Below are positions 1 through 64,000 of a DNA stretch of 64,000 nucleotides, one piece after another. The position numbers and the translations under genes were made by a program. Position 1 is the first letter of the stretch. Every line of letters starts with the position of its first letter. Below the pieces are notes generated by a model. The model made no database searches. It was not told the DNA's origin and worked only from the letters and a program-made list of their open reading frames with translations. The stretch comes from a virus. The stretch lies in the IMG/VR virus record IMGVR_UViG_3300028025_002828, positions 1-64,000 of that record; one strand, given 5' to 3'.

Positions 1-210
1 AAATGGATTGCTAAAAACTCAGATATGGATACAGCTGCTTTGTTCGACACGTTTTATAACTCTGCTTCAGAGTATGTTGAGCCAAAGAGTATCCCGCAAC
101 TTGTTGTTATTCTTGCTGACTACCAATATAAATCAGCGTTTGTTGCCAATCAAGAATTAAACAGCATGGCTGCAATGACAGAGATAATGACATCATGTAA
201 GTTTAAATAG
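1..210 (+). CDS. 44: Sliding-clamp loader large subunit gp44, C-terminal fragment
   Basis: The reading frame is open to the left window edge, so only the last 69 codons are present; any ATG inside is not the real start. The end of the protein (PKSIPQLVVILADYQYKSAF followed by TEIM and CKFK) fits the C-terminal collar domain of the T4-type AAA+ clamp loader gp44, which with gp62 loads the gp45 clamp on DNA using ATP. The call rests on this resemblance plus the downstream order gp62 then regA, the usual T4-like replication order. The AAA+ motifs lie outside the window. Confidence 0.8.
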   Translation, partial: KWIAKNSDMDTAALFDTFYNSASEYVEPKSIPQLVVILADYQYKSAFVANQELNSMAAMTEIMTSCKFK

Positions 211-211
211 T

Positions 212-556
212 ATGGAACCTATCCTATCGTTTGTATCATTAATCGCATTTATAGTGTTCCTAATATTTGTTTATATGTTTGGCTTTGTCCGTGGGTATGC
301 TAAGAGGCAACAAGAAGCCATAGAGAAACTTAATGTGTTCGCAGAGATTTTACAAGAACAAGAGGCAGAGAACATAATCCCTGTGAGGATAGAACGCCAA
401 AATGATATATTTTATGTATACCATGAAAAGGATTCGTTGTTCCTGGCACAAGGCAAATCTCTAGAAGAGATACGCGATCTATTAACCAAGAGATTTCCTG
501 GCAAGCGTGTAGTCGCCAGCAATGACAACGTGAAAGATGTGGGGATTATATCATGA
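212..556 (+). CDS. Small single-pass membrane protein of the replication operon
   Basis: 114 residues. An N-terminal hydrophobic segment (about residues 5-27) is followed by a positively charged turn (RGYAKRQQ) and a soluble, mixed-charge domain of about 80 residues. It lies between gp44 and gp62, starting 1 nt after gp44 stops and overlapping gp62 by 4 nt (ATGA). I do not recognise a family. Similar small membrane proteins sit at this place in some marine T4-like phages. Function unknown; membrane anchoring is predicted from hydrophobicity only. Confidence 0.75.
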   Translation: MEPILSFVSLIAFIVFLIFVYMFGFVRGYAKRQQEAIEKLNVFAEILQEQEAENIIPVRIERQNDIFYVYHEKDSLFLAQGKSLEEIRDLLTKRFPGKRVVASNDNVKDVGIIS

Positions 557-939
557 GCAAGCTGTCTCCATTCGATTTCTTAAATGCTATAAATTCCACC
601 AAAGAAGATCTATTAGAAAAAGATCCACAAAACATAAAAGACTACAACTCTTTTATGGTTAACAAAGGTCTTTCTTATTTCCCTGATACAGTTCTACAGG
701 CAAATGAGATGAATCGACTTTATGATGCACCTAAAAAATGGCAATTTCAATATTTACTAAATAGTATTACCAAGAAGAAAAGGTTCTCGAAATGGCACAA
801 GGCAGATGTGTCCCGAGAGGTTTCTTTGGTCATGGAATACTATGGATATTCCACTGAAAAGGCGACTAGAGTTTTGGATATATTAACTCCAGAACAATTG
901 ACAAATATTGAAGAACGATTATACAAAGGTGGAACATAA
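553..939 (+). CDS. 62: Sliding-clamp loader small subunit gp62
   Basis: 128 residues, shorter than T4 gp62 (about 187) but like the versions in aquatic T4-like phages. Recognisable stretches are SPFDFLNAINSTKEDL, YNSFMVNKGLSYFPDTVLQA and KRFSKWHKAD, which match the T4 pattern 'YSKFMVENALSQFP' and 'GKRYGKWAK'. The protein is the non-ATPase subunit of the gp44/gp62 clamp loader. It overlaps the preceding gene by 4 nt, and its stop (TAATG) overlaps the regA start by 1 nt, so the genes are translationally coupled. Confidence 0.9.
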   Translation: MSKLSPFDFLNAINSTKEDLLEKDPQNIKDYNSFMVNKGLSYFPDTVLQANEMNRLYDAPKKWQFQYLLNSITKKKRFSKWHKADVSREVSLVMEYYGYSTEKATRVLDILTPEQLTNIEERLYKGGT

Positions 940-1355
940 TGAGCGTCGAAATGATCTATTATGACTGGACGTCAGAATCATTACTAGAAGTAGTATTAGA
1001 TGAACCAGACAATTTTTTAAAAATTCGTGAAACTCTAACACGAATTGGTATCGCATCTAGAAAAGACAAAAAACTTTATCAGTCTTGCCACATATTACAT
1101 AAGCAAGGCAGATATTTTATTGTTCATTTCAAAGAACTCTTTGCGCTAGATGGTAAAGAATCCAACATTACAGCAAATGATATTGAGCGAAGAAACACTA
1201 TCGCCAAACTGCTGGCTGATTGGGAACTTTTAACTATTCTTGATTCCAAGAAAGCAGAGCAACAAGCATCACTTTCCCAAATTAAGGTTGTCTCTTTTAA
1301 AGAGAAAAACGAATGGGAACTTGTACCCAAGTATAACATCGGTAAGAAAAAATAA
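939..1355 (+). CDS. regA: RegA translational repressor of early mRNAs
   Basis: 138 residues; T4 RegA has 122. The core is nearly colinear with T4: FLKIRETLTRIGIASRKDK, LYQSCHILHKQGRYFIVHFK, then VVSFKEKNEWELVPKYNIG at the C-terminus. RegA binds start regions of early phage mRNAs and blocks ribosome loading. Compared with T4 there is an N-terminal extension of about 15 residues (MSVEMIYYDWTSESL). It is the last gene of the operon, followed by a strong hairpin terminator. Confidence 0.95.
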   Translation: MSVEMIYYDWTSESLLEVVLDEPDNFLKIRETLTRIGIASRKDKKLYQSCHILHKQGRYFIVHFKELFALDGKESNITANDIERRNTIAKLLADWELLTILDSKKAEQQASLSQIKVVSFKEKNEWELVPKYNIGKKK

Positions 1356-1374
1356 CTGATTTACCTTACCCAAT

Positions 1375-1402
1375 TCTAATGATTTTCATTAGAGTGTTTT
1401 TT
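1375..1402 (+). terminator. Rho-independent terminator after regA
   Basis: A perfect 8-bp stem, TCTAATGA (1375-1382) and TCATTAGA (1386-1393), with a 3-nt loop, is followed by GTGTTTTTTG. It lies 20 nt after the regA stop and separates the clamp-loader operon from pqqA. Confidence 0.8.
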
Positions 1403-1415
1403 GTTGTTTCCGCTA

Positions 1416-1442
1416 TATAATTATACGGACATTATTCCGTAT
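1416..1442 (+). promoter_or_regulatory. Possible promoter -10 and 5'UTR hairpin of pqqA
   Basis: TATAAT at 1416-1421 could be a -10 box, but the -35 position (around 1393-1398) is poor. Immediately downstream is a perfect 7-bp hairpin, ATACGGA (1423-1429) with TCCGTAT (1436-1442), loop CATTAT. It ends 8 nt before the AAGGAG ribosome site of pqqA (1451-1456) and could regulate translation or stabilise the short mRNA. Confidence 0.45.
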
Positions 1443-1463
1443 CTTTAATTAAGGAGAATTATT

Positions 1464-1535
1464 ATGTGGACAACACCAGCAGCTACTGAAATGCGTTTTG
1501 GATTCGAAGTAACTATGTACGTAATGAATAGATAA
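1464..1535 (+). CDS. pqqA: PqqA, precursor peptide of pyrroloquinoline quinone
   Basis: A 23-residue peptide with an ideal ribosome site (AAGGAG, 7 nt before ATG). It has exactly the length and landmark positions of bacterial PqqA: MW at 1-2, P5, R11, G13, Glu15 and Tyr19 in GFEVTMY (13-19), and the terminal NR. In PQQ synthesis the Glu and Tyr side chains are cross-linked by the radical-SAM enzyme PqqE with the chaperone PqqD, then excised. No pqqB-F gene is in the window, so the peptide would feed host enzymes. It is a monocistronic unit between two terminators. Identity is strong because every diagnostic residue is present; the benefit to the phage (more PQQ for dehydrogenases) is inference. 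Confidence 0.92.
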   Translation: MWTTPAATEMRFGFEVTMYVMNR

Positions 1536-1556
1536 TTCGAGATAAAAATATCCAAC

Positions 1557-1580
1557 AAAACCCACTTCGGTGGGTTTTTT
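1557..1580 (+). terminator. Rho-independent terminator after pqqA
   Basis: CCCAC (1561-1565), TTCG tetraloop, GTGGG (1570-1574), flanked by AAAA and TTTTTT. It begins 21 nt after the pqqA stop. Confidence 0.92.
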
Positions 1581-1582
1581 GT

Positions 1583-1590
1583 TATAAATA
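1583..1590 (+). promoter_or_regulatory. T4-type late promoter TATAAATA
   Basis: Exact TATAAATA octamer, the late promoter recognised in T4 by gp55/gp33 with the clamp. It directly follows the pqqA terminator and would drive the structured leader and the gene at 1738, plus hsp20, rubrerythrin and rubredoxin. Confidence 0.7.
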
Positions 1591-1596
1591 AAAATG

Positions 1597-1702
1597 ACTT
1601 CACCTTAGGACCGCTAAGTTAATGAAGTGCTATAAAGCGGATGTGGCATTCGACATCGCTGGATCTCGTAACCAGCAAAAACTTCTTGCCTTCGGGAAGA
1701 AG
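1597..1702 (+). ncRNA. Structured 5' leader with four successive hairpins
   Basis: Four hairpins follow in series: ACTTCA/TGAAGT (1597-1602, 1623-1628) enclosing CTTAG/CTAAG; GCGGATGT/ACATCGC (1637-1644, 1653-1659, one bulged G); CTGG/CCAG (1659-1675); and CTTCTTGCC/GGAAGAAG (1682-1702) with a UUCG tetraloop. There is no T-tract, so it is not a terminator. It ends 35 nt before the start codon at 1738. It could stabilise the late mRNA or be a small RNA. No known family recognised. Confidence 0.5.
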
Positions 1703-1737
1703 ACTTTACAATCTAACTCGCTTAATAGGAGAAAAAA

Positions 1738-1974
1738 ATGTTAGAACAAATCAACACGTCAATCGACGCCATCTCTGGTGTCAAAACTAAATTCGTTGAG
1801 ACATTCGTCAAAAACGAAGAAATCAAAAACCAACTCCAAACTTTTATTGATGCTCAGCAATCATTTGCTAAGACAGTAGCCAAGACCACAGTAGATTTTT
1901 TTACTACGCTCGGAACTTCTGCTATGGCATTTGACACAGCACGTGCATTCAATAAATCAAAGAAGGGAGTATAA
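1738..1974 (+). CDS. Small alpha-helical protein, phasin-like in character, unknown function
   Basis: 78 residues, predicted mostly helical: MLEQINTSIDAISGVKTKF and a Gln/Ala/Thr-rich middle with DFFTTLGTSAMAFDTARAFN at the end. The amphipathic composition recalls phasins or small coiled-coil proteins, but this is only a compositional impression. Good ribosome site (AGGAG, 1727-1731). It is the first gene after a late promoter and structured leader and is followed, 1 nt after its stop, by hsp20, so it is likely made late and abundantly. Confidence 0.7.
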   Translation: MLEQINTSIDAISGVKTKFVETFVKNEEIKNQLQTFIDAQQSFAKTVAKTTVDFFTTLGTSAMAFDTARAFNKSKKGV

Positions 1975-1975
1975 C

Positions 1976-2485
1976 ATGGTTAATAAATTTTTACCAGATG
2001 CGTTGCTAAACCCATCATTTCAAATCAAAGATTTCGACAAATTTTTTGTAGGATTCGATGATCAATTTAATCGTATGGCCAAATTCAGTGAGGATATTGC
2101 TAAGAATATTCCAAACTATCCACCATACAACATTATCAAGAACGATGAGAATCATTATACCATTGAACTCGCTGTCGCTGGCTTCGGTCAACAAGACATC
2201 GATATTGAGATGGCTGATGGTAAACTAATCGTCAAAGGTAATGTTCAAAATGCAGATACTGAAGATGGTAACTTCTTGTTTAAAGGAATTGCTAATCGTG
2301 CTTTCACTCGTTCGTTTGTATTGAACGATGAAGTAGTTGTTCACAACGCTGAACTTTTCAATGGTATGCTTAAAGTTTTCTTGGAGCGTCTAGTTCCAGA
2401 AACAAAGAAACCTAAGAAAATCGCAGTAAAAACACGCAACGAAAAGCAATTGCTAAATGAGGAGAAACAAGATGCGACTGCTTAA
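1976..2485 (+). CDS. hsp20: Small heat-shock protein Hsp20 (alpha-crystallin)
   Basis: 169 residues from the ATG at 1976, chosen because GGGAG precedes it at the right distance; an in-frame ATG 45 nt upstream lies inside the previous gene. The alpha-crystallin domain spans about residues 40-145: YNIIKNDENHYTIELAVAGF, then DIDIEMADGKLIVKG and a Lys-rich end. Hsp20 proteins hold unfolding proteins as ATP-independent chaperones. They are common accessory genes in T4-like phages of aquatic hosts, usually near the replication genes as here. Confidence 0.92.
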   Translation: MVNKFLPDALLNPSFQIKDFDKFFVGFDDQFNRMAKFSEDIAKNIPNYPPYNIIKNDENHYTIELAVAGFGQQDIDIEMADGKLIVKGNVQNADTEDGNFLFKGIANRAFTRSFVLNDEVVVHNAELFNGMLKVFLERLVPETKKPKKIAVKTRNEKQLLNEEKQDATA

Positions 2486-2564
2486 ATATATTGGCAACTT
2501 CTTTGTTTCTCTGAGTGAAGGTATCCATAATTACAGAAATTACAAAAGTGGGAAAGTGAAATAA
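2472..2564 (+). CDS. 30-residue basic peptide overlapping hsp20
   Basis: A short frame (begins MRLLKYIGNFF, ends YKSGKVK) with a good ribosome site GGAG at 2461-2464. It overlaps the end of hsp20 by 14 nt and ends 6 nt before the rubrerythrin start. Basic and partly amphipathic. It fits the packed gene order, but such a short frame could be fortuitous. No family recognised. Confidence 0.45.
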   Translation: MRLLKYIGNFFVSLSEGIHNYRNYKSGKVK

Positions 2565-2570
2565 AATTAT

Positions 2571-3020
2571 ATGACAGCAACACTACATAACCTTGAGAGC
2601 GCACTGGCTGGAGAGTCAATGGCGCATATAAAGTATCGTTACTTTGCAAAAATTGCTCGTGAAGAGGGATTTGAAGATGTAGCGAAACATTTTGAACATA
2701 CTGCGGATCAAGAAATTAAACATGCTTGGGGTCACCTCGAGTTGCTAATCGGCAAGCCAACTACTAAGGAATGTTTGCAGAAAGCAATTGATGGCGAGAC
2801 TTATGAGTATACAGAAATGTACCCACAGTTTGAAGCAATTGCTATAAGAGAAAAAGATCTCGAAGCTGAGAAAGAAATGCGTGGTCAGATTCAAGAATCA
2901 TTTGAACACGCAGAAGCATTTAAGGCTGTATTGGCTAAAGCTGAAAAGCGTTTTGCTGCTTTGAAGAAAGTAGAAGAGCGCCACGCTAATGCTTACAAAC
3001 AGGTCATGGGGAGTTTATAA
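2571..3020 (+). CDS. Rubrerythrin-type diiron ferritin-like protein
   Basis: 149 residues of the erythrin/ferritin-like four-helix fold. The iron-ligand motifs are visible: E-x-x-H-type (GESMAHIKYRYFAKIA, near residue 15-30; HFEHTADQEIKHAWGHLELL, residues 41-60) and a second-half pair around EKEMRGQIQESFEHAEAFKA. Rubrerythrins reduce hydrogen peroxide with electrons from a rubredoxin. The usual C-terminal rubredoxin domain is missing here but is encoded as a separate gene that overlaps the stop codon by 1 nt. Likely role: peroxide detoxification or iron handling during infection (inference). Confidence 0.88.
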   Translation: MTATLHNLESALAGESMAHIKYRYFAKIAREEGFEDVAKHFEHTADQEIKHAWGHLELLIGKPTTKECLQKAIDGETYEYTEMYPQFEAIAIREKDLEAEKEMRGQIQESFEHAEAFKAVLAKAEKRFAALKKVEERHANAYKQVMGSL

Positions 3021-3148
3021 TGGATTACGTATGTATAGTATGTGGCCACGTACATGATGAGGAAACAGAAGGTAAGTGGGATGAACTTCCCGATGACTTT
3101 GAATGCCCAGAGTGTGGTGTTGGTAAAGAAGATTATTACGAGATGTAA
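3020..3148 (+). CDS. Rubredoxin-like iron protein, 42 residues
   Basis: Starts within the rubrerythrin stop (TAATG). Four cysteines sit in two knuckles, C5-x-x-C8 (VCIVCGH) and C29-x-x-C32 (FECPECGVG), with W20 and the P24-D25-D26-F27 segment typical of rubredoxins (W..LP.DF.CP.CG). It is about ten residues shorter than free-standing rubredoxins. Together with the upstream gene it rebuilds a rubrerythrin as two polypeptides; it would pass electrons to the diiron site. Zn binding instead of Fe is possible. Confidence 0.88.
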   Translation: MDYVCIVCGHVHDEETEGKWDELPDDFECPECGVGKEDYYEM

Positions 3149-3162
3149 TTAGTCATGGCAGG

Positions 3163-3186
3163 TAGGGGAACTTTCGGGTTCCCCTA
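3163..3186 (+). terminator. Strong hairpin after rubredoxin
   Basis: Perfect 9-bp stem TAGGGGAAC (3163-3171) / GTTCCCCTA (3178-3186) with a 6-nt loop. No long T-tract follows, so it may protect mRNA ends or terminate weakly. The overlapping CTAAATA (3184-3190) matches the late-promoter form of cyanophages. Confidence 0.6.
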
Positions 3187-3196
3187 AATATCTGTT

Positions 3197-3424
3197 ATGA
3201 TGAAAGCAAAAATATTTAAAAATCTGGTGTCCTTTGATTCAGTCCGTCGCAAAGACTGGAACTTAAAGATATCTGTATATCAAGATAAGCATGTGATGCT
3301 TCTGGCGCAGCACAGGTTGATACCAGAGCAAGCATTTATAAAACACTTTAGTGAGTTAGAACATGCTGCCAGTTTTATTGATTTTTTAATTGAACAGGAT
3401 TTCTATGACAGTCAAAATTTTTAA
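3197..3424 (+). CDS. Conserved small protein of unknown function
   Basis: 75 residues, basic at the N-terminus (MMKAKIFKNLVSFDSVRRKDW) and acidic at the end. No motif recognised. It overlaps the next gene by 20 nt, which supports coupled translation. The start could be either of the two consecutive ATGs. Confidence 0.6.
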   Translation: MMKAKIFKNLVSFDSVRRKDWNLKISVYQDKHVMLLAQHRLIPEQAFIKHFSELEHAASFIDFLIEQDFYDSQNF

Positions 3425-3710
3425 GTTATTAACAGGTGAAGAAGTAATTGGCAGTGAAGAAGCACAAGATAGTGATAGTATTACATTGAAGAACCCAGCA
3501 GTAATTCTAATGCGCCAAACAGAAGATGGAAGATTTACTGTTGCGCTTGCGCCTTATATGGCTTATGCAGAGTTTGGAACTGTTATTATTTACAGAACAG
3601 CCATCGCAGCTGACTGTGAACCCGATGTAAAAATGGTAAATGAATACAGTAGGATCTATGGTTCAGGCATTGAAATTGCAAACACCATGCCAAGTATCCA
3701 ACTATCATAA
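3405..3710 (+). CDS. Small phage protein of possible LSm-like fold
   Basis: 101 residues from the ATG at 3405 (MTVKIFKLLTGEEVIGSEEA). The pattern 'K..TGEEVIG.......I.LKNP..I', with short beta strands, resembles the LSm/Hfq-like small proteins common in T4-like phages of aquatic bacteria. RNA binding is a guess from the fold. Function unknown. Confidence 0.65.
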   Translation: MTVKIFKLLTGEEVIGSEEAQDSDSITLKNPAVILMRQTEDGRFTVALAPYMAYAEFGTVIIYRTAIAADCEPDVKMVNEYSRIYGSGIEIANTMPSIQLS

Positions 3711-3711
3711 C

Positions 3712-3758
3712 TTGCTTTTAATTCAAATCTCAGGTATACTTGTTATATCTGGGATTTT
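3712..3758 (+). promoter_or_regulatory. Sigma-70-type promoter overlapping a terminator-like hairpin
   Basis: TTGCTT (3712-3717), 17 bp, TATACT (3735-3740) forms a plausible promoter for dexA and gp43. The same stretch folds as ATCTCAG / CTGGGAT (one G-U pair) followed by TTTTTT, a terminator for the upstream gene. The two signals overlap. Confidence 0.55.
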
Positions 3759-3773
3759 TTATGGGCGATTATT

Positions 3774-4328
3774 ATGTATATGTTCGATGTTGAGACTCTC
3801 GGAGTTGAGTCTACCGCTGTTATATTGTCAGCAGCAATATTATATTTTGAAGAGGGCGATGATTATGACACACTTCTCAAGAAAGCATTGTTTGTTAAAC
3901 TCGACAGCAAATATCAAATCGAACATCTCAAGAGAACAGTTGATCCAGAAACATTAAAGTGGTGGTCAAATATCCACCCTTCTATTCGCGAATTAAGTTT
4001 CGTGCCACATCCTTCCGATATGCATCCAGCTGAAGGTATAGATAAAATAAAACAATACGTAAAACAATATGGTCCCAATGTTGTGTGGGCACGTGGATCT
4101 CTTGACCAAATGGTTATCGATAGTCTTTGCACAAAACTTGACACAGACAAGATTGTACCGTATAATAACTGGAGAGACGTTAGAACAGGTGTCGAGATAC
4201 TATGTTCAACAGCAAAGAACGGATATTGTGATGTGAACCACCCTACGTTCGGTAGACACAATGTGATTAAACATCATCCAGTTCATGACTGTGCGCTTGA
4301 TGCGATGATGTTACTTTATGGAGTATAA
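3774..4328 (+). CDS. dexA: DexA-like 3'-5' DNA exonuclease (DEDD family)
   Basis: 184 residues. The N-terminal D5-x-E7 (MYMFDVETLG) is the ExoI motif; WARGSLDQMVIDSLC (about residues 105-119) is ExoII; the C-terminal HDCALDAMMLLYG supplies the last acidic ligand and matches 'HDCAKDILMMKYA' of T4 DexA. ETLKWWSNIHPSIR and WRDVRTGVEIL also match T4 (TIEWWKNQSPEAR, WNQRDIRTRIEALL). It degrades DNA or oligonucleotides. It ends 0 nt before gp43 and is driven by the promoter at 3712. Confidence 0.9.
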   Translation: MYMFDVETLGVESTAVILSAAILYFEEGDDYDTLLKKALFVKLDSKYQIEHLKRTVDPETLKWWSNIHPSIRELSFVPHPSDMHPAEGIDKIKQYVKQYGPNVVWARGSLDQMVIDSLCTKLDTDKIVPYNNWRDVRTGVEILCSTAKNGYCDVNHPTFGRHNVIKHHPVHDCALDAMMLLYGV

Positions 4329-6821
4329 ATGGAATTTTACACAAACGTAACAAAGTATGGCAATAAGTTATTGGTTCGTGGTGTCAAAAATGGTAATCCT
4401 TATAAAACAAGATTAGATTTTTCGCCAACGCTATACATAAAATCAAACAAAGAAACTGAATGGCGCACACTTTTTGATGAGCCAGTGAGCGAAGTTAAGT
4501 TTGCTGACATCAACGAAGCGAGAGAGTTCATTGAGAAGTATAAAGAAATTGAGAGTTTCAATATTTACGGAAACGCAAACTATGCTCATCAATATATCAG
4601 CGACAACTACTCAAACGATATTCGTTGGGATGTTGAGAAAATTAAAACATACTCTATCGATATCGAGGTAGGCGCTGAGTTTGGTTTTCCTAGTGTCGCT
4701 GCAGCATCAGAAGAAGTTCTTCTAATCACCCTCCAAAATAATTTCACTAAAGAGATTACTACTTTCGGTAGTCGTCCATTCATCGGTGAAGAGAACGTAA
4801 ATTACATTTTATGTTCAAATGAATCGCACCTTCTAAAAGAGTTTGTGATTTTCTGGAACAATGTTTCGCCTGATATCATCACAGGCTGGAATGTAAACTT
4901 CTTCGACATTCCTTATCTTGTTCGCAGGATTGAGAAGGTTCTTGGCAACTCCCTCGCTAAAAAATTATCGCCTTGGGAAGTAGTGAACGAACGCAAGATT
5001 CATGTCAAGGGCAATGAAGAAATCTGTTATGACATTTTCGGTGTTTCTATCTTAGATTATATCGACCTCTATCGTAAGTATACATATACCGCACAAGAAT
5101 CATATAAACTTGATCACATAGCATTCGTTGAACTTGGCGAGAAAAAACTGGTAAACCCAGAAGATAACTTCCATGACTTTTACACAAACCACTGGGATAA
5201 GTTTGTTCGCTATAATATCCATGACACTAAACTTGTGGATAGATTAGAAGATAAAATGAAACTCATTGAATTAATAATTACCATGGCGTATAACGCTAAG
5301 ATCAATTATGAAGATGTGTTTTCTCAGGTTCGTATGTGGGATAATCTCATCTATAATAATCTTCGCCAGAAAAAGATTGTCATCCCAGAAAAAACTAGAA
5401 GTACCAAAACAGAAGCGTTCGAAGGTGCTTTCGTTAAAGAGCCATTGCTCGGACTACATAAGTGGGTAGTTTCTTTTGACTTGAACAGTTTGTATCCTCA
5501 CTTGATTATGCAATATAACATGAGTCCCGAAACGATAACCGATCAAAAGATTCATGGTGCCACTGTTGAAAAACTTTTGACGAAGGAGGTTGATACTTCT
5601 TTCGCACACAGACAAGATCTAACAGCAACAGCCAATGGTATTTGCTATCGAAAAGATATACGTGGTTTTATGCCTGAGTTGATGGAACAAATGTATGTGA
5701 ATCGTTCTAAGTATAAAAAGCAGATGCTTAAAATTGAACAGGAATATCAAAACGATAAATCTAAGACACACTTACTCAAAGAAATATCCAGACTACAGAA
5801 TCTACAGATGGCTATGAAGATTGCGCTAAACTCTGCTTATGGCGCTATTGGTAACCAGTACTTCAGATACTTTGACGTGAGGATTGCTGAGGGTATTACT
5901 ACATCGGGACAGCTCTCTATTCGTTGGATGGCCAATGAGTTTAATCGGTATATGAATAATGTATTGAAACCAGCTGAAGAAAAAGATTATGTTATCGCCA
6001 TTGACACAGATTCTATTTACTTGTCTCTAGAAGAACTGGTTGAACGCACTTGTGCTGGTAAAACCGATGAACAAAAGATTAAGTATATGGATAGAATTTG
6101 TGAAGACATGTTCCAACCTTTCATTGATACCACATATACTAATCTTGCGAAATACATGAATGCGTATTCTCAAAAGATGCAGATGAAGCGTGAGGTGTTG
6201 GCTGACACAGCTATTTGGGTTGCGAAAAAACGATATATCTTAAATGTGCATAACTCAGAGGGTGTTCAATATGCCCAACCAAAATTAAAAGTGTCTGGTC
6301 TTGAGATGGTTAAATCATCAACACCACAAGTTATCCGCACTAAGATGAAAGATGTATTGAAGGTTATCTTAGCAGGAAATGAGAAGAATCTTCAGAAATA
6401 CATTACTGACTTTTTGAACGACTTTAAAAAGTTGTCAGTTGAGGAGATAGCATTTCCTCGTGGTATGAATGGTCTTAAAGACTATGGCTCTTCAACAACA
6501 ATCTATAAGAAGGGTACGCCAATTCATGTTCGTGGTGCTTTGTTGTTTAATCATCTGCTGAAGCAACATAAACTTGAAAAGAAATATTCACCTATCCGAG
6601 ATGGTGATAAAATTAAATTTATTTACTTGAAGACACCAAACACAATTCAAGAAAATATTATTGCCTTTGCTGGTGAACTGCCAGTAGAGTTTAACTTACA
6701 CAAATATATAGATTATGATTTCATGTTTGAGAAAGTTTTTCTTGATCAACTTGAAACATTAATCCAACCAATCGGTTGGTCTATTGAAGAAAAATCTAAC
6801 CTAGAGGAGTTTTTTGGATGA
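4329..6821 (+). CDS. 43: DNA polymerase gp43, family B with proofreading
   Basis: 830 residues (T4: 898). Exonuclease motifs: SIDIEVG (ExoI), DIITGWNVNFFDIPYL (ExoII), YNIHDTKLVDRL (ExoIII). Polymerase motifs: FDLNSLYPHLIMQYN (A), KIALNSAYGAIGN (B), AIDTDSIYLS (C, with the catalytic DTD), followed by AKKRYI. All catalytic residues are present, so it should be active for synthesis and proofreading. The C-terminus (LEEFFG) resembles the clamp-binding tail of T4 gp43. It overlaps the downstream nuclease gene by 4 nt. Confidence 0.98.
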   Translation: MEFYTNVTKYGNKLLVRGVKNGNPYKTRLDFSPTLYIKSNKETEWRTLFDEPVSEVKFADINEAREFIEKYKEIESFNIYGNANYAHQYISDNYSNDIRWDVEKIKTYSIDIEVGAEFGFPSVAAASEEVLLITLQNNFTKEITTFGSRPFIGEENVNYILCSNESHLLKEFVIFWNNVSPDIITGWNVNFFDIPYLVRRIEKVLGNSLAKKLSPWEVVNERKIHVKGNEEICYDIFGVSILDYIDLYRKYTYTAQESYKLDHIAFVELGEKKLVNPEDNFHDFYTNHWDKFVRYNIHDTKLVDRLEDKMKLIELIITMAYNAKINYEDVFSQVRMWDNLIYNNLRQKKIVIPEKTRSTKTEAFEGAFVKEPLLGLHKWVVSFDLNSLYPHLIMQYNMSPETITDQKIHGATVEKLLTKEVDTSFAHRQDLTATANGICYRKDIRGFMPELMEQMYVNRSKYKKQMLKIEQEYQNDKSKTHLLKEISRLQNLQMAMKIALNSAYGAIGNQYFRYFDVRIAEGITTSGQLSIRWMANEFNRYMNNVLKPAEEKDYVIAIDTDSIYLSLEELVERTCAGKTDEQKIKYMDRICEDMFQPFIDTTYTNLAKYMNAYSQKMQMKREVLADTAIWVAKKRYILNVHNSEGVQYAQPKLKVSGLEMVKSSTPQVIRTKMKDVLKVILAGNEKNLQKYITDFLNDFKKLSVEEIAFPRGMNGLKDYGSSTTIYKKGTPIHVRGALLFNHLLKQHKLEKKYSPIRDGDKIKFIYLKTPNTIQENIIAFAGELPVEFNLHKYIDYDFMFEKVFLDQLETLIQPIGWSIEEKSNLEEFFG

Positions 6822-7264
6822 AAAATGTTAATTACTTATTGGCAGCAATTTTACTTGCTGTTTCTTTTCCCGTTATCGCAAACAAAACACCAGCAAGTGT
6901 TGAGTACAGTTGGAAAGTTACTAAAGTAAAAGATGGCGATACTGTAGAATTTGAGGCGAACTTTTTACCTAAACCATTGAAGCCTGTTTTAAGTGTGCGT
7001 GTATTCGGTGTTGATACACCAGAGAAAGCTCCACGTGCTAAGTGCGAATCAGAGGCACAGTTAGGATTGAAGGCATCTGAGTATACGAAAAAGGCAGTAG
7101 CTGAAGCAAAAGACATTAAAGTTTCTCTCATGTCATGGGATAAATTTGGTGGTCGTGTTCTTGGGGATGTAATTTTAGATGGTAAGAGTTTACGTCAAGG
7201 ACTTATTCAAGCAGGACTTGCAAGAGAATATTATGGAGAAGCCAAGGAATCTTGGTGTAAATAA
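6818..7264 (+). CDS. Exported staphylococcal-nuclease-like nuclease
   Basis: 148 residues with a clear signal peptide (MKNVNYLLAAILLAVSFPVIA, cleavage near residue 21). The SNase domain shows VKDGDTVEFE, VRVFGVDTPEKAPRAKC, SWDKFGGRVLGDV and LIQAGLAREYYG, including the R/E/R set used in catalysis. Such enzymes cut DNA or RNA with Ca2+. Export to the periplasm suggests degradation of extracellular DNA, or of competing phage DNA entering the cell (inference). Coupled to gp43 by ATGA overlap. Confidence 0.9.
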   Translation: MKNVNYLLAAILLAVSFPVIANKTPASVEYSWKVTKVKDGDTVEFEANFLPKPLKPVLSVRVFGVDTPEKAPRAKCESEAQLGLKASEYTKKAVAEAKDIKVSLMSWDKFGGRVLGDVILDGKSLRQGLIQAGLAREYYGEAKESWCK

Positions 7265-7293
7265 TTGACATTTATACATATATCATGTATAAT
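7265..7293 (+). promoter_or_regulatory. Consensus sigma-70 promoter of uvsX
   Basis: TTGACA (7265-7270), 17 bp, TATAAT (7288-7293): both boxes perfect. It lies 35 nt before the uvsX start. Confidence 0.9.
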
Positions 7294-7327
7294 ATTAATA
7301 TAAACATACGAATATACGGAGAACAAT

Positions 7328-8410
7328 ATGGATTTTTTAAAGACAATCGTTAAGGAACTTGACAATGAATATGCTGGATTGGCTGATGATGGCATTGTTG
7401 GTGATACTGCTAGTTTCATTGATACTGGCAGTTATGCGTTCAATGGTTTACTCAGTGGTTCTATTTTTGGCGGTCTACCTTCTAATAAGGTTACAGCACT
7501 TGCAGGAGAAAGTTCAACAGGAAAAACATTTTACGCCCTCGGAATATGTAAAAACTTTCTCAACCAAAACTCATCAAATGGTGTCATATACTTTGAAACA
7601 GAAGGTGCTATGACAAAAGACATGCTCGTAGAGCGTGGTATTGATGTGCGAAGATTTGTTATTGTTCCTGTATCTACAGTTCAAGAGTTTCGTACTCAAG
7701 CAACTAAAATCCTTGATGCTTATGATAAGCGTCCAAAAAATGATCGACCAAAATTAATGATGTGTCTTGATTCATTGGGTATGCTTTCAACTACTAAAGA
7801 GATGGAAGATGTCGCTGAGGGTAAAGAAACACGTGATATGACACGTTCCCAATTAGTTCGTGGCGCTTTCCGTGTGCTTTCATTGAAACTTGCTAAACTC
7901 GATATTGCTATGATTGTTACTAATCATACCTACGCAGTTATCGGTGCATATGTTCCAACGAAAACAATGGGTGGTGGTGATGGTCTAAAATATGCTGCCT
8001 CAACAATTGTTTTCCTTTCTAAGTCTAAGGACAAAGACGGAACTGAAGTTATCGGTAATATCATTAAGTGTAAATTAGAGAAGTCCAGATTCACCAAAGA
8101 ACAATCTATGGTTGAAACGAAACTATCATTCACAACAGGTCTAGATCGTTACCATGGTCTTACAGATTTAGCAGTTGAAGCTGGTATCTGGAAGTCACAG
8201 GGTGGTCGTATCGAACTTCCTGATGGTAAGAAAATATTTGGTAAGCATATCTCTGAAGATCCAGAAAAATATTTCACAAAAGAATTCTTAGAACAAATTG
8301 ATGTGTTCGTAGGAAAGAAATATAAATTTGGACATGATGAGATTGTAACAAAACATGATGATGCTGCTGAAGAGATGGAGTTGGAGATACTAGATGAAGA
8401 CAAAGTATGA
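7328..8410 (+). CDS. uvsX: UvsX RecA-like recombinase
   Basis: 360 residues (T4: 391). Walker A is GESSTGKT (60-67); the catalytic Glu follows in [10 protein letters not shown]; Walker B is [12 protein letters not shown]; the L2-like loop [20 protein letters not shown] is present. It binds ssDNA and drives strand exchange for recombination-dependent replication. It begins with its own consensus promoter and a GGAG site, and overlaps the next gene by 17 nt. Confidence 0.96.
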
Positions 8411-8729
8411 GTTAATCGAATCAAAAAATAATGATGCAATTTACACAGTTTGCTTGACATCTGGCAAATTTAAGGGTATAATGTATGAATATGGTAAGGT
8501 AGAATTAAGTGCTGTTGAGACAGATGATGGTCCAGGAACAAAACTCCACTTTAGTTATGATTTACATAATGTTGTTGAAAGCGATAAATTCGATAAAGTG
8601 GAGTTTGAGCAGGTAATAGGTGAGATCCTTCATGGTTTAATTCAAGAAGGTGTCGAAAATAATTCAATTGTTTATTCAGGTGGTGTTGATGAGGATAGAG
8701 AAAACGATTCTAGCGAATCTACTACATAA
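8394..8729 (+). CDS. Small acidic protein between uvsX and gp41, unknown function
   Basis: 111 residues, acidic, ending [13 protein letters not shown]. No motif recognised. A small acidic protein at this position is usual in aquatic T4-like phages. It overlaps uvsX by 17 nt and the helicase start by 41 nt. The coding region contains a perfect sigma-70 promoter (8454-8482). Confidence 0.7.
8454..8482 (+). promoter_or_regulatory. Consensus sigma-70 promoter inside the gene upstream of gp41
   Basis: TTGACA (8454-8459), 17 bp, TATAAT (8477-8482), all within the coding region at 8394-8729. It lies about 207 nt before the gp41 start and would give the helicase extra transcription. Confidence 0.75.
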
Positions 8730-10089
8730 TGAAAATTACTGTCGTAAAGTATTACCACACATAGATGCATCTTATTTCTCAGATCGTAAGGAGAAAATTC
8801 TTGCGACTGAGATTATTAAGTTTTTTACAACATACAATAAACCAGTAACAAACGAAATCCTTTCTATTGAAGTTGGTGCTAGGAAAGATGTGTCTGAAGA
8901 TGAATCAAAAGATCTTCAACAGTATGTTTCAGAACTAACATCTCAAGATACTATTCAAGATTGGTTAGAAGTTGAGACCGAAGCATTTTGTAAACAGAGG
9001 GCTGTCTATAATGCTATTATGGAATCTATTAAAATTATCGAAGGAAAAGACAAGAACAGACAGCAAGATGCCATCCCATCATTACTTTCTGATGCTCTTG
9101 CCGTTTCTTTCGATAATCATATTGGTCACGATTATCTGGAAGACTTTCAAGAACGATGGGATTTCTATCATAGAGTTGAGGAAAAACTTCCCTTCGACTT
9201 GGACATGCTCAACACAATCACAAAGGGTGGGTTGTCAAGAAAAACATTAAACATTATTCTTGCTGGTACAGGTGTTGGTAAATCTTTGTTTATGTGTCAC
9301 GTTGCTGCGACTTCTTTAATGCAGGGCAGAAATGTTTTATACATAACTATGGAGATGGCTGAAGAACGTATCGCTGAACGTATTGATGCGAACTTACTTA
9401 ATCTAGGTATGGATGAGTTGGCTGTTGTTGATAAAGAATTATTTGAACGTAGATTGATGAAAGTTCAAGATAAGACAAAGGGTAAACTGATTGTTAAAGA
9501 ATATCCAACTGCCTCTGCTCACGCAGGACACTTTCGTGCTGTGTTAGAAGAACTAAAGATGAAGCGTGAGTTTTCGCCTGATATTATTTTTGTTGATTAC
9601 TTGAATATTTGTGCGTCATCTAGATTAAAGATGGGTGCGAATGTAAACTCTTATACATATATCAAGAGTATCGCAGAAGAGCTTCGTGGGCTTGCTGCTG
9701 AATATAATGTTCCAGTTATGTCAGCTACTCAAACAACAAGAAGTGGTTTTACTAATAGCGATCCAGGACTTGAAGATACTTCAGAATCATTCGGTCTTCC
9801 CGCAACGGCAGACTTGATGCTTGCTTTAGTTTCGACTGAAGAACTTGAGGAACTTGGACAGATAATGGTGAAGCAGTTGAAGAATCGATACGCTGATCCA
9901 GGAAATTATAAAAGATTTGTGATTGGGGTTGACAAACCTAAGATGAAGTTATATAATGTTGAAGTGAGTGCTCAGTCTAACATTGGTTCTCAAAATCAGA
10001 GAACGACTACATATACTAAGGAAGACAATGATGTTCCATTGTATGACCGAAGTAAAAAGAAAACAATAGACGCTGAGTTCAATTTTTAA
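8689..10089 (+). CDS. 41: Replicative DNA helicase gp41 (DnaB family)
   Basis: 466 residues from the ATG at 8689, chosen because family members begin 'M(K/R)IEKTI..NL' and AGGTGG precedes it; an upstream in-frame ATG (8650) adds 13 unrelated residues. Walker A is AGTGVGKS (near residue 195), Walker B is DIIFVDYLNI, and YITMEMAEERIAERIDANLL and SATQTTRSGF are typical of RecA-fold DnaB helicases. It unwinds the fork 5' to 3' and partners primase gp61 (26706). Confidence 0.95.
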   Translation: MRIEKTILANLLHNENYCRKVLPHIDASYFSDRKEKILATEIIKFFTTYNKPVTNEILSIEVGARKDVSEDESKDLQQYVSELTSQDTIQDWLEVETEAFCKQRAVYNAIMESIKIIEGKDKNRQQDAIPSLLSDALAVSFDNHIGHDYLEDFQERWDFYHRVEEKLPFDLDMLNTITKGGLSRKTLNIILAGTGVGKSLFMCHVAATSLMQGRNVLYITMEMAEERIAERIDANLLNLGMDELAVVDKELFERRLMKVQDKTKGKLIVKEYPTASAHAGHFRAVLEELKMKREFSPDIIFVDYLNICASSRLKMGANVNSYTYIKSIAEELRGLAAEYNVPVMSATQTTRSGFTNSDPGLEDTSESFGLPATADLMLALVSTEELEELGQIMVKQLKNRYADPGNYKRFVIGVDKPKMKLYNVEVSAQSNIGSQNQRTTTYTKEDNDVPLYDRSKKKTIDAEFNF

Positions 10090-10099
10090 GGAAAATAAT

Positions 10100-11449
10100 A
10101 TGACACGTGTTATTATAGCAGAAACTAAACATGATTGCGAGAAACTTCTTGGTATGTTTCTTGATGAAAAAGACTACGATATCTTAATCGAAGAAGATAC
10201 AGATTGTTATCTTCCAGATAGTATCGAAGGTAAGGCAACAGAAAAAAATATTGCCTTTAAATTTAGGAAGAACTTCTTCACTAAAGAAGAGCAAGAAGCA
10301 GCTTATGTTGGGTTGCGCGAAGCTGCACAAAGAACAGAAAATCGTGGGCTTGCTTCTGGTGTTAAAGCAGGAACATCTGTTACAGGTGAAGGACGTGAGT
10401 GGGTTACCAACTATCAAGAAGAAATGATGAATGCTATTCTTGATGATGTGAAAAAAGATTCTCATGGTTGGATGCTTGAAGGCGATATCATTGATTTGAT
10501 TCGTGAGAAATATCCAACTGAAGAATCTAGACTGAAGGCATTGGGTTCTGGTAAGAACAATGTTTGGGTCATCTCACGTTTCCGTGGTAAATTTAACTTT
10601 GACGATTGGGTCGATTCTATCAAACCACTGAGTAAAGAAAAGCGTGTTTTGTCGACTCACGAAGTTCAAAAGATGATAAGCGAAACATCTTACGGTAATC
10701 CAGTTGACTCTGGTATTGCTGGTTGGTTTGACAGATATCCACGTATCCCATATGGTCGTGCTACTTCATATACACGTGATAATTTCGATAAATTTAAAAT
10801 GTCGTTTCCATTTCTACAGCACTTGGCCAAGGGATTTGAAAGTTTATTGCCAGAAAGATATGCGAAGCAAAAAGCTGCAACTAATAAAATTGATCCAGGA
10901 TTTGTTGTTCCGAATACACCATTCACAACTGTTACCGTAAATAAAACCTTTAGAACTGCAGCTCATAGAGATGCTGGTGACTTTACTGAGGGTATGTCTA
11001 ACTTGATGACACTATCAAATGATGGACGTTATACAGGTGGATATCTAATTTTCCCTGAGATTCGAGTTGCAGTGAATGTTCGTCCAGGCGACTTGTTGCT
11101 TGTGAACAATCATGAGATTATTCACGGCAACACCCCCATCGTTTGCGAAGAAGGTTCTGAGCGCATCTCTCTTGTTGTTTATCTTCGTGAAAAAATGCTT
11201 GAACTTGGCAGTAAAGAATATGAAGACGCGAGATATGAATATGTTGAAACTCGTCGTAACAACACAGAGCGTCCTGAAAAGATTAAGAATAAACTGTGGA
11301 ATGGTGTTTCTCCTGGGATGTGGGAAGAACAAGAGTGGTATGATTATTGTTCAGAAAAACTTGGTCACGATGTATTAGTAAAATATCATCCAAAGGCGCA
11401 AGCCATGAAAGAAATTGCTGGACAAAATTTAATGGAGATGGACCTGTGA
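10100..11449 (+). CDS. TET/JBP-like 2OG-Fe(II) dioxygenase, predicted DNA base oxidase
   Basis: 449 residues. The C-terminal half carries a double-stranded beta-helix dioxygenase core of the Tet/JBP type: PFTTVTVNKTFRTAAHRDAG with the H289-x-D291 iron pair, GGYLIFPEIRVAVNVRPGD, the distal histidine in NNHEIIHGNTPI (H342), and R355 for 2-oxoglutarate. TET/JBP enzymes hydroxylate 5-methylcytosine or thymine in DNA, and phage members are often coupled to glycosyltransferases that decorate the oxidised base. Here a glycosyltransferase gene overlaps its stop by 4 nt. The N-terminal 200 residues match nothing I recognise. Whether the substrate is 5mC or thymine cannot be told; no methyltransferase is in the window. 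Confidence 0.82.
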   Translation: MTRVIIAETKHDCEKLLGMFLDEKDYDILIEEDTDCYLPDSIEGKATEKNIAFKFRKNFFTKEEQEAAYVGLREAAQRTENRGLASGVKAGTSVTGEGREWVTNYQEEMMNAILDDVKKDSHGWMLEGDIIDLIREKYPTEESRLKALGSGKNNVWVISRFRGKFNFDDWVDSIKPLSKEKRVLSTHEVQKMISETSYGNPVDSGIAGWFDRYPRIPYGRATSYTRDNFDKFKMSFPFLQHLAKGFESLLPERYAKQKAATNKIDPGFVVPNTPFTTVTVNKTFRTAAHRDAGDFTEGMSNLMTLSNDGRYTGGYLIFPEIRVAVNVRPGDLLLVNNHEIIHGNTPIVCEEGSERISLVVYLREKMLELGSKEYEDARYEYVETRRNNTERPEKIKNKLWNGVSPGMWEEQEWYDYCSEKLGHDVLVKYHPKAQAMKEIAGQNLMEMDL

Positions 11450-12795
11450 AAATTTTTATTCCAATGCATGTGTTTAATAATTTCGGTGGTATTATTAATC
11501 ACAATGAACAACTGATTGCTGGTCTTAAAGACTTGGGTCATGAGGTCACTTTCGCATACATTAAACCAACTCATACTGCACCAAAACCTGTCGATGTTTC
11601 CACGTGTCCCGAGGGATATGTTATGGGAGCAGGTACAGGCTATCCTGTGCATCAAGGTAAGGGGTGGATCGCTCCATACTATTCTTTAAAAAATAATGAT
11701 AGTATTAAAAAGTTTGTGGAAGATGCGAACAAACATGACATCGTTATTTGGCAATCTGTGTTTGGGTTTAAAAATGCCGAAACAGAGAAGTATACTGACT
11801 GGATTCCAATGATTGAAGATGTCAACGCAAAACAGGTTGTCATTGTTCATGATGGTAACCTGAAGAAATTATACAGCTGGATTCATAAGTTTAGTCATAA
11901 GTTTTCTGGCATCGCATGTGTTCATCCTGCTGCATATAAATCAGCTGACTTTATGCCAGTTCCAAGAAACATGCTTCTTAACCCACAAGATCTTTCAGAG
12001 ATTCCGACTCCAGGTCTTTGGGAAAATCGCAAAGATGTTATTCTTTCACTACAAACATTCAAGCGTTGGAAACGTGTTGACGACCTTGTCTATGCTATCC
12101 CATACATTAATGGTAAAGTAATTGTTGCTGGCGATGGTATGGAACGTGCGTATATGACATCGCCTGATAAGTGTAAACCTGAATATCATTGTACCAAAGA
12201 GAAAGATTCTAACGCTACCGATGATATGGTAGGAAAAAAGATCTGGGACAATGCGATGGCTACAGGAAATATGGCATACGTTGGTTTTATCACTGAGGGT
12301 AAACGTGACTCTATTTTAAACAACTCAAAGTTTTTGATTGATACATCATGGACAACTACATATGGCGAACACTTTAATCGTGTTATTGTTGATGCCATGC
12401 GTGTTGGTGTTGTACCAATTGCTCGAAATTTGGGAGTATCAGATTATGAGCATGGTAATGGAACATTGTTTAAAGTTGATGAAAACTATTTGATGATTCC
12501 TGCCGATGCAACACCGAAACAGTTCGGCGATTATATTAACAAATACTTAAACATTAGTCAAGAGAAATATGAGCAGATTGTCCAGAACAACTATGAAGTC
12601 CTCAAATTATTCGACCGCAAAACTATCGCCCAGCAATATATTGATCTTGCAATGGGTAAAGATGCTGGCTATTATGAAAAGAACGAAATAGGTTCTTTGG
12701 CTACTTCACCGAAGGCAGTCTCTACAGGGAACAAACTCTGGGAAGACCACTTCGAGGTTGCCAATGTAGCTGTTTTGGATGAGTTTTTTGGTTAG
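11446..12795 (+). CDS. Glycosyltransferase of GT-B fold (GT4-like)
   Basis: 450 residues from a GTG start that overlaps the preceding TGA (GTGA), with GGAG upstream. N-terminal VKIFIPMHVFNNFGGIINHN is a Rossmann start with a Gly-rich turn. The C-terminal domain has FKRWKRVDDLVYAIPYI, TTYGEHFNRVIVDAMRVGVV (the GT4 donor-site E...DA.R.G pattern) and IARNLGVSDY. It would transfer a sugar from a nucleotide donor. Tight coupling to the TET/JBP-like gene suggests it glycosylates hydroxylated bases in phage DNA. A role on another acceptor is possible. Confidence 0.85.
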   Translation: MKIFIPMHVFNNFGGIINHNEQLIAGLKDLGHEVTFAYIKPTHTAPKPVDVSTCPEGYVMGAGTGYPVHQGKGWIAPYYSLKNNDSIKKFVEDANKHDIVIWQSVFGFKNAETEKYTDWIPMIEDVNAKQVVIVHDGNLKKLYSWIHKFSHKFSGIACVHPAAYKSADFMPVPRNMLLNPQDLSEIPTPGLWENRKDVILSLQTFKRWKRVDDLVYAIPYINGKVIVAGDGMERAYMTSPDKCKPEYHCTKEKDSNATDDMVGKKIWDNAMATGNMAYVGFITEGKRDSILNNSKFLIDTSWTTTYGEHFNRVIVDAMRVGVVPIARNLGVSDYEHGNGTLFKVDENYLMIPADATPKQFGDYINKYLNISQEKYEQIVQNNYEVLKLFDRKTIAQQYIDLAMGKDAGYYEKNEIGSLATSPKAVSTGNKLWEDHFEVANVAVLDEFFG

Positions 12796-12820
12796 GGGCT
12801 GGCTCTTACGATAACTAAAT

Positions 12821-12846
12821 AATGGAGGGACTAACCCTCCATTTTT
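12821..12846 (+). terminator. Rho-independent terminator after the glycosyltransferase
   Basis: AATGGAGGG (12821-12829), loop ACTAA, CCCTCCATT (12835-12843), then T residues. The left arm overlaps a CTAAATA late-promoter-like motif (12815-12821), a combination seen again near 16846. Confidence 0.85.
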
Positions 12847-12862
12847 CACATAGGAAACTCGA

Positions 12863-13585
12863 ATGCGCTTCTTACAGGAGTTACAATTCGACTGGATAAC
12901 CTTACTGAATTTTAGTAAGCGTCCTTTCAGAGCCAAGTTCATTCCAGCAAAAGTGTGGAATGATCTAGACATGTATCGTAATGATTCTCATGGGCTTTCT
13001 AACTATGTTAAAAAGTGGAGAACAAAGATAGAATGGAAACCCGAACTATCCAAGAAGAAAGTATTTGATACTCATGTTGCTGTAGGTGGCGAGTATGATA
13101 TGGAATTTAGACAATGCTGTCTTATCATTTATTCCAAGGGTGGATTCGATAAGTTTCCATTTACTGAAAAAACATGGGATGCGTTTAAGTATAAAATAAT
13201 CCAAACTGAGATGCATGAGATAATCCATTTTATGCAGTATGATAGACGTGGTGATGAGTGGTCTGGTTATGTTGTTCCATATAAGAAGGTGGGATCAAAG
13301 AAGAAGGATGATGAAAGAAAATATCTTTCTGAGTTTGATGAGATACAAGCGTATGCTCATTGTGTTTACCTAGACTTCAAAACTAAGAGACCGAATATAC
13401 CTGTTCCAGTTTTATTAGAACGATGTAAAAGAAAATCTGACTCTCAAACATTCGGATATATAATGAGAACATTTAATCGCGATTTTCGTAATAACGAAGC
13501 TCTCCCAAAACTTGTTCAACAGATAGCAAAGTGGGATAGAAAATATGAACGAAAAATGCGAACACAACGTAGGCTCAAACAATAA
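12863..13585 (+). CDS. Putative zinc metalloprotease (HExxH)
   Basis: 240 residues. The motif MHEIIHFMQYDRRGDEW (about residues 117-133) contains HEIIH, a zinc-metallopeptidase signature, and a later acidic segment, YLSEFDEIQAYAHCVYLDFK, offers a third ligand as in gluzincin-like enzymes. The C-terminus is very basic. It opens the gene block that holds the probable head-internal proteins; a structural or effector role is possible. I do not recognise a named family. Confidence 0.65.
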   Translation: MRFLQELQFDWITLLNFSKRPFRAKFIPAKVWNDLDMYRNDSHGLSNYVKKWRTKIEWKPELSKKKVFDTHVAVGGEYDMEFRQCCLIIYSKGGFDKFPFTEKTWDAFKYKIIQTEMHEIIHFMQYDRRGDEWSGYVVPYKKVGSKKKDDERKYLSEFDEIQAYAHCVYLDFKTKRPNIPVPVLLERCKRKSDSQTFGYIMRTFNRDFRNNEALPKLVQQIAKWDRKYERKMRTQRRLKQ

Positions 13586-13603
13586 TTATAAGAGAGTAGT
13601 ATA

Positions 13604-14911
13604 ATGGCTTCTATTACTGGATCAACGAAATATGGTGAAGGACACAAAGTTGTCCTAAAAGAAGCCGACAAAATTTCTGCGTCAACAAAAAGCATTTTAA
13701 CAAAGTCAGGATTTACTCCTGGCCAAACTGTGTTTTCTATCGTCAGACAAAATCTAAAGACACTTAAAGTAGCAAAGAGTATTGTTCTTGCTCCTGGTAA
13801 AGATATGATTTACATGAAAGATAAGAACAATAAAATTGTTCTGTTCAGTGGATCTGCAAGTTCAATTGATGGATTGTTCAACCATTATAGCGAAAATTCT
13901 AAAAGCGACACTGGTTTATTAACAGAGATAAAAGAACTAATTAGTATGTACATGTTCGAAGAGATGATCGAGCGTGGTAAAGTATTGTCTGAAGATGCGG
14001 TAATAAAGAAGTTGGGATCTAATGGTTCAAAATTCAGTAGTGTTTACTACGAAAGTTCTTTGAAGCAAACTAAGACATTGAAGAAAAAGATAAAAGGTAA
14101 GGGGTTTGAATACGAACGCCAAGGTAAAAACAAAACTGAAGCTGTCTATAAACTTGCTCGAGAACTATCCAAAAAGTCAAACGATAATTGGAATCCTGCC
14201 GATGTCTGGATGATTAAGAAAACATTCGACATGAAAAAAATTACAAACGCAAACTCGTTAGATGAATTGAATACAAGTATCGCCAATGCGTATAAGAAAG
14301 GTGAGGTATATCCTATATCTTTAAAACAAGTTTCTAACGCAGAAGCAGAGTTTAATGTTATCGATGCATCATCACAAATGAATCAGAAATTAGAATATGA
14401 TTTTAAGTTCGAGAAGGTAGACTTATCAGATACGTATGCTAATTTTATTGTTCAAACTAAATCTGGTTTCGCAGTTCGTTGTGGTTTTAAAGCATCTGCA
14501 ACAACATTGAATGTATCATTAGAAGGAAGGTTTATTGGCGCAGGGTATCAACTCGGCGCAGTAGATGCTAAAACTTTTGGACCATACATTAAAGAAAAGT
14601 TTGGTTATGAGTTAAGAAGTGGTGTTGGTGTTACGGCAGCACAACAGAAGAAAGCTCTTGAAGAATTGAAAATAATATTCGGAAAATATCCTAGACTTTC
14701 TAATACCATTAAAGATTTTAAACACGCAGAACAACTATTCAAAACTGCCGACAGTTTGACAAAAGACAGATTTGCCAATATTATATCTTACCTCTATGCT
14801 GTTGTTGGGTTGCCAAAAAACACCAAGCAGTTTGAGGAAGTTATGACTTACTGTTATTTTAGTTCTAAAAAGATAACTACTGGAGCGTGTCTGTACACCA
14901 TCCTACAATAA
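13604..14911 (+). CDS. Conserved phage protein of unknown function
   Basis: 435 residues, Lys-rich (many KK pairs in the first 250), no signal peptide or membrane segment. It begins MASITGSTKYGEGHKVVLKE and ends before a hairpin and promoter. No domain recognised. Neighbours on the right are candidate packaged proteins, but this one lacks their N-terminal targeting pattern. It may be a virion or DNA-transaction protein. Confidence 0.7.
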   Translation: MASITGSTKYGEGHKVVLKEADKISASTKSILTKSGFTPGQTVFSIVRQNLKTLKVAKSIVLAPGKDMIYMKDKNNKIVLFSGSASSIDGLFNHYSENSKSDTGLLTEIKELISMYMFEEMIERGKVLSEDAVIKKLGSNGSKFSSVYYESSLKQTKTLKKKIKGKGFEYERQGKNKTEAVYKLARELSKKSNDNWNPADVWMIKKTFDMKKITNANSLDELNTSIANAYKKGEVYPISLKQVSNAEAEFNVIDASSQMNQKLEYDFKFEKVDLSDTYANFIVQTKSGFAVRCGFKASATTLNVSLEGRFIGAGYQLGAVDAKTFGPYIKEKFGYELRSGVGVTAAQQKKALEELKIIFGKYPRLSNTIKDFKHAEQLFKTADSLTKDRFANIISYLYAVVGLPKNTKQFEEVMTYCYFSSKKITTGACLYTILQ

Positions 14912-14973
14912 CCCTACCAGCAGTAGGGGTATTAAATAAAGTGCTTGACATTAATTTGGAAATAGGGTATAAT
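14911..14973 (+). promoter_or_regulatory. Hairpin plus consensus promoter module
   Basis: ACCCTAC / GTAGGGG hairpin (14911-14929), then TTGACA (14945-14950), 17 bp, TATAAT (14968-14973). The expected transcript start is at or near the ATG at 14980, giving an almost leaderless mRNA. The same hairpin-promoter pairing recurs at 44013, 53358, 58198 and 60429. Confidence 0.8.
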
Positions 14974-14979
14974 AAAGGT

Positions 14980-15603
14980 ATGAAGTTAAAAGAATATCTA
15001 CTAAAAGAAGAAGAAAAACTGGGTCGTCTCTCCATATTCGATATTGACGACACCCTCTTCCATACGACTGCCCAAATCGCTGTTGTCAAAGATGGTAAGA
15101 AAATTAAGAAACTTACCAATCAAGAATTTAATACATACAAACTTGCTGCTGGCGAGTCTTTCGACTTTTCAGAATTTAAAGATGCTGCTAAATTCTACAA
15201 AGAATCTGAGCCGATCAGCAAAATGCTGAATGCAGCCACAAAGTTAATTTCTGCTACAGATAAAAATCCTGAGAACAAAGTTATCATCGTTACTGCTAGA
15301 GCGAACTTTGATAATAGAGAAAAGTTTCTATCAACTTTCCGTAAGCATGGAATTGATATCGATAAGGTTCATGTTGAAAGAGCAGGAAATATGACTCTTA
15401 ATAATTTGCCGAATCTTCCAGCTGTTAAGAAAGCCATTATCATTAGTCAGTATTTGAAGACGAATAAGTATTCTAGAGTGTCGTTGTTTGATGACAGTAT
15501 GGATAATCTAAAAGAATTTTTAAAATTAAGATCTAAGTTTGTGATGGTTAGATTTAATGCGTACTTGGTTCTTCCAAGTGGACAAATAAAGTTGGTAAAA
15601 TAA
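14980..15603 (+). CDS. HAD-like phosphatase with capsid-targeting-like N-terminus
   Basis: 207 residues from the ATG at 14980 that follows a consensus promoter; the frame is open further upstream but that part precedes the promoter. IFDIDDTLF (about residues 19-27) is HAD motif I with both aspartates; VIIVTARANFDN is motif II (T); SLFDDSMDNLKEF is motif IV. The N-terminus MKLKEYLLKEEEK resembles the T4 internal-protein targeting peptide (MKTYQEFIAEA), with the L-x-E prohead-protease site (LLKE). It may be a packaged phosphatase delivered into the host; that is inference. Confidence 0.78.
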   Translation: MKLKEYLLKEEEKLGRLSIFDIDDTLFHTTAQIAVVKDGKKIKKLTNQEFNTYKLAAGESFDFSEFKDAAKFYKESEPISKMLNAATKLISATDKNPENKVIIVTARANFDNREKFLSTFRKHGIDIDKVHVERAGNMTLNNLPNLPAVKKAIIISQYLKTNKYSRVSLFDDSMDNLKEFLKLRSKFVMVRFNAYLVLPSGQIKLVK

Positions 15604-16832
15604 TGTTAAAATTAAAATCGTTTATTGCTGAAGAGAAAAATACCCATATGGAACACATTGAAGATTTGGTCTTCAATGATGGAGTAAAGGGTGTACGCAA
15701 AGCAATAAACTTCCTACAAGATTTGCGTGATATGCTCGCAGGAAACTCTGGCAGTAAAATTACTGCTACGGTAAAGTGGGATGGCGCACCAGCTGTATTT
15801 GCTGGCATCGATCCTACTGATGGAAAGTTCTTTGTTGCTAAAAAGGGTGTCTTCAATAAGAATCCAAAAGTGTATAAAACTGCTGCTGATGTCGATGCTG
15901 ATACTTCAGGCGACTTGGCTTCTAAATTAAAATTAGCACTTTCAGAATTTAAAAAGTTAGGAATTACTTCTGGTGTCTATCAAGGCGACTTGATGTTTAC
16001 AGATGATCTTAAAACAGAAACGATTGACGGAACAAAGTATACAACCTTCCATCCTAACACTCTTGTTTATGCTGTTCCTTATGACAGCTCTCTAGCTGCT
16101 AAGATTCGTTCTGCCAAGATTGGTGTTGTCTGGCACACAACTTATACTGGCAATTCTTTTGAATCGATGAAAGCAACTTTCGGTCTACCGATTGTTTCCA
16201 AGTTTAAGAATGTATCTTCTGTTTGGATGGACGACGCCAGCTACAAAGATTTGTCTGGCACTGCTACTTTCACCAGCAAAGAAACCCAGCAAGTTACAAC
16301 TATGCTCTCTCAGGTAGGAACATTGTTTAAACAAATTGATGCTAAGACGTTGAACGCTATCTCTGGCAACCAAGAACTCTCTCTTCTCATTAAGACTTTT
16401 AGTAACACAAAAGTTCGTGCGAATGAGACTATGACTAATCCTAAGAAATATGTCACTGAATTATTTGATTATATCCACAATAAATATCAGAAGGATATGG
16501 ATAAGCTGAAAACCGAAAAGGGTAAGGCTGGCGTAGAAGCAAAACGCAAAGAAATTATGTCGTTTTTTGCAAACAACGATCGTGCTTCTATAGAGGGTGT
16601 TTTCCAAATAACTGCTCTTTTGGCTGAAACCAAGAAGCTGATTATTGCAAAGATGAATACAGCTGGTTCTATAAGCACTTTCCTAAAGACAACAAGTGGC
16701 TTTAAAGTTACTGGCGCTGAGGGATTTGTGGCTATCGATCATCTTACAGGTGGAGCGGTTAAAATCGTTGACCGATTAGAGTTTAGTAGAGCCAATTTTT
16801 CTCCCGATATAATTAAGGGTTGGCAAAGATAA
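15603..16832 (+). CDS. DUF6267-type protein with nucleotidyltransferase/ligase-like motif
   Basis: 409 residues. TVKWDGAPAVFAG (about residues 56-68) resembles motif I (K-x-D-G) of ATP-dependent ligases and capping enzymes; FFVAKKGVFNKNP and GVYQGDLMF may correspond to motifs III-IV, and IGVVWHTTY to a later strand. The N-terminus MLKLKSFIAEEKN contains FIAE, identical to the prohead-protease site in T4 internal proteins. An RNA/DNA end-joining or adenylating activity delivered from the capsid would fit, but neither activity nor packaging is shown. Starts in the stop of the HAD gene (TAATG). Confidence 0.75.
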   Translation: MLKLKSFIAEEKNTHMEHIEDLVFNDGVKGVRKAINFLQDLRDMLAGNSGSKITATVKWDGAPAVFAGIDPTDGKFFVAKKGVFNKNPKVYKTAADVDADTSGDLASKLKLALSEFKKLGITSGVYQGDLMFTDDLKTETIDGTKYTTFHPNTLVYAVPYDSSLAAKIRSAKIGVVWHTTYTGNSFESMKATFGLPIVSKFKNVSSVWMDDASYKDLSGTATFTSKETQQVTTMLSQVGTLFKQIDAKTLNAISGNQELSLLIKTFSNTKVRANETMTNPKKYVTELFDYIHNKYQKDMDKLKTEKGKAGVEAKRKEIMSFFANNDRASIEGVFQITALLAETKKLIIAKMNTAGSISTFLKTTSGFKVTGAEGFVAIDHLTGGAVKIVDRLEFSRANFSPDIIKGWQR

Positions 16833-16842
16833 GAAAACAATT

Positions 16843-16859
16843 CCACTAAATAATAGTGG
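16843..16859 (+). promoter_or_regulatory. CTAAATA late-promoter-like motif in a hairpin
   Basis: CCACTA (16843-16848), AATAA, TAGTGG (16854-16859) is a perfect 6-bp hairpin that contains CTAAATA (16846-16852), the late promoter form of cyanophages. It lies 15 nt before the next gene. Confidence 0.5.
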
Positions 16860-16874
16860 TAATAACATTTATAG

Positions 16875-19800
16875 ATGGGTAAAATGAAGAAATATAGACA
16901 GCTAATTAAGGAGTTGCCTTCTAAGAAGGTAGTATTTGCCTTTGGTCGGTTCCAACCACCAACAACTGGGCACGAACTCCTAGTAAAAGCTGTTCAAAAA
17001 ATTGCGTCGGCACAAGGTGCTGACCATGTCATATATGCTTCTAAGACCGAAGACAAGAAGCAAAATCCCCTACCCGTCTCACGTAAAGTTTACTACCTCC
17101 AGCGCATGTTTGCTGGGGCTAATTTCAAAGCAGCCAATGAGCAAGAGAGAACATTCATTGAAGCTGCGAAAGCATTAAACAAGAGATATAAAAACATTGT
17201 GATGGTTGCAGGCAGTGATAGAATTGCCGAATACAAAAAGATTTTAGAAAAATACAATGGTACAGAATTTAAGTTCGACACAGTATCAGTAGTTTCCGCT
17301 GGCGAAAGAGATCCAGATTCAGACAATGCCTCAGGTATGTCAGGAACTAAGATGCGTGAAGCAGCGAAGGCTGGCAAATTTAATGAATTTAAGAAGGGTA
17401 TTCCCCACTCTTTAACAGTGTTAGATGCTCGTAGATTGATGAATGAGATACGCAAAGCGTACGATCTAGAGCCTATTAAAGAATCATTAAATATTGCTGT
17501 TGACGATCTACGTGAAAAGTATTTCCGTGGAGAGATTTTTAATGTTGGTGATATTGTTGTTTCCGAAAACAAACAATGCGTTGTTGTTAAGCGTGGCTCA
17601 AATCATCTACTACTATCAGAAGAAGGAACGGATGTGAAATTTACTCGTTGGATTAAAGATGTAAGTCTTCCTGCCGAACAGGTACAAGAAGAACTCACAA
17701 ATAAAACACTCAAATCAAATTCTACTGACCAGATTAAAGCAGCAAGAATTATTGCTACAACTCTTGGTGTTGAGAATGTTGAGTCTAGCGCAAACCCAGC
17801 GCAGATTGTCAATCTAGGACTGCGTAAAATTAAGAGCAAAGCATTGAACGCTGAGTCTTACGAAATTTTAAAACGCATGTTGAAGATGGCAACTGATGTT
17901 GGAATTAAGTTTGATACAAATCTAATGCCACAAAAGTTAAAAGAAGCGTACTATAATAAGTTGCTCAGCTACGATGCTGACGGTAAAATGACTGAAATAG
18001 ATACAGATGCTGATGGCATTCCAGACTGGATAGAAAAAAATATGACTAAGATTGGTTCTGGTTTGCACAATGATGACAACGACCAACTAAGAACACAGAA
18101 AGTCAGATACCATTTAGGCGAAGCTGATAGTGGAAGTTTAACACGACAAGTAGCGAAGTCTGCTTTGGCAGCAAAACACGCTAAAGAAAAAGAAGCATTG
18201 GCAACAAAACATGCCAGTGAAAAAGAATCACTAAAAGAATACGAAATCGATCATGATGGTAAAGGAAACTATCGTGACGATGAGGGTAATGAATTTAGAG
18301 GTGCGCCAAGAGGTTCGTTTGCTCGTCGCCACACTATTACATCAACACCATCAGAACCACATTCAGTCCACATTAATGGTAAGAAGTGGAAGTCTTTCGG
18401 TTCTCAGTCTCATGCTCAGAACGTAGCGAATAAAATTAAAGGTGCCACTGTTCATAAAGAAGAATACGAACATATCCTCAAAGCACTTGACGAAGCATTA
18501 GCATCTACTGACAAAGGTGAGTACGATTACGAAGGCGCAATGGCAAGAACACAACTACAAACTGTTTGTAGAAATGCGCAAGAACTTATCGATATGCTGG
18601 GAATGGACGATAACTTACCTGAGTGGGTTCAATCCAAAATTACATTGGCGCAAGATTATATCTCATCAGTTACAGATTATTTAAAGTCAAGAGATGAACT
18701 TGGCGAAGCAGTAAACCCAGCACAGCAAGCAGCAATTGCTATCGCTATGAAAAAGGCTGGTAAGAAACCAAAGTATAAAGGTCTTTCAGAAAGCAGTTTA
18801 AATGCAAAAGATCCTCATGGTGATTACAAAGAAAAGAGTAAAGCACTTCATCAGCTATCAATGAACAAAGATGTCGATCAAGAGCATGTTAAACAACGTA
18901 AGTTGGATTTAGATAAAGAATATTCTAAGTACCAAAAAGAAGAAGTTGAGCCAATTGAAGAGATTTCCCAAAAACTTGCGGGCAACTATTATGGCGCTGC
19001 AACAAAGAAACATATTGAAAAAGTTGGCGTAAAACCAAACATGTATGATCGTATCGAAAAAGATATGGGTAAGAAACGCAAAGAAGGTGTTGATCGTGCA
19101 CTTGCTCGTCTTACAAAAGAAGATGTTAAATTAGTCGAAGATCATCTAGTACATGTATCCGATGGTTCTAAGTATGATGAAGTCCCACACCCAAAAGATA
19201 TTGAACATGTTAAGACTGGTGCAATGCATCATGGTGGTAAATGGGATGGTCATTCAGATAAAGGCGCATTCTTTAAGTTTAAATCGAAAGAAGATGCACA
19301 ACACTTTGTAAGTCATGTTAACAAATGCCCACATAAAACTTGCTATGCAGACCTACATGAAGCATACCTCCAAGCAGCTGACAAAGTAATTGGTAAAGAT
19401 GGCAAGAAACATGCTGCTCGATTAATTAAAATCGGTAGCGATGCGCCAACTAACACAAGACATAAAGGTTATGACGCATTCTCAATGGAAGAAGTTGAGT
19501 TAAGCGAAGAAGATATCGATGTTATCGTTGATGAGTTTCAAACTTGGGAAGATGTTATCGATGCCTACGAAGATGATGAGTTGGCAATTATCGATGAAGA
19601 AACAGGCGAAGAGATTGATACCGTAGTATCAGAAGGTGTGCTAAACGAAGTGCTTTCTAGAATTGAACGAATTAGAGCAGCGACAAGATTCGCAAGAACT
19701 AAATCTAAGCGTATGATCAAAACAAAGATGGCACTTAAAAGATCTTCACCACAGTCTGTGATTAATACACGTGCAAGAAAATTGGCAATCCAAACAATCA

Positions 19801-19973
19801 AATTGCGTCTGGCTAAAAAGCCATTGAACACTCTTTCTGTTGCAGAAAAAGAAAGACTGGAACAACGTATTGCTAAAATGAAACCTGTCTTAAATAGAAT
19901 TGCCATGAAACTTGCACCACGTGTTCGTCAAATCGAAAAACAACGTCTATCACATAGCAAATATACAAAATGA
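16875..19973 (+). CDS. Large fusion: nucleotidyltransferase domain plus long repeat-rich tail, probable packaged protein
   Basis: 1032 residues (1029 from the second ATG at 16884). Residues 19-165 form a cytidylyltransferase/NMNAT-like domain: FAFGRFQPPTTGHELLV with the T-x-G-H signature, VMVAGSDR, and SGTKMREAAKAG matching the S-x-T-x-x-R motif. A thrombospondin/EF-like Ca2+ segment, DTDADGIPDWIE, lies near residue 376-387. The rest is charged, with many [LI]-x-E sites (e.g. IKES, LKEA, LGEA, LNEV) where a T4 gp21-type prohead protease could cut. From 16884 the N-terminus reads MKKYRQLIKELPS, again targeting-like. I infer a head-internal polyprotein carrying an injected nucleotidyltransferase, analogous to T4 Alt. 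Confidence 0.75.
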   Translation: MGKMKKYRQLIKELPSKKVVFAFGRFQPPTTGHELLVKAVQKIASAQGADHVIYASKTEDKKQNPLPVSRKVYYLQRMFAGANFKAANEQERTFIEAAKALNKRYKNIVMVAGSDRIAEYKKILEKYNGTEFKFDTVSVVSAGERDPDSDNASGMSGTKMREAAKAGKFNEFKKGIPHSLTVLDARRLMNEIRKAYDLEPIKESLNIAVDDLREKYFRGEIFNVGDIVVSENKQCVVVKRGSNHLLLSEEGTDVKFTRWIKDVSLPAEQVQEELTNKTLKSNSTDQIKAARIIATTLGVENVESSANPAQIVNLGLRKIKSKALNAESYEILKRMLKMATDVGIKFDTNLMPQKLKEAYYNKLLSYDADGKMTEIDTDADGIPDWIEKNMTKIGSGLHNDDNDQLRTQKVRYHLGEADSGSLTRQVAKSALAAKHAKEKEALATKHASEKESLKEYEIDHDGKGNYRDDEGNEFRGAPRGSFARRHTITSTPSEPHSVHINGKKWKSFGSQSHAQNVANKIKGATVHKEEYEHILKALDEALASTDKGEYDYEGAMARTQLQTVCRNAQELIDMLGMDDNLPEWVQSKITLAQDYISSVTDYLKSRDELGEAVNPAQQAAIAIAMKKAGKKPKYKGLSESSLNAKDPHGDYKEKSKALHQLSMNKDVDQEHVKQRKLDLDKEYSKYQKEEVEPIEEISQKLAGNYYGAATKKHIEKVGVKPNMYDRIEKDMGKKRKEGVDRALARLTKEDVKLVEDHLVHVSDGSKYDEVPHPKDIEHVKTGAMHHGGKWDGHSDKGAFFKFKSKEDAQHFVSHVNKCPHKTCYADLHEAYLQAADKVIGKDGKKHAARLIKIGSDAPTNTRHKGYDAFSMEEVELSEEDIDVIVDEFQTWEDVIDAYEDDELAIIDEETGEEIDTVVSEGVLNEVLSRIERIRAATRFARTKSKRMIKTKMALKRSSPQSVINTRARKLAIQTIKLRLAKKPLNTLSVAEKERLEQRIAKMKPVLNRIAMKLAPRVRQIEKQRLSHSKYTK

Positions 19974-20251
19974 TTACGTTTAAAGAATATCTACTAGACG
20001 AAGCTACCTATCAAGGTAAGACTGTACCACTTAACAAACCTATGGCTGGCGATGTTAAGAAGTCAAAGGTATACGTTGATCCAGATGGTGACGGGAAAGC
20101 GAAGAAAGTAAACTTTGGCGATAAGAATCTAAGCATTAAAAAACATATACCTGCTCGCAAGAAAAGTTACTGCGCTAGATCTGGTGGGCAAGGAAATTTA
20201 ACTGATAAGACCAGCGCTAATTATTGGTCACGTAGAGCATGGGATTGCTGA
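19970..20251 (+). CDS. DUF6321-type small basic protein with targeting-like N-terminus
   Basis: 93 residues. It contains VNFGDKNLSIKKHIPARKKS followed by YCARSGGQGN and DKTSANYWSRRAW, the pattern of the DUF6321 phage domain. The N-terminus MITFKEYLLDEAT resembles the T4 capsid-targeting peptide with an L-x-E cut site (LLDE). Acidic start and basic C-terminal half. A DNA-binding packaged protein is plausible. Overlaps the preceding gene by 4 nt (ATGA). Confidence 0.75.
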   Translation: MITFKEYLLDEATYQGKTVPLNKPMAGDVKKSKVYVDPDGDGKAKKVNFGDKNLSIKKHIPARKKSYCARSGGQGNLTDKTSANYWSRRAWDC

Positions 20252-20252
20252 T

Positions 20253-20699
20253 ATGAATGAATTAAATGAACAACTAAAAGTGGTTCTTGCCGATTCTTTT
20301 ATGCTGTATTTGAAGGCACAAGGATACCACTGGAACGTAGAAGGAATTCTATTTCCAATGTTGCATGACTTCTTTGCAAAAATTTATGAAGAAGTATACG
20401 CAAGTATCGATTCAACTGCAGAAGAAATTCGTGCTCGTGATGGTAAAGCACCACACACTCTCATTGAATTAGATAAATATAGAACGATAGAAGACACATC
20501 GGCAGTTGATGCAGAAGCAATGATTGCTGATTTAAAGGTAGCCAATCAGGCAGTAATAGAATCTCTTTTCAAAGCAGTGGAAATTGCTACGGAAAAGAAT
20601 GAACAAGGGTTGATGGATTACCTAGCAGGTCGCATCGATGCTCATAAGAAACATAACTGGATGTTGACATCAACACTAAAAACAAGCGGAGAACAATAA
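20253..20699 (+). CDS. Dps-like ferritin
   Basis: 148 residues. YLKAQGYHWNVEG..F is followed by LHDFFAKIYEEVYASIDSTA and EEIRARDGKAP, the ferroxidase-site signature of Dps proteins (H-x-x-x-D/E), and DYLAGRIDAHKKHNWML at the end. Dps oxidises Fe(II) with peroxide and can shield DNA. It stands among putative packaged proteins and may protect packaged or host DNA. Its stop overlaps the next start by 1 nt. Confidence 0.88.
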   Translation: MNELNEQLKVVLADSFMLYLKAQGYHWNVEGILFPMLHDFFAKIYEEVYASIDSTAEEIRARDGKAPHTLIELDKYRTIEDTSAVDAEAMIADLKVANQAVIESLFKAVEIATEKNEQGLMDYLAGRIDAHKKHNWMLTSTLKTSGEQ

Positions 20700-22609
20700 T
20701 GTTAAAATTTACAGAAATGCTAAAGGGTAACCAGCATAAGATTGATAAGAATAAAAACGGCAAAGTCGATGCTCACGATTTCAAATTACTTCGCAAAGAA
20801 GAAAAAGAAGAAGAGATGTGTGAACAATGCGATATGCCAGAAAGCGAATGTGATTGCGATGACAAAAAACTCGAAGAACTAAGCAAAGATACTCTTAAAT
20901 CTTATCTCGGCAAATCATTAACGGATCGCAACAAACAACAAACTCGTATGTCACGTGCTTATGCGATCGATCCCGACAAGTATGATGACGCAGAACATAA
21001 GCGTGAACAACGTAACAAAGGCATTAAAGCTGCCAAGAATAGAATAGAAGAAGGTAAGCATGTTATCGGTGTAACTGTTTCTGACCCAAATCATCCAATG
21101 GTTTCGCAGCGCAATGAGAAGAAAATGCGTAAAGCAAAAGTAACTGCCGTTGACAAAGACACAGCTATTAATACTGCTATCTCTTACTATAAAAAACGTG
21201 GAATGAAAGTTCATGACCACAATTATATCGGACTTCATAACGAAGAAACCAAAACGAATGATGTTCCTTTTGATGGTCCATATACAACTACATTTAAAAA
21301 GAAGAATAATCCTAATCGCTCTCCTATGGATGCTGCTCGTGCTCTTGCTCAACAAGGCATGAAGAAAAAGATGAAGGAAGAGTTTGGTATAGACATTACT
21401 GATGAACAAGCAGATTCTCTATTAGAGATGGCGAGTTGTGCGCCAGTTGCTCCAGTTCCTGATAAGAAATATATCAAAGGAACACCTGAGAATAAAGCAT
21501 ATAAGGCAACAAAGAAACCAATCAATGGTATGCCAACTGGTAAGATGAAAGAAGAAGTTGAATTAGAAGAAGCCACTGTTGATACTAAAAAGTATTCTTG
21601 GGGTACGATGAAAACTGTCCATCATGGTAGTTCTTTTAACATCCCTCTACACCCAGAACACCATCAAGCAATTGCTAAGTTGAAAGACCAGCAAGAACAT
21701 AAGTTTAAAACTGAAGATGGTAAACACTGGACAGCAAAACGTGATGGTGACAAGGTTCACTTCCAAGGTGCAAACAATGGTGGTAAAACTTCTGTTGCTC
21801 ACTCAACAATGCAAGAAGGTGTTATTGACGAAGCCAAGCCAGGACTCTACGCAAATATCAACGCTAAGAGAAAACGCATTGAAGCTGGATCTGGTGAACG
21901 TATGCGTAAGCCAGGAAGCAAAGGCGCACCAAGCGCAAGCGATTTTAAAGACGCTGCAAAAACAGCGAAAGAAGAAGTCGAAATTAAAGAAGCCAATCAT
22001 CGCGAATTTGCTTCACAAGGTAAAATGCACCCAGACATGGCAAAGCACATGAAGACTGGTGAGCATATGGATTATTATGAGCCGAAGACTGGCGATAAAG
22101 TGCATGGTAAAGTAATGAAGAACGATGGTAAAGAAGTCCATGTTAAACAAACTCATGACTCTTACAATCCTAAGAAGGTTGGCTCAGTTCACAAATTTGT
22201 AGTGTCTAATAAGTTGGATGAACAATCCGATACAGACGAATCTAATCTAAACTCTCAGAAAGAGGAGAATCAATTGAAAAAATTTAAACAATTTAAAGAA
22301 GAAATTTATGACAAGTTATCATCTAACGAAGAATCTATTGAAGAACAAGTCGAAGACTTAGATGAAATGGAATTTGATAAGAGTGGTAAGTATGTACACA
22401 AAGGTAAGTATGGAACATCATATCAAGGCGACGATGATGAAGATGATGACAAACCTAAGACACCCGCACCAGCTGGAGAAAAGCGTGGTCGTGGTCGCCC
22501 AGCAGGTTCAACGTCAGGAGCAAAACAAAAGGGTTCTGGTCCTGCTAAGAAACGTAGCGGTGTAGAATACACTGGGTTCAAATTACATTTGCCTAATAAC
22601 AACAGATAA
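20699..22609 (+). CDS. EF-hand and AT-hook protein, probable head-internal polyprotein
   Basis: 636 residues, very hydrophilic. An EF-hand-like loop, DKNKNGKVDAHDF, lies at residues 17-29; a Cys cluster (CEQCDMPESECDCDD) follows; repeated acidic [LI]-x-E sites such as VELEEA and VEIKEA punctuate the chain. Near the C-terminus KRGRGRPAGS is an AT-hook DNA-binding motif. Codon 526 is a TTG preceded at 6 nt by GAGGAG; starting there gives a 111-residue product beginning KKFKQFKEEI, itself targeting-like. I infer a prohead-processed, DNA-associated internal protein. Function otherwise unknown. Confidence 0.7.
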   Translation: MLKFTEMLKGNQHKIDKNKNGKVDAHDFKLLRKEEKEEEMCEQCDMPESECDCDDKKLEELSKDTLKSYLGKSLTDRNKQQTRMSRAYAIDPDKYDDAEHKREQRNKGIKAAKNRIEEGKHVIGVTVSDPNHPMVSQRNEKKMRKAKVTAVDKDTAINTAISYYKKRGMKVHDHNYIGLHNEETKTNDVPFDGPYTTTFKKKNNPNRSPMDAARALAQQGMKKKMKEEFGIDITDEQADSLLEMASCAPVAPVPDKKYIKGTPENKAYKATKKPINGMPTGKMKEEVELEEATVDTKKYSWGTMKTVHHGSSFNIPLHPEHHQAIAKLKDQQEHKFKTEDGKHWTAKRDGDKVHFQGANNGGKTSVAHSTMQEGVIDEAKPGLYANINAKRKRIEAGSGERMRKPGSKGAPSASDFKDAAKTAKEEVEIKEANHREFASQGKMHPDMAKHMKTGEHMDYYEPKTGDKVHGKVMKNDGKEVHVKQTHDSYNPKKVGSVHKFVVSNKLDEQSDTDESNLNSQKEENQLKKFKQFKEEIYDKLSSNEESIEEQVEDLDEMEFDKSGKYVHKGKYGTSYQGDDDEDDDKPKTPAPAGEKRGRGRPAGSTSGAKQKGSGPAKKRSGVEYTGFKLHLPNNNR

Positions 22610-22627
22610 ATTCAAGGAGAAATAAAA

Positions 22628-23908
22628 ATGGCACTATGGGGAAATAAAGATAGTAAAACAGCTACTGGTACAGTTAGCATCGCCAACACTGGCGTAGTAA
22701 CTGGTTCTAGCACTCTGTTTACTACAGAAGCAAAAGTCGGTAACACCATTCGCGCAGCGGGTGTTGATTATCATATCGTATCAATCACAAGCAACACAGT
22801 TGCACTAGTAAGAATGGGCGCAAACAATGGTGGTGGTTCAGTCACTACTTGTTCTGGCGAATCTTATACATTATCTGAGAAACCATCATTCGTTCCTCAA
22901 GAGTCTGCATCATCTTCAGGCGATTCTGGTACAAGCCAAACCGTATTCGGTGTTGATGGTACAGAACAATCAGCTGGTGGTGACAATGTTACTGCCGTAG
23001 CTGTATCTGCTGGCAAAACTCGTTACCTTGAAGTTCCTGCAGTTACATTCTCTGGCGGTGGTGGCTCTTCTGCTGCAGCTACTGCATCTATCGCTGGTGG
23101 CGCAGTTTCTGCAATCACTGTAACAAACGTAGGTTCTGCATACACTTCAGCACCAACTGTTGCTATTGCCAAACCTCGTCGCACAATTCCAACTTCTGGT
23201 GTAACAATTGCTACTGAGCAAATTGCTTATGCTACTCATGGCTTAGTTGCTGGTGAATCAGTTAAGTATTTCCATGGTGGTGGCACTGCTATCAGTGGTT
23301 TAACAAATAATACAGAGTATTTTGTATCTGCTCTTGGTTTAGCTGCAGGTACTTTCCGTCTTGCAGATACTGCTCTTGCTTCAGCAGGTCGTACTGCTCT
23401 TGCTGGTGTTGCTATTTCTGGCACTGGTGGTCAGTTTACTTGTACTGCAACTACTCTAGCAGTTGGCGATCATATCGTTATCGGTGGAACTGTTACTGGT
23501 ACTGGTTCTATTACTGGCCACACTGCTGGTAAGATCTATGAAGTTTCTGCTGTTACTGGTACTTCACCATCCGTAACTGGTTTCACTGTTACTCAAGAAG
23601 ATGGTACTGCAGTTGTTTCTACTGCTGGTAATGGTACTGGTTTGACATTAACACCATACACAATCGTAATGCTTGCTGGTACTGGTAACAATGCTCAGTA
23701 CTTTGAAATTCAAGCTGCTGCTGACCAAGCAACTGCCACTGCTTCATTAGGTGCTGGCGCAGGTGGTACTACTTTAACTCACGCTGGTTGGGTTCGTCGT
23801 ACTGTTGGTACTGGTGGTCGTGCTGGTCGTGTTCAGCAAGAAGTGCTAGTAGCTATGGGTTCAATGTCTGGCGATCAGGCTGACGATATTCAGTATCCAG
23901 ACGCATAA
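22628..23908 (+). CDS. Virion structural protein, Gly/Thr/Ala-rich (fibre or head decoration)
   Basis: 426 residues, poor in charge, rich in G, T, S, A and V, with beta-repeat stretches such as VTNVGSAYTSAPTVAI and GLVAGESVKYFHGGGTAISG. The N-terminus MALWGNKDSKTATGTVSIAN is characteristic of structural proteins of T4-like aquatic phages. Likely a fibrous or decoration protein on the capsid or tail. AAGGAG ribosome site. The codon use (many GCT/ACT/GGT) differs from its neighbours, as expected for a highly expressed structural gene. Confidence 0.75.
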   Translation: MALWGNKDSKTATGTVSIANTGVVTGSSTLFTTEAKVGNTIRAAGVDYHIVSITSNTVALVRMGANNGGGSVTTCSGESYTLSEKPSFVPQESASSSGDSGTSQTVFGVDGTEQSAGGDNVTAVAVSAGKTRYLEVPAVTFSGGGGSSAAATASIAGGAVSAITVTNVGSAYTSAPTVAIAKPRRTIPTSGVTIATEQIAYATHGLVAGESVKYFHGGGTAISGLTNNTEYFVSALGLAAGTFRLADTALASAGRTALAGVAISGTGGQFTCTATTLAVGDHIVIGGTVTGTGSITGHTAGKIYEVSAVTGTSPSVTGFTVTQEDGTAVVSTAGNGTGLTLTPYTIVMLAGTGNNAQYFEIQAAADQATATASLGAGAGGTTLTHAGWVRRTVGTGGRAGRVQQEVLVAMGSMSGDQADDIQYPDA

Positions 23909-23933
23909 TAAATACTTTAGTATCCTAGAACGA

Positions 23934-23956
23934 GGTAGGGTTGTAAAAACTCTACC
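23934..23956 (+). terminator. Hairpin between structural genes
   Basis: GGTAGggtt / aactCTACC hairpin (23934-23956) with no T-run. It is related in sequence to the AACCCTAC/GTAGGGTT hairpins found elsewhere. May stabilise or separate the two structural mRNAs. Confidence 0.45.
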
Positions 23957-23984
23957 AACTACATTTTAAATAGGGAGAAGCCTC

Positions 23985-24581
23985 ATGGCAGATCAAAAGA
24001 TATCGGAATTACCAGTAGCTACGTTTGCTGCTGGCGCAGATTTACTTAACATTGTTCAAGGTGGTAGTAATAAAAAGATTACCATGGCGAACTTTATGGC
24101 GAACATTAAGTCGCCAACTGTATTGAACGTCGATGGCGGTGATACAGATACAAGAGTTAAAGGGTTAAACGACGACCAACTTATATTCGCAGATGCTTCT
24201 ACGGATAGAGTTGGTTTCGGCACTGACACACCGACCGAAAAGGTTGACGTTGTTGGAAACCTTGCAGTTTCAAGTGGATTTATACGCGAATCGCAAACAC
24301 CACAAGCTCTAGCAGGTGTTGGCGGTCTTGTAGTAAATGCGACAACAGCTATCACTACAGTTTCTGGCTCAGGTGCTATAACACTTACCATAGCTGATGG
24401 AGTTGTTGGCCAAAGAAAAACAATCGCAGTTATTTTAGCTGCATCCACAATAACATTAAGTGGTGCAAATGTTAGAGCCACTACTATTACTACATCTTCT
24501 ACTGGCGCAACATTACAGCTACAGTGGATAAGCGCAAAATGGCAAGTAGTTTCTAACGTAGGATTCTCTGTTACATTATAA
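23985..24581 (+). CDS. Structural/fibre protein
   Basis: 198 residues. Opens MADQKISELPVATFAAGADL, the 'KISELP' start typical of phage tail-fibre or head-fibre proteins, with FADASTDRVGFGTDTPTEKV, a segment seen in fibre shafts before chaperone-type ends. Beta-rich C-terminus. Preceded by GGGAG. Probably a trimeric fibre that pairs with the upstream protein. Confidence 0.7.
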   Translation: MADQKISELPVATFAAGADLLNIVQGGSNKKITMANFMANIKSPTVLNVDGGDTDTRVKGLNDDQLIFADASTDRVGFGTDTPTEKVDVVGNLAVSSGFIRESQTPQALAGVGGLVVNATTAITTVSGSGAITLTIADGVVGQRKTIAVILAASTITLSGANVRATTITTSSTGATLQLQWISAKWQVVSNVGFSVTL

Positions 24582-24592
24582 GGAATTAAATT

Positions 24593-24790
24593 ATGACATT
24601 GAAACAAAATATACAAGATGATCTTGAGTTATATAAAAAATCAGTTGAAGAAAAGAATGTGTTTTTAGTAAACTTGAAACAAGCATTCGCAAAGACTGAA
24701 GCTGAGATTACCATGTTAAATGGCGCAATTCAGGCATGTGAGAAATTATTAGAGAATGTGGAAAATGACGGAAAAGCTGACAGAAAATAA
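24593..24790 (+). CDS. Short coiled-coil protein
   Basis: 65 residues, predicted coiled coil over most of its length (DDLELYKKSVEEKNVFLVNL onward with heptad spacing). It overlaps the next gene by 26 nt. Unknown function; small coiled-coil proteins next to fibre genes may be chaperones or connectors. Confidence 0.65.
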   Translation: MTLKQNIQDDLELYKKSVEEKNVFLVNLKQAFAKTEAEITMLNGAIQACEKLLENVENDGKADRK

Positions 24791-25142
24791 TTTTTTACTT
24801 TTTGCTATGCATCACTATGACAATCCACAATGTCATAGTGTTGTAGAATTTGAAGAAGACATGAAAAGGTTTTTATATTTGAAGAAACTTTTTACACGTT
24901 ATTCGCAAAATGGAGAGCTGAGAGAAAGATTAATTTTAAATCACATAATTGTTTTATATAACATTTTTGGTGACGCAGCAACAACAATGTTGTTCTATAA
25001 GTTGGAAGAAAAGTACTGGCGTTCTCTTGTTACGTTTTTAGTATATCTTGACAGGATGCCAGAGGAAATAAGTCAGTATGGAATAATTCTGTCGGAAGTT
25101 GAGTTAGATGAGACAGTTATAAAGGCACTAAGGAAAATTTAA
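24765..25142 (+). CDS. Conserved T4-like phage protein, DUF7207-like
   Basis: 125 residues from the ATG at 24765 (MTEKLTENNFLLFAMHHYDN), preferred to the ATG 9 nt upstream by family starts I recall. NPQCHSVVEFEEDMKRFLYL and LNHIIVLYNIFG are typical of this small conserved phage family. Function unknown; genes of this kind lie in morphogenesis clusters of aquatic T4-like phages. Confidence 0.7.
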   Translation: MTEKLTENNFLLFAMHHYDNPQCHSVVEFEEDMKRFLYLKKLFTRYSQNGELRERLILNHIIVLYNIFGDAATTMLFYKLEEKYWRSLVTFLVYLDRMPEEISQYGIILSEVELDETVIKALRKI

Positions 25143-25651
25143 TGGCATCAAGATTAGTAGACAATCTATTAGCATTTAAAATTCTTACAATGCTCGTAAG
25201 ACCATTCGCAGAATCAGAGGCATTTAAACTTGGAATCATCGATGCTAATGGTAAGGTGTTGAAGAAAGCGTCAACTCTTCAAACAACTGAAGAGAGGGAT
25301 GCATACAATTATCTTACACGTTTAGTGTTTAACATGAAGAGAATTATTAATCGTCTTCCTGGTGGCGAAAATAAATTAAAGAGTATTATTACTGCATTCT
25401 TTTTAGTCAAGGAATGTTATGAGAAGAAAACTTCCATTGCCTTTCTCGAAGAAAAGTATATTACGCTTTTAGAGACAGTAAATAAAAACAATATCACATT
25501 AGTTGAAGAAGAACTTATTGTGCAAAAGTTTTTTGAAGATGTTGCCAATGTAACAGGCGCAGCAGTTTCAACAAATGAACCTGTTATCGATCCGAAGAAA
25601 AAGAAAAAGGTAATCTTCGCAGTGAAAAGAAATGGACAGATGACACAATGA
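25142..25651 (+). CDS. Conserved phage protein, unknown function
   Basis: 169 residues, helical, with RLVDNLLAFKILTMLVRPF at the N-terminus and a basic C-terminus (DPKKKKKVIFAVKRNGQ). Overlaps its neighbours by 1 nt (TAATG) and 4 nt (ATGA), so it belongs to the same operon. In related phages a protein of this type precedes the lysis genes. No function assigned. Confidence 0.7.
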   Translation: MASRLVDNLLAFKILTMLVRPFAESEAFKLGIIDANGKVLKKASTLQTTEERDAYNYLTRLVFNMKRIINRLPGGENKLKSIITAFFLVKECYEKKTSIAFLEEKYITLLETVNKNNITLVEEELIVQKFFEDVANVTGAAVSTNEPVIDPKKKKKVIFAVKRNGQMTQ

Positions 25652-26238
25652 TTTGGTTATTAAATTTTTTACCTACTTGGATTTTCCAAGCAGTAGCATT
25701 AGGACTAATGGTTCTTGGTGTTGGTGTTCACATGTTTGTGAGACATCCAATCGTTCCAAGTATTATCCCTAAGATTATTGGTGCGCTATTGGTAGTAGCT
25801 GGTGTCTTTATTTCTGGTGGTATCTGGACACAAAGCGAATTCTTAGCAGCAGTAGAAAAACAAAAGCAAGAAATTGCTAGACTAGAAAAAGCATCTGGTG
25901 AAATAACTACTAAGGTAGAAAAAGTTTATATTGAACGAACAAAAGTTATCAAGGAGAAGGGTGATGTTATTGTTGAAAAAGTTCCAGAGTATATTACCAA
26001 AGACGCTGATGCTAAGTGTGATGTGCCTAATGGTTTCGTCGTGCTCCACAACAGTGCCGTTAAGAATGAAATTCCCAACACCGCCAGAGAGTTTAATGAA
26101 AAGTCCAGCGGAGTTGAACTCTCTACCGTTGGAAAAACAGTCGCAGGAAACTACACAACCTGCAACGAAGTAAGGGAACAGTTAACAACCTTACAAGACT
26201 GGATTAAACAGCAAGAGAAACTCTACAACAAGCCATAA
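25648..26238 (+). CDS. Putative i-spanin (Rz-like) with embedded o-spanin
   Basis: 196 residues. Two hydrophobic segments at about residues 9-28 and 38-58, then a long coiled coil (SEFLAAVEKQKQEIARLEKA) and a periplasmic C-terminal domain ending YTTCNEVREQLTTLQDWIKQ, the ending common in phage Rz-type proteins. A second frame inside it encodes an Rz1-like lipoprotein. Spanins join inner and outer membranes and disrupt the outer membrane at lysis. Two membrane passes rather than one is unusual for Rz, so the call is moderate. Confidence 0.65.
   Translation: MIWLLNFLPTWIFQAVALGLMVLGVGVHMFVRHPIVPSIIPKIIGALLVVAGVFISGGIWTQSEFLAAVEKQKQEIARLEKASGEITTKVEKVYIERTKVIKEKGDVIVEKVPEYITKDADAKCDVPNGFVVLHNSAVKNEIPNTAREFNEKSSGVELSTVGKTVAGNYTTCNEVREQLTTLQDWIKQQEKLYNKP
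25964..26173 (+). CDS. Nested Rz1-like o-spanin lipoprotein
   Basis: 69 residues in the +1 frame entirely inside the i-spanin gene, with an ideal ribosome site (AAGGAG 25951-25956, 7 nt before ATG). A signal sequence KTLMLSVMCLMVSSC ends in a lipobox Cys, followed by a Pro-rich mature part (VPLRMKFPTPPESL). Embedded Rz1 genes have exactly this layout. The lipoprotein would sit on the inner leaflet of the outer membrane and bind the i-spanin. Confidence 0.8.
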   Translation: MLLLKKFQSILPKTLMLSVMCLMVSSCSTTVPLRMKFPTPPESLMKSPAELNSLPLEKQSQETTQPATK

Positions 26239-26248
26239 CAAGGAAACT

Positions 26249-26584
26249 ATGGAAATGTCATCACAATTAGATATAAAAGTAGCCAAACTAGAAACTGAAG
26301 TAGAAGTCATAAAGGATGACGTTGGTGAAGTTAAAGCAGAATTGAAAACTGTCCACGGTAGAATTACCGAAGGTAATGAGAAAGTTCTTTTGAAACTTGG
26401 GCAGATGTCCAAGGATTCAGACTCTCAACATAATGCCATTGTTGAAAGAATGAACGTAATGGATAAGAGAATTAATGGTAGGATTGCTGTTCTGGAACAG
26501 TGGAGATGGTTAGTAGTTGGTGGTGCCGTAGTAGCAGGATGGATGCTTTCGCATAGTGGTTTACTAGAAAAGTTCTTTGGTTAA
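26249..26584 (+). CDS. Coiled-coil protein with C-terminal membrane anchor
   Basis: 111 residues: coiled coil from about residue 6 to 80 (KLETEVEVIKDDVGEVKAEL and following) then one membrane segment, RWLVVGGAVVAGWMLSH, and a short tail LLEKFFG. The architecture resembles XhlA-type hemolysin/holin-associated proteins. Adjacent to the spanins, so a lysis role is possible. AAGGAAA ribosome site. The tail LEKFFG also resembles a clamp-binding peptide, which may be chance. Confidence 0.6.
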   Translation: MEMSSQLDIKVAKLETEVEVIKDDVGEVKAELKTVHGRITEGNEKVLLKLGQMSKDSDSQHNAIVERMNVMDKRINGRIAVLEQWRWLVVGGAVVAGWMLSHSGLLEKFFG

Positions 26585-26594
26585 CTAAATCATC

Positions 26595-26680
26595 CTTGAC
26601 ACAGTCATTATACCTCGTGTCAAGTTTGTAAGCAAGTAATTGTATGTAAACTTGCGTTTTAATATGATATGAGGTATAAT
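26595..26680 (+). promoter_or_regulatory. Promoter of primase within nested inverted repeats
   Basis: Forward promoter: TTGCGT (26652-26657), 17 bp, TATAAT (26675-26680). Its -10 region GAGGTATAAT (26671-26680) is perfectly inverted at 26607-26616, which itself lies in the loop of CTTGACAC / GTGTCAAG (26595-26602, 26617-26624). CAAGTTT / AAACTTG forms a further inverted pair. On the reverse strand TTGCTT-17-TATAAT is also present, so the region may be bidirectional although no reverse gene follows. Confidence 0.65.
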
Positions 26681-26705
26681 TATATTATGTGCTTGTGGAG
26701 TTATT

Positions 26706-27734
26706 ATGTTATATATCGATGCAAAATATGCTAGTCTTCTTGGTCCAAGACTTAGGAACTTCAAGAAGAAAGATGAAAATAGTTGGAACTTTAGTTGCCC
26801 AGTCTGCGGTGATTCCAAGAAAAACAAATTAAAAGCACGTGGTTACATCTATAAGATGAAGACCGACTTGTTTGTGAAATGTCACAACTGTGGCTACAGC
26901 ACAAATCTTGGTAACTTTATAAAATATCTTGATTCTATTTTGTATGATGAGTACGTCTTAGAAAGATATAAGGCTGGTGCTACACGTTATAATGATCACA
27001 AAGAAATAGACAGGTTTGTATCTAACACAGAACTACCAGTCTTGCAAGAAGTCGATTCAGTTCTAGACGGAACAATCAGGATCGACAAACTCCCAAAAGA
27101 ACACCCAGTATTAAAATATGTTGAAGGAAGAAAAATACCTTCTGACAAATTTAATCTGATATATTTTGCACCAAAATTTAAATCTTGGTCAAATAAAAAT
27201 GTTGTAAAATTTACAGAGGAATCATTGGCAAATGACCATCCTCGATTAATTTTTCCATACTTTACTCAACAAGGTAAGTGCTTTGCATATTCAGCTCGAG
27301 CATTTGCTAATGAGGAGCCAAAGTATTATACTATAAAACTTGATGATGACAAGGAGAAAATATATGGTTTGGACAGGATCGACTTCGGAAAGAAAATATT
27401 TGTTGTTGAAGGGCAAATTGATTCTCTTTTCCTTCCCAATTGTCTTGCTGTTAGTGGCTCTTCTTTTGATCTTTTAGACATACAAAAGATCAAAACCAAC
27501 TGCACCTTGGTCATTGATAATGAGCCAAGAAATAAAGAGATAGTGAAACAACTTAAAAAATATATAGATGAAGGTTATTCTGTATGTATGTTTCCTGATA
27601 CATTACAATTTAAAGATATAAATGAAATGATTTTATCTGGTATGTCTAAAGAACAGGTGGTTGATATGATAAATAGTAACACCTATTCAGGAGCATCTGC
27701 GATAATGCATTTTACAACATGGAGAAAAGTATGA
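26706..27734 (+). CDS. 61: DNA primase gp61
   Basis: 342 residues (same as T4). N-terminal zinc finger: CPVCGDSKKNK and KCHNCGYS (about residues 37-66). The TOPRIM-like core shows FVVEGQIDSLFLPNCLAVSG (E then DSL) and TLVIDNEPRNKE (acidic pair). It makes the RNA primers for lagging-strand synthesis with helicase gp41. It overlaps the next gene by 4 nt. Confidence 0.93.
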   Translation: MLYIDAKYASLLGPRLRNFKKKDENSWNFSCPVCGDSKKNKLKARGYIYKMKTDLFVKCHNCGYSTNLGNFIKYLDSILYDEYVLERYKAGATRYNDHKEIDRFVSNTELPVLQEVDSVLDGTIRIDKLPKEHPVLKYVEGRKIPSDKFNLIYFAPKFKSWSNKNVVKFTEESLANDHPRLIFPYFTQQGKCFAYSARAFANEEPKYYTIKLDDDKEKIYGLDRIDFGKKIFVVEGQIDSLFLPNCLAVSGSSFDLLDIQKIKTNCTLVIDNEPRNKEIVKQLKKYIDEGYSVCMFPDTLQFKDINEMILSGMSKEQVVDMINSNTYSGASAIMHFTTWRKV

Positions 27735-28027
27735 GTGAAGATAATATAGTTGACGTTGAGTATAAGGACATACCAAAAATACCTGAAGAGTTTCCTGTAG
27801 AAACAGATGCAACTCGAAGAGAAACAAGACTCTTAGACTTAATGAAACCAATTAACCAAACGATTGAATCATGTCAGAACAGGGCAGATATTTTATTGAT
27901 TGCTTCGGCAATGATGCATACATCAAGAGATTTATTTTTGTGTGAGCTCGGCGAAGCATCAACTAAAGCATTGTTTTCCAAATTAAAATTTGATATGCCT
28001 GTGAATGATGAAACACAAGACAGTTAA
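27731..28027 (+). CDS. Conserved small phage protein
   Basis: 98 residues from ATG at 27731 (GGAGAAAAGT precedes). Acidic N-terminal third (EDNIVDVEYKDIPKIPEEF), then helical with LLIASAMMHTSRDLF. Conserved downstream of primase in several aquatic T4-like phages in my recollection. Function unknown. Confidence 0.65.
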   Translation: MSEDNIVDVEYKDIPKIPEEFPVETDATRRETRLLDLMKPINQTIESCQNRADILLIASAMMHTSRDLFLCELGEASTKALFSKLKFDMPVNDETQDS

Positions 28028-28568
28028 TGTATCGGGTGGTAAGATAGACATCTTTGATGATGTCTTTGACTACGCGACCAGAGAAAAGTTTTACTATTTT
28101 GTTAGATTTCAAAACTTTAACACATCAGGTGCTGACACATCAACCTTAGAGCATAAAGGCGACTTCAATCTTTATTGTTCAGTTTCCGATGAGCAGATAT
28201 CAAACATGAATTTTTTAAATTCTGGAGAGATGTCAAAAATAACTGCCATGGTTGATGGTATGAGCATAAAGCAGTCTAGGATTAACCTTAGCACATTAAA
28301 TGATAGAAATAGATTTCACACCGATACCTTTGGTGATGTCAAAACAAAAACACTATTATACTACCCAAACTTAGTGTGGCAAAATGAATGGGGTGGCTAT
28401 ACAATATTTTCTGACTCAATGCTAAATGAAGTGGAATATACATCCTTCTATGTTCCAGGAAGAGTAATTTTATTTGATGGTAATATACCGCATTGTATTG
28501 CGCCACCAACAACAATGGCACCAACATACAGGTTTAGTTTTGTAATACAATATGGAGCAACAAATTGA
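28008..28568 (+). CDS. 2OG-Fe(II) oxygenase (prolyl-hydroxylase-like)
   Basis: 186 residues. The iron pair H-x-D is in NRFHTDTFGD, the distal His in DGNIPHCIAPP, and the 2OG Arg in TYRFSFVIQY. YPNLVWQNEWGGYT is the usual strand before the core. Small phage oxygenases of this kind may hydroxylate a protein or nucleotide; the substrate is unknown. Overlaps primase-downstream gene by 20 nt and thyX by 4 nt. Confidence 0.8.
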   Translation: MKHKTVNVSGGKIDIFDDVFDYATREKFYYFVRFQNFNTSGADTSTLEHKGDFNLYCSVSDEQISNMNFLNSGEMSKITAMVDGMSIKQSRINLSTLNDRNRFHTDTFGDVKTKTLLYYPNLVWQNEWGGYTIFSDSMLNEVEYTSFYVPGRVILFDGNIPHCIAPPTTMAPTYRFSFVIQYGATN

Positions 28569-29233
28569 AAGTTAAATTAATCAGTTATTCACAATCACCT
28601 GTCAATGCAGATCAAACCGAACTTGATTTAATGAACATGCAGGATTTAGTTTCTTTCTGCGCAAGAGTAAGTAATCCAAGCAACCAACTTAATTCAGAAA
28701 CATCAGAGAAGTTAATCCGCTATCTCATTAAAAACAAACACTGGTCTCCACTTGAGATGGTCTCTGCATGTTTAGAAATAGAAACCACACGTGATATAGC
28801 AAGACAAATCTTGCGACATCGCTCTTTCTCGTTTCAAGAATTTAGTCAGCGATATGCTGACCCAACCAAAGACTTAGACTTTGTTCTGAGAGAAGCACGT
28901 CTTCAAGATACAAAGAATCGTCAAAACAGTATAGATACGTCAGACTCTGAACTGATAGCATGGTGGGATGCGAAACAAAAGTTTCTGATTGATTATGTGA
29001 AAGAAACCTATGCTGAAGCAATTGAAAAAGGTATTGCCAAAGAACAAGCTCGTGCTATTCTCCCAGAGGGAAACACAGTAAGTCGTCTATATATGAATGG
29101 TACTTTAAGAAGTTGGTGCCACTTTATTGAACTTCGTTCAGCTAATGGCACACAAAAAGAGCATCAACTGGTTGCATTAGAATGTGCTAAAGTTATCGCT
29201 GCAGTATTTCCAATGTTGGAAACTCTCAAATAA
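28565..29233 (+). CDS. thyX: Flavin-dependent thymidylate synthase ThyX
   Basis: 222 residues. The ThyX signature RHRSFSFQEFSQRY is at residues 84-97, and LRSWCHFIELRS holds the catalytic Ser-like/FAD region. It makes dTMP from dUMP using FAD, NADPH and methylene-THF. The start is TTG, overlapping the previous TGA (TTGA), with GGAG upstream at proper distance. Works with NrdA/NrdB and dCMP deaminase of the same window to supply dTTP for the AT-rich genome. Confidence 0.95.
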   Translation: MKVKLISYSQSPVNADQTELDLMNMQDLVSFCARVSNPSNQLNSETSEKLIRYLIKNKHWSPLEMVSACLEIETTRDIARQILRHRSFSFQEFSQRYADPTKDLDFVLREARLQDTKNRQNSIDTSDSELIAWWDAKQKFLIDYVKETYAEAIEKGIAKEQARAILPEGNTVSRLYMNGTLRSWCHFIELRSANGTQKEHQLVALECAKVIAAVFPMLETLK

Positions 29234-29258
29234 ATAAAAAGATAAGTGGAGACAAAAG

Positions 29259-31055
29259 ATGAGTGATATGGTTAATGGTATTAAAGTAGATTATTCAAGA
29301 GATGATTTGTTTGATGAGTTGGGAAAAATTAGACTTAGAGAAAGTTACATGCGGGATGATGAGGTATCACCACAAGAAAGATTCGCTTTTGTTAGTAGTG
29401 CTTTTGGTAGTAACCCAGAGCATGCTCAGCGCTTGTATGACTACTCAAGTAAACATTGGTTGTCATATAGCACTCCCATTCTCTCCTTTGGCAGAAGTAA
29501 ACGTGGTTTGCCCATCAGCTGCTTCCTCAACTTCATCGAAGATACTGCGGAGGGATTAGTTGATAATCTTTCTGAAACTAATTGGTTATCTATGCTTGGG
29601 GGTGGCGTGGGTATTGGTTTTGGTATCCGCTCAGCAGATGATAAGTCGACTGGTGTTATGCCACACCTTAAAATGTACGACGCATCGTCTCTCGCTTATC
29701 GTCAAGGACGCACAAGACGTGGGTCTTATGCTGCTTACCTTAACATTGATCACCCTGACATTATTAATTTTCTAGAGATGCGTAAGCCAACTGGCGATCA
29801 AAATTTAAGAACTCTAAACATGCACCATGGTATCAATATTCCTGATGCGTTTATGGAGTTGGTTGAGAAATGTATGCTTGATCCAGAAGCTGATGATTCG
29901 TGGGAATTAATTGACCCACACTCTAAGGTAGTTCGCGAAACTGTATCTGCCAAAGAGTTGTGGCAAAAGATTTTAGAACTTAGAATGCAGACAGGTGAAC
30001 CTTACCTTCACTTCATTGATGAGTCTAACAGAAAAATGCCACAGTGGTTGAAAGACAAAGGTTTGCAGATTCATCAGTCTAACCTCTGTTCTGAAATTAT
30101 TTTACCAACGAATGAACAACGAACTGCTGTTTGTTGCCTCTCGTCTTTAAACTTGGAGTACTATGATGAGTGGGAAAAACATCCTCAGTTCTTACGCGAT
30201 GTTGCTGAAATGCTCGATAATGTGTTACAGTATTTTATTGACAATGCACCTAGTTCTATTTCCAGGGCTGTTTATTCTGCTACTCTTGAGCGTAGTATTG
30301 GCGTTGGTGCCTTAGGATTTCATGCATACTTGCAGAGAAATAATTTGCCATTTGAGGGTGTTATGGCGAAGGTTGCTAATAGAAGAATTTTCAAACACAT
30401 AAGGAAACAACTCGATGATGCTAATAAAGAATTGGGCTCTGAGAGGGGCGAAGCACCTGATGCTGTGGGTACTGGGAATAGGTTTAGTCATCTTATGGCT
30501 ATTGCTCCTAATGCTAGTTCTTCCATTCTTATGGGTAATACTTCTCCTAGCATTGAACCTTATCGTGCTAATGCTTATCGTCAAGACACTCTATCAGGAT
30601 CCCACCTGAATAAAAATAAATGGCTCGATAAAATAATTAAGGAACATTGTAATGAAGAATCTAAGTTGGACTATAACGAAGTATGGTCAAGTATTATCGC
30701 CAACGATGGAAGCGTTCAACATCTCGACTTCCTCGATGAGAACACCAAAGATACATTTAAAACATCAATGGAAATTGACCAACGATGGATTATTGAACAT
30801 GCAGCTGACAGGCAAGAGTTTATCGATCAAGCCCAATCAGTCAACGTATTCTTTAGACCAGACACAAACATTAAATATTTACACGCAGTACATTTTCAAG
30901 CATGGAAGCAGAAACTTAAAACCCTCTACTACTGTCGATCTGAAAAAATTGGTAAAGCAGATAAAGTCGCTAAAAAAATTGAACGAGAAGTTATTCAAGA
31001 AATCGACTTAAAGGCACTAACGGAGGGAACCGATTGTTTAGCCTGTGAAGGATAG
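29259..31055 (+). CDS. nrdA: Ribonucleotide reductase large subunit NrdA, short form
   Basis: 598 residues, about 150 shorter than T4 NrdA; the N-terminal ATP-cone is absent, so allosteric activity control by dATP is probably lost. Core motifs: GLPISCFLNF (redox Cys), GGGVGIGFGIR, HQSNLCSEI (the N-x-C-x-E radical site), CCLSSLNLEY, MAIAPNASSSILMGNTSPSI. The C-terminus ends CLACEG, the redox-shuttle Cys pair. It reduces NDPs to dNDPs with NrdB (33823), which is separated from it by six genes. Confidence 0.93.
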   Translation: MSDMVNGIKVDYSRDDLFDELGKIRLRESYMRDDEVSPQERFAFVSSAFGSNPEHAQRLYDYSSKHWLSYSTPILSFGRSKRGLPISCFLNFIEDTAEGLVDNLSETNWLSMLGGGVGIGFGIRSADDKSTGVMPHLKMYDASSLAYRQGRTRRGSYAAYLNIDHPDIINFLEMRKPTGDQNLRTLNMHHGINIPDAFMELVEKCMLDPEADDSWELIDPHSKVVRETVSAKELWQKILELRMQTGEPYLHFIDESNRKMPQWLKDKGLQIHQSNLCSEIILPTNEQRTAVCCLSSLNLEYYDEWEKHPQFLRDVAEMLDNVLQYFIDNAPSSISRAVYSATLERSIGVGALGFHAYLQRNNLPFEGVMAKVANRRIFKHIRKQLDDANKELGSERGEAPDAVGTGNRFSHLMAIAPNASSSILMGNTSPSIEPYRANAYRQDTLSGSHLNKNKWLDKIIKEHCNEESKLDYNEVWSSIIANDGSVQHLDFLDENTKDTFKTSMEIDQRWIIEHAADRQEFIDQAQSVNVFFRPDTNIKYLHAVHFQAWKQKLKTLYYCRSEKIGKADKVAKKIEREVIQEIDLKALTEGTDCLACEG

Positions 31056-31060
31056 ATAAA

Positions 31061-31711
31061 ATGAAAAAAATGGCGTTGTTTTTACACCACCCTGAATGCT
31101 CAGAGGATTGTGTAAAAGCAATGGTTGATGTGTTGTCAGTAAATTATAACATTAAGATATTTGGAGAAAAAGAATTAGATGATGATAGTTTCTTTAACGA
31201 TCTTGATGTTATTGCTTTTCCTGGTGGGATTGGCGATAGCGACAGCTATCCTGATTTCTTCACTAGAACAAGAGCGAATCGTATCGCCAGATTCTTGGAA
31301 AATGGTGGTCACTATCTTGGTATCTGCATGGGCGCTTATTGGGCTGGAAGTCGTTATTTCGATTTACTTACTGATGTCGATGCAGTTCAATATATAAAGC
31401 GTCCGAATGCCAAAGTTCGTAGAAGTTTTGGAACAGTGGCTGAGGTAGAGTGGGAAGGTTCGAAAGAGCATATGTATTTTTATGATGGTTGTGCATTGAT
31501 TGGTGATGAAACAAAATTCGAAACAATCGCACGATATGCTAATGGCGACCCAATGGCAATTATTCAAGGAAGAGTGGGATTGCTTGGTTGTCATCCAGAA
31601 GCACCTTTGTATTGGTATGAGAAACCATGGCAATACATAAACAAATATTGGAATGATGGGAGACATCATAGTCTGCTATTAAATTTTGTAAACAAATTAG
31701 TGGAGAAGTAA
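31061..31711 (+). CDS. Class-I glutamine-amidotransferase-like (BPL_N-like) protein
   Basis: 216 residues. DVIAFPGGIGDSDSY and HYLGICMGAYWAGS match the GATase1 nucleophile elbow (G-x-C-x-G) with a catalytic Cys near residue 90, and LLGCHPEAPLYW gives the His-x-Glu pair. The sequence is closest in style to the biotin-protein-ligase N-terminal-like family (BPL_N). No synthase partner domain is attached. It lies between nrdA and nrdB. The amide donor reaction or peptidase-like role is unknown. Confidence 0.72.
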   Translation: MKKMALFLHHPECSEDCVKAMVDVLSVNYNIKIFGEKELDDDSFFNDLDVIAFPGGIGDSDSYPDFFTRTRANRIARFLENGGHYLGICMGAYWAGSRYFDLLTDVDAVQYIKRPNAKVRRSFGTVAEVEWEGSKEHMYFYDGCALIGDETKFETIARYANGDPMAIIQGRVGLLGCHPEAPLYWYEKPWQYINKYWNDGRHHSLLLNFVNKLVEK

Positions 31712-31712
31712 C

Positions 31713-31784
31713 ATGAAAGTATCAGTAGCAGATGCAATAGTAGTTGTGTTAATAATTGTTTTCATATGGGTGTGCACATGGTAA
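31713..31784 (+). CDS. 23-residue membrane peptide
   Basis: Begins MKVSVADA, followed by a hydrophobic run of about 13 residues (IVVVLIIVFIWVC) and TW. Good ribosome site (GGAG, 10 nt before ATG). Overlaps the next gene by 7 nt. Size and composition fit a small membrane peptide, but it could be non-functional. Confidence 0.5.
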   Translation: MKVSVADAIVVVLIIVFIWVCTW

Positions 31785-32179
31785 AAATTCTAGCAGCATT
31801 ATTAATTAGCATATCAATATCAGGATGTACTGTCATTGCTGGACTTGCAGCATTTATGCCTTCTAAGTGGGATCCTAACGAAGTAGCTTCTGTAACTGAT
31901 TTACGTTTTCATGTACGAAAAGTAAATTGTGATACACCTGAAACAGCATTGCCAACACTTCAAACTTTGGTAGATAAGAAAGACTGGACTTGGATGTATT
32001 CAGAGTCCCGCAAGAATAAAGACGTACTAGAACTCATTCGCCCTTTTAATGAAACACTTGATGATTTATATACTAGAGCGAAGTCTGGTAAGATGAGTAA
32101 AGCATTCTGTAACGGTAAGGTGGTTATCTTAACAACTCAAGCTGACGCAATTGGTCGAGCATTACAAACAAGGAACTAA
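31778..32179 (+). CDS. Putative lipoprotein
   Basis: 133 residues from the ATG at 31778, chosen because it gives a compact lipoprotein signal, VKILAALLISISISGC, ending in the lipobox Cys at residue 17; a start 12 nt upstream lacks a ribosome site. The mature part has two further Cys (NCDTPETALP and AFCNGKV) and is helical. Phage lipoproteins can modify the cell envelope and exclude other phages; no direct evidence here. Confidence 0.7.
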   Translation: MVKILAALLISISISGCTVIAGLAAFMPSKWDPNEVASVTDLRFHVRKVNCDTPETALPTLQTLVDKKDWTWMYSESRKNKDVLELIRPFNETLDDLYTRAKSGKMSKAFCNGKVVILTTQADAIGRALQTRN

Positions 32180-32180
32180 T

Positions 32181-32423
32181 ATGTATGCATATAAAGATGA
32201 ATTGAACAAACTACTAGCATCAGATAATGATTGGATAAAAAAGAAAGCTGAACTTGCTCTTCAATTTACTGAACAATTTAAAAATGGTGAGATGGATAAA
32301 AGTGAGTACGATGAACTTATGAAAGATCTAGTGCGTACTGATGAAGTTATGTCTAATGCTGCTTCTATGGAAGCAAAGGCAAAACTAGAAAAAGCAATTA
32401 CATTTTTAATTTCGGCTATCTAA
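32181..32423 (+). CDS. Small helical acidic protein
   Basis: 80 residues from ATG 32181 (AAGGA upstream). Helical, with LALQFTEQFKNGEMDKSEYD and a DLVRTDEV segment. No motif known. Its stop overlaps the next start by 1 nt. Confidence 0.65.
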   Translation: MYAYKDELNKLLASDNDWIKKKAELALQFTEQFKNGEMDKSEYDELMKDLVRTDEVMSNAASMEAKAKLEKAITFLISAI

Positions 32424-33115
32424 TGTATTTCAGAAAAATTGAAAACTTTCTTAACAGCGATGAAGTGCTTCGCATAAAAGAAACTGTTCACAGTATGAAA
32501 GATGACTGGAGACACATATCAACATTTCCTATTGCCGATGAAGCATCTATCCATAGAAAAAATATTGATATGAGTTTGATAAAGTCTGCCGAGAATCAAT
32601 ACTTCTTGGGTGATGCATTATATGTTATTGATACTTTAGATCAGATTAATCGTAATATACAAAAGCGTCTCAAAGATAATTTGCCAGACATGTATGCTAA
32701 GTTACTAGCAGCACTCTCTCACCATTACACAAACCCTACCTACTCAGAACAGTTTGCTGTTCCTGGTTTCCATATCTTTAATGGTGAACAAACTGCATTT
32801 CCTTTTCAGTGGCACATAGATACAACATTAAAGATGTTTGATCCAACAGTGAACGAAAACAATATACACTCTTTTCTTTGTTGCATAGAAACACCAAAAG
32901 ATCCTGCTGGTTTAGAGTATAGAGATACAAAATATTGGGAAAGATTGGACTCGGTTCAATCTGAATACATTGAGTACGATGTTGGCACCTTATACATTTG
33001 GGATGGTAGTTATATACATCGAATGAAACAATTTGACATGCAGGCAAATGAGAGTAGAATTACTATTCAGGGGCACATACATTTTACAAACAATTCTAGC
33101 ATGGTATATTGGTAA
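32423..33115 (+). CDS. 2OG-Fe(II) oxygenase, copy A of tandem pair
   Basis: 230 residues. FAVPGFHIFNGEQTAFPFQW leads to the iron pair WHID, the distal His in SYIHRMKQFD, and the 2OG Arg in ESRITIQGHIHF. It is a paralogue of the next gene: both share the order 'PGFHIF..(N/G).......WH.D', 'W(D/N)G...HR' and 'RIT.QGHI'. Substrate unknown. Stop/start overlap TAATG with copy B. Confidence 0.8.
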   Translation: MYFRKIENFLNSDEVLRIKETVHSMKDDWRHISTFPIADEASIHRKNIDMSLIKSAENQYFLGDALYVIDTLDQINRNIQKRLKDNLPDMYAKLLAALSHHYTNPTYSEQFAVPGFHIFNGEQTAFPFQWHIDTTLKMFDPTVNENNIHSFLCCIETPKDPAGLEYRDTKYWERLDSVQSEYIEYDVGTLYIWDGSYIHRMKQFDMQANESRITIQGHIHFTNNSSMVYW

Positions 33116-33813
33116 TGGATATTCGTAGTGATGAAAACTTTTTGACTGATGAAGAGTCAAAGAGAATGAGAGATACAGTTTATAAACTTAAACCATACTG
33201 GAAACACGTATCTAACTTGCCAGCGAACAGTGAAGAAGTTCGTTCTAGATATCCCCAAGAAGTTATTTCGCATGCCGAAAAGGTAATGGAAAATTTAAAT
33301 TTTCTTGGTGAGGGTATCTATGTTATGGATGGTAAGTTAACAGCTATCGATAAAAATATTCAAGAAATATTAAAAACTGAATTCGATTGGCTCTATGATA
33401 AGGTTATTGAACATTTCAAAACACTATATAATACCCCTGATGTAATACTACATGATGAACTACCCATACCTGGATTTCATATCTTTATCGGTAATGAACA
33501 GGAAAGAAGAGACTTCGACTGGCATAATGATTCTACTGTCTGCCTCTATGCAGAAAACGTAGATACTAACAGCATCTTTTCTTTTGTGATACTTGTTGAA
33601 ACTCCAGAAGACACCGCACACTTAGACTACAAAATTTTAAACTCGAGCGAAACTCACACTTTAAATTATAGAAAAAATTGTTTCCATATGTGGAATGGAA
33701 ACTTAAACCATAGAATTGGTTCATTTCAACTAAAAAAAGATGAAGCTCGAATAACATTTCAAGGTCACATATATCATGATAAAAAACAAAATAACTACAA
33801 ATTATATTTCTAA
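33115..33813 (+). CDS. 2OG-Fe(II) oxygenase, copy B of tandem pair
   Basis: 232 residues. LPIPGFHIFIGNEQERRDFD precedes the iron pair WHND; distal His in WNGNLNHRIGSF; Arg in EARITFQGHIYH. All core ligands are present. About the same length as copy A and clearly a tandem duplicate that has diverged. The two sit between a lipoprotein gene and nrdB. Confidence 0.8.
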   Translation: MDIRSDENFLTDEESKRMRDTVYKLKPYWKHVSNLPANSEEVRSRYPQEVISHAEKVMENLNFLGEGIYVMDGKLTAIDKNIQEILKTEFDWLYDKVIEHFKTLYNTPDVILHDELPIPGFHIFIGNEQERRDFDWHNDSTVCLYAENVDTNSIFSFVILVETPEDTAHLDYKILNSSETHTLNYRKNCFHMWNGNLNHRIGSFQLKKDEARITFQGHIYHDKKQNNYKLYF

Positions 33814-33822
33814 GGAACAAAG

Positions 33823-34815
33823 ATGATCAAAAAAGTAGACCATAAACTTACAGATACACGAGATGCGTTCAAACCATTTCATTATCCTTGGGCATATGAG
33901 GCATGGCTAAAACATGAGCAAGCGCACTGGTTACATACAGAAGTGCCAATGTCGGAAGATGTGAAAGACTGGAAGAAAAAACTAACACCACCACAAAAGC
34001 ATTTCCTAACAAACATTTTTCGTTTCTTCACACAAGGCGACATTGACGTTGCTGGTGGTTACGTAAAAAATTATCTACCATATTTTCCACAACCAGAAAT
34101 TCGTATGATGCTTATGGGATTTGCTGCTCGTGAAGCATTACACATTGCAGCATATAGTCATCTGATTGAAACTATCGGTCTACCAGATACAACTTATAAT
34201 GACTTCTTAGAATATCAAGAGATGAAAGATAAACATGACTACGTTCTTGACTTGAGTTCGAAGAACGGAGATAAACAATCAACTGCCACCCATATCGCCG
34301 TGTTCAGTGCTTTCACTGAAGGAATGCAGTTGTTCTCATCTTTCATTATGTTGTTGAACTTTCCTCGTCATGGTATGATGAAAGGTATGGGACAAATCGT
34401 TACTTGGTCAATCGTTGATGAAACAATGCATGCTGAGAATATGATTAAATTGTTCCGCACATATATTGAAGAGAACAAAGAAATATGGAATGATGAACTT
34501 AAAGCAAAGATTTATACTATCGCTGAAAAGATGGTTGAACTTGAAGACAAGTTTATCGATCTAAGTTTTAGCATGGGTGACATGCCAGATCTTACACCAG
34601 AAGATGTCAAGAAATATATCAGATACATTGCTGATAGACGTTTAATTTCTCTTGGATTGAAGGGAATATATAAGGTTAAGAAAAATCCTTTACCGTGGGT
34701 AGAGGAAATGATTAATGCACCGACACATGGTAACTTCTTTGAAAATCGTGTTACTGATTATGCCAAAGGTGCACTCAAAGGCGATTGGTCAGAAGTATGG
34801 GGTAAAGCAGCATAA
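33823..34815 (+). CDS. nrdB: Ribonucleotide reductase small subunit NrdB
   Basis: 330 residues. Diiron ligands are visible in FFTQGDIDVAG, FAAREALHIAAYSHLIE (E, H), FTEGMQLFSSFIML and SIVDETMHAENMIKLF (E..H). Class I R2 protein that generates the tyrosyl (or other) radical for NrdA. Tyr in the expected helix (AAYSHLI) supports a tyrosyl-radical type. Its stop overlaps the desaturase start by 1 nt. Confidence 0.94.
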   Translation: MIKKVDHKLTDTRDAFKPFHYPWAYEAWLKHEQAHWLHTEVPMSEDVKDWKKKLTPPQKHFLTNIFRFFTQGDIDVAGGYVKNYLPYFPQPEIRMMLMGFAAREALHIAAYSHLIETIGLPDTTYNDFLEYQEMKDKHDYVLDLSSKNGDKQSTATHIAVFSAFTEGMQLFSSFIMLLNFPRHGMMKGMGQIVTWSIVDETMHAENMIKLFRTYIEENKEIWNDELKAKIYTIAEKMVELEDKFIDLSFSMGDMPDLTPEDVKKYIRYIADRRLISLGLKGIYKVKKNPLPWVEEMINAPTHGNFFENRVTDYAKGALKGDWSEVWGKAA

Positions 34816-35525
34816 TGATTGAGTTAATTTATGTACTAGTAATGACACACATTACTATTGTTTGCGTAACCCTTTATTTACATAGAGGACAAACACACAG
34901 AGGGATTGAGTTTAATCCTATCCTGTCACACTTTATGCGTTTTTGGTTGTGGTTTACAACTGGCATGGTCACTAAACAATGGGTGGCTATTCATCGTAAA
35001 CACCATCAAACAACAGAAACAAAAGAAGATCCGCACAGTCCAATGTTCTATGGCTTAAAGCGTGTGTTGTTTGGTGGTGCGTTTCTTTACCACGACGCAA
35101 GCAAAGATAAAGATCTTGTTAGTAAATATGGAGTGGGAACCCCAGATGATTGGATGGAGAAAAATGTATACACTAAACATTCTCGTCTAGGGATTACTTT
35201 GTTATTAATCGTAAATTTACTTTGTTTTTCATGGATAGGTTTATTGATTTGGGGTATTCAAATGATATGGATTCCGTTCTGGGCAGCAGGTGTTGTCAAC
35301 GGAATTGGGCATTTTTGGGGATATCGTAACGGCGAAACAAGAGACAATAGTAAAAACATATTTCCTCTTGGAATTATTATTGGTGGAGAAGAACTACATA
35401 ATAATCATCACTTAGAACCAGCAAATCCTAAGTTAAGTAGTAGGTGGTTCGAGTTTGATATTGGTTGGATGTGGTTAACTCTATTTACTAATTTAAACTT
35501 GGCAAAAGTAAAAAATGGCAGTTAA
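34815..35525 (+). CDS. Membrane fatty-acid desaturase (first copy)
   Basis: 236 residues with four hydrophobic segments and the three His boxes of delta-9-type acyl desaturases: HRGQTH (about residues 23-28), HRKHH (61-65) and HNNHH (near 195). It would insert a double bond into fatty acyl chains in the host membrane. A second, more distant desaturase lies at 57421. Follows nrdB directly, so the two diiron enzymes are co-transcribed. Confidence 0.88.
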   Translation: MIELIYVLVMTHITIVCVTLYLHRGQTHRGIEFNPILSHFMRFWLWFTTGMVTKQWVAIHRKHHQTTETKEDPHSPMFYGLKRVLFGGAFLYHDASKDKDLVSKYGVGTPDDWMEKNVYTKHSRLGITLLLIVNLLCFSWIGLLIWGIQMIWIPFWAAGVVNGIGHFWGYRNGETRDNSKNIFPLGIIIGGEELHNNHHLEPANPKLSSRWFEFDIGWMWLTLFTNLNLAKVKNGS

Positions 35526-35670
35526 ACATTTCGATTGCGATACATGCGGTGCTCATGGAAAAATATCTTTCAAAGAGAGTGATGATTACAGAACAAGGGA
35601 CGTAGTATTTTGTCCTTTCTGTGGATCAGACATCTATGAAGAAGATGAAGAAGAAGATGATGAAGAGTAA
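35515..35670 (+). CDS. Small zinc-ribbon protein with acidic tail
   Basis: 51 residues: C-x-x-C pairs in FDCDTCGAHG and VFCPFCGSD, then a run of acidic residues to the end (EEDEEEDDEE). Start overlaps the desaturase stop by 11 nt. Zinc ribbons of this size are often transcription or RNA-binding adaptors; function unknown. Confidence 0.7.
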   Translation: MAVKHFDCDTCGAHGKISFKESDDYRTRDVVFCPFCGSDIYEEDEEEDDEE

Positions 35671-35678
35671 TATAAATA
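35671..35678 (+). promoter_or_regulatory. T4-type late promoter TATAAATA
   Basis: Exact octamer immediately after the zinc-ribbon stop and 8 nt before the next start codon. It would initiate late transcription of the membrane/surface gene block 35686-42296. Confidence 0.65.
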
Positions 35679-35685
35679 GTTCACT

Positions 35686-36111
35686 ATGTGGACTTTTAAT
35701 AATGAAATCGTCGAAGAATTACCTGAAACCTGTGTTGGGTTTGTGTATATCATCACAAACCTAATTACTGGTCGGCAGTACATTGGTAAGAAATTATCAA
35801 AGTTTTCGAAAACAAGTTATAAAACTGTTACGTTGAAAAACGGAACAAAGAAAAAGAAAAAAATCAAGTCTAAAATTGATTCTGATTGGAAGACTTACTA
35901 TGGTTCAAGTATAGAACTGAACGAAGACATAGAAGCGCTCGGCAAAGATAACTTTAAGCGTGAGATTCTATACTATTGCAACTCGAAGGCTGAGTGTTCA
36001 TACATAGAAGCCAGAGAACAATTTACTAGAAAGGTGTTAGAGACAGACGACTTTTATAACGGACAAATCTCCGTAAGAGTTCATGGCTCTCACATTAAAA
36101 ACAAATTATGA
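35686..36111 (+). CDS. GIY-YIG nuclease-domain protein
   Basis: 141 residues. GFVYIITNLITGRQYIGKK is the GIY-YIG motif, followed by a Lys-rich insert and DWKTYYGSSIELNEDIEALG, then EAREQFTRKVL with the catalytic Glu region. Similar proteins in T4-like phages are annotated as putative endonucleases. No intron or homing context is visible, so it may act in DNA processing rather than homing. Overlaps the next gene by 4 nt. Confidence 0.82.
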   Translation: MWTFNNEIVEELPETCVGFVYIITNLITGRQYIGKKLSKFSKTSYKTVTLKNGTKKKKKIKSKIDSDWKTYYGSSIELNEDIEALGKDNFKREILYYCNSKAECSYIEAREQFTRKVLETDDFYNGQISVRVHGSHIKNKL

Positions 36112-37394
36112 CATATCTACTACTCGCAACAGCATTACTTTTATCTGCTATCGCAGCATTTTATGCGGTCGCAGGTCTAGTAGCAATTTTTGCTGCATCA
36201 GCCACATCAATTATGATAATGGGTGGCGCACTTGAGGGTGCGAAGTTAGTAGTAGCATCTTGGCTCTATAGAAACTGGAAAGACATTCCAGTATTAATGA
36301 AGACATATTTTACAGCAGCATTAGTAATCCTAATGATGTTGACCAGCATGGGTATCTTCGGATACTTATCAAAAGCCCACCTCGATCAAGCAGTTCCGAC
36401 AGGTGATGTTGTCTCAAAACTAAATCTCATTGATGAGAAAATTAATACACAAAAGGAGAATGTAAATGCAGCTCGTAAAGCAATTACTCAACTCGATGCT
36501 CAGGTTGATCAAACCCTCGCAAGAACAACCGAAGCCAGCGGAGCCGATCGCTCCGTACAAATTAGAAGAGCCCAAAGTAGAGAGCGAGCCAGTCTCTACA
36601 AAGACATCGAAACCTCGCAAGCCGAGATCGCCAAACTCAACCAAGAGCGTGCGCCAATCGCAAGTGAAGTCCGAAAAGTGGAAGCAGAAGTTGGACCAAT
36701 AAAATATATTGCTGCTCTATTATATGGTGACACACTAGATGATGGACTGCTAGAAAAAGCAGTCCGCATCGTCATTATAATGATTGTTTTAGTATTTGAC
36801 CCACTCGCTGTTCTTATGTTAATTGCATGGAACAGAGATAAAAAACGTCAAGAAGAAGAGGATGGTGTTGCTGAGTTCTTTGCACGTGGCAAGAAAGTTG
36901 CTCGATCATTGGACGAAGGAACATATGAACCACCAGTAAAAGATACAGTAATAAGAACTGTAGAAGAACCATTTATACCTGATGCGCCACCTGTTTATCC
37001 TAGCAACGATAAAGAACTAGAAGAACTGATTATTGCGAAAGAACAGGCAAAAGAAGAAGTTCGCCATCCTTTACCTGAGTATGAACTTAATAAGTCAACA
37101 GGCGAAGTCCAAAAGGTAGATGTACCACATCCTCAACCAAAGTTGTTTGATGATTGGGATGAAGATTTATATAAGCGTGTAGACTTACCAGTACCAAAAA
37201 AGACTGAAACTTTTTTAGCACAAGTCGCTGAAATAACCAGCGAACCACCAATCAAATCTGAGCCAGTTGAAGAGAAGATTCACTTAGAAAGCGAGTCACA
37301 GTTTTCCGCAAAAGAAACTGAATTTACTATTACCTCAGATATTCAACAAGTAATCCCCAAACCCACGAATGGAAGACCTGAAAAATATAAATAG
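36108..37394 (+). CDS. Multi-pass membrane protein with coiled coil and cytoplasmic tail
   Basis: 428 residues. Three or four membrane segments in the first 95 residues (e.g. TYLLLATALLLSAIAAFYAV, AALVILMMLTSMGIFGYL), a coiled coil (about 105-200), a further membrane segment (IVIIMIVLVFDPLAVLMLIA, about 225-244) and a long charged Pro/Glu-rich tail. Resembles conserved membrane proteins of aquatic T4-like phages of unknown role. Heads a late operon of envelope proteins. Confidence 0.72.
   Translation: MTYLLLATALLLSAIAAFYAVAGLVAIFAASATSIMIMGGALEGAKLVVASWLYRNWKDIPVLMKTYFTAALVILMMLTSMGIFGYLSKAHLDQAVPTGDVVSKLNLIDEKINTQKENVNAARKAITQLDAQVDQTLARTTEASGADRSVQIRRAQSRERASLYKDIETSQAEIAKLNQERAPIASEVRKVEAEVGPIKYIAALLYGDTLDDGLLEKAVRIVIIMIVLVFDPLAVLMLIAWNRDKKRQEEEDGVAEFFARGKKVARSLDEGTYEPPVKDTVIRTVEEPFIPDAPPVYPSNDKELEELIIAKEQAKEEVRHPLPEYELNKSTGEVQKVDVPHPQPKLFDDWDEDLYKRVDLPVPKKTETFLAQVAEITSEPPIKSEPVEEKIHLESESQFSAKETEFTITSDIQQVIPKPTNGRPEKYK
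37386..37393 (+). promoter_or_regulatory. T4-type late promoter TATAAATA
   Basis: Exact octamer overlapping the end of the preceding gene; a GTAGG/CCTAC hairpin follows (37397-37415) before the next gene at 37450. Confidence 0.6.
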
Positions 37395-37449
37395 AAGGTA
37401 GGTTAAAACCCTACACCTCTATAACTATAAAAACAAAAAGGTAGTAAAA

Positions 37450-37938
37450 ATGATTAAAAAGACCGCTATATCGGCGCTTTTTGTCATGAATATATCACTT
37501 GCGTTGGCAGCAGAACCAATCGTAACCGACTCGACATCAAGAAGTACAACTTCTTCAGAATCAACAACAACAATTAAATCGCCACCTCCAACTGCAGTGG
37601 CTCCAGCAATAACAAGTATTAATAACGATTTATGCGCTGTTGGTGTTTCTGGCGCAGCACAAACCCAAATCTTGGGTATCGCAATCGGATCTACATTTGT
37701 AGACAAAAATTGTGAAAGACTTAAACTATCTAAAACCTTATTTGACATGGGAATGAAAGTGGCAGCAGTTTCCACACTATGTCAAGACGAACGTGTTTTC
37801 ACTGCTATGATGAATGCAGGAACACCTTGTCCAGTTGACGGAAAGATTGGCGAAGCAGCGAAGGCTATCTGGGATGAAGATAAACTACTTCCAGAAAGTC
37901 AACGTCGTACACCGCAAAAAGTCAAAAGTAAGGATTAA
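37450..37938 (+). CDS. Exported protein with conserved Cys residues
   Basis: 162 residues with a signal peptide (ISALFVMNISLALAAEP, cleavage about residue 21). A Ser/Thr/Pro-rich linker follows, then a domain with C-x-V-G (LCAVGVSGAAQTQILGIAIG), DKNCERLKLSKTLFDMGMKV and DERVFTAMMNAGTPCP. Such proteins occur beside Cys-repeat surface proteins in aquatic phages. Periplasmic or virion-associated; function unknown. Confidence 0.7.
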   Translation: MIKKTAISALFVMNISLALAAEPIVTDSTSRSTTSSESTTTIKSPPPTAVAPAITSINNDLCAVGVSGAAQTQILGIAIGSTFVDKNCERLKLSKTLFDMGMKVAAVSTLCQDERVFTAMMNAGTPCPVDGKIGEAAKAIWDEDKLLPESQRRTPQKVKSKD

Positions 37939-37940
37939 AC

Positions 37941-40226
37941 TTGAAAAAGATGTGGATAATTTGGCTTGGGTTGCTACTGAGTTATTCAGTGGCACAAGCA
38001 CAACCTGTGGTTGGAACAATTGAGCAGCAAATCACCAACAATTTAATCACAAATCCTAACTTCAATGGGACTACTGGTTGGACTACTACTGGTGGTGTTG
38101 GTGGTAATGGACCATCACATCCTGCTACACCAGCTAATGGTAATGGTTATACCTTCACTTTCATGCAAGGTAGTATTGCTCAAACTTATGCTATCAATCA
38201 AGCATTGGCAAATGTTGGCGCAGGTGTTCAGATTGCTGGGTTTGACTATGGTTTCAAATATCGATTTGGTTGCGCCAATAGAATTGGGGGTTATTGCGAA
38301 GACCCTGCTGGTCTACAAGATACTCTGAATGCAACAAGCACTATTACTAGCAATACTGGAGCGACTCTTTATACAAGATACTATGCTCTTGGCGCAAATT
38401 CTCCAGCTCCATACTCTGCCACATTCTCTAGCGTAAATACTCAACAAAGATTCAGTGCAGCTTTACCTGTAGAAAACCTTGGCAACTTTAGAATTTCATT
38501 TACTGGTATGGACGCAGGATACTGGGGTGGTAACTATGGACCAACCATTAAAGACATATACTCCAAAGCAGTATATACAGTTGATCCGTGCGTAGGTAAT
38601 CCAGCATATTCACCATCGTGTCCAGGATATGACACAGTGGTAACCAGTTCAAATTTATTAACTGGAATGACTGGAACACAAGCATATGCTATCAACCAAG
38701 CATTATCCAATGCTGGTGCAGGTGCGATGATACATGGATTTAATTATGGATATGACTACAGCGTAGCTGGAAGACGATGTGCTATATGGGATCTATTTGG
38801 TTTTTGCTTGTCGGGCTGGAACTATTCAGACGCAGGAGTTGCCACTGTTATCACAGATAGTAACAGTGCTACTATCTACAGCTCATCTAATACACATAAT
38901 GGTAGTGATAATGGAACTTCTGGAACATATAGTAAACAATTTAGATTTGGAACTTCTAGACAAATAACTACACTTGGTGGATTTGCTATGTCACCATGGA
39001 CTAGCGGAAACGCCAGCATAACAAATATGTATAGCAATGCGGTATATACAGCAGATCCTTGTTTAGATCCTCTATCTTCACCATCATGTCCTGGGTACCA
39101 ACAAGCATATTTTACTCAGCAGTGTACAATAAGTTCATTGTATGATTCGCAATGTCCTGGATATGCAGCAGCATTTTTAACACTGCAGTGTTCAGCAAAC
39201 CCATTGTATAATGCTTCATGTCCTGGATATGAACAAGCATATCTTACACAACAATGTAACGCAAATCAGTTATACAGTCAGGCATGCCCTGGATATGCTG
39301 CTGCGTATTTACAACAACAGTGCTCAGCAAACCCACTCTATTCTACAACTTGCGATGGTTATCAACAAGCATACTTTAATCAACAGTGTTCTTTAAATGC
39401 TTTATATTCAACTTCATGTTCTGGATATGCTCAGGCATATTTTTCACAGCAATGTTCTTTGAATGGTTTGTATGATAGAACTTGTCCAAATTATTCTGAA
39501 GCATACGCTACGAAAATGGTACTTGAAAAACAAGGAATGGCTTCTACTGTAGCAACTGCTGGTGTTATTGCTCAGAACGCACCAAAAGACTCAGCATCAG
39601 TCAGTTCTGATGGATCTGTTGGGGTTTCTAAAACAGGTGATACTAACGTAGATAAAGTTATTGCTGCGCCAGCACCAACTACTAACTCGTCTGCTGCTCC
39701 GTCTGCTCCAGTTCAGTTAGTACAAGCCCCACCTCCACCTGCTGCTCCACCTCCACCTGCTGCTAAGGGTGGTGAAAGAAAAGAGGGTGGCGATAATCGT
39801 GAAGGTGGCGAAAGAAAAGCTGAAGGTGGCGATAAACCTGCTGGTGGTTCGCAACAAGCGCAAAGTAAAGATACTGAAGGCGCAAGACCAGCACCAACTG
39901 CTAGACAAGAAATACAAGCAAGAAGACAAGCAGCAGCAAGAGATGAAGCTGTTGCTAAAGGTAAAGAACTTGCTAACGAAATGGGTAAGGCTACTGATAT
40001 AGAATCGCAGAAACAAATACAGAATGTTGTAATACAAGCAATGGGATTTACTCCAGGGTTTGATACATACTCGCACTTTAGAATGATAGACAATACGTTC
40101 TACAAACCTGTTAACCTTTATGGTGGCACTAATGTAGATAATAGAAATGCAGGCAGAGGGTTATTTGGTGCTACTGATAAAACACACAATCAAATGGTAG
40201 AAAGTCAATTTAATCTAACAAAATAA
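37941..40226 (+). CDS. Exported Cys-rich tandem-repeat protein
   Basis: 761 residues with a TTG start, chosen because AAGGA lies 7-8 nt before it (an ATG 9 nt later is too far). Signal peptide MKKMWIIWLGLLLSYSVAQA. Two related beta-type domains (about 30-215 and 225-375, both containing 'TYAINQAL.N.GAG' style segments) are each followed by 'P(C/S)..(P/S)SCPGY'. Then about eight repeats of some 22 residues with the pattern QQCS.NPLY..SCPGY.QAYL (residues 375-525). A Pro/Gly-rich low-complexity region (PPPPAAPPPPAAKGG) and a helical C-terminal domain follow. Probably a cell-surface or virion adhesin; function not known. Confidence 0.72.
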   Translation: MKKMWIIWLGLLLSYSVAQAQPVVGTIEQQITNNLITNPNFNGTTGWTTTGGVGGNGPSHPATPANGNGYTFTFMQGSIAQTYAINQALANVGAGVQIAGFDYGFKYRFGCANRIGGYCEDPAGLQDTLNATSTITSNTGATLYTRYYALGANSPAPYSATFSSVNTQQRFSAALPVENLGNFRISFTGMDAGYWGGNYGPTIKDIYSKAVYTVDPCVGNPAYSPSCPGYDTVVTSSNLLTGMTGTQAYAINQALSNAGAGAMIHGFNYGYDYSVAGRRCAIWDLFGFCLSGWNYSDAGVATVITDSNSATIYSSSNTHNGSDNGTSGTYSKQFRFGTSRQITTLGGFAMSPWTSGNASITNMYSNAVYTADPCLDPLSSPSCPGYQQAYFTQQCTISSLYDSQCPGYAAAFLTLQCSANPLYNASCPGYEQAYLTQQCNANQLYSQACPGYAAAYLQQQCSANPLYSTTCDGYQQAYFNQQCSLNALYSTSCSGYAQAYFSQQCSLNGLYDRTCPNYSEAYATKMVLEKQGMASTVATAGVIAQNAPKDSASVSSDGSVGVSKTGDTNVDKVIAAPAPTTNSSAAPSAPVQLVQAPPPPAAPPPPAAKGGERKEGGDNREGGERKAEGGDKPAGGSQQAQSKDTEGARPAPTARQEIQARRQAAARDEAVAKGKELANEMGKATDIESQKQIQNVVIQAMGFTPGFDTYSHFRMIDNTFYKPVNLYGGTNVDNRNAGRGLFGATDKTHNQMVESQFNLTK

Positions 40227-40237
40227 GAGGTAGTAAA

Positions 40238-40855
40238 ATGTCAGAAGAAATTAAAGACGTTAACAAAGCAATCGATAATCTTGATGCTAATGTTAAAAAG
40301 TATGCTAGTAAAGATACAGTTATTAGTATCGGTGGGTATGAATTCACACCAGCTAAACTGATGGTAGCATTTACTATTGTATCCAGTTTACTCGGTGGTC
40401 TTTACGGATCATTTGAAGTCTATAAAGATTATCAAAGTATGAAAGAGAAAATCGCAAAGTACGTTTCTCCAGACTTGACAGAAATCTATAAGAAGATGGA
40501 AGTCTTGGATGCTAATACTGGTAAAATGGTTGAATACACACAATCAATCAAGACAGATCTAAAAGATGATGTGCGCAGATTAGAAGGTGTTGTAGAAAAT
40601 GTTGAGAGAAGCAGTAAAGCTGCTCAGCGTGATACAGATTTATCTATCAAAGAGATTAAACGTGAGAACGATTCAACACTAAAAGAAGTTCGTCGCTATT
40701 CAGATCAATCAGTGAAAGAAGTGAACCAAGAGATTGCGAAATCTCAACAAGACATGGCTAGAAACCAAAAAGAAGTACAACAAGAAATTCGTGCCTTACG
40801 TAGTGAGGTTGACAATAAAATTAAAAAGGCACTAGACAATCCATTAAATAATTAA
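40238..40855 (+). CDS. Single-pass coiled-coil membrane protein, paralogue 1
   Basis: 205 residues. ASKDTVISIGGYEFTPAKLM precedes a membrane segment (VAFTIVSSLLGGLYGSFEVY), then a long coiled coil with repeated 'KEV.R...S.KEV' heptads to the C-terminus (KIKKALDNPLNN). The first 75 residues and the last 12 are nearly identical to the following gene. Function unknown; possible envelope scaffold. Confidence 0.7.
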   Translation: MSEEIKDVNKAIDNLDANVKKYASKDTVISIGGYEFTPAKLMVAFTIVSSLLGGLYGSFEVYKDYQSMKEKIAKYVSPDLTEIYKKMEVLDANTGKMVEYTQSIKTDLKDDVRRLEGVVENVERSSKAAQRDTDLSIKEIKRENDSTLKEVRRYSDQSVKEVNQEIAKSQQDMARNQKEVQQEIRALRSEVDNKIKKALDNPLNN

Positions 40856-40874
40856 CGGAGAAAGAAGAAAGTAA

Positions 40875-41354
40875 ATGACAGAAAAGATTAAAGACGTCAA
40901 TGCTAAGATAGATGAGGCAGAGGCAGCAGTTAAAAAGTATGCAAGCAAAGATACAGTAATTAGTATTGGTGGTTACGAATTTACCCCAGCAAAATTGATG
41001 GTTGCCTTTACTATTGTTTCATCAATACTTGGTGGTCTTTATGGTTCTTTTGAAGTCTATAAAGATTATCAAAGCATGAAAGAAAGAATCTCAAAATATG
41101 TAGCACCAGACTTATCTGCATTTGATAAGCGTCTAGCAGTCATTGAAGAAAATAGTCAAAAGACAACTGACTATACACGTGACATTAAGAACGACCTGAA
41201 GAACGATATCCGTCGTTTAGAGGGTGTTGTTGAACAAGTTGAGAGAAGCAGTAAAACATCTCAACGTGAAACTGAGCAAGATGTTCGCAATCTAAGAAAA
41301 GAAATTGATTCGAAAATTCAAAAAGCATTAGATAATCCTCTTGCAGGAAAATAA
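40875..41354 (+). CDS. Single-pass coiled-coil membrane protein, paralogue 2
   Basis: 159 residues; a tandem duplicate of the preceding gene with a shorter coiled coil (about 45 residues missing between RSSK and the end). Shared: KKYASKDTVISIGGYEFTPA, the membrane segment, RRLEGVVE.VERSSK and KIQKALDNPL. The length difference suggests hetero-oligomers or repeat shrinkage. Confidence 0.7.
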   Translation: MTEKIKDVNAKIDEAEAAVKKYASKDTVISIGGYEFTPAKLMVAFTIVSSILGGLYGSFEVYKDYQSMKERISKYVAPDLSAFDKRLAVIEENSQKTTDYTRDIKNDLKNDIRRLEGVVEQVERSSKTSQRETEQDVRNLRKEIDSKIQKALDNPLAGK

Positions 41355-41387
41355 ATAAGGTAAGTTATTATTCTATAAGGAAAACCA

Positions 41388-41951
41388 ATGGCATTACACG
41401 ACTCAATCCTAAAGTTAATCAACAAAGAACCTAAAGATCCAGACGCACCAAAGCCACCAGTTGGTTCAAGAAGCGAACGTGAAGCAAAAATTAAAGATAG
41501 AGCAGGTATGGTCATTTCTATATTTGCTCTGTTCCTAGCAGTTAACAGTTGGTATTCTGGAAAATTATCCAGCACTATCTTGTCTAGCACGCTGGGAGCA
41601 AACAATGCTTGGGCATATTACCAAGCAAAAAATGGTCGTGGTGTTAGTTATGAGATTGCTGCAGCAACCACGACTGATCCTGCTCTGAAGAAAAAGTTTT
41701 CTGAAGAAAAAGCGAGGATGGATGCAGATAAAAAAGAAATTATGGCAGAAGCACGTAAGTTGGAAGCAACACGTGAAGAAGCCAAAAAAGGTAGCCCATG
41801 GATTGGTTACGCAAATACAGCATATCAATTAGCGATTGTTGTATTATCAGCAAGTATACTTGCAGTGAGCATGCCAATGTTCTGGGGTAGTTTCGTGGTA
41901 GCAGGTTTTGGTATATTGTTATCTGCGCAGGGTGTATTCCTGTTCTGGTAA
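41388..41951 (+). CDS. DUF4337-like membrane protein
   Basis: 187 residues. N-terminal cytoplasmic part, a membrane segment (MVISIFALFLAVNSWYSG), then STLGANNAWAYYQAKNGRGV, the core signature of DUF4337, a charged helix (KKKFSEEKARMDADKKEIMA) and two C-terminal membrane segments. Bacterial members are inner-membrane proteins of unknown function. Part of the late envelope gene block. Confidence 0.75.
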   Translation: MALHDSILKLINKEPKDPDAPKPPVGSRSEREAKIKDRAGMVISIFALFLAVNSWYSGKLSSTILSSTLGANNAWAYYQAKNGRGVSYEIAAATTTDPALKKKFSEEKARMDADKKEIMAEARKLEATREEAKKGSPWIGYANTAYQLAIVVLSASILAVSMPMFWGSFVVAGFGILLSAQGVFLFW

Positions 41952-41993
41952 GTGTATCCTCTTCCATATTACAATTATAAAAAGGAGTTAAAA

Positions 41994-42296
41994 ATGCCTG
42001 AAGTATCAACAGATGTTTCCGTAAATGGAAAGCAAGAAGATTGGATGACTAAGAGATGGCGTCCAGCAATGGGATGGACATACATGGCAGTATGTATATT
42101 CGACTTTATCCTAGCACCTATCCTTTGGTCTCTAGCCCAAATTATCGGTGGTGGTGAAGTTAAAATGCAATGGTCACCAATATCCCTACAAGGCGCAGGA
42201 TTCTTCCATATCGCTATGGGTGCTGTTCTAGGTATCGCTGCTTACGGTCGCACTAAAGAAAAGACTGCAGCAATGGATGCTGACAAATCAGAATAA
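41994..42296 (+). CDS. Putative holin (3-TM family)
   Basis: 100 residues from the ATG at 41994 (AAAAAGGAG upstream). WMTKRWRPAMGWTYMAVCIF is the start signature of the 'holin of 3TMs' family; membrane segments at about 29-50 and 72-90, with a Lys/Asp-rich end. It would form inner-membrane lesions to start lysis. The spanin genes lie 15 kb away at 25648. Confidence 0.78.
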   Translation: MPEVSTDVSVNGKQEDWMTKRWRPAMGWTYMAVCIFDFILAPILWSLAQIIGGGEVKMQWSPISLQGAGFFHIAMGAVLGIAAYGRTKEKTAAMDADKSE

Positions 42297-42325
42297 ATAG
42301 AAAGTATCTTTAATATGAGGTGATA

Positions 42326-42856
42326 ATGAAAGTTGTTATAACTGGTAATGCGAATGGCATAGGTAAAGCCATTTATGAGAAATTTAAAAGCGATAATTGG
42401 TTATGTCTTGGTTTTGATGCAGAGAACGGTAAAGATGTAAACGACACTCAAGTGATAGAAGAACTGTTGCTTGAGTGTCAAACTGCTGACGTATTCATTA
42501 ACAATGCGCTGGCTAATCAAGTGGAACTTTTACAAAGAGTCCACGACATGTGGCTTGGTAAAGACAAAGTAATTGTCAATCTATCAAGCGCAGTCACCTA
42601 CAAATATACACCGACACAATATCCTCCAGAGTTTTTTGGATACTATCAACACAAACAAAAACTGGATGAACTTTGTAAACAGTTGACATTAAATAGACTT
42701 CCATATATACTTAATGTTAGACCAGCTTGGGTTGATACAAAACTTGCTGAGCACATAACAGACTTCAAGATTAACGCAGAACATCTTGCGGATTTAATTT
42801 ACTATCATATACAAAATAAGGAAAAGTATCAAGTAATTGATATAGTCATCAGATGA
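42326..42856 (+). CDS. Short-chain dehydrogenase/reductase
   Basis: 176 residues from ATG 42326 (a GTG 6 nt upstream is the alternative). VVITGNANGIGKAIYEKF is the TGxxxGxG nucleotide site; INNALANQVEL is the NNAG-like strand; IVNLSSAVTYK gives the Ser, and GYYQHKQKLDEL the Y-x-x-x-K pair. Shorter than typical SDRs (about 250), lacking much of the C-terminal substrate region. It overlaps the aminotransferase gene by 4 nt, so the two likely act in one pathway. Confidence 0.85.
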   Translation: MKVVITGNANGIGKAIYEKFKSDNWLCLGFDAENGKDVNDTQVIEELLLECQTADVFINNALANQVELLQRVHDMWLGKDKVIVNLSSAVTYKYTPTQYPPEFFGYYQHKQKLDELCKQLTLNRLPYILNVRPAWVDTKLAEHITDFKINAEHLADLIYYHIQNKEKYQVIDIVIR

Positions 42857-44016
42857 ATGAATTGAAACAGTGGTCACAAGGCGAGAAAGCAAAACAAGTT
42901 ACTAAGACATCAAGATACTGGGTTCATTATGAATCAGAAAAACATCTTGACATTCAGTGTGGCAATGCAGCTTTTGTTCTTGGGTATAATGATGGTGATG
43001 TTCTCAATGCTATGCGTGAACAACCCATAAATTTTTTGCGTGGAAACAGCGGTGAGTCTTGCGAAGCAAACGATGAGTTGATCAAATATGTTTGCGAAAA
43101 AGGTAACTGGGCATCTGTTGCTTGGGCTGTGAGCGGAAGCGATGCTGTTGAGACAGCGATTGCCATGAACGACTCATATTGGCAACAGCGTGGTGAGAGA
43201 AAAACTAAAATTCTTTCATTCGTTCCTGGCTATCATGGAACCACTATGTTGGCAAAACATCTTCGTGGTGAATACGCATACCTCAATCGTGTCGTGATGG
43301 TACAAGCACCGAACTGGCGCACACAAGAACAACAAGAAGAAACAGAATTACAGGCACTGCGCACTGTTAGGCAAATTCTTGAAAACAATACTGAGATCGG
43401 TTGTCTGATTATGGAAACTATGCCATGGGTCAGCGACATATCACCTTACACTAAAAACTGGTGGCAAACGATTAGAAACCTTTGCGATGAGTTTGGCATT
43501 CTTTTCGTGTTAGATGATGTTGCTTTGTGCTGGGGTAAGATGGGAACTATGTTCGGTTGGCAGTCCTATGGTGTTCAGCCTGACATCTCTGCTCTAGGCA
43601 AATCTTTTACCGCAGGATATACACCTCTCGGTGCTGCTGTTTGTAATAAACGTGTTAGTGATGTTCTATCAACTAAGTCATGGGATCACGGACATACTTG
43701 GGCACCAAACATGCAAGGTATCGCAGCATCGTTGGTCGCAACCAAGAAGATCGAAAAACTTTTACCACGTGTTGATGGCATCAAACAGCGTCTTGTTGGT
43801 ATAGGTGAGTCGCTTGGTTTGACGTATCGTGGCGACTGCTTGTTTGCTTGCTATGATACCCCAACTACCTATACGTTGGCTAATTTATCCTCTGTGGGAC
43901 TTGCTGCAACAATTCCAGGACTCAACTGTATTAAGGTTATATCACCTCTAATTGCTGATGATGAGTATTTTGGAGAGCTACAGACACGTTTGGAGGCTCT
44001 TGTAAGTCTAAAATAA
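42853..44016 (+). CDS. Class III PLP aminotransferase
   Basis: 387 residues. Landmarks: AVSGSDAVETAIAM (PLP phosphate loop), FVPGYHGTTM (aromatic stacking region), ILFVLDDVALCWGKMG (Asp binding the pyridine N) and DISALGKSFTAGYTPLGA with the Schiff-base Lys. Class III enzymes include ornithine/GABA, glutamate-semialdehyde mutase and amino-sugar aminotransferases; the exact substrate cannot be read. With the SDR upstream it could form a two-step oxidation-amination, for example on a sugar or small acid. Confidence 0.85.
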   Translation: MNELKQWSQGEKAKQVTKTSRYWVHYESEKHLDIQCGNAAFVLGYNDGDVLNAMREQPINFLRGNSGESCEANDELIKYVCEKGNWASVAWAVSGSDAVETAIAMNDSYWQQRGERKTKILSFVPGYHGTTMLAKHLRGEYAYLNRVVMVQAPNWRTQEQQEETELQALRTVRQILENNTEIGCLIMETMPWVSDISPYTKNWWQTIRNLCDEFGILFVLDDVALCWGKMGTMFGWQSYGVQPDISALGKSFTAGYTPLGAAVCNKRVSDVLSTKSWDHGHTWAPNMQGIAASLVATKKIEKLLPRVDGIKQRLVGIGESLGLTYRGDCLFACYDTPTTYTLANLSSVGLAATIPGLNCIKVISPLIADDEYFGELQTRLEALVSLK

Positions 44017-44078
44017 CCCTTTTTTGAGTAGGGTTATGTAAAATAGTGCTTTACTTTAATTCATCTTTCATGTATAAT
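44013..44078 (+). promoter_or_regulatory. Inverted repeat plus sigma-70-type promoter
   Basis: ATAACCCT (44013-44020) / AGGGTTAT (44030-44037) flanks a T-run, then TTTACT (44050-44055), 17 bp, TATAAT (44073-44078). The -35 context GTGCTTTACTTTAATTCA is repeated almost identically at 50309, 53390 and 58229. Confidence 0.8.
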
Positions 44079-44110
44079 TATGTTATGATGATTGATAAAG
44101 GGTCTATATT

Positions 44111-44809
44111 ATGAGTTTGTTGACAGTTGGAAACCCAAAGTTGATGAAGGGTCAAGCGCAAGGCTACCTTTCTTCGGTTCTACATTTCGCCCCTGCTAAT
44201 TTGTCAGGTAAAGAAGTGTGTCCAAAAAGAACAGCTGGTTGCACATCGGCATGTTTAAATACTGCTGGTCGTGGTGGTATCTTCAAAAAAGGCGAAAGCA
44301 CCAACGTAATTCAACAAGCACGTATCCGCAAGACTAAAGCATTTTTCGCTGATCGTCAAGCATTCCTCAATGAGTTGGTTGTTGAGATAATCAAAACAAA
44401 AACAAAAGCAGAAAAACAAGGACTGATTCCAGTCTTTCGTTTGAATGGTACTTCAGATCTTTCATGGGAGAAGTATGAAGTTACAAATGGTAAAAATATT
44501 TTCCAAATGTTTCCTGATGTGCAGTTCTATGACTATACAAAAATTGTTGGTCGCAAGGTTTCTCACATTAAGAACTACCACTTGACATTTTCAAATGCTG
44601 ATGGTAACATCAACGATGTGTTGAAAGCGAAAGCGAATGGCATGAATATCGCTGTTGTTTTTAGAAAAGAGTTGCCAACAAAATATCTTGGCATGACAGT
44701 TATAAATGGTGATGAAACCGATCTTCGTTTTTTGGATCCAAAGGGTGTTATCGTTGGTCTCAAAGCCAAAGGTAAAGCAAAGAAAGATGTCTCAGGATTT
44801 GTTGTATGA
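44111..44809 (+). CDS. Conserved phage protein with N-terminal Cys cluster
   Basis: 232 residues. EVCPKRTAGCTSACLNTAGR (about residues 36-55) has three closely spaced Cys, resembling iron-sulfur or zinc sites of a conserved phage family; VFRLNGTSDLSWEKYEV and FYDYTK follow. The Cys spacing and 'LNTAGRG' recall gp37/gp68-like phage proteins that may be radical-SAM relatives, but I cannot confirm. First gene of a strong early-type promoter. Confidence 0.7.
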   Translation: MSLLTVGNPKLMKGQAQGYLSSVLHFAPANLSGKEVCPKRTAGCTSACLNTAGRGGIFKKGESTNVIQQARIRKTKAFFADRQAFLNELVVEIIKTKTKAEKQGLIPVFRLNGTSDLSWEKYEVTNGKNIFQMFPDVQFYDYTKIVGRKVSHIKNYHLTFSNADGNINDVLKAKANGMNIAVVFRKELPTKYLGMTVINGDETDLRFLDPKGVIVGLKAKGKAKKDVSGFVV

Positions 44810-45108
44810 ATAAATTTAAAATGATGAAAGAAAAGAATGCGATCGACAGTGAGATTCTGTTGATAACACAAGAAGAATGCGCTGAGGTAACACAAGCAAT
44901 CAGTAAGGTGTTTCGTTTCGGTATTGAGGGCGAGCACAATGGACAAACAAATCGCGAACGTCTTGAAGAAGAAATTGGCGATCTTATGTGTATGATTGAC
45001 TTGTTGATTGATAATGGTGTCGTGAGCGAATCAGCTGTGATGACAGCGAAAAATGAGAAATTGAATAAATTGATGACTTGGTCCAAAATTTTTGATGAGA
45101 AATTTTAA
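44806..45108 (+). CDS. MazG-like all-alpha NTP pyrophosphohydrolase
   Basis: 100 residues. EECAEVTQAISKVFRFG and RLEEEIGDLMCMIDLLID provide the E-x-x-E and E-x-x-D Mg2+ motifs of MazG/dUTPase-like phosphohydrolases. It hydrolyses (d)NTPs to monophosphates, perhaps cleaning the pool of damaged nucleotides or lowering ppGpp. Overlaps its upstream neighbour by 4 nt. Confidence 0.85.
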   Translation: MNKFKMMKEKNAIDSEILLITQEECAEVTQAISKVFRFGIEGEHNGQTNRERLEEEIGDLMCMIDLLIDNGVVSESAVMTAKNEKLNKLMTWSKIFDEKF

Positions 45109-45109
45109 T

Positions 45110-46423
45110 ATGAACATAGATAACTTCTTCAACAGACTTGCAGCAAACAACTCCCGCAATTTTAAGATCGAGGAACTAAACGCACAGAGCCACAACGAAA
45201 CTCTGCGTGAGGTAATTCGGTTAGCACTAGATCCCTTCACACAATTCTATCAACGAAAAATTCCTGAGTACGAATTTGTTGGCGAAGGTTCTGAACATCA
45301 GACAACCTTAGAGATGGCTATACAAAATTTGTTTTATCTATCAAGTCGAGAAGTTACTGGAAATGCAGCGATTGCTCATCTCCGTGCTATCTTGTCGGGA
45401 CTTGACGCTGACGATGCTAAAGTTATTGAACGAATCATTAAGAAAGATTTGTTGTGTGGTGTTGATGTGTCAACAGCCAATAAAATTTGGCCAGGACTGA
45501 TTGTTGAATATCCTTGTATGCTTTGTTCACCATTTGAACAGAAGCTGATTGATAAGATTAAATTCCCAGCTTACGCTCAAATGAAAATGGATGGCATGCG
45601 CTTCAATGCCATTGTCCGTGATGGTAAGGTAGAATATCGTAGCCGAAACGGTAAAGAGATTAACTTGCTTGGAAATCTTGATGACCAATTTTTAGCAATG
45701 GCTGATGGTGGTGAGTATGTGTTTGATGGCGAATTGCTTGTAATGTTTCCAGATGAGATCCAGTTTGCTGATCGTCAGACTGGTAATGGTATTCTGAACA
45801 AAGCGAACAAGGGAACTATCTCTGTTGAAGAAGCAACACTTATTAATGCAAGTGTTTGGGATGTGATTCCGTATGTGTTGTTCTGTGATTCGTATTGCGC
45901 AACACCTTATAGTAAACGATTCAGTCAGTTGCGCACTATGCTTGAAAATGTAAAAGTCAAAGGTAAACGTGTCTGGACTGTTACGTCGACCACTGTTGAC
46001 ACTATTGATCAAGCCCAAGAGATTTTCCAAGAATATCTGTCACTTGGTCATGAAGGCATTATTTTGAAAGACGGATCAGGTGTTTGGGAAGATAAACGTG
46101 CCAAACACCAAATTAAGTTCAAAGGCGAACTCGAATGTGATTTAAAAATTGTTGGAACTGAACCGCACAAAAAGAAACCTGAGTGGCTCGGAGCAATTGT
46201 TTGCGAGTCAGCTGATGGTATTATTAAAGTAAATGTGGGGAGTGGATTCAATGACGAACATCGCAAGACGCTTAAAGAGAAGGATATTTTGGGGAAGATT
46301 GTCGCTATCAAATACAATGCTAAGATTAAAAATAAATCTGGTGAACAGAGTTTGTTTCTCCCAGTATTTGTCGAGATCCGCGAAGACAAAGATAACGCAG
46401 ATAATTCTCAAGTGATCCAATAA
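45110..46423 (+). CDS. 30: ATP-dependent DNA ligase (gp30-like)
   Basis: 437 residues from ATG 45110 (an in-frame ATG 18 nt upstream overlaps MazG). MKMDGMRFNAIV is motif I with the adenylated Lys near residue 160; YRSRNGKEI motif Ia/III region; YVFDGELLVM motif III; GHEGIILKDG motif IV; AKHQIKFKGE motif V. It seals nicks in phage DNA. About 50 residues shorter than T4 gp30. Confidence 0.93.
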   Translation: MNIDNFFNRLAANNSRNFKIEELNAQSHNETLREVIRLALDPFTQFYQRKIPEYEFVGEGSEHQTTLEMAIQNLFYLSSREVTGNAAIAHLRAILSGLDADDAKVIERIIKKDLLCGVDVSTANKIWPGLIVEYPCMLCSPFEQKLIDKIKFPAYAQMKMDGMRFNAIVRDGKVEYRSRNGKEINLLGNLDDQFLAMADGGEYVFDGELLVMFPDEIQFADRQTGNGILNKANKGTISVEEATLINASVWDVIPYVLFCDSYCATPYSKRFSQLRTMLENVKVKGKRVWTVTSTTVDTIDQAQEIFQEYLSLGHEGIILKDGSGVWEDKRAKHQIKFKGELECDLKIVGTEPHKKKPEWLGAIVCESADGIIKVNVGSGFNDEHRKTLKEKDILGKIVAIKYNAKIKNKSGEQSLFLPVFVEIREDKDNADNSQVIQ

Positions 46424-46429
46424 AAATGC

Positions 46430-46458
46430 TTTACGGAAATTCATTTTCGGAGTATAAT
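46430..46458 (+). promoter_or_regulatory. Sigma-70-type promoter
   Basis: TTTACG (46430-46435), 17 bp, TATAAT (46453-46458), right after the ligase stop and 6 nt before the ATG at 46465, so the mRNA would be almost leaderless. Confidence 0.75.
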
Positions 46459-46464
46459 TGAGTT

Positions 46465-46614
46465 ATGAAGATTAAACTTAAACCTTTGAAACAACGCAAC
46501 TTTGTTGCAAAAGACTTGCGCACACCTAAGTATGCGATGCGAGTTGTTGTTTCTAAAAAAAGTTACAAACGTGTAAACGAATTTAAAATTATGAAGGAGA
46601 ATGACTATGCCTAA
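46465..46614 (+). CDS. Small basic protein
   Basis: 49 residues, Lys/Arg-rich (KIKLKPLKQRNFVAKDLRTP), no Cys. It lies directly after a promoter whose start point is at its ATG and overlaps the next gene by 8 nt. May be a nucleic-acid-binding peptide; unknown. Confidence 0.55.
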   Translation: MKIKLKPLKQRNFVAKDLRTPKYAMRVVVSKKSYKRVNEFKIMKENDYA

Positions 46615-47119
46615 TTGGTGCAACAATACCGTAACGATATCACATGAAGACGCAACTAAAATTGATGCGATTGAACACGAATTGATGCGTGATAATCCTG
46701 AACTTTTCAATTCAATAATCCCACGTCCAGCAGCAGAGGAAGACTGGTATAGTTGGAACGTAAACAATTGGGGTACGAAATGGGACGCATCAATACATCA
46801 GTATGAACGTCTAGATGAGAACACAATTACTGTTGAATTTGACACAGCATGGTCGCCTCCTTCTAAGTTTTATTACACACTGCTCGATGCTGAATATACC
46901 GTAAATGGTATGTATCATGAGGGTGGTATGGCATATGCTGGCGTCTTCGAAAATGGTAACGATGACTATTATGAATATGACATGAACGATCTTAGCACTA
47001 TTCAAGCTCTCCCTGAAGAACTACTTGAATGGACAGGCTTAGAACTTAGTTATGAAGACTATCATGATGAAGAATCGTATGAAAGAGTTGAGCACAATTT
47101 AGATGGAGATGAGAAGTGA
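46607..47119 (+). CDS. Api92-like ferredoxin-fold domain protein
   Basis: 170 residues from ATG 46607, chosen over the ATG at 46601 because AAGGAG (46594-46599) is then 7 nt away. MPNWCNNTVTISHEDA and later FDTAWSPPSKFYY are hallmarks of the Api92-like family found on phages and plasmids. Highly acidic C-terminus. Function unknown. Confidence 0.8.
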   Translation: MPNWCNNTVTISHEDATKIDAIEHELMRDNPELFNSIIPRPAAEEDWYSWNVNNWGTKWDASIHQYERLDENTITVEFDTAWSPPSKFYYTLLDAEYTVNGMYHEGGMAYAGVFENGNDDYYEYDMNDLSTIQALPEELLEWTGLELSYEDYHDEESYERVEHNLDGDEK

Positions 47120-47349
47120 CAGTTCCAATGGAAAGAACAAATGCAGTATTAAATACTGAACAGTTTTTACTTGATCTTTTGAGACCTTCGGTGACGCCAA
47201 GAGTGCCGAAAGAAATACGTGAAAGAGCACGTGGGTTATTGAGACACTACCCATCTACTTTCGACATGGATGTTATCAGTGAACGTGAAGATAGTTTGAC
47301 AGAACAAACTATAATGAAACACAAAGTTTTTGGAAAAGGTTACAAATGA
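47116..47349 (+). CDS. BPSL0761-family protein
   Basis: 77 residues from GTG (GTGA overlap with the previous stop). VPMERTNAVLNTEQFLLDLL and VPKEIRERARGLLRHYPSTF match the BPSL0761-type small protein family. Function unknown. Confidence 0.75.
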   Translation: MTVPMERTNAVLNTEQFLLDLLRPSVTPRVPKEIRERARGLLRHYPSTFDMDVISEREDSLTEQTIMKHKVFGKGYK

Positions 47350-47711
47350 AAGTAGTAATCAATAGATGTTTTGGTGGGTTTGGTATCTCAAATTTAGCAT
47401 TTGAGAAATTACTTGAACGTAAGGGTATTGCATTCGATAAAGTTCCAGCAAAATATCCAATTCGTGGGAATGATTCAGACTACTACAAAGCAGGTAGTCC
47501 ACAATCTGATGCGACATACCTAAGTGAGTATGAGTTCTATGAACAGCGCAATGACCCAGATTTGATTGCAGTGATTGAAGAATTGGGTAAAGAATCTTGG
47601 GGTTGGGCATCAGAACTAGCAATCTTGGATATTCCAGATGATGTTGAATGGCATATCAGTGAATACGATGGACTTGAACATGTAGCTGAAAATCATAGGA
47701 CTTGGTCATGA
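47346..47711 (+). CDS. Conserved phage protein
   Basis: 121 residues beginning MKVVINRCFGGFGISNLAFE, the start seen in a widespread phage protein family; acidic second half ending YDGLEHVAENHRTW. Function unknown. 4-nt overlaps on both sides show one operon. Confidence 0.7.
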   Translation: MKVVINRCFGGFGISNLAFEKLLERKGIAFDKVPAKYPIRGNDSDYYKAGSPQSDATYLSEYEFYEQRNDPDLIAVIEELGKESWGWASELAILDIPDDVEWHISEYDGLEHVAENHRTWS

Positions 47712-47935
47712 AAAATTTAGAAATTCCTTTCGAGGTTGCTGATGGCATTACAAGATGCAATCTGATTGATGCGAGAAATTATCTTCAGTCAGAATTAGAT
47801 CAATGGAATGCAAATCCAAAGACTGAAGATAATCCAGATGGTTATTGGTTGCATCCTGAAGATGTGGTCATTAACATGCAGTTGGTTAAAGCGATGTCAT
47901 TAATTATCAATTACTATGGTGGCGAAAATGCGTAA
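47708..47935 (+). CDS. Small unknown protein
   Basis: 75 residues from ATG 47708 (4-nt overlap with the upstream stop). No motif recognised; contains ITRCNLIDARNYLQSELDQW. Overlaps the next gene by 8 nt. Confidence 0.6.
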   Translation: MKNLEIPFEVADGITRCNLIDARNYLQSELDQWNANPKTEDNPDGYWLHPEDVVINMQLVKAMSLIINYYGGENA

Positions 47936-48455
47936 AGAACTAGACGAAGCACTATGTGCAAAGTATCCGCTGGTCTTTAAGGATCGCAACGCAGATATGC
48001 GTACCACAGCCATGTGCTGGGGTCTTGAGTGTGGTGATGGTTGGTATAATCTTATCGATGTTCTTTGTGGTCTGTTGACTTCTGAATATCGTGGCGCACA
48101 AAGTCGTTATGAGTATCTTATGCAAGCTGGTGTCGGTGGCATTCTTTATGGAACAAAAACCGTAACACAAGAAGACATTGATCAAGCCAAAGCAAAATTG
48201 GATGAAGAAACATTGAAGGTTCCAGTTGCTGTTCAAGTAAAAGAAAAGTTCGGTGGACTTCGTTTCTATGTTCAAGCTGCAACTGATAAACATCATCAGT
48301 ATATTAATTTTGCTGAAAGTATGAGTTATCGTACCTGTGAAGAGTGTGGTGCTCCAGGAAAAACATATACCGATGGTTGGCACATGACTCTGTGTGATAT
48401 TCATGCTGCTATGAATGGTAAAGAAGAAGAGTATGTTTATGAGGAGAATGTATAA
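47928..48455 (+). CDS. Conserved phage protein with Cys pair, unknown function
   Basis: 175 residues from ATG 47928. CWGLECGDGWYNLIDVLC near the start, VKEKFGGLRFYVQAATD in the middle, and YRTCEECGAPGKTYTDGWHM with a C-x-x-C and further Cys near the end, likely a zinc site. This layout is common in phage genomes but lacks a known role. Confidence 0.7.
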   Translation: MRKELDEALCAKYPLVFKDRNADMRTTAMCWGLECGDGWYNLIDVLCGLLTSEYRGAQSRYEYLMQAGVGGILYGTKTVTQEDIDQAKAKLDEETLKVPVAVQVKEKFGGLRFYVQAATDKHHQYINFAESMSYRTCEECGAPGKTYTDGWHMTLCDIHAAMNGKEEEYVYEENV

Positions 48456-48832
48456 TGTTCTATGGTAAAGATACGATTGAAGAAAACTTTGATGTTCTCC
48501 TACGCAAATTAGAACAACAAGAATTATTTTTGTTTGAGCCAATGCCTTCTTGGAAAGAAGAAAAAGAAGGTGGTAGATGGACTGATGAATTTCGTATTCG
48601 TGATGGTCATACTAAACTTGCCGATGGCACTTGGGTCACTATTCATAAAGTAACTGACTGGGTTGAGAAACTTAAGAAAGACACCAAAGAGTTGTATGAA
48701 ATCAGTACAAAACAATCTCGTGAGATTTCTTTGTTAAGGAAACAAAGACGTGAGATGGAATATGGATTGCGTGTCGCACAAAAATCATTAAATACTTCTT
48801 TATCAATTAAATCAACTGGAGAAAATGAATGA
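48455..48832 (+). CDS. Unknown protein with C-terminal coiled coil
   Basis: 125 residues; acidic N-terminal half with WTDEFRIRDGHTKLADGTWV and a coiled-coil end (KKDTKELYEISTKQSREISL). Overlaps both neighbours by 1-4 nt. Confidence 0.6.
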   Translation: MFYGKDTIEENFDVLLRKLEQQELFLFEPMPSWKEEKEGGRWTDEFRIRDGHTKLADGTWVTIHKVTDWVEKLKKDTKELYEISTKQSREISLLRKQRREMEYGLRVAQKSLNTSLSIKSTGENE

Positions 48833-49020
48833 CCCAAGTCGCTGCATTGTTAAGACCAAGAACACGTGAAGCTGAGATTACTAAAACGCAAAAATCTAAA
48901 ACTGCGCATGTAAGTTTGGTAGATTGGTATAAGATTGGTAGAGATAATCCAGCATCAGTAACATTTTACAACCAAGGTATCACCAAAGATACCATCAAAG
49001 TGAAGGTAAGTCTAGCATGA
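48829..49020 (+). CDS. Small basic protein
   Basis: 63 residues, basic (RPRTREAEITKTQKSKTAHV). No motif recognised. ATGA overlaps with both neighbours. Confidence 0.55.
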   Translation: MTQVAALLRPRTREAEITKTQKSKTAHVSLVDWYKIGRDNPASVTFYNQGITKDTIKVKVSLA

Positions 49021-49232
49021 AAACTTGTGTCTTTAAAACTAATGGGCATGACTATACTGCAACAGTATCACATAACATGGTAACTGGTATGCATAACATA
49101 ATCTTGAGGCAAAAGATTGAAGGTACATCTTACGACTCTAAATTCGAAATGTTTTTAGAGAACAGTGAGTTTGATAAGTTCGTGGAATTTTTAAATACAA
49201 TTAACGGAAACATGAGGAGTGATTTGAAATGA
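49017..49232 (+). CDS. Small unknown protein
   Basis: 71 residues, predicted beta-rich (CVFKTNGHDYTATVSHNMVT). No motif recognised. Coupled by ATGA overlaps. Confidence 0.55.
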   Translation: MKTCVFKTNGHDYTATVSHNMVTGMHNIILRQKIEGTSYDSKFEMFLENSEFDKFVEFLNTINGNMRSDLK

Positions 49233-49561
49233 TATCAAGTAATAGCGGAACAGATTTTATTGCACTGGCAAAAGCCAGTGGTACTGATCCTATGGAGATT
49301 ATTAATCAACCAGAGTTTAAAGAATGGCTGATTGAACACTTAGCGTCAACTGACTTGACTGTTGAGTTTACTAAAAAGGATGGTGAGAAACGACGCATGC
49401 ATTGCACTAGAAATCTTGATAAGATTCCATCACTGCATCAACCATCTAGCAGCAAAACAAGCAGCACTACCGATGCTATTCCTGTTTTCGATCTTGAGAA
49501 AAGTGAGTGGCGCAGTTTTAACCTGTCGAACTTAACACGTATCGAGTGGAGTTTGACATAA
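49229..49561 (+). CDS. SH3-barrel (WYL_2-like) phage protein
   Basis: 110 residues. STDLTVEFTKKDGEKRRMHC followed by TRNLDKIP and, after a Ser-rich linker, VFDLEKSEWRSFNLSNLTRI is the split pattern of the WYL_2-type SH3 beta-barrel family of phages. Probably binds a nucleic acid or protein; unknown. Confidence 0.72.
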   Translation: MISSNSGTDFIALAKASGTDPMEIINQPEFKEWLIEHLASTDLTVEFTKKDGEKRRMHCTRNLDKIPSLHQPSSSKTSSTTDAIPVFDLEKSEWRSFNLSNLTRIEWSLT

Positions 49562-49577
49562 CATAGGAGTTACCTCT

Positions 49578-49859
49578 ATGTCTAGCGAAGAAGAAAAGCT
49601 GAAGCATTCAAAGCGTCTTCACCAAGAAAAAGCTGCAATCAAACGACAAGTGAAGATTGCAAAAGAATATGGTGCCCCTGTAACAGAACCACATAAATTT
49701 GCCAAACGACATGCATTAAACTGTGGCAATCCTAATTGTGTAATGTGCGCAAACCCAAGAAAAGTTTTTAACGAAAAAACTATTCAAGAGCAAAAATTTG
49801 AACAAAAGGAAAAATATGATGAATCAAATATCCAATCCAGCAGATCGATTGAAGATTAA
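49578..49859 (+). CDS. Conserved phage protein with C-x4-C-x2-C motif
   Basis: 93 residues. PHKFAKRHALNCGNPNCVMC followed by ANPRK, then the segment KTIQEQKFEQ, is a pattern I know from many T4-like phages. Possibly zinc-binding. It overlaps dsbA by 44 nt. Confidence 0.7.
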   Translation: MSSEEEKLKHSKRLHQEKAAIKRQVKIAKEYGAPVTEPHKFAKRHALNCGNPNCVMCANPRKVFNEKTIQEQKFEQKEKYDESNIQSSRSIED

Positions 49860-50076
49860 GAAAATGCTTGCTGAAATCAGCAATAGCATGACACGTGTTG
49901 ATGCTGAGAAAGATCTAATCCGTGAAACAATCAAAGACATGTCTGACCAGTTTCAACTGTCTAAGAAAACTTTAAACAAAATGGCACGTGTCTACCATAA
50001 GCAAAACTTCCAACAAGAAGTTGCGGGACATGAAGAATTCGAAGCACTCTATGAACAGGTTGTAAACAATGACTAA
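49816..50076 (+). CDS. dsbA: DsbA-like dsDNA-binding protein
   Basis: 86 residues from ATG 49816 (AAAGGA upstream). The second half, KTLNKMARVYHKQNFQQEVA through FEALYEQVV, matches T4 DsbA (KMFNRLLALYHKDNRDVFEA ... ELYDTVF). T4 DsbA binds dsDNA and helps late transcription. Ends inside the next gene by 8 nt. Confidence 0.78.
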   Translation: MMNQISNPADRLKIKKMLAEISNSMTRVDAEKDLIRETIKDMSDQFQLSKKTLNKMARVYHKQNFQQEVAGHEEFEALYEQVVNND

Positions 50077-50278
50077 GTATACTCTTGGGGTTCTCCCATT
50101 CATCTTCATCATTTCTTTTGTAATTTTGGTGATTGTTCTGGCACCAATTGCAGCCATCTGGTCGCTTAATACCTTGTTTGGTCTTGCTATTCCTTTTACG
50201 TTCGACACGTGGATGGCTGCATTCTTTCTCTCCGCTGTTTTCGGTGGTGGGGTGGGTGTTGCATCAAGAAAGAAATAA
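50069..50278 (+). CDS. Two-pass membrane protein
   Basis: 69 residues with hydrophobic segments at about 7-30 and 49-65, ending ASRKK. Function unknown. Last gene of the 46.5-50.3 kb operon. Confidence 0.65.
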   Translation: MTKYTLGVLPFIFIISFVILVIVLAPIAAIWSLNTLFGLAIPFTFDTWMAAFFLSAVFGGGVGVASRKK

Positions 50279-50311
50279 CCCTATTCTTTGTAAGTGTATC
50301 CAACAAAGTGC

Positions 50312-50340
50312 TTTACTTTAATTCATCGATCAGGTATAAT
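50312..50340 (+). promoter_or_regulatory. Sigma-70-type promoter of the 50368 gene
   Basis: TTTACT (50312-50317), 17 bp, TATAAT (50335-50340). Upstream 'AACCCTATTC' is a decayed form of the hairpin seen before the other promoters of this type. Confidence 0.8.
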
Positions 50341-50367
50341 TATTACTTAAATGGAGATTACTAATCT

Positions 50368-51459
50368 ATGGCTAAAATGAACACTCAGGAACGTAAGCAA
50401 TTTGTGCTAGACCAAAAGGGATCCGAGCCGATGATCAACATCGATCGGTACACATATTCTTTGATGGCAGCATTAAATTACTACAACGAACAGCACGACA
50501 ACAAAGAAAAGCGTAAATGGGCATTGACTTATGTAGCCAAGACCGACAAGAAACTTGCTGGTGAGTTGGATAAAATTGATGCCGATTATGAGTTTCGTTC
50601 TTATGGCACACTTGCCAGAATGATAATGCGTGGCTCACAACTTCTTGATAAAGAAACCATCTGGATGACTAATCGTCTCAGTGAACTCAAGCGATTGATT
50701 CCTGCGCCTGTGATTGTAGCCGACACTAATAAAGCGCCAGTGAATGTGATCTCTATACAAGATCGTATCGCTGAGAAAGCACGTGAGATCGCTGGCGAAA
50801 TTGATGGTGGCATCGATGACTTTGTTATCGCTGGTTGCCCAAAAGATTTTGTTCTCCCAGTGTCAATCAAATCATTAAACGCACCGATCGTGAAGCACTT
50901 GATTGCAAATTACACTAAACAAAAGCAAGAACTAGAAGAAGCACTTGCTGGTACCGATGAGCAACTTAATGAAGGTTACAGCAACTTCACTAAAATTCAA
51001 CTCAAGCGATTTATTGCTTTGCTTGACACAATCGTTAGTGATGCGGAGCAAGTTAAGAAAACTGTTTTCCGTAAACCACGCACTCGCAAAGTGAAACCAG
51101 CTGGTGAAGTTGTCAAGAATATGAAGTTTAAAGCCAGCGACGAAACCTATGGCATCGTTTCTGTGCAACCATACAAAATTATCGGTGCATCCGAAGTGTG
51201 GGTCTTCAATACTAAGTACAAGAAACTGCAGGTATATAAGTCACTCGACAATGACAACTTGACTGTCAAGGGAACTACTATTTTAAACTACAACACAACG
51301 ACATCAATGTCTAAGACTTTACGTAAACCAGAATTGGTGAAAGGTTATGCCACTATGGGTAAACGTGCACTGAACAGTGCTTACAAAGATCTTAAGACTA
51401 AGCCCACTGTTCCAAATGGTCGGGTCAATGAAGAGTGTGTTATTTTGGCGGTATACTAA
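50368..51459 (+). CDS. Conserved phage protein, unknown function
   Basis: 363 residues, Lys-rich, mixed alpha/beta. SYGTLARMIMRGSQLLDKET and FRKPRTRKVKPAGEVVKNMK are notable; the latter basic patch could bind nucleic acid. Found beside RNase H in aquatic T4-like phages in my recollection. No domain known. Confidence 0.7.
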   Translation: MAKMNTQERKQFVLDQKGSEPMINIDRYTYSLMAALNYYNEQHDNKEKRKWALTYVAKTDKKLAGELDKIDADYEFRSYGTLARMIMRGSQLLDKETIWMTNRLSELKRLIPAPVIVADTNKAPVNVISIQDRIAEKAREIAGEIDGGIDDFVIAGCPKDFVLPVSIKSLNAPIVKHLIANYTKQKQELEEALAGTDEQLNEGYSNFTKIQLKRFIALLDTIVSDAEQVKKTVFRKPRTRKVKPAGEVVKNMKFKASDETYGIVSVQPYKIIGASEVWVFNTKYKKLQVYKSLDNDNLTVKGTTILNYNTTTSMSKTLRKPELVKGYATMGKRALNSAYKDLKTKPTVPNGRVNEECVILAVY

Positions 51460-51461
51460 TT

Positions 51462-52343
51462 ATGATTCTTATTGATTATTCGCAAGTTGCTCTGAGCAAT
51501 ATTCTTTCCTTCCAGCGTGAGTTGAAATCTCAGACACCTGAAGAGGTGAAGAATCTTATTCGCCACGCTACTCTTTCTACGTTGAAGTATTACAAGAAAA
51601 AGTATGGTAAAGAATATGGCGACATGACAATTTGTTGTGATGGGCGCAACTATTGGAGACGTGAACACTTTCCACATTACAAAGCAAGTCGAAAGAAAGC
51701 ACGTGATGCCAGTGATTTAGACTGGGGATTAATTTTTGATACGCTGAGCGAAATCCGTCAAGACATTATTGACCATTTCCCGTACAAGGTTATTCACATT
51801 GATCGTGCTGAAGCTGACGATGTTATTGCATCTCTTGTATATCTCACCGATGAGTTTGGTTCTGAGGTAGCTGGCAATCCAGTAATAATTATCTCAAGCG
51901 ACAAAGACTTTAAGCAACTACACACTCTTAGCACAGTGAAGCAGTGGTCGCCGATGCAAAAGAAAGCAGTTGTCAGCAAACATGATGAGATTAAAAATCA
52001 AATCGTTGAGCACATTGTAAAAGGTGATGCTGGTGATGGTATTCCAAACATTTTGAGTAAAGATGATTGTTTTGTTCAAGGCATCCGTCAAACTCCAGTG
52101 AGCGCAAAGCGTCTTGCTGAATTTCTCGAGAAGGGTATTGATGCTTGTCGTAATGATGAAGAAAAACGCAATTGGCAAAGAAACCAAAGTTTGGTAGATT
52201 TCAAATACATACCTGAAGATCTAAAACAAACAATCTGGGATGCATATATAAATAACAAACCGAAAGGCAATAAAGGAACTGTTATGAACTACCTGATTGC
52301 TAATCGGTGCAGATTGTTACTAGACGATATTGAGGAATTTTAA
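51462..52343 (+). CDS. rnh: RNase H (T4 Rnh, FEN-like 5' nuclease)
   Basis: 293 residues from ATG 51462. MILIDYSQVALSNIL gives the first Asp; MTICCDGRNYWRREHFPHYK; HIDRAEADDVIASLVYL (E-A-D-D metal cluster); IISSDKDFKQL and KGDAGDGIPNI (H3TH). The enzyme removes RNA primers of Okazaki fragments, working with gp43 and the ligase. The weak ribosome site suggests coupling to the upstream gene. Confidence 0.92.
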   Translation: MILIDYSQVALSNILSFQRELKSQTPEEVKNLIRHATLSTLKYYKKKYGKEYGDMTICCDGRNYWRREHFPHYKASRKKARDASDLDWGLIFDTLSEIRQDIIDHFPYKVIHIDRAEADDVIASLVYLTDEFGSEVAGNPVIIISSDKDFKQLHTLSTVKQWSPMQKKAVVSKHDEIKNQIVEHIVKGDAGDGIPNILSKDDCFVQGIRQTPVSAKRLAEFLEKGIDACRNDEEKRNWQRNQSLVDFKYIPEDLKQTIWDAYINNKPKGNKGTVMNYLIANRCRLLLDDIEEF

Positions 52344-52344
52344 A

Positions 52345-52749
52345 ATGGCTAAACGTATACCTGATATACTAAAAGAAATAAATGAGAAACCTGAGTTGTT
52401 GAAAACTGTGTACGCAAACAATGGGGCACTAACTCTTTTGTTTAAGCATGCATTTGATGAGCAACACAAGTTTGTGTTGCCTGAAACTGACCCACCATAC
52501 AAAGCTGAACATGCGGATCATGAAACAATGTCTCCCACGAATTTGTATTCAGAACTAAGACGTCTATACGTTTTCACTAGAACTGATATATCTAAAATTC
52601 GCAGAGAATCTTTGTTCATTCAACTGCTAGAGGGTGTGGCTCATGATGAAGCGAAGTTATTGCTTGCTGTGAAGAATCAAGAACTGCATAAATTGTATAA
52701 AAAAATTACTAAAAAATTAGTCACCGAATCGGGATATTTAAATGGATAA
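52345..52749 (+). CDS. DUF6433-type conserved phage protein
   Basis: 134 residues from ATG 52345 (GAGGAA 8 nt upstream). KRIPDILKEINEKPELLKTV and LRRLYVFTRTDISKIRRESL plus LLAVKNQELHKLYKKITKKL match the DUF6433 family of T4-like phages. Function unknown. Confidence 0.8.
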   Translation: MAKRIPDILKEINEKPELLKTVYANNGALTLLFKHAFDEQHKFVLPETDPPYKAEHADHETMSPTNLYSELRRLYVFTRTDISKIRRESLFIQLLEGVAHDEAKLLLAVKNQELHKLYKKITKKLVTESGYLNG

Positions 52750-52996
52750 AAACATAACAACAATAACAAACATAGAAACAGGACTACATGCTCCTGCGGA
52801 AATCCGACAATACAACGAAAAGCAAACGATGGCTGTTGTATACAGAGAATTTGAATCAGGGCATTTACGTGCGCTTGAGTTTGTTTGGAAAGATGACAAG
52901 TGGATTTCTAGTGATGGCTTGTATGAATCCGACTACTACTTCGACAAGACAATGAACGAAGTTATCAATGTTGTACCGCATCCACGAGATGAGTAA
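52742..52996 (+). CDS. Small unknown protein
   Basis: 84 residues, beta-rich, aromatic (ALEFVWKDDKWISSDGLYES). No motif recognised. Overlaps both neighbours by 8 nt. Confidence 0.6.
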   Translation: MDKNITTITNIETGLHAPAEIRQYNEKQTMAVVYREFESGHLRALEFVWKDDKWISSDGLYESDYYFDKTMNEVINVVPHPRDE

Positions 52997-53306
52997 TGTT
53001 ATTTGCCCTTTCCCTCCAAAAAAAGAGGGGTATGACTTAACGACTCTCAGTGGTCAAACAAGAATTAATGTGTTTTTTCTTGGATTGACCGATGGTGAGA
53101 CGCTGGTGGTCACAACCAAAATAGATGACATTCCTGAGGTAATACGTAGCTTTAATCACAAAGTAGCTGTATTTGAAGCTCTGAAGAACTTGGATGACCA
53201 ACGTGCTAATTTCCAAAAGGGTGCATGCTCCGTGGATGGACGATTTGGAGCCGATGGAGAGCCCAAAATTCACATACAAATAGGGCTGGCTGATCCTGAA
53301 AAATGA
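52989..53306 (+). CDS. Small unknown protein
   Basis: 105 residues from ATG 52989. N-terminal CPFPPKKEGYDLTTLSGQTR, C-terminal ACSVDGRFGADGEPKIHIQI. No family recognised. The stop is followed by a C-rich, purine-poor spacer and a terminator-promoter module. Confidence 0.6.
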   Translation: MSNVICPFPPKKEGYDLTTLSGQTRINVFFLGLTDGETLVVTTKIDDIPEVIRSFNHKVAVFEALKNLDDQRANFQKGACSVDGRFGADGEPKIHIQIGLADPEK

Positions 53307-53357
53307 CCCCTGTAAGGACTCCAAAACTCCTCCAAAGACCCCTAAAACCCCAAAAAT

Positions 53358-53380
53358 AACCCTACTTCTAGTAGGGTTTT
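53358..53380 (+). terminator. Hairpin terminator (AACCCTAC/GTAGGGTT)
   Basis: AACCCTAC (53358-53365), loop TTCTA, GTAGGGTT (53371-53378) followed by TT. The 50 nt before it are unusually rich in CCCC/AAAA blocks. Confidence 0.75.
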
Positions 53381-53392
53381 GTAATTTAGTGC

Positions 53393-53421
53393 TTTACTTT
53401 AATTCAATAATCGTGTATAAT
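53393..53421 (+). promoter_or_regulatory. Sigma-70-type promoter
   Basis: TTTACT (53393-53398), 17 bp, TATAAT (53416-53421). The region after it (TTATGATGATTGATAAAG) is identical to that after the 44050 promoter. Confidence 0.82.
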
Positions 53422-53451
53422 AGTCTTATGATGATTGATAAAGGAAATGAA

Positions 53452-53709
53452 ATGAAAGATCTTAAAGCATACGTTGACCAGAAAAACAGCTGGAACGCTA
53501 TCTTCGGTAAACGTGCCTATGACTTAAACGTGAAGGAAGATCGTCAATCGATCGCTTCAATGATTGACTCTGATCTCAGCCCTGAGAATTTGACATGCGA
53601 TGGTGAGCTGCCACGTAGTCAGGTTCAAGCAAGATACAAATCTCTTACCAAGAGCGCTGAGCAGTTGTTGAAGTTAGATCCGTCTGTTACATTTTATGAA
53701 TTCGCTTGA
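53452..53709 (+). CDS. Small unknown protein, first gene after a strong promoter
   Basis: 85 residues from ATG 53452 (AAGGA, 6 nt upstream); earlier ATGs lie at the predicted transcript start. KDLKAYVDQKNSWNAIFGKR and LPRSQVQARYKSLTKSAEQL. No family recognised; likely an early protein. Confidence 0.65.
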   Translation: MKDLKAYVDQKNSWNAIFGKRAYDLNVKEDRQSIASMIDSDLSPENLTCDGELPRSQVQARYKSLTKSAEQLLKLDPSVTFYEFA

Positions 53710-53719
53710 GGAGAAAACA

Positions 53720-53884
53720 ATGAAGGGTTCTATACGTATGCTTATTGGCTTTCTGTTGGTTTTCGGTGCTGTTGGTGGTATGGACGCTGGTCCCGCTGAA
53801 GACTTTTACTATCAGATAGTGATGGCTGTTGTTGGTCTGGGATTTATGTTCTCAGGTGTTCGTGCTATGAATCGTTTTAATTAA
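53720..53884 (+). CDS. Small two-pass membrane protein
   Basis: 54 residues from ATG 53720 (GAGGAG upstream). RMLIGFLLVFGAVGGMDAGP and a second hydrophobic segment AVVGLGFMFSGVRAM. This small membrane protein type recurs in aquatic T4-like phages. Function unknown. Confidence 0.7.
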   Translation: MKGSIRMLIGFLLVFGAVGGMDAGPAEDFYYQIVMAVVGLGFMFSGVRAMNRFN

Positions 53885-53893
53885 GGAGTTATC

Positions 53894-54136
53894 ATGGGAT
53901 ACTTTTCAAATCTTGAAATTGAAATTCTTGACCTCTATGAAGAGGGTGTTGAACCTACTAGTATCGCCAAAATTACTGGCGCAACTCTCACTAATGTGCT
54001 TGAGGTAATCTCGAACTTCGAGAATGATCAATACGAACCAGTTGAACCTGATGACAGCTACGCTGATGGTGAAGCACTTGCTTCAGCTGGGTTTGGTACC
54101 GATGAAGATTATGGTTATTATGGAGATGAAGAATGA
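53894..54136 (+). CDS. Small acidic protein with helix-turn-helix-like start
   Basis: 80 residues. LEIEILDLYEEGVEPTSIAK followed by ITGATLTNVLEVI has the look of a helix-turn-helix (sigma-like) motif; the rest is acidic (DEDYGYYGDEE). DNA binding is a guess. Confidence 0.62.
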   Translation: MGYFSNLEIEILDLYEEGVEPTSIAKITGATLTNVLEVISNFENDQYEPVEPDDSYADGEALASAGFGTDEDYGYYGDEE

Positions 54137-54393
54137 CAACACCTATGGTTGATGAATATTCAGAAACAATTGTATATCGTGGTGAAACATTTGACCGTAC
54201 TCACGGTAGTCCCTTTGATCGTGGCTCAGCCGATAGTCACTATGGTCGCCCAAAACAACCACATTGGTATCCTGAAGGATCTTATCGTGGTACTCGCATA
54301 GAAGCAGAAGATATGCATGGCATTCAACTGCGTGCGTATGCTATGGGTTATGAATATAACGAACAATTTGGTGATAAAAAGAGTTGGGATTAA
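54133..54393 (+). CDS. Conserved small phage protein
   Basis: 86 residues rich in His, Tyr, Gly: VYRGETFDRTHGSPFDRGSA, SHYGRPKQPHWYPEG and QLRAYAMGYEYNEQF. A common phage family without assigned function. Overlaps its neighbour by 4 nt. Confidence 0.65.
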   Translation: MTTPMVDEYSETIVYRGETFDRTHGSPFDRGSADSHYGRPKQPHWYPEGSYRGTRIEAEDMHGIQLRAYAMGYEYNEQFGDKKSWD

Positions 54394-54478
54394 AACCCAT
54401 AGTCTTACTGGAGGAATATCCGTGGCAGACTTTAAACAGCCAAAACAGCAGTCTACATCTACAGGTCGTTGCGTCCTT

Positions 54479-54558
54479 TGACTGAGAGACTATAAAGAAA
54501 GAGTCATAAACTGATGCAGTCTATTTTTGCTGGTTACAGACTATAAAGAAAAACCAGC
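54479..54558 (+). ncRNA. Twin hairpins sharing the loop motif AGACTATAAAGAAA
   Basis: Two successive stem-loops present the same 14-nt sequence. Hairpin 1: TGACT (54479-54483) / AGTCA (54502-54506), motif at 54487-54500. Hairpin 2: GCTGGTT (54529-54535) / AACCAGC (54552-54558), motif at 54538-54551. The stems differ while the loop is conserved, which suggests a protein- or RNA-binding site. It lies 22 nt before the start of the next gene, in a 186-nt gap. A GTG-started 19-codon frame with a GGAGGA site (54422-54481) ends at hairpin 1. Confidence 0.55.
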
Positions 54559-54579
54559 ACTAATTTTGAAGGAGTTGAT

Positions 54580-54828
54580 ATGACAAATCTGATGGATCGT
54601 TTTCGTAAGACTGACATGACTGAGCGTGATCTTGATAATCTTGAGTTCTTGCTGTCTGCGTCTAACAAAGTTATCGGTGACTGGTTCAGTAAAATGGAAC
54701 AGGACGATATTGACTATGCCTTTGAGTTGCTTGAATTGGCAAAGTTAGAATTAGTTGATCAAGCAACTGAATTGACAGACTTGAGCCAAGCGCAAGATGT
54801 ATTGTCAACAATTATGGAGAAGCGATAA
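54580..54828 (+). CDS. Small acidic helical protein
   Basis: 82 residues, helical, acidic (TERDLDNLEFLLSASNKVIG, LELAKLELVDQATELTDLSQ). AAGGAG site. No motif recognised. Translation may be controlled by the twin-hairpin element upstream. Confidence 0.65.
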   Translation: MTNLMDRFRKTDMTERDLDNLEFLLSASNKVIGDWFSKMEQDDIDYAFELLELAKLELVDQATELTDLSQAQDVLSTIMEKR

Positions 54829-54956
54829 TGTCTAATTTGTTTGTAGGTTTCATCTTAGGTTTTATTGTAGCAACAGTGGGTGTATCTACATTTGCTGGCT
54901 ACCTTGACACCAAGGCTGAACAAGCAAAAGTAATTATTAAGGAGAATGTAAAGTGA
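54828..54956 (+). CDS. Small membrane protein
   Basis: 42 residues: MSNLFVGFILGFIVATVGVS and a short soluble tail ending KEN VK. One membrane span. Its start overlaps the previous stop (TAATG) and its stop overlaps the next GTG start (GTGA). Confidence 0.65.
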   Translation: MSNLFVGFILGFIVATVGVSTFAGYLDTKAEQAKVIIKENVK

Positions 54957-55084
54957 AGTTTGTATTTGTTATACTTGTACTGGCTATCTGTGTTGCTTTA
55001 GCAGGTTGCGGTACTGTCGGTGGAACTCTTGCGGGTGCAGGAGAAGATCTTAAAAAAGCAGGAGAGTGGGTTAAATCTAAATGA
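54953..55084 (+). CDS. Entericidin-like lipoprotein
   Basis: 43 residues from GTG (GGAG upstream). Signal VILVLAICVALAGCG with lipobox Cys at residue 19, then TVGGTLAGAGEDLKKAGEWV, which matches the mature part of entericidin A/B (G.G.D....G..I). Entericidins are small envelope lipoproteins encoded in bacteria as antidote/toxin-like pairs linked to stress lysis. Here a single copy stands before two other exported proteins. Confidence 0.8.
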   Translation: MKFVFVILVLAICVALAGCGTVGGTLAGAGEDLKKAGEWVKSK

Positions 55085-55095
55085 GGAAATATACT

Positions 55096-55767
55096 ATGAA
55101 GAAAAGTGCATTAGCAATGGCATTGGTCGCTGTGTTTACAGTTGGCTGTGCATCCAAGGGTTCGCCCCCAACACCAGTGAAAGTTGAAAACAAGTTAGAG
55201 TTGAAACCTGACATTAAGAAAGCTGAAGCAGAGTTTCTTGAGATGTCTGGAACTTTACAACTTCAATTTTCTGAAGATGGTGACTGGGTTGTAATTAAAT
55301 CATCGGGAACAGCCCCAATCAATTTTAACCACCCACAAGGTCGTGAAGATGCATTTATGCTCGCTACTATGAGAGCCAAACGCACGTTGATTGAGTTTCT
55401 TACCAATGATGTTAAGTCTGGTAAAGTTGCTGAGAACGTAACCAAAACAGCGATGCGTGATATCGTCACAAATAAAAACACAGAGGATCGTCGACGTGAT
55501 TCTAAGAAAGAAAATGACTCACTATTCGGTAGCGACAACGACACCACTGGTGGAATGTATAGTGAGGAAGAACGTAAACGTGCCAGCAAGATTGCTCAGT
55601 CTGTGACTGAAACAATCAGCGACAACTCTCAGTTTATTCTGAAGGGCGCATATGTTGCTAATCGTGTTGTTGATCGTGATACAAATATGGTGTCCGTAAC
55701 CTTGCTAGTTTCCAAGAAAAGCATGAACGTGGCATCACAAATTCGTACACAGATGAATGGGTTCTAA
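55096..55767 (+). CDS. Lipoprotein, LPP20-like
   Basis: 223 residues from ATG 55096 (GAGGAA 7 nt upstream; an ATG at 55081 overlaps the previous stop). Lipobox in LVAVFTVGCASKG. The mature domain has GREDAFMLATMRAKRTLIEF, SVTETISDNSQFILKGAYVA and VSVTLLVSKKSM, the pattern of LPP20/FlgT-like envelope lipoproteins. Function unknown; outer-membrane location likely. The next gene has a related domain. Confidence 0.75.
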   Translation: MKKSALAMALVAVFTVGCASKGSPPTPVKVENKLELKPDIKKAEAEFLEMSGTLQLQFSEDGDWVVIKSSGTAPINFNHPQGREDAFMLATMRAKRTLIEFLTNDVKSGKVAENVTKTAMRDIVTNKNTEDRRRDSKKENDSLFGSDNDTTGGMYSEEERKRASKIAQSVTETISDNSQFILKGAYVANRVVDRDTNMVSVTLLVSKKSMNVASQIRTQMNGF

Positions 55768-56769
55768 GTGAAAAAAACATTACTTGCTCTTGCGCTTGCT
55801 TCCTCATTCGCCTTTGCGGATGAGGTGACTGTAACAGGATATGGTAGCAACTATAATGCTGCTCTTGAAAATGCGAAGGTTGTTGCTCTTGAGAAGGGTG
55901 CGAGCACCTTTATCATTGCTGAATCAAACGCAAGGAATGGTAAGGTAGAAGAAAAGATTGACCAGTACAGTGGTGGTGTGATTAAATCTTACAAGATTAC
56001 CAATCACTACGCAACACCACTTGGCTATGAAGTTGTTATCGTTGCCGATGTAGTGCCTAAAAACAATACACGCAAACGAACTTCAACACCACTTAATCTT
56101 GACTTTGAAGAGCATGACAAACGTGCTCGTATTGTGAATAGACTTGATAACATTGGCACAGCAGTTTATGCTAACATCGCAACACCAAACACTAAGATTG
56201 GAAGTTACGAAACAACAGTTGCGACATCTATAGAGTTGACGTGGCAACCGAAATGGTTGTCTGATGTGAAGCAGTTTACATCAACGATTAATGAACAGGG
56301 TAAGACTACTAGCAACACACATGAAAGTCTTGCTGGCGCAGCAACGACAGCGTTGATTGGTGTCAATCCATTGCTTGGAGCAATCGGATGGGAAGCGATG
56401 AAACCTGCGCCGATGAAAAATCAAGATAACATGATGGTATGCTTCGGAGCATATATTAAATCCAGTGTTGATTGTTTTAATCTTGATGTTGATATGAGGA
56501 TGCCAAGAAACCCAAAGATAGTTGTCGTTGGTAAAGTTCAAGGTAATGACATAATTATACATGAGCAATATCTTGAAGACTCTAGAATGTTTCAATGGGT
56601 CAACGCAGGTGATGCCAAGTACAATAGGTTTTTCCCAAAGTATAAAACAACATACAATCAACCTGCGCTTGTGATTTATGAGAACGAACGACACACTATA
56701 CCAGTCAAATTCAACATAAGCAACGATCTTGCCAGACAGTTAGAAAGCACACAAGTTTATCTTAAATAA
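55768..56769 (+). CDS. Exported protein related to LPP20/FlgT-like domains
   Basis: 333 residues from GTG, signal peptide KKTLLALALASSFAFADE. VTVTGYGSNYNAALENAKVV and EKGASTFIIAESNARNG followed by YKITNHYATPLGYEVVIVAD look like the FlgT/LPP20 N-terminal domain. A C-terminal domain with two Cys (VCFGAYIKSSVDC) follows. Such domains in bacteria help flagellar or outer-membrane assembly; the phage role is unknown. Confidence 0.7.
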   Translation: MKKTLLALALASSFAFADEVTVTGYGSNYNAALENAKVVALEKGASTFIIAESNARNGKVEEKIDQYSGGVIKSYKITNHYATPLGYEVVIVADVVPKNNTRKRTSTPLNLDFEEHDKRARIVNRLDNIGTAVYANIATPNTKIGSYETTVATSIELTWQPKWLSDVKQFTSTINEQGKTTSNTHESLAGAATTALIGVNPLLGAIGWEAMKPAPMKNQDNMMVCFGAYIKSSVDCFNLDVDMRMPRNPKIVVVGKVQGNDIIIHEQYLEDSRMFQWVNAGDAKYNRFFPKYKTTYNQPALVIYENERHTIPVKFNISNDLARQLESTQVYLK

Positions 56770-56781
56770 TGGAGAAAATTG

Positions 56782-56958
56782 ATGAGAGAATATTTTAAAT
56801 ATCTAAATGAATTGCGCGACAGCGGGACTACTAACATGTTTGGCGCTGGACCATACCTTCAAGATGAGTTTCAACTGAACCGAGAAGAAGCAAGAATGAT
56901 TATCCTTGAGTGGATGAACAATCCAAGGAAATATGAATATGAAACAAAAGTGGATTGA
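56782..56958 (+). CDS. Conserved small phage protein
   Basis: 58 residues: MREYFKYLNELRDSGTTNMF, then GPYLQDEFQLNREEARMIIL. A small family common in T4-like and other phages, of unknown function. The stop lies inside the next gene. Confidence 0.7.
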   Translation: MREYFKYLNELRDSGTTNMFGAGPYLQDEFQLNREEARMIILEWMNNPRKYEYETKVD

Positions 56959-57427
56959 TGCATTTATGGACACTGCGGAGAGATTCGCAGAGTTGAGTTC
57001 TGCTGTCCGACTGAAGGTAGGTGCGGTAGTTGTTCAAGAAAATCGTATCATCTCGATTGGCTACAATGGTATGCCTTCTGGATGGACAAACGAATGTGAA
57101 AATAAGATTTATGTTGATGCAACATTAGAAGAATCAATGTTATATCAGAGCAAGGTAGATGTCTACCTTGATGTAAATAAAAAATTATATGAATTAAAAA
57201 CAAAAGATGAGGTTATTCATGCTGAAGCAAATGCTATATCGAAACTGGCACGTGATGGTGAGCGAGCAGCTGGTGCCACAATGTTTTGTACTCACGCACC
57301 TTGCATCCAATGCGCTAAAATCATTTACGGTGCTGGTATAAATACATTCTACTATCGTTCTCAATATCGAGACAATGACGGATTGGAGTTTTTAAAGAAA
57401 TGCAATATTCAGGTAGAGCAATGTTAA
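56939..57427 (+). CDS. dCMP deaminase
   Basis: 162 residues from ATG 56939 (AAGGA 9 nt upstream; ATG at 56933 is the alternative). Zinc motif HAEANAI (94-100) and PCIQC (121-125) with an insert between GYNGMPSGWTNEC and the active site as in T4 Cd. It converts dCMP to dUMP to feed ThyX. Overlaps the desaturase by 7 nt. Confidence 0.93.
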   Translation: MKQKWIDAFMDTAERFAELSSAVRLKVGAVVVQENRIISIGYNGMPSGWTNECENKIYVDATLEESMLYQSKVDVYLDVNKKLYELKTKDEVIHAEANAISKLARDGERAAGATMFCTHAPCIQCAKIIYGAGINTFYYRSQYRDNDGLEFLKKCNIQVEQC

Positions 57428-58170
57428 TGTTGGCAGTGCGGACTAGTCTTAGTCTAGCATGTCATGTGTTTGTCATAATGATGCTGGTGTCAGCAGGTGT
57501 TTCATTTACTGCAGTTTTAATTGCCATCCCAATGATTTTAGTTGGTGGCTTTGCTGTCACAGGATTTTTACATAGATCTATTGCTCATAGAACATACACA
57601 ATCACCAAAGGGTGGTTAAGGAAAACGCTACTGTTCTCCTCGTTGTTCAGTTTAATCGGAACACCACTAGGATGGGCGATAGTGCATAGAATGCATCACA
57701 GAAATCTAGATGGACCAGGAGATCCTCACAGTCCATGGCAGATAGGATTCTTTAGAAGTTACTGTCACTTGTGGCAACTCGATGAGAAGACAGTTGATCT
57801 TGGTGGGTGTCGAGATATCATAACCAACCGAGAGTTGTTGTTTTTCCACAAACACTGGTTGAAGATAACTCTTGTAATTTGGTTGACTTTTTATATGATA
57901 TGGGGTATGATAGGTCTATATGCGATAGGGTTAGCTGGTGTGTTTGCTTTCCATGCCTTTGGTGTTGCGAATGCGGTATGTCATTACGGAAGAGCAAGTG
58001 GTGATATCGTAGACCTACCTAAAATGAGTTGGCTAAACTTCGGTGAGAACTTTCATAGTTACCATCACAGTTTTCCTAGTGCGTATAGATTTACTGCAAC
58101 AAAATCAGACCCATCGGCAACTATCATTGAGTGGTTGATGAAAAATAATTTAGCAGTAGTTCGAAAGTGA
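57421..58170 (+). CDS. Membrane fatty-acid desaturase (second copy)
   Basis: 249 residues from ATG 57421 (AGGTAG upstream; ATG 57400 possible). Several hydrophobic segments and three His boxes: HRSIAH, HRMHH and HSYHH, with GDPHSPW after the second box as in acyl-CoA desaturases. More like bacterial delta-9 desaturases than the copy at 34815. It may keep the host membrane fluid or change it during infection. Confidence 0.88.
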   Translation: MLMLAVRTSLSLACHVFVIMMLVSAGVSFTAVLIAIPMILVGGFAVTGFLHRSIAHRTYTITKGWLRKTLLFSSLFSLIGTPLGWAIVHRMHHRNLDGPGDPHSPWQIGFFRSYCHLWQLDEKTVDLGGCRDIITNRELLFFHKHWLKITLVIWLTFYMIWGMIGLYAIGLAGVFAFHAFGVANAVCHYGRASGDIVDLPKMSWLNFGENFHSYHHSFPSAYRFTATKSDPSATIIEWLMKNNLAVVRK

Positions 58171-58181
58171 TCGATTTCTGT

Positions 58182-58189
58182 TATAAATA
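58182..58189 (+). promoter_or_regulatory. T4-type late promoter TATAAATA
   Basis: Exact octamer 11 nt after the desaturase stop, upstream of the hairpin and early promoter that precede the tRNA cluster; it would allow late transcription of the tRNAs. Confidence 0.6.
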
Positions 58190-58197
58190 GATTTGTA

Positions 58198-58216
58198 ACC
58201 CTACTAGTAGTAGGGT
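58198..58216 (+). terminator. Hairpin ACCCTACT/AGTAGGGT
   Basis: Perfect 8-bp stem (58198-58205 with 58209-58216), 3-nt loop, followed by CTTCC rather than T-run. Same hairpin family as at 53358 and 60431. Confidence 0.6.
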
Positions 58217-58231
58217 CTTCCAACAAAGTGC

Positions 58232-58260
58232 TTTACTTTAAATCAAAAAAGGTTTATACT
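58232..58260 (+). promoter_or_regulatory. Promoter of the leader RNA and tRNA operon
   Basis: TTTACT (58232-58237), 17 bp, TATACT (58255-58260). Transcription would start near 58267, at the first base of the attenuator-like RNA. Confidence 0.8.
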
Positions 58261-58266
58261 TCTTTT

Positions 58267-58440
58267 ATGTTAAATTTTTCAATATCCTGTCAGAAACATC
58301 TACCACTCTTTAGTGGATGGACGATCTCACGCACAGGCTATGCGATTGAAAATAACGTGAGGGTTCGGCAAGTAAATTAACTGACACACCAGTTTACTTA
58401 CCCAACCCTCTAAGATGAAAGTCTAGAGGGTTTTTTGTTT
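58267..58440 (+). ncRNA. Attenuator-like structured RNA at the head of the tRNA operon
   Basis: The 3' end is a textbook terminator: AACCCTCTA (58404-58412) / TAGAGGGTT (58424-58432) plus T6. The left arm AACCCTC can instead pair with GAGGGTT at 58359-58365, enclosing a hairpin AAGTA..AACTG / CAGTTTACTT (58370-58399). That antiterminator in turn overlaps CTCACG / CGTGAG (58326-58331, 58356-58361). An upstream CCACT/AGTGG hairpin (58303-58316) completes it. Such mutually exclusive helices are the architecture of riboswitches and attenuators. The alternative is a short stable RNA with a multi-helix body. The ligand or trigger is unknown. Confidence 0.65.
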
Positions 58441-58490
58441 TAGGGCATCGTCCCAATCCTGTTCATTAAAAATTAGCGTACTAAAATTGT

Positions 58491-58564
58491 TCCCTGATAG
58501 TGTAGCGGTAACACAGTTGACTTTGACTCAACTATCGCAGGTTCGAATCCTGCTCGGGGTGCCA
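58491..58564 (+). tRNA. tRNA-Gln (TTG)
   Basis: Anticodon stem GTTGA/TCAAC with loop CTTTGAC; encoded CCA. Acceptor TCCCTGA/TCGGGGT has a U1-U72 mismatch, with weak pair 1-72 as in other tRNA-Gln. First of the cluster. Confidence 0.9.
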
Positions 58565-58568
58565 AAAT

Positions 58569-58642
58569 GGGGGTGAAACTTTAAGGTGAAGTAACTGGCT
58601 TTTAACCAGTAAAACTCGGATCGTTCCCGAGCACCCCTACCA
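58569..58642 (+). tRNA. tRNA-Lys (TTT)
   Basis: Loop CTTTTAA between ACTGG/CCAGT; acceptor GGGGGTG/CACCCC T with A73 and CCA. Confidence 0.9.
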
Positions 58643-58655
58643 AGAATTCTTTGGT

Positions 58656-58729
58656 GTGACCATAACTTAATGGTAAAGTCGTGGATTGTGATTCCGCTTA
58701 TCTGGGTTCAATTCCCAGTGGTCACCCCA
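58656..58729 (+). tRNA. tRNA-His (GTG)
   Basis: Loop TTGTGAT between GTGGA/TCCGC; acceptor GTGACCA/TGGTCAC, discriminator C73, CCA. The base at position -1 in the gene is T, not the G-1 usual in bacterial tRNA-His. Confidence 0.88.
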
Positions 58730-58738
58730 AAGAATTTT

Positions 58739-58813
58739 AGTGATATAGCAAAGTGGTAATGCGCTTCCTTCATACGGAAGTTACCGTAGGTTCGAATCCT
58801 ACTATCACTACCA
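58739..58813 (+). tRNA. tRNA with CAT anticodon (Met elongator or Ile2)
   Basis: Loop TTCATAC between CTTCC/GGAAG; acceptor AGTGATA/TATCACT, A73, CCA. D-stem has C11-G24 (elongator type). Could be tRNA-Ile read as lysidine-AU; identity cannot be settled by eye. Confidence 0.88.
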
Positions 58814-58818
58814 ACATC

Positions 58819-58893
58819 GGGCTGTTAGTATACGGGGTATTATTCCTGCCTTGCACGTAGGAGAAAAGGGTTCGAGTCCCTTACGGTCCACCA
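58819..58893 (+). tRNA. tRNA-Ala (TGC)
   Basis: Loop CTTGCAC; acceptor GGGCTGT/ACGGTCC with the G3-U70 pair that marks alanine tRNAs; A73, CCA. Confidence 0.9.
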
Positions 58894-58898
58894 GTTAT

Positions 58899-58974
58899 TA
58901 CCGTGTAGCTCAATTGGCAGAGCTCTGGTCTCCAAAACCAGCGGTTGGCGGTTCAACTCCGTTCACGGTAGCCA
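58899..58974 (+). tRNA. tRNA-Trp (CCA)
   Basis: Loop CTCCAAA between CTGGT/ACCAG; acceptor TACCGTG/CACGGTA, G73, CCA. Confidence 0.9.
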
Positions 58975-58980
58975 GATTAT

Positions 58981-59072
58981 GGAAGATGATGCAGGTGCGT
59001 TGGTGCGCCGACCAGCCTTGAAAACTGGGTTCTCAGAAATGGGATGGGGTTCGACTCCTCCGTCTTCCGCCA
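58981..59072 (+). tRNA. tRNA-Ser (TGA)
   Basis: Loop CTTGAAA; acceptor GGAAGAT/GTCTTCC, G73, CCA; long variable arm (class II), total 92 nt. Confidence 0.9.
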
Positions 59073-59081
59073 AAATTATGT

Positions 59082-59156
59082 GCCTCGTTAACTCAGTGGT
59101 AGAGTGTCTCTTTTACACGGAGAAGGTCGGCAGTTCGAATCTGTCACGAGGTACCA
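59082..59156 (+). tRNA. tRNA-Val (TAC)
   Basis: Loop TTTACAC; acceptor GCCTCGT/ACGAGGT, A73, CCA. Confidence 0.9.
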
Positions 59157-59163
59157 AAATTTT

Positions 59164-59239
59164 ACCGAGGTAGCTCAGTTGGTAGAGCACTTGTTTGAAG
59201 CACAAGGTGTGGGCGGTTCGATCCCGTCTCTCGGTACCA
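59164..59239 (+). tRNA. tRNA-Phe (GAA)
   Basis: Loop TTGAAGC between CTTGT/ACAAG; acceptor ACCGAGG/TCTCGGT, A73, CCA. Confidence 0.92.
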
Positions 59240-59247
59240 AAAGTTAT

Positions 59248-59322
59248 TGCCGTGTAGCTCAGAGGAAGAGCAATCGCTTGATAAGCGATAGGTCGACATT
59301 TCAAAATTGTCCATGGCAACCA
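59248..59322 (+). tRNA. tRNA-Ile (GAT)
   Basis: Loop TTGATAA between ATCGC/GCGAT; acceptor TGCCGTG/CATGGCA, A73, CCA. T-loop is TTCAAAA. Confidence 0.88.
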
Positions 59323-59327
59323 GTTAT

Positions 59328-59404
59328 ATCCCAATGGCGCAATTGGTAGACGCACCTCTCTCAAAAGGAGGGTGTTGAGAGTTCGAGTCTCTCTTGGGAT
59401 ACCA
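59328..59404 (+). tRNA. tRNA-Leu (CAA), short variable loop
   Basis: Loop CTCAAAA between CCTCT/GGAGG; acceptor ATCCCAA/TTGGGAT, A73, CCA. Variable region is only 5 nt (GTGTT), whereas bacterial tRNA-Leu normally has a long arm. Confidence 0.85.
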
Positions 59405-59409
59405 GATTT

Positions 59410-59485
59410 ACCTCATTAGTAAAATGGAAGATTACACTGTGCTACGAACGCAGGGGTGGAGGTTCGATTCCTTCATGAGGTGCCA
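59410..59485 (+). tRNA. tRNA-Arg (ACG)
   Basis: Loop CTACGAA between CTGTG/CGCAG; acceptor ACCTCAT/ATGAGGT, G73, CCA. A34 would need host TadA to become inosine. Confidence 0.9.
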
Positions 59486-59491
59486 GAGTTA

Positions 59492-59581
59492 GGAAGATGG
59501 GCAGGACGGTAATGCAGCAGTTTGCTAAACTGTAGATTCACGGAAGTGGGTCATAGGGTTCGATTCCCTAATCTTCCACCA
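59492..59581 (+). tRNA. tRNA-Ser (GCT)
   Basis: Loop TTGCTAA; acceptor GGAAGAT/ATCTTCC, A73, CCA; class II long variable arm, 90 nt. Confidence 0.9.
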
Positions 59582-59582
59582 G

Positions 59583-59611
59583 TTGACATTAAATATGAAG
59601 TGAGTTATGAT
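59583..59611 (+). promoter_or_regulatory. Promoter inside the tRNA cluster
   Basis: TTGACA (59583-59588), 17 bp, TATGAT (59606-59611); start expected at about 59618-59620, immediately before the next tRNA. Confidence 0.75.
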
Positions 59612-59620
59612 AGTAATAGA

Positions 59621-59697
59621 GCGGATGTGACGGAATTGGTATACGTATCAGACTTAAAATCTGAGTTCTGTGGGTTCGACTCCCACCATCCGCACCA
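59621..59697 (+). tRNA. tRNA-Leu (TAA), short variable loop
   Basis: Loop CTTAAAA between TCAGA/TCTGA; acceptor GCGGATG/CATCCGC, A73, CCA. Variable region only 5 nt (GTTCT). Confidence 0.88.
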
Positions 59698-59704
59698 AAG
59701 ATAG

Positions 59705-59779
59705 GGGCTGGTAGCTTAATGGTAAAGCAGTGAACTCATAATTCATTGAGTCCTGGTTCAATTCCAGGTCAGCCCACCA
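59705..59779 (+). tRNA. tRNA with CAT anticodon (Met elongator or Ile2)
   Basis: Loop CTCATAA between GTGAA/TTCAT; acceptor GGGCTGG/TCAGCCC, A73, CCA. C11-G24 elongator-type D stem. Confidence 0.9.
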
Positions 59780-59796
59780 AACAGAAAGGATAGGAA

Positions 59797-60360
59797 ATGA
59801 ATGTTCTAGCACTAGACCAAAGTGGAATGCCACGGAAGTGGATAAATTTTGAAGATGCTGTTACATATCAAGCAAAGGGTATGGTAAATTGGTCACTTGG
59901 CGAAACGATTAAAGTGTTTCGTGGTGGTCACAATGATCAAGGAATTCAATCAGTAATTAGCATACCATCTATCATCGCTGTTCGTGGGTCTTCATTGAAG
60001 ATGAGTGGTAAAGTTATTTTGACAAACAAATCTCTATTCAGTAGAGATAGAAATCTTTGCGCATACTGTGGTGATACATTTTCATTGTCGCATCTTTCGC
60101 GTGATCATGTTATGCCAAAGTGTGAGGGTGGTAGAGATGTATGGACAAATGTTGTTACTGCGTGTAAACCTTGTAACATAAAGAAGGGTCGTAAGATCTT
60201 AGAGACTACTACTATGAAACTTCTCTATGTTCCGTATGAGCCGAATCATTTTGAAAACATGATTCTGATGAATAGAAATATTCTTGCTGATCAGATGGAA
60301 TATTTGATGTCGGGTGTTCCGAAAAATAGTAGAGTACGAAAAGATGTGGGTGTGCACTGA
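59797..60360 (+). CDS. HNH endonuclease
   Basis: 187 residues. RNLCAYCGDTFSLSHLSRDH is the zinc/HNH start, VMPKCEGGRDVWTNVVTACK the Asn-His core, and CKPCNIKKG the second zinc pair. N-terminal LALDQSGMPRKWINFEDAV matches a free-standing HNH family of bacteria and phages. It sits within the tRNA cluster, and its last 15 nt form the 5' acceptor strand of tRNA-Cys. It may be a mobile or homing-type gene; no intron is visible. Confidence 0.88.
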   Translation: MNVLALDQSGMPRKWINFEDAVTYQAKGMVNWSLGETIKVFRGGHNDQGIQSVISIPSIIAVRGSSLKMSGKVILTNKSLFSRDRNLCAYCGDTFSLSHLSRDHVMPKCEGGRDVWTNVVTACKPCNIKKGRKILETTTMKLLYVPYEPNHFENMILMNRNILADQMEYLMSGVPKNSRVRKDVGVH

Positions 60361-60421
60361 ATGGTTAGGTAGCTGATTGCAAATCAGTTTAATGCAGGTT
60401 CGAGTCCTGTCACCCACTCCA
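60346..60421 (+). tRNA. tRNA-Cys (GCA), overlapping the HNH gene
   Basis: Loop TTGCAAA; acceptor GTGGGTG/CACCCAC, discriminator U73 (Cys identity), CCA. The first 15 nt are the HNH stop region. Confidence 0.9.
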
Positions 60422-60428
60422 AAGGTTT

Positions 60429-60493
60429 AACCCTACTCACTGTAGGGGCTTCCAAAGATAATGTTTGACATTAAATAGAGGTTCATGTATAAT
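60429..60493 (+). promoter_or_regulatory. Hairpin plus promoter of the large structured RNA
   Basis: CCCTAC/GTAGGG hairpin (60431-60447), then TTGACA (60465-60470), 17 bp, TATAAT (60488-60493). Start expected near 60500. Confidence 0.85.
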
Positions 60494-60499
60494 TACTAT

Positions 60500-61208
60500 A
60501 TTGAGTTGAAAATGCTTGATGATGTGAAAATAAACACCACTTGGCGACCACTGAGGAACAGTGGTAAAACCAAAGACCCATGCCAACATGGGTCCACCGA
60601 GTGTAAGACAGAGGGATCGGATCCCCGAGGTCGCCAGTTGAAAAATTGCTGGCAAATGTTCTTTAAAAAGGTATGCGGTTTCGTGATTGTCTGCCACGTC
60701 GGGAGACGTTAAAACAATCACACTTTGCACGATTCGTCTATCGGTTAGGACACATGGTTTTCATCCATGTAAGAGCGGTTCGACTCCGCTATCGTGTACC
60801 AGATTTAATTGCATTGGGTTGCCAAGCCAGTAGGTGATCTAGGAGAGGATAACCAATCGACGGATTGGCTCTCGCTAGGTTACATGAAAGATGGAAACGA
60901 AGTGGAGTTCTACAGGGATGTAGAATGATGAAGCGGATACGGTGGTCACGCTGGAACAACTTGAATTGTAATGTGAGAAAGCAGCCAATCGTAGGACGGC
61001 TACGTGGGCATCCGAGAACTCGGGATGCTGCTGATCATCCCAGTGTAATTAAATGTGGTATTAGTTTAGTGTTATCAAGGTATCGTCATAAGACGTTATG
61101 ACTACTCGACAGTTAGGGTGCGACTGAAACTGTCTGATATAACTGCTATTCGCTTGTCAGTGCTAGCTACATTGTTGACAAATAGGCAGATAACACTAAA
61201 CTAATATC
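60500..61208 (+). ncRNA. Large multi-domain structured RNA with embedded tRNA-Glu
   Basis: Driven by its own consensus promoter. Domain A: TGGCGACC (60542-60549) / GGTCGCCA (60629-60636) closing hairpins CCACTG/CAGTGG (loop AGGAA), GACCCATG/CATGGGTC (CCAA loop) and GGGAT/ATCCC. A further GTGATTGT/ACAATCAC arm (60683-60690, 60714-60721) is capped by ACGTC-GGGA-GACGT, a GNRA loop. tRNA-Glu follows. Domain B: a 16-bp helix (60803-60818 with 61039-61054, two G-U pairs) closes an arm 60834-60883, TTCTACA-GGGA-TGTAGAA (60908-60925), CGTAG/CTACG and GCATCC/GGATGC. Domain C: a 20-bp helix (61057-61076 with 61189-61208) closes three hairpins. Domains abut with 1-2 nt spacers. No long reading frame with a ribosome site fits. 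Size, ornament and tRNA context recall GOLLD/ROOL-type RNAs. Confidence 0.82.
60727..60801 (+). tRNA. tRNA-Glu (TTC), inside the large RNA
   Basis: Loop TTTTCAT between CATGG/CCATG; acceptor GCACGAT/ATCGTGT, A73, CCA. Flanked directly by helices of the large structured RNA. Confidence 0.9.
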
Positions 61209-61210
61209 AT

Positions 61211-61302
61211 GCGTGAACGGTAACGATGGTGGTGTTGCAGCAGACTGTAAATCTGTTCCCTCTGGGTAAACAATGGTGGTTCGAATCCATCTTCACGCAC
61301 CA
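61211..61302 (+). tRNA. tRNA-Tyr (GTA)
   Basis: Loop CTGTAAA between GCAGA/TCTGT; long variable arm; acceptor GCGTGAA/TTCACGC, A73, CCA. Starts 2 nt after the large RNA's last helix. Confidence 0.9.
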
Positions 61303-61309
61303 AATGTTA

Positions 61310-61384
61310 GGCTCGTTCGTATAATGGTCATTACGTCGGATTGTCTATCCGATCATGGGAGTTCGATTCTCCCACGAGTCGCCA
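61310..61384 (+). tRNA. tRNA-Asp (GTC)
   Basis: Loop TTGTCTA between TCGGA/TCCGA; acceptor GGCTCGT/ACGAGTC, G73, CCA. Confidence 0.92.
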
Positions 61385-61393
61385 AGTTTTTAT

Positions 61394-61467
61394 AGCGGAT
61401 TAGAGAAATGGTATCTCAGCAGTCTCATACGCTGCAGTTGGTGGTTCGACTCCATCATCCGCAACCA
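61394..61467 (+). tRNA. tRNA-fMet-like initiator (CAT)
   Basis: Loop CTCATAC between GCAGT/GCTGC. Initiator features: 1-72 is an A-A mismatch, D stem has A11-U24, and the 3' end CGCAACCA equals that of E. coli tRNA-fMet. It lacks the three G-C pairs of the initiator anticodon stem, so the assignment is likely but not certain. Confidence 0.8.
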
Positions 61468-61475
61468 GTTAGTCA

Positions 61476-61549
61476 GCCCTATTAGTATAATGGTATTACA
61501 CCTGTTTTGTAATCAGGTTACGGCAGTTCGATTCTGTCATGGGGCACCA
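61476..61549 (+). tRNA. tRNA-Thr (TGT)
   Basis: Loop TTTGTAA between CCTGT/TCAGG (U31-U39 mismatch); acceptor GCCCTAT/ATGGGGC, A73, CCA. Confidence 0.88.
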
Positions 61550-61583
61550 TTCGTTTGTTTTGATTTTTAGTATAGGAAAGAAA

Positions 61584-62156
61584 ATGGAAAAAGTTACACT
61601 TCGTAAAGCAAATGCAATTCAAGGCGAGATCCGTAGATTGATCGCAAGTAAAAATGCTAGTGAATCAATTAGCATCACGGAATTCACTGCAGATGTTGCA
61701 GAAGTTCTTGAGAAAGCAATGGATAATTTTGCTGTTGATGTTACACGTAAGGTAGCATTAAACACAGCATTGTATAACATTCGTAAGAGTGTTTCTCGGG
61801 CAAATGCCACTTCTGGCATCAGCGATCTACTTGCTGATATTGAGTTGATCGATGCAACTATGGCAATCTACAGTGGCATTAGCACTAAAGAAGTAGCTAA
61901 GTCTTTGACTGAGATTAATGCACGTGTTGAGAAAGTTAAAGCAGCACCAGCAGAAACACGTATGTATGGTCGTTACGATAATGTTGAAACATCTGTTGTT
62001 GAACAGAGCACTATCGACATTGCCAAAGATACAGTTAAAAAATTAAAACGTGAGAAGCAAAATGCTTCTGACAAACTATTGACGTTGAATGTCAATACAA
62101 CAATTGACATCTCTGATGTCGATGCGATGGTTTTGAAAGTAGAAGGTATTATTTAA
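61584..62156 (+). CDS. Conserved phage protein of unknown function
   Basis: 190 residues from ATG 61584 (AGGAAAG upstream). Helical: KVTLRKANAIQGEIRRLIAS and VTRKVALNTALYNIRKSVSR; beta-type end DKLLTLNVNTTIDISDVDAM. A protein with this start (VTLRKAN.IQ) is known to me from several phages without function. It interrupts the tRNA cluster between tRNA-Thr and a structured RNA; RNA binding is a speculation. Confidence 0.7.
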   Translation: MEKVTLRKANAIQGEIRRLIASKNASESISITEFTADVAEVLEKAMDNFAVDVTRKVALNTALYNIRKSVSRANATSGISDLLADIELIDATMAIYSGISTKEVAKSLTEINARVEKVKAAPAETRMYGRYDNVETSVVEQSTIDIAKDTVKKLKREKQNASDKLLTLNVNTTIDISDVDAMVLKVEGII

Positions 62157-62161
62157 GTTTT

Positions 62162-62403
62162 GAGGGACAATGCGTAGAGGATAGGGAATAGAGCAAAAAA
62201 CTAATACTTAAAAGTATTGGCTTTGGTCTTGAAAACCAACTCCTGACAAATTCGTCCAACCTTGTTGTTGCTCCACGATACACTAGACTGTTATAGTCGC
62301 TGCTTATTGCTTCGTGTTGTATAACTCTTGTGGGCTGTCCATTGCATATTGCACACTGCAAATTGCTTTGCGACTATTCGCTTGAATTGAAACATTGTTC
62401 CTC
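62162..62403 (+). ncRNA. Second structured RNA in the tRNA cluster
   Basis: Closed by an 11-bp helix, GAGGGACAATG (62162-62172) with CATTGTTCCTC (62393-62403), one G-U pair. Inside are GAGCAA (62191-62196) / TTGCTC (62268-62273) enclosing AATACT/AGTATT (62203-62218) and TTGGT-CTTGAAA-ACCAA (62223-62239), a 7-nt loop that looks like a TGA anticodon arm; and ATAGTCGC (62293-62300) / GCGACTAT (62370-62377). No coding frame. Begins just after the 62156 stop and ends 9 nt before tRNA-Leu. Confidence 0.68.
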
Positions 62404-62412
62404 ACCCTGTTA

Positions 62413-62489
62413 GCCCCGATGACGGAATTGGTATACGTGTTGGTCTTAGAAGCCAAATTTTGAGAGTTCGAGTCTCTCTTGGGGCACCA
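62413..62489 (+). tRNA. tRNA-Leu (TAG), short variable loop
   Basis: Loop CTTAGAA between TTGGT/GCCAA; acceptor GCCCCGA/TTGGGGC, A73, CCA. Variable region 5 nt (ATTTT). Confidence 0.88.
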
Positions 62490-62496
62490 ATTTTAT

Positions 62497-62572
62497 TCCG
62501 CAGTAGCTCAGTCGGTAGAGTAGATGACTGTTAATCATTTGGTCGGTGGTTCGAGCCCACCCTGTGGAGCCA
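62497..62572 (+). tRNA. tRNA-Asn (GTT)
   Basis: Loop CTGTTAA between GATGA/TCATT; acceptor TCCGCAG/CTGTGGA, G73, CCA. Confidence 0.9.
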
Positions 62573-62580
62573 ATTTTAAT

Positions 62581-62659
62581 CCGAGTGTAGGATAGTCTGG
62601 TTCATTCCGCTTGCTTTGGGAGCAAGATGTCGCAGGTTCGAATCCTGCCACTCGGACCA
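62581..62659 (+). tRNA. tRNA-Pro (TGG)
   Basis: Loop TTTGGGA between CTTGC/GCAAG; acceptor CCGAGTG/CACTCGG, A73, CCA. Confidence 0.9.
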
Positions 62660-62674
62660 TGCAATTTAATAAAC

Positions 62675-62703
62675 TTTACAATTTAGTTTTAGAAGAATAT
62701 AAT
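62675..62703 (+). promoter_or_regulatory. Promoter of the last two tRNAs
   Basis: TTTACA (62675-62680), 17 bp, TATAAT (62698-62703); start expected near 62710, at the tRNA-Gly gene. Confidence 0.8.
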
Positions 62704-62712
62704 AGAATTATC

Positions 62713-62786
62713 GCAGGATTAGTTTAATGGTAAAATGTCTTCCTTCCAAGTAGATGTCATCAGTTCGATTCTGATATCCTGCTCCA
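62713..62786 (+). tRNA. tRNA-Gly (TCC)
   Basis: Loop CTTCCAA between TCTTC/GTAGA (one mismatch); acceptor GCAGGAT/ATCCTGC, U73, CCA. Confidence 0.88.
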
Positions 62787-62793
62787 TTAACAT

Positions 62794-62868
62794 ACGGCAT
62801 TCGTTCAACGGATAGGACATGGTTCTTCTAAAGCCAGAATGGTGGTTCGATTCCTCCATGCCGTACCA
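62794..62868 (+). tRNA. tRNA-Arg (TCT)
   Basis: Loop CTTCTAA between TGGTT/AGCCA; acceptor ACGGCAT/ATGCCGT, A73, CCA. Last tRNA of the cluster. Confidence 0.9.
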
Positions 62869-62870
62869 GC

Positions 62871-62877
62871 CTAAATA
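62871..62877 (+). promoter_or_regulatory. CTAAATA late-promoter-like motif
   Basis: Directly after tRNA-Arg and 31 nt before the GTG at 62908; would switch on the last genes of the window late. Confidence 0.5.
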
Positions 62878-62907
62878 GTATATGGACAATAATCTAAGGA
62901 ACTAAAC

Positions 62908-63522
62908 GTGATAAACTTACAACATAAAATTTCAAATCCCTTCTCTAAATATTATTCATGGGATAAGATGCCAGACAAATATTCGTCTGAGGGTTTAATC
63001 AGAAAGCAATTATCCGAAGAGTTGTTGGGTTGGTTAGAAAACATGGATTTATACATCGCAGAAGCCAGAGCGGTGAACTTATTTCCGTCAACAACAGTAC
63101 CAATTTTAGTACAAGCTGATTTTTGCACTATCGGATCCTCTGCCAAATTGGTAATTATTTGCCCAGAAGATGCGACGATACTATACAACAAGTATGTTAT
63201 CAAAGATGGAATAGAAGTTTCAGTTGACAACTATGAATCGTTGTTATCTAATCCTGGCGACATCGAAGAAACAAAATTTAAAACGATACCACATGGCTGG
63301 AATATTTCACCCGATGCAGTGACACACGATAGTTCTACAGAACTTGTGGCAGGTGATACATATTTACTTGAAACAGGCACACCCCACTCAATAACATGTA
63401 GAGATAATTGTAGAACAAGGTATATTGAATTGTCTATCTACAATCGCAATACTTTCGTTCCCGATGTATACGGTATCTCATATAATGCAGCGAAAGATCT
63501 GCTATGTACGCCCAAGACCTAA
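62908..63522 (+). CDS. Cupin/oxygenase-like protein, probably without the iron site
   Basis: 204 residues from GTG (AAGGA 7 nt upstream). The C-terminal strand order AGDTYLLETGTPHSITCRDN and RTRYIELSIYN resembles the distal His and Arg of 2OG oxygenases, but the usual H-x-D is replaced by QAD in VPILVQADF. It looks like a diverged relative of the following gene. Function unknown; a structural or sensor role is possible. Confidence 0.62.
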   Translation: MINLQHKISNPFSKYYSWDKMPDKYSSEGLIRKQLSEELLGWLENMDLYIAEARAVNLFPSTTVPILVQADFCTIGSSAKLVIICPEDATILYNKYVIKDGIEVSVDNYESLLSNPGDIEETKFKTIPHGWNISPDAVTHDSSTELVAGDTYLLETGTPHSITCRDNCRTRYIELSIYNRNTFVPDVYGISYNAAKDLLCTPKT

Positions 63523-64000
63523 CATTACCATGGGACTATCCCTTAGCATCAAAAGAATTATTTGATGCCTTACCACGACCAGACATCTCTATTCGCGAAA
63601 CATGGCATAGAGTTGATTTACCAGCGTCAGATCTAAATCAAGAATTAGTTAATTGGTTATTCGATAGGGGACTTACTGTCCCCTATTTTGATATTTTTAT
63701 ACAACCACCAAAATGGACAATGCATATACACATTGATCAACATGATGTGTATGACAATGCTGCAAAATTAAATTTTTCTTATTGTGATTCTGAAGGTTAC
63801 AATAAAATGCGTTGGTATGAAGCTGAAGATCACACCTCAGAGATAAAAGGTAATGCTGGAGGATTTTATAGAAACTGGGAACCACATCATGCTTCTATGG
63901 TTTACGAGCACACTATAAAAACACCAACTCTCGTAAATGTGGGCAAACCACACAACGTGCATAATTCAACAGATTCGCCAAGGATATGTATATCATTGCC
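63504..64000 (+). CDS. 2OG-Fe(II) oxygenase-like protein, cut by the window edge
   Basis: At least 165 codons, open at the right edge. WTMHIHIDQHDVYDNAAKLN has an H-x-D pair and LVNVGKPHNVHNSTDSPRIC the distal His and Arg, the order of aspartyl-hydroxylase-like oxygenases. Overlaps the previous gene by 19 nt. The true length is unknown. Confidence 0.65.
   Translation, partial: MYAQDLTLPWDYPLASKELFDALPRPDISIRETWHRVDLPASDLNQELVNWLFDRGLTVPYFDIFIQPPKWTMHIHIDQHDVYDNAAKLNFSYCDSEGYNKMRWYEAEDHTSEIKGNAGGFYRNWEPHHASMVYEHTIKTPTLVNVGKPHNVHNSTDSPRICISL

Follow-up and report, generated by a model that had tools for sequence, protein, structure and literature searches.

A structured phage RNA family with an array of seven-nucleotide units, encoded behind the gene for a predicted coiled-coil-like protein

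The stretch of viral DNA analysed here (the window: positions 1 to 64,000 of the 71,292-base virus record IMGVR_UViG_3300028025_002828) contains a tRNA array of 25 tRNA genes, as predicted by ARAGORN, and within it a gap between a gene for a 190-aa protein and the tRNA-Leu(TAG) gene at 62413. An earlier note had read this gap as a non-coding, structured RNA with an 11-bp closing helix, three internal helices and a hairpin resembling the anticodon arm of a tRNA-Ser(TGA), either a tRNA mimic or the 3′ companion of a large RNA upstream. What is this RNA, then, and what might it do? The region folds with a minimum free energy of −69.3 kcal/mol, against a mean of −52.8 (SD 4.1) for shuffled sequences (z −4.0), and none of 200 shuffles folded as well, as the structural reading had predicted. 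All four helices are present (Table 1): the closing helix (P1) gains one extra T-A pair (62161/62404), and the internal ones correspond to P2, P3 and P4. The non-coding character also held, because the lengths of 23 homologues fall into every residue class modulo 3, and stop codons interrupt each forward frame of the five homologues in which frames were counted.

Table 1. Features of the structured RNA and its neighbouring gene; positions are those of the window
Feature	Position	Strand	Basis
Partner gene, 190-aa protein predicted to be helical	61584..62156	+	Directly 5′ of the RNA in 23/23 aligned loci
Whole structured RNA	62161..62404	+	z −4.0; homologues; 23-sequence alignment
P1 closing helix, 5′ strand, GAGGGACAATG at 62162-62172	62161..62172	+	215/220 cells paired, 22 sequences
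P7, 5′ strand GAATAG; distant partner CTATTC at 62374-62379	62186..62191	+	Permutation test
P2 hairpin, CTAATACT-TAAA-AGTATTGG	62201..62220	+	Sequence; two compensatory changes, window vs L003
P3 hairpin, TTGGT-CTTGAAA-ACCAA (the "anticodon-arm-like" hairpin)	62223..62239	+	Stem 100/110 cells; loop differs in 3/23
UGCUC, immediately 5′ of P4	62269..62273	+	Alignment; invariant in 23/23
P4, 5′ strand CACGA	62274..62278	+	108/110 cells, 10 distinct strand pairs
P5 hairpin, GACTG-TTA-TAGTC	62286..62298	+	Sequence/fold
ATAGTCGC, P6 alternative partner of GCGACTAT at 62370-62377	62293..62300	+	Permutation test
Two more 7-nt-spaced units, CTGCTTA TTGCTTC, before the P4 3′ strand	62300..62313	+	Same place in relatives
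P4, 3′ strand TCGTG	62312..62316	+	Pairs with CACGA
Six heptads, TTGTGGG CTGTCCA TTGCATA TTGCACA CTGCAAA TTGCTTT	62328..62369	+	Six TG at exact 7-nt steps
GCGACTATTCGC, 3′ hairpin GCGA/TCGC, or P7 or P6 strand (mutually exclusive)	62370..62381	+	Fold, permutation
P1 closing helix, 3′ strand, CATTGTTCCTC at 62393-62403	62393..62404	+	Pairing, covariation

Homologues were collected by searching with the neighbouring protein, with DNA patterns derived from the RNA and with protein alignments. The whole RNA occurs in 23 viral loci: the window, L002, L003, L006, L007, L011, L014, L017, L044 (=L018), L039 (=L019), L020, L022, L038 (=L023), L027, L040, L041, L042, L052, L064, L069, L071, L072 and L073. 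The copies in L021, L024 and L025, which by eye have the same sequence as that in L017, were counted once with it, L060 is truncated by a contig end, and three diverged-looking versions with four heptads (L045, L123 and L129) were kept outside the alignment. In every aligned locus P1 begins 4-7 nt past the stop codon of the 190-aa-protein gene; the gene after the RNA is a tRNA in 20 of the 23, the exceptions being L044, L039 and L038, of which the last two have a terminator-like hairpin and its T run 3′ of the RNA. Pattern matches in L005, L009, L010, L012, L013, L015, L016, L048 and L049 were rejected as chance, with no homologous RNA around them. When an annotated phage collection was searched at the nucleotide level with the RNA as sole query, only chance matches came back.

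Covariation was examined in 22 of these sequences, leaving out L002, which is near-identical to the window. Paired cells numbered 215 of 220 in P1 (best of 2,000 permutations, 181), 108 of 110 in P4 (best permutation, 91) and 100 of 110 in the P3 stem (best permutation, 91), with ten distinct strand pairs in P4, such as CCACG/CGTGG, CCCAT/ATGGG, CTCGA/TCGAG, CCGTT/AACGG and CTGGG/CCCAG. Permutation tests of this kind leave some signal of shared ancestry, which is reduced among 11 representatives less than 70% identical; there the counts were 106/110 for P1 (best permutation, 94), 53/55 for P4 (46) and 51/55 for the P3 stem (48), and none of 5,000 permutations did as well for any of the three helices. 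P1, P4 and the P3 stem thus keep their pairing while their sequences change; conservation of pairing in relatives had been set beforehand as a test of the structural reading, which stands. Elsewhere in the molecule, P2 differs between the window and L003 by two compensatory changes (C-G to U-A and U-A to C-G), its shape not being the same in other relatives, and the stem equivalent to P5 carries a GNRA-type tetraloop (GAAA, GCAA or GTAA) in some of them. The fold shown by these results is a closed one, comprising P1, P3, P4, P5 and a long-range helix, P7; the RNA represents a genuine, uncatalogued family of structured phage RNAs.

The best-kept feature of the RNA is a 42-nt stretch of six heptads with the consensus YUGYNNN, hereafter the heptad array. 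Six TG at exact 7-nt spacing were found in 20 of the 23 sequences. In L038 and L069 four of the steps are exact, and a single step of 8 nt brings the array to six units; the array of L073 is broken by an insertion. No shuffle out of 500 matched the array of the window, and between 0 and 2 of 500 reproduced it for each six-unit sequence. Periods of 4, 5, 6, 8, 9, 10 and 11 nt gave chains of one to three units only, with the exception of an 8-nt chain of five in L073. A scan of 24 whole records found the six-heptad pattern once in each of five, namely four large phages from metagenomes that carry the RNA, plus the Caulobacter phage CcrColossus, and not in the other 19, and a reversed-pattern control over the same 24 records gave no matches. 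A heptad DNA pattern nevertheless had at least 116 matches in bacterial genomes; among the matches listed, the 80 loci that were read are mostly near-identical tandem heptamers, but they include 35 matches with diverse units. Since similar arrays exist in bacteria, the array, though rare, is not unique, and on its own it is no proof of function. In three bacterial contigs inspected more closely, L180, L181 and L214, the RNA architecture is absent; they contain degenerate TTGY/CTGY heptad arrays (L214 3330-3470, L181 5470-5515 and L180 3905-3955).

The strand GCGACUAU can enter two alternative helices, P7 with a 5′ strand and P6 with the 3′ strand of P5, and a third possibility, the local hairpin GCGA..UCGC, is in competition with these two. 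P6 and P7 each scored better than all of 5,000 permutations with the 22 sequences and all of 20,000 with the 11 representatives. The strand windows were, however, picked by eye before permutation, so both helices are weaker than P1, P4 and P3. P7 is better supported than P6, because its own partner ranked first in eight of the 11 representatives, as opposed to five for P6. P6, P7 and the local hairpin would exclude one another in a single molecule, which suggests either a switch or intermolecular pairing; in the former case, P7 and P6, both conserved and mutually exclusive, might switch the array between two states.

Screening against Rfam (4,227 families, gathering scores) covered the window, 12 of the 22 other homologues and four of the seven jumbo-phage loci described below, and gave no match on the RNA in any of them. 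The GOLLD covariance model (RF02032) matched elsewhere in the loci and not on the heptad RNA, and the ROOL model had no match in the scanned loci. A literature search, whose coverage excludes most subscription journals, found no description of the heptad RNA. Stable non-tRNA RNAs inside a phage tRNA cluster are known from T4 (RNAs C and D), and the heptad RNA of the window resembles these in its location. According to the excerpts of PMC12286853, GOLLD and ROOL are RNAs of phages, located near tRNA islands and lacking a known function. GOLLD is likewise a structured phage RNA of tRNA islands, but it exceeds 400 nt, compared to 240 nt for the heptad RNA, which is tied to one protein gene, and heptads are not mentioned for it in those excerpts. 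ROOL, also a structured phage RNA often near tRNA islands, has, according to the same paper (PMC12286853), no identified protein partner, whereas the heptad RNA has a candidate. GOLLD itself occurs in the tRNA arrays of L090 and of L019, L040, L041 and L042, lying upstream of the heptad RNA in these four and, in the last three, just 5′ of tRNA-Met and the partner gene.

The search with the neighbouring protein reached the Dolichocephalovirinae, with seven regions from cultured jumbo phages of Caulobacter and Brevundimonas. In CcrPW, CcrColossus, Kikimora, Gurke, Kabachok, Domovoi and Bambus, the same gene, which is gp272 in CcrColossus, is annotated as hypothetical and has 284-314 nt of unannotated sequence behind it, in all seven cases among closely packed genes. 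There are six exact heptads in the gaps of CcrPW, CcrColossus, Kikimora and Gurke, and five in those of Kabachok, Domovoi and Bambus. The gaps of Kikimora and CcrPW fold better than shuffled sequences (z −5.7 and −5.1, respectively), and a long closing helix is present in these and in the gaps of CcrColossus and Bambus, which were folded without shuffles. ARAGORN predicted no tRNA in the four jumbo-phage loci scanned, where the RNA sits among protein genes; the RNA is thus not tied to tRNA arrays, and its description as the 3′ companion of a large upstream RNA finds no support as a general rule. Its constant neighbour across the 23 aligned loci is the 190-aa-protein gene and not the upstream RNA. 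These phages have been described (PMC3556154 and PMC10070969); the terms ncRNA and noncoding do not appear in the available portions of either paper, nor does gp272 in that of the first or intergenic in that of the second. A 213-nt unannotated gap in Vibrio phage SJSY21 (L137 2118-2330) was not counted: it folds with z −4.7 and its upstream gene is weakly similar (45.9% over 37 residues, E 0.9), but its 8-nt UG period is not significant, being equalled in 146 of 1,000 shuffles.

The protein encoded by the neighbouring gene is predicted to be coiled-coil-like, consisting mostly of long helices in an AlphaFold2 model built from an alignment of 56 relatives (mean pLDDT 90.8, pTM 0.70). Its nearest solved fold is DIP1984, a protein without an assigned function (PDB 3kdq; Foldseek E 0.049, probability 0.99, TM 0.43/0.51); VIA comparison with 3kdq gave a Z of 10.7, a value common among helical bundles, with a large rmsd of 6.8 over 141 aligned positions. 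In sequence, among five proteins scanned against the DIP1984 family model (NF038048, cut-off 70), the only one listed, from L041, scored 13.1 bits. Structure searches returned no convincing match to an RNA-binding fold, the predicted viral structural relatives including proteins from CcrColossus and from Erwinia and Vibrio phages. No strong named family was found in Pfam, NCBIfam, PHROGs or PDB sequences, and for the protein encoded in the window the sole match was PHROG 25230 (E 1.2e-7), a group of unknown function; a scan of bacterial genomes with one peptide pattern, a weak test, found no relatives. The mean net charge of the 56 members is near zero, with 12 positions kept as K/R and four as D/E, and the prevalence of basic residues among the conserved positions would suit a face that binds phosphate.

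The protein family extends beyond the RNA. From 80 loci kept, 79 have at least 200 nt downstream of the gene, and six heptads follow it in 21 of these, four or five in three (one of them, L059, cut by the contig end) and none in 55. Phages with distant partner proteins lack the heptad pattern throughout their records. Behind the distant gene relatives in L074, L077, L079, L090 and L104 there is a different, non-heptad sequence with the shared motifs GACCCCG ... GGACAGAGTAACAGCTCAGTCTAGGGCT.

With moderate confidence, we propose that this new phage RNA family, behind the gene for a coiled-coil-like protein, is most likely the RNA half of a ribonucleoprotein. Such a particle would be the best-supported mechanism, in view of the linkage to the gene, the basic residues conserved in the protein and the even spacing of the heptads. 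The RNA would be transcribed together with the 190-aa-protein gene, and each heptad would be one putative binding site, so that the RNA might serve as a scaffold for several copies of the neighbouring protein; a host factor filling the heptads would be less likely than this protein. The terminator-like hairpin found after the RNA in L019 and L023, such as would be seen if the RNA had a fixed 3′ end, would fit a ribonucleoprotein, while the breadth of the protein family, the net charge near zero and the failure to find a convincing RNA-binding fold argue against it. A more ambitious version, which we put forward only tentatively, is that of a widespread ribonucleoprotein in which the coiled-coil protein multimerises on a bistable RNA with six sites at a 7-nt pitch, as a ruler or assembly scaffold. 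If true, such a ribonucleoprotein would span lytic phages from tRNA-rich environmental ones to the Caulobacter jumbo siphophages.

The strongest alternative, although we consider it unlikely, is a cis-acting 3′-UTR element, with the RNA being part of the mRNA of the 190-aa-protein gene and affecting its stability, processing or autoregulation. Its place 4-7 nt behind the stop codon throughout the aligned set would be natural for such an element, and the RNA was never seen without the gene, as far as a few pattern searches go; however, at 240-310 nt, and with an array of six sites, it would be a large stability element, and most relatives of the protein do without the RNA. RNase P and RNase E are expected to release tRNAs flanking an RNA, and the flanking tRNAs would thus be cut off here, which also speaks against it. 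A sponge, in which the UUGY sites would titrate a host RNA-binding protein during infection much as CsrB and RsmZ act on CsrA, appears less probable still. CsrB/RsmZ and the targets of TRAP carry several regularly repeated protein sites per RNA, and the multiple near-identical, probably single-stranded sites on one stable fold would suit this role, six of them perhaps matching a hexamer or a six-domain protein. Nevertheless, the motif is YUGY at 7 nt instead of the GGA or NAG of those systems, no CsrA or TRAP gene is involved as far as seen, we know of no host protein with a preference for UUGY at 7 nt, and the fixed link to one phage gene favours a phage partner.

An antitermination element like nut or rrn boxBAC, by which polymerase would cross the untranslated tRNA array, is highly improbable. 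The order hairpin-UGCUC-UGUGG is reminiscent of one, the invariant UGCUC resembling the start of boxA (UGCUCUUUA) and UUGUGG(G)C recalling boxC; but boxA is not conserved, because the bases after UGCUC vary with P4 and its ten strand pairs, the RNA has terminator-like hairpins behind it in L019 and L023, and within the extent of the jumbo-phage loci there is no tRNA array downstream of it.

As for the hairpin that gave rise to the tRNA comparison, the 7-nt loop on its TTGGT stem is indeed there and the rest of a tRNA is indeed missing, with neither acceptor nor T arm, and neither ARAGORN nor cmscan with Rfam (RF00005) found a tRNA at 62161-62404. In L042 this hairpin is the tip of a longer stem. 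Mimicry of a tRNA or its anticodon arm, or a decoy for an anticodon nuclease, is hardly credible, since the CUUGAAA loop, although kept on a paired stem in 20 of 23 sequences, loses U33 in two (CCUGAAA in L064 and L073) and changes its anticodon in one (CUUGUUA in L072), no other tRNA element accompanies it, and it was not seen by eye in the jumbo-phage versions. An apparent tRNA-Ser(TGA) of ordinary shape, with a long variable arm, lies at about 58979-59071; it was missed by ARAGORN and gave a sub-threshold Rfam match to tRNA-Sec.

The list of large structured RNAs known from phages is short, and the heptad RNA adds to it an uncatalogued family supported by covariation; a six-fold array of constant 7-nt pitch and otherwise free sequence is a rare feature in RNA. 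Unlike GOLLD and ROOL, it has a candidate partner protein and is also present in jumbo phages that are cultured on Caulobacter and Brevundimonas, which makes the role of such RNAs in lytic infection directly testable.

Other elements were observed around the RNA. The large RNA upstream, at 60805-61208 between tRNA-Glu and tRNA-Tyr, has two structured domains (z −6.7) and recurs in the equivalent position in L002, L003, L007 and L017; L027 has only the second domain (about 61062-61208), located behind tRNA-Gly and beside the heptad RNA, and in the window the 11-mer CTATTCGCTTG is common to both RNAs. A compact RNA fold (60536-60645, z −4.2) between tRNA-Cys and tRNA-Glu is absent from the near-identical L002. 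The tRNA array also includes an HNH endonuclease gene (59797-60360), and a phage-encoded fatty acid desaturase (Pfam PF00487) lies at 57400-58170, with a similar-looking ORF, by eye, at 34815-35525. Finally, tRNAs with a CTA anticodon, called Pyl by ARAGORN, are found in L019 (2618-2694), L044 (720-796) and L039 (54-130); they are possible amber suppressors and may hint at TAG recoding in these phages.
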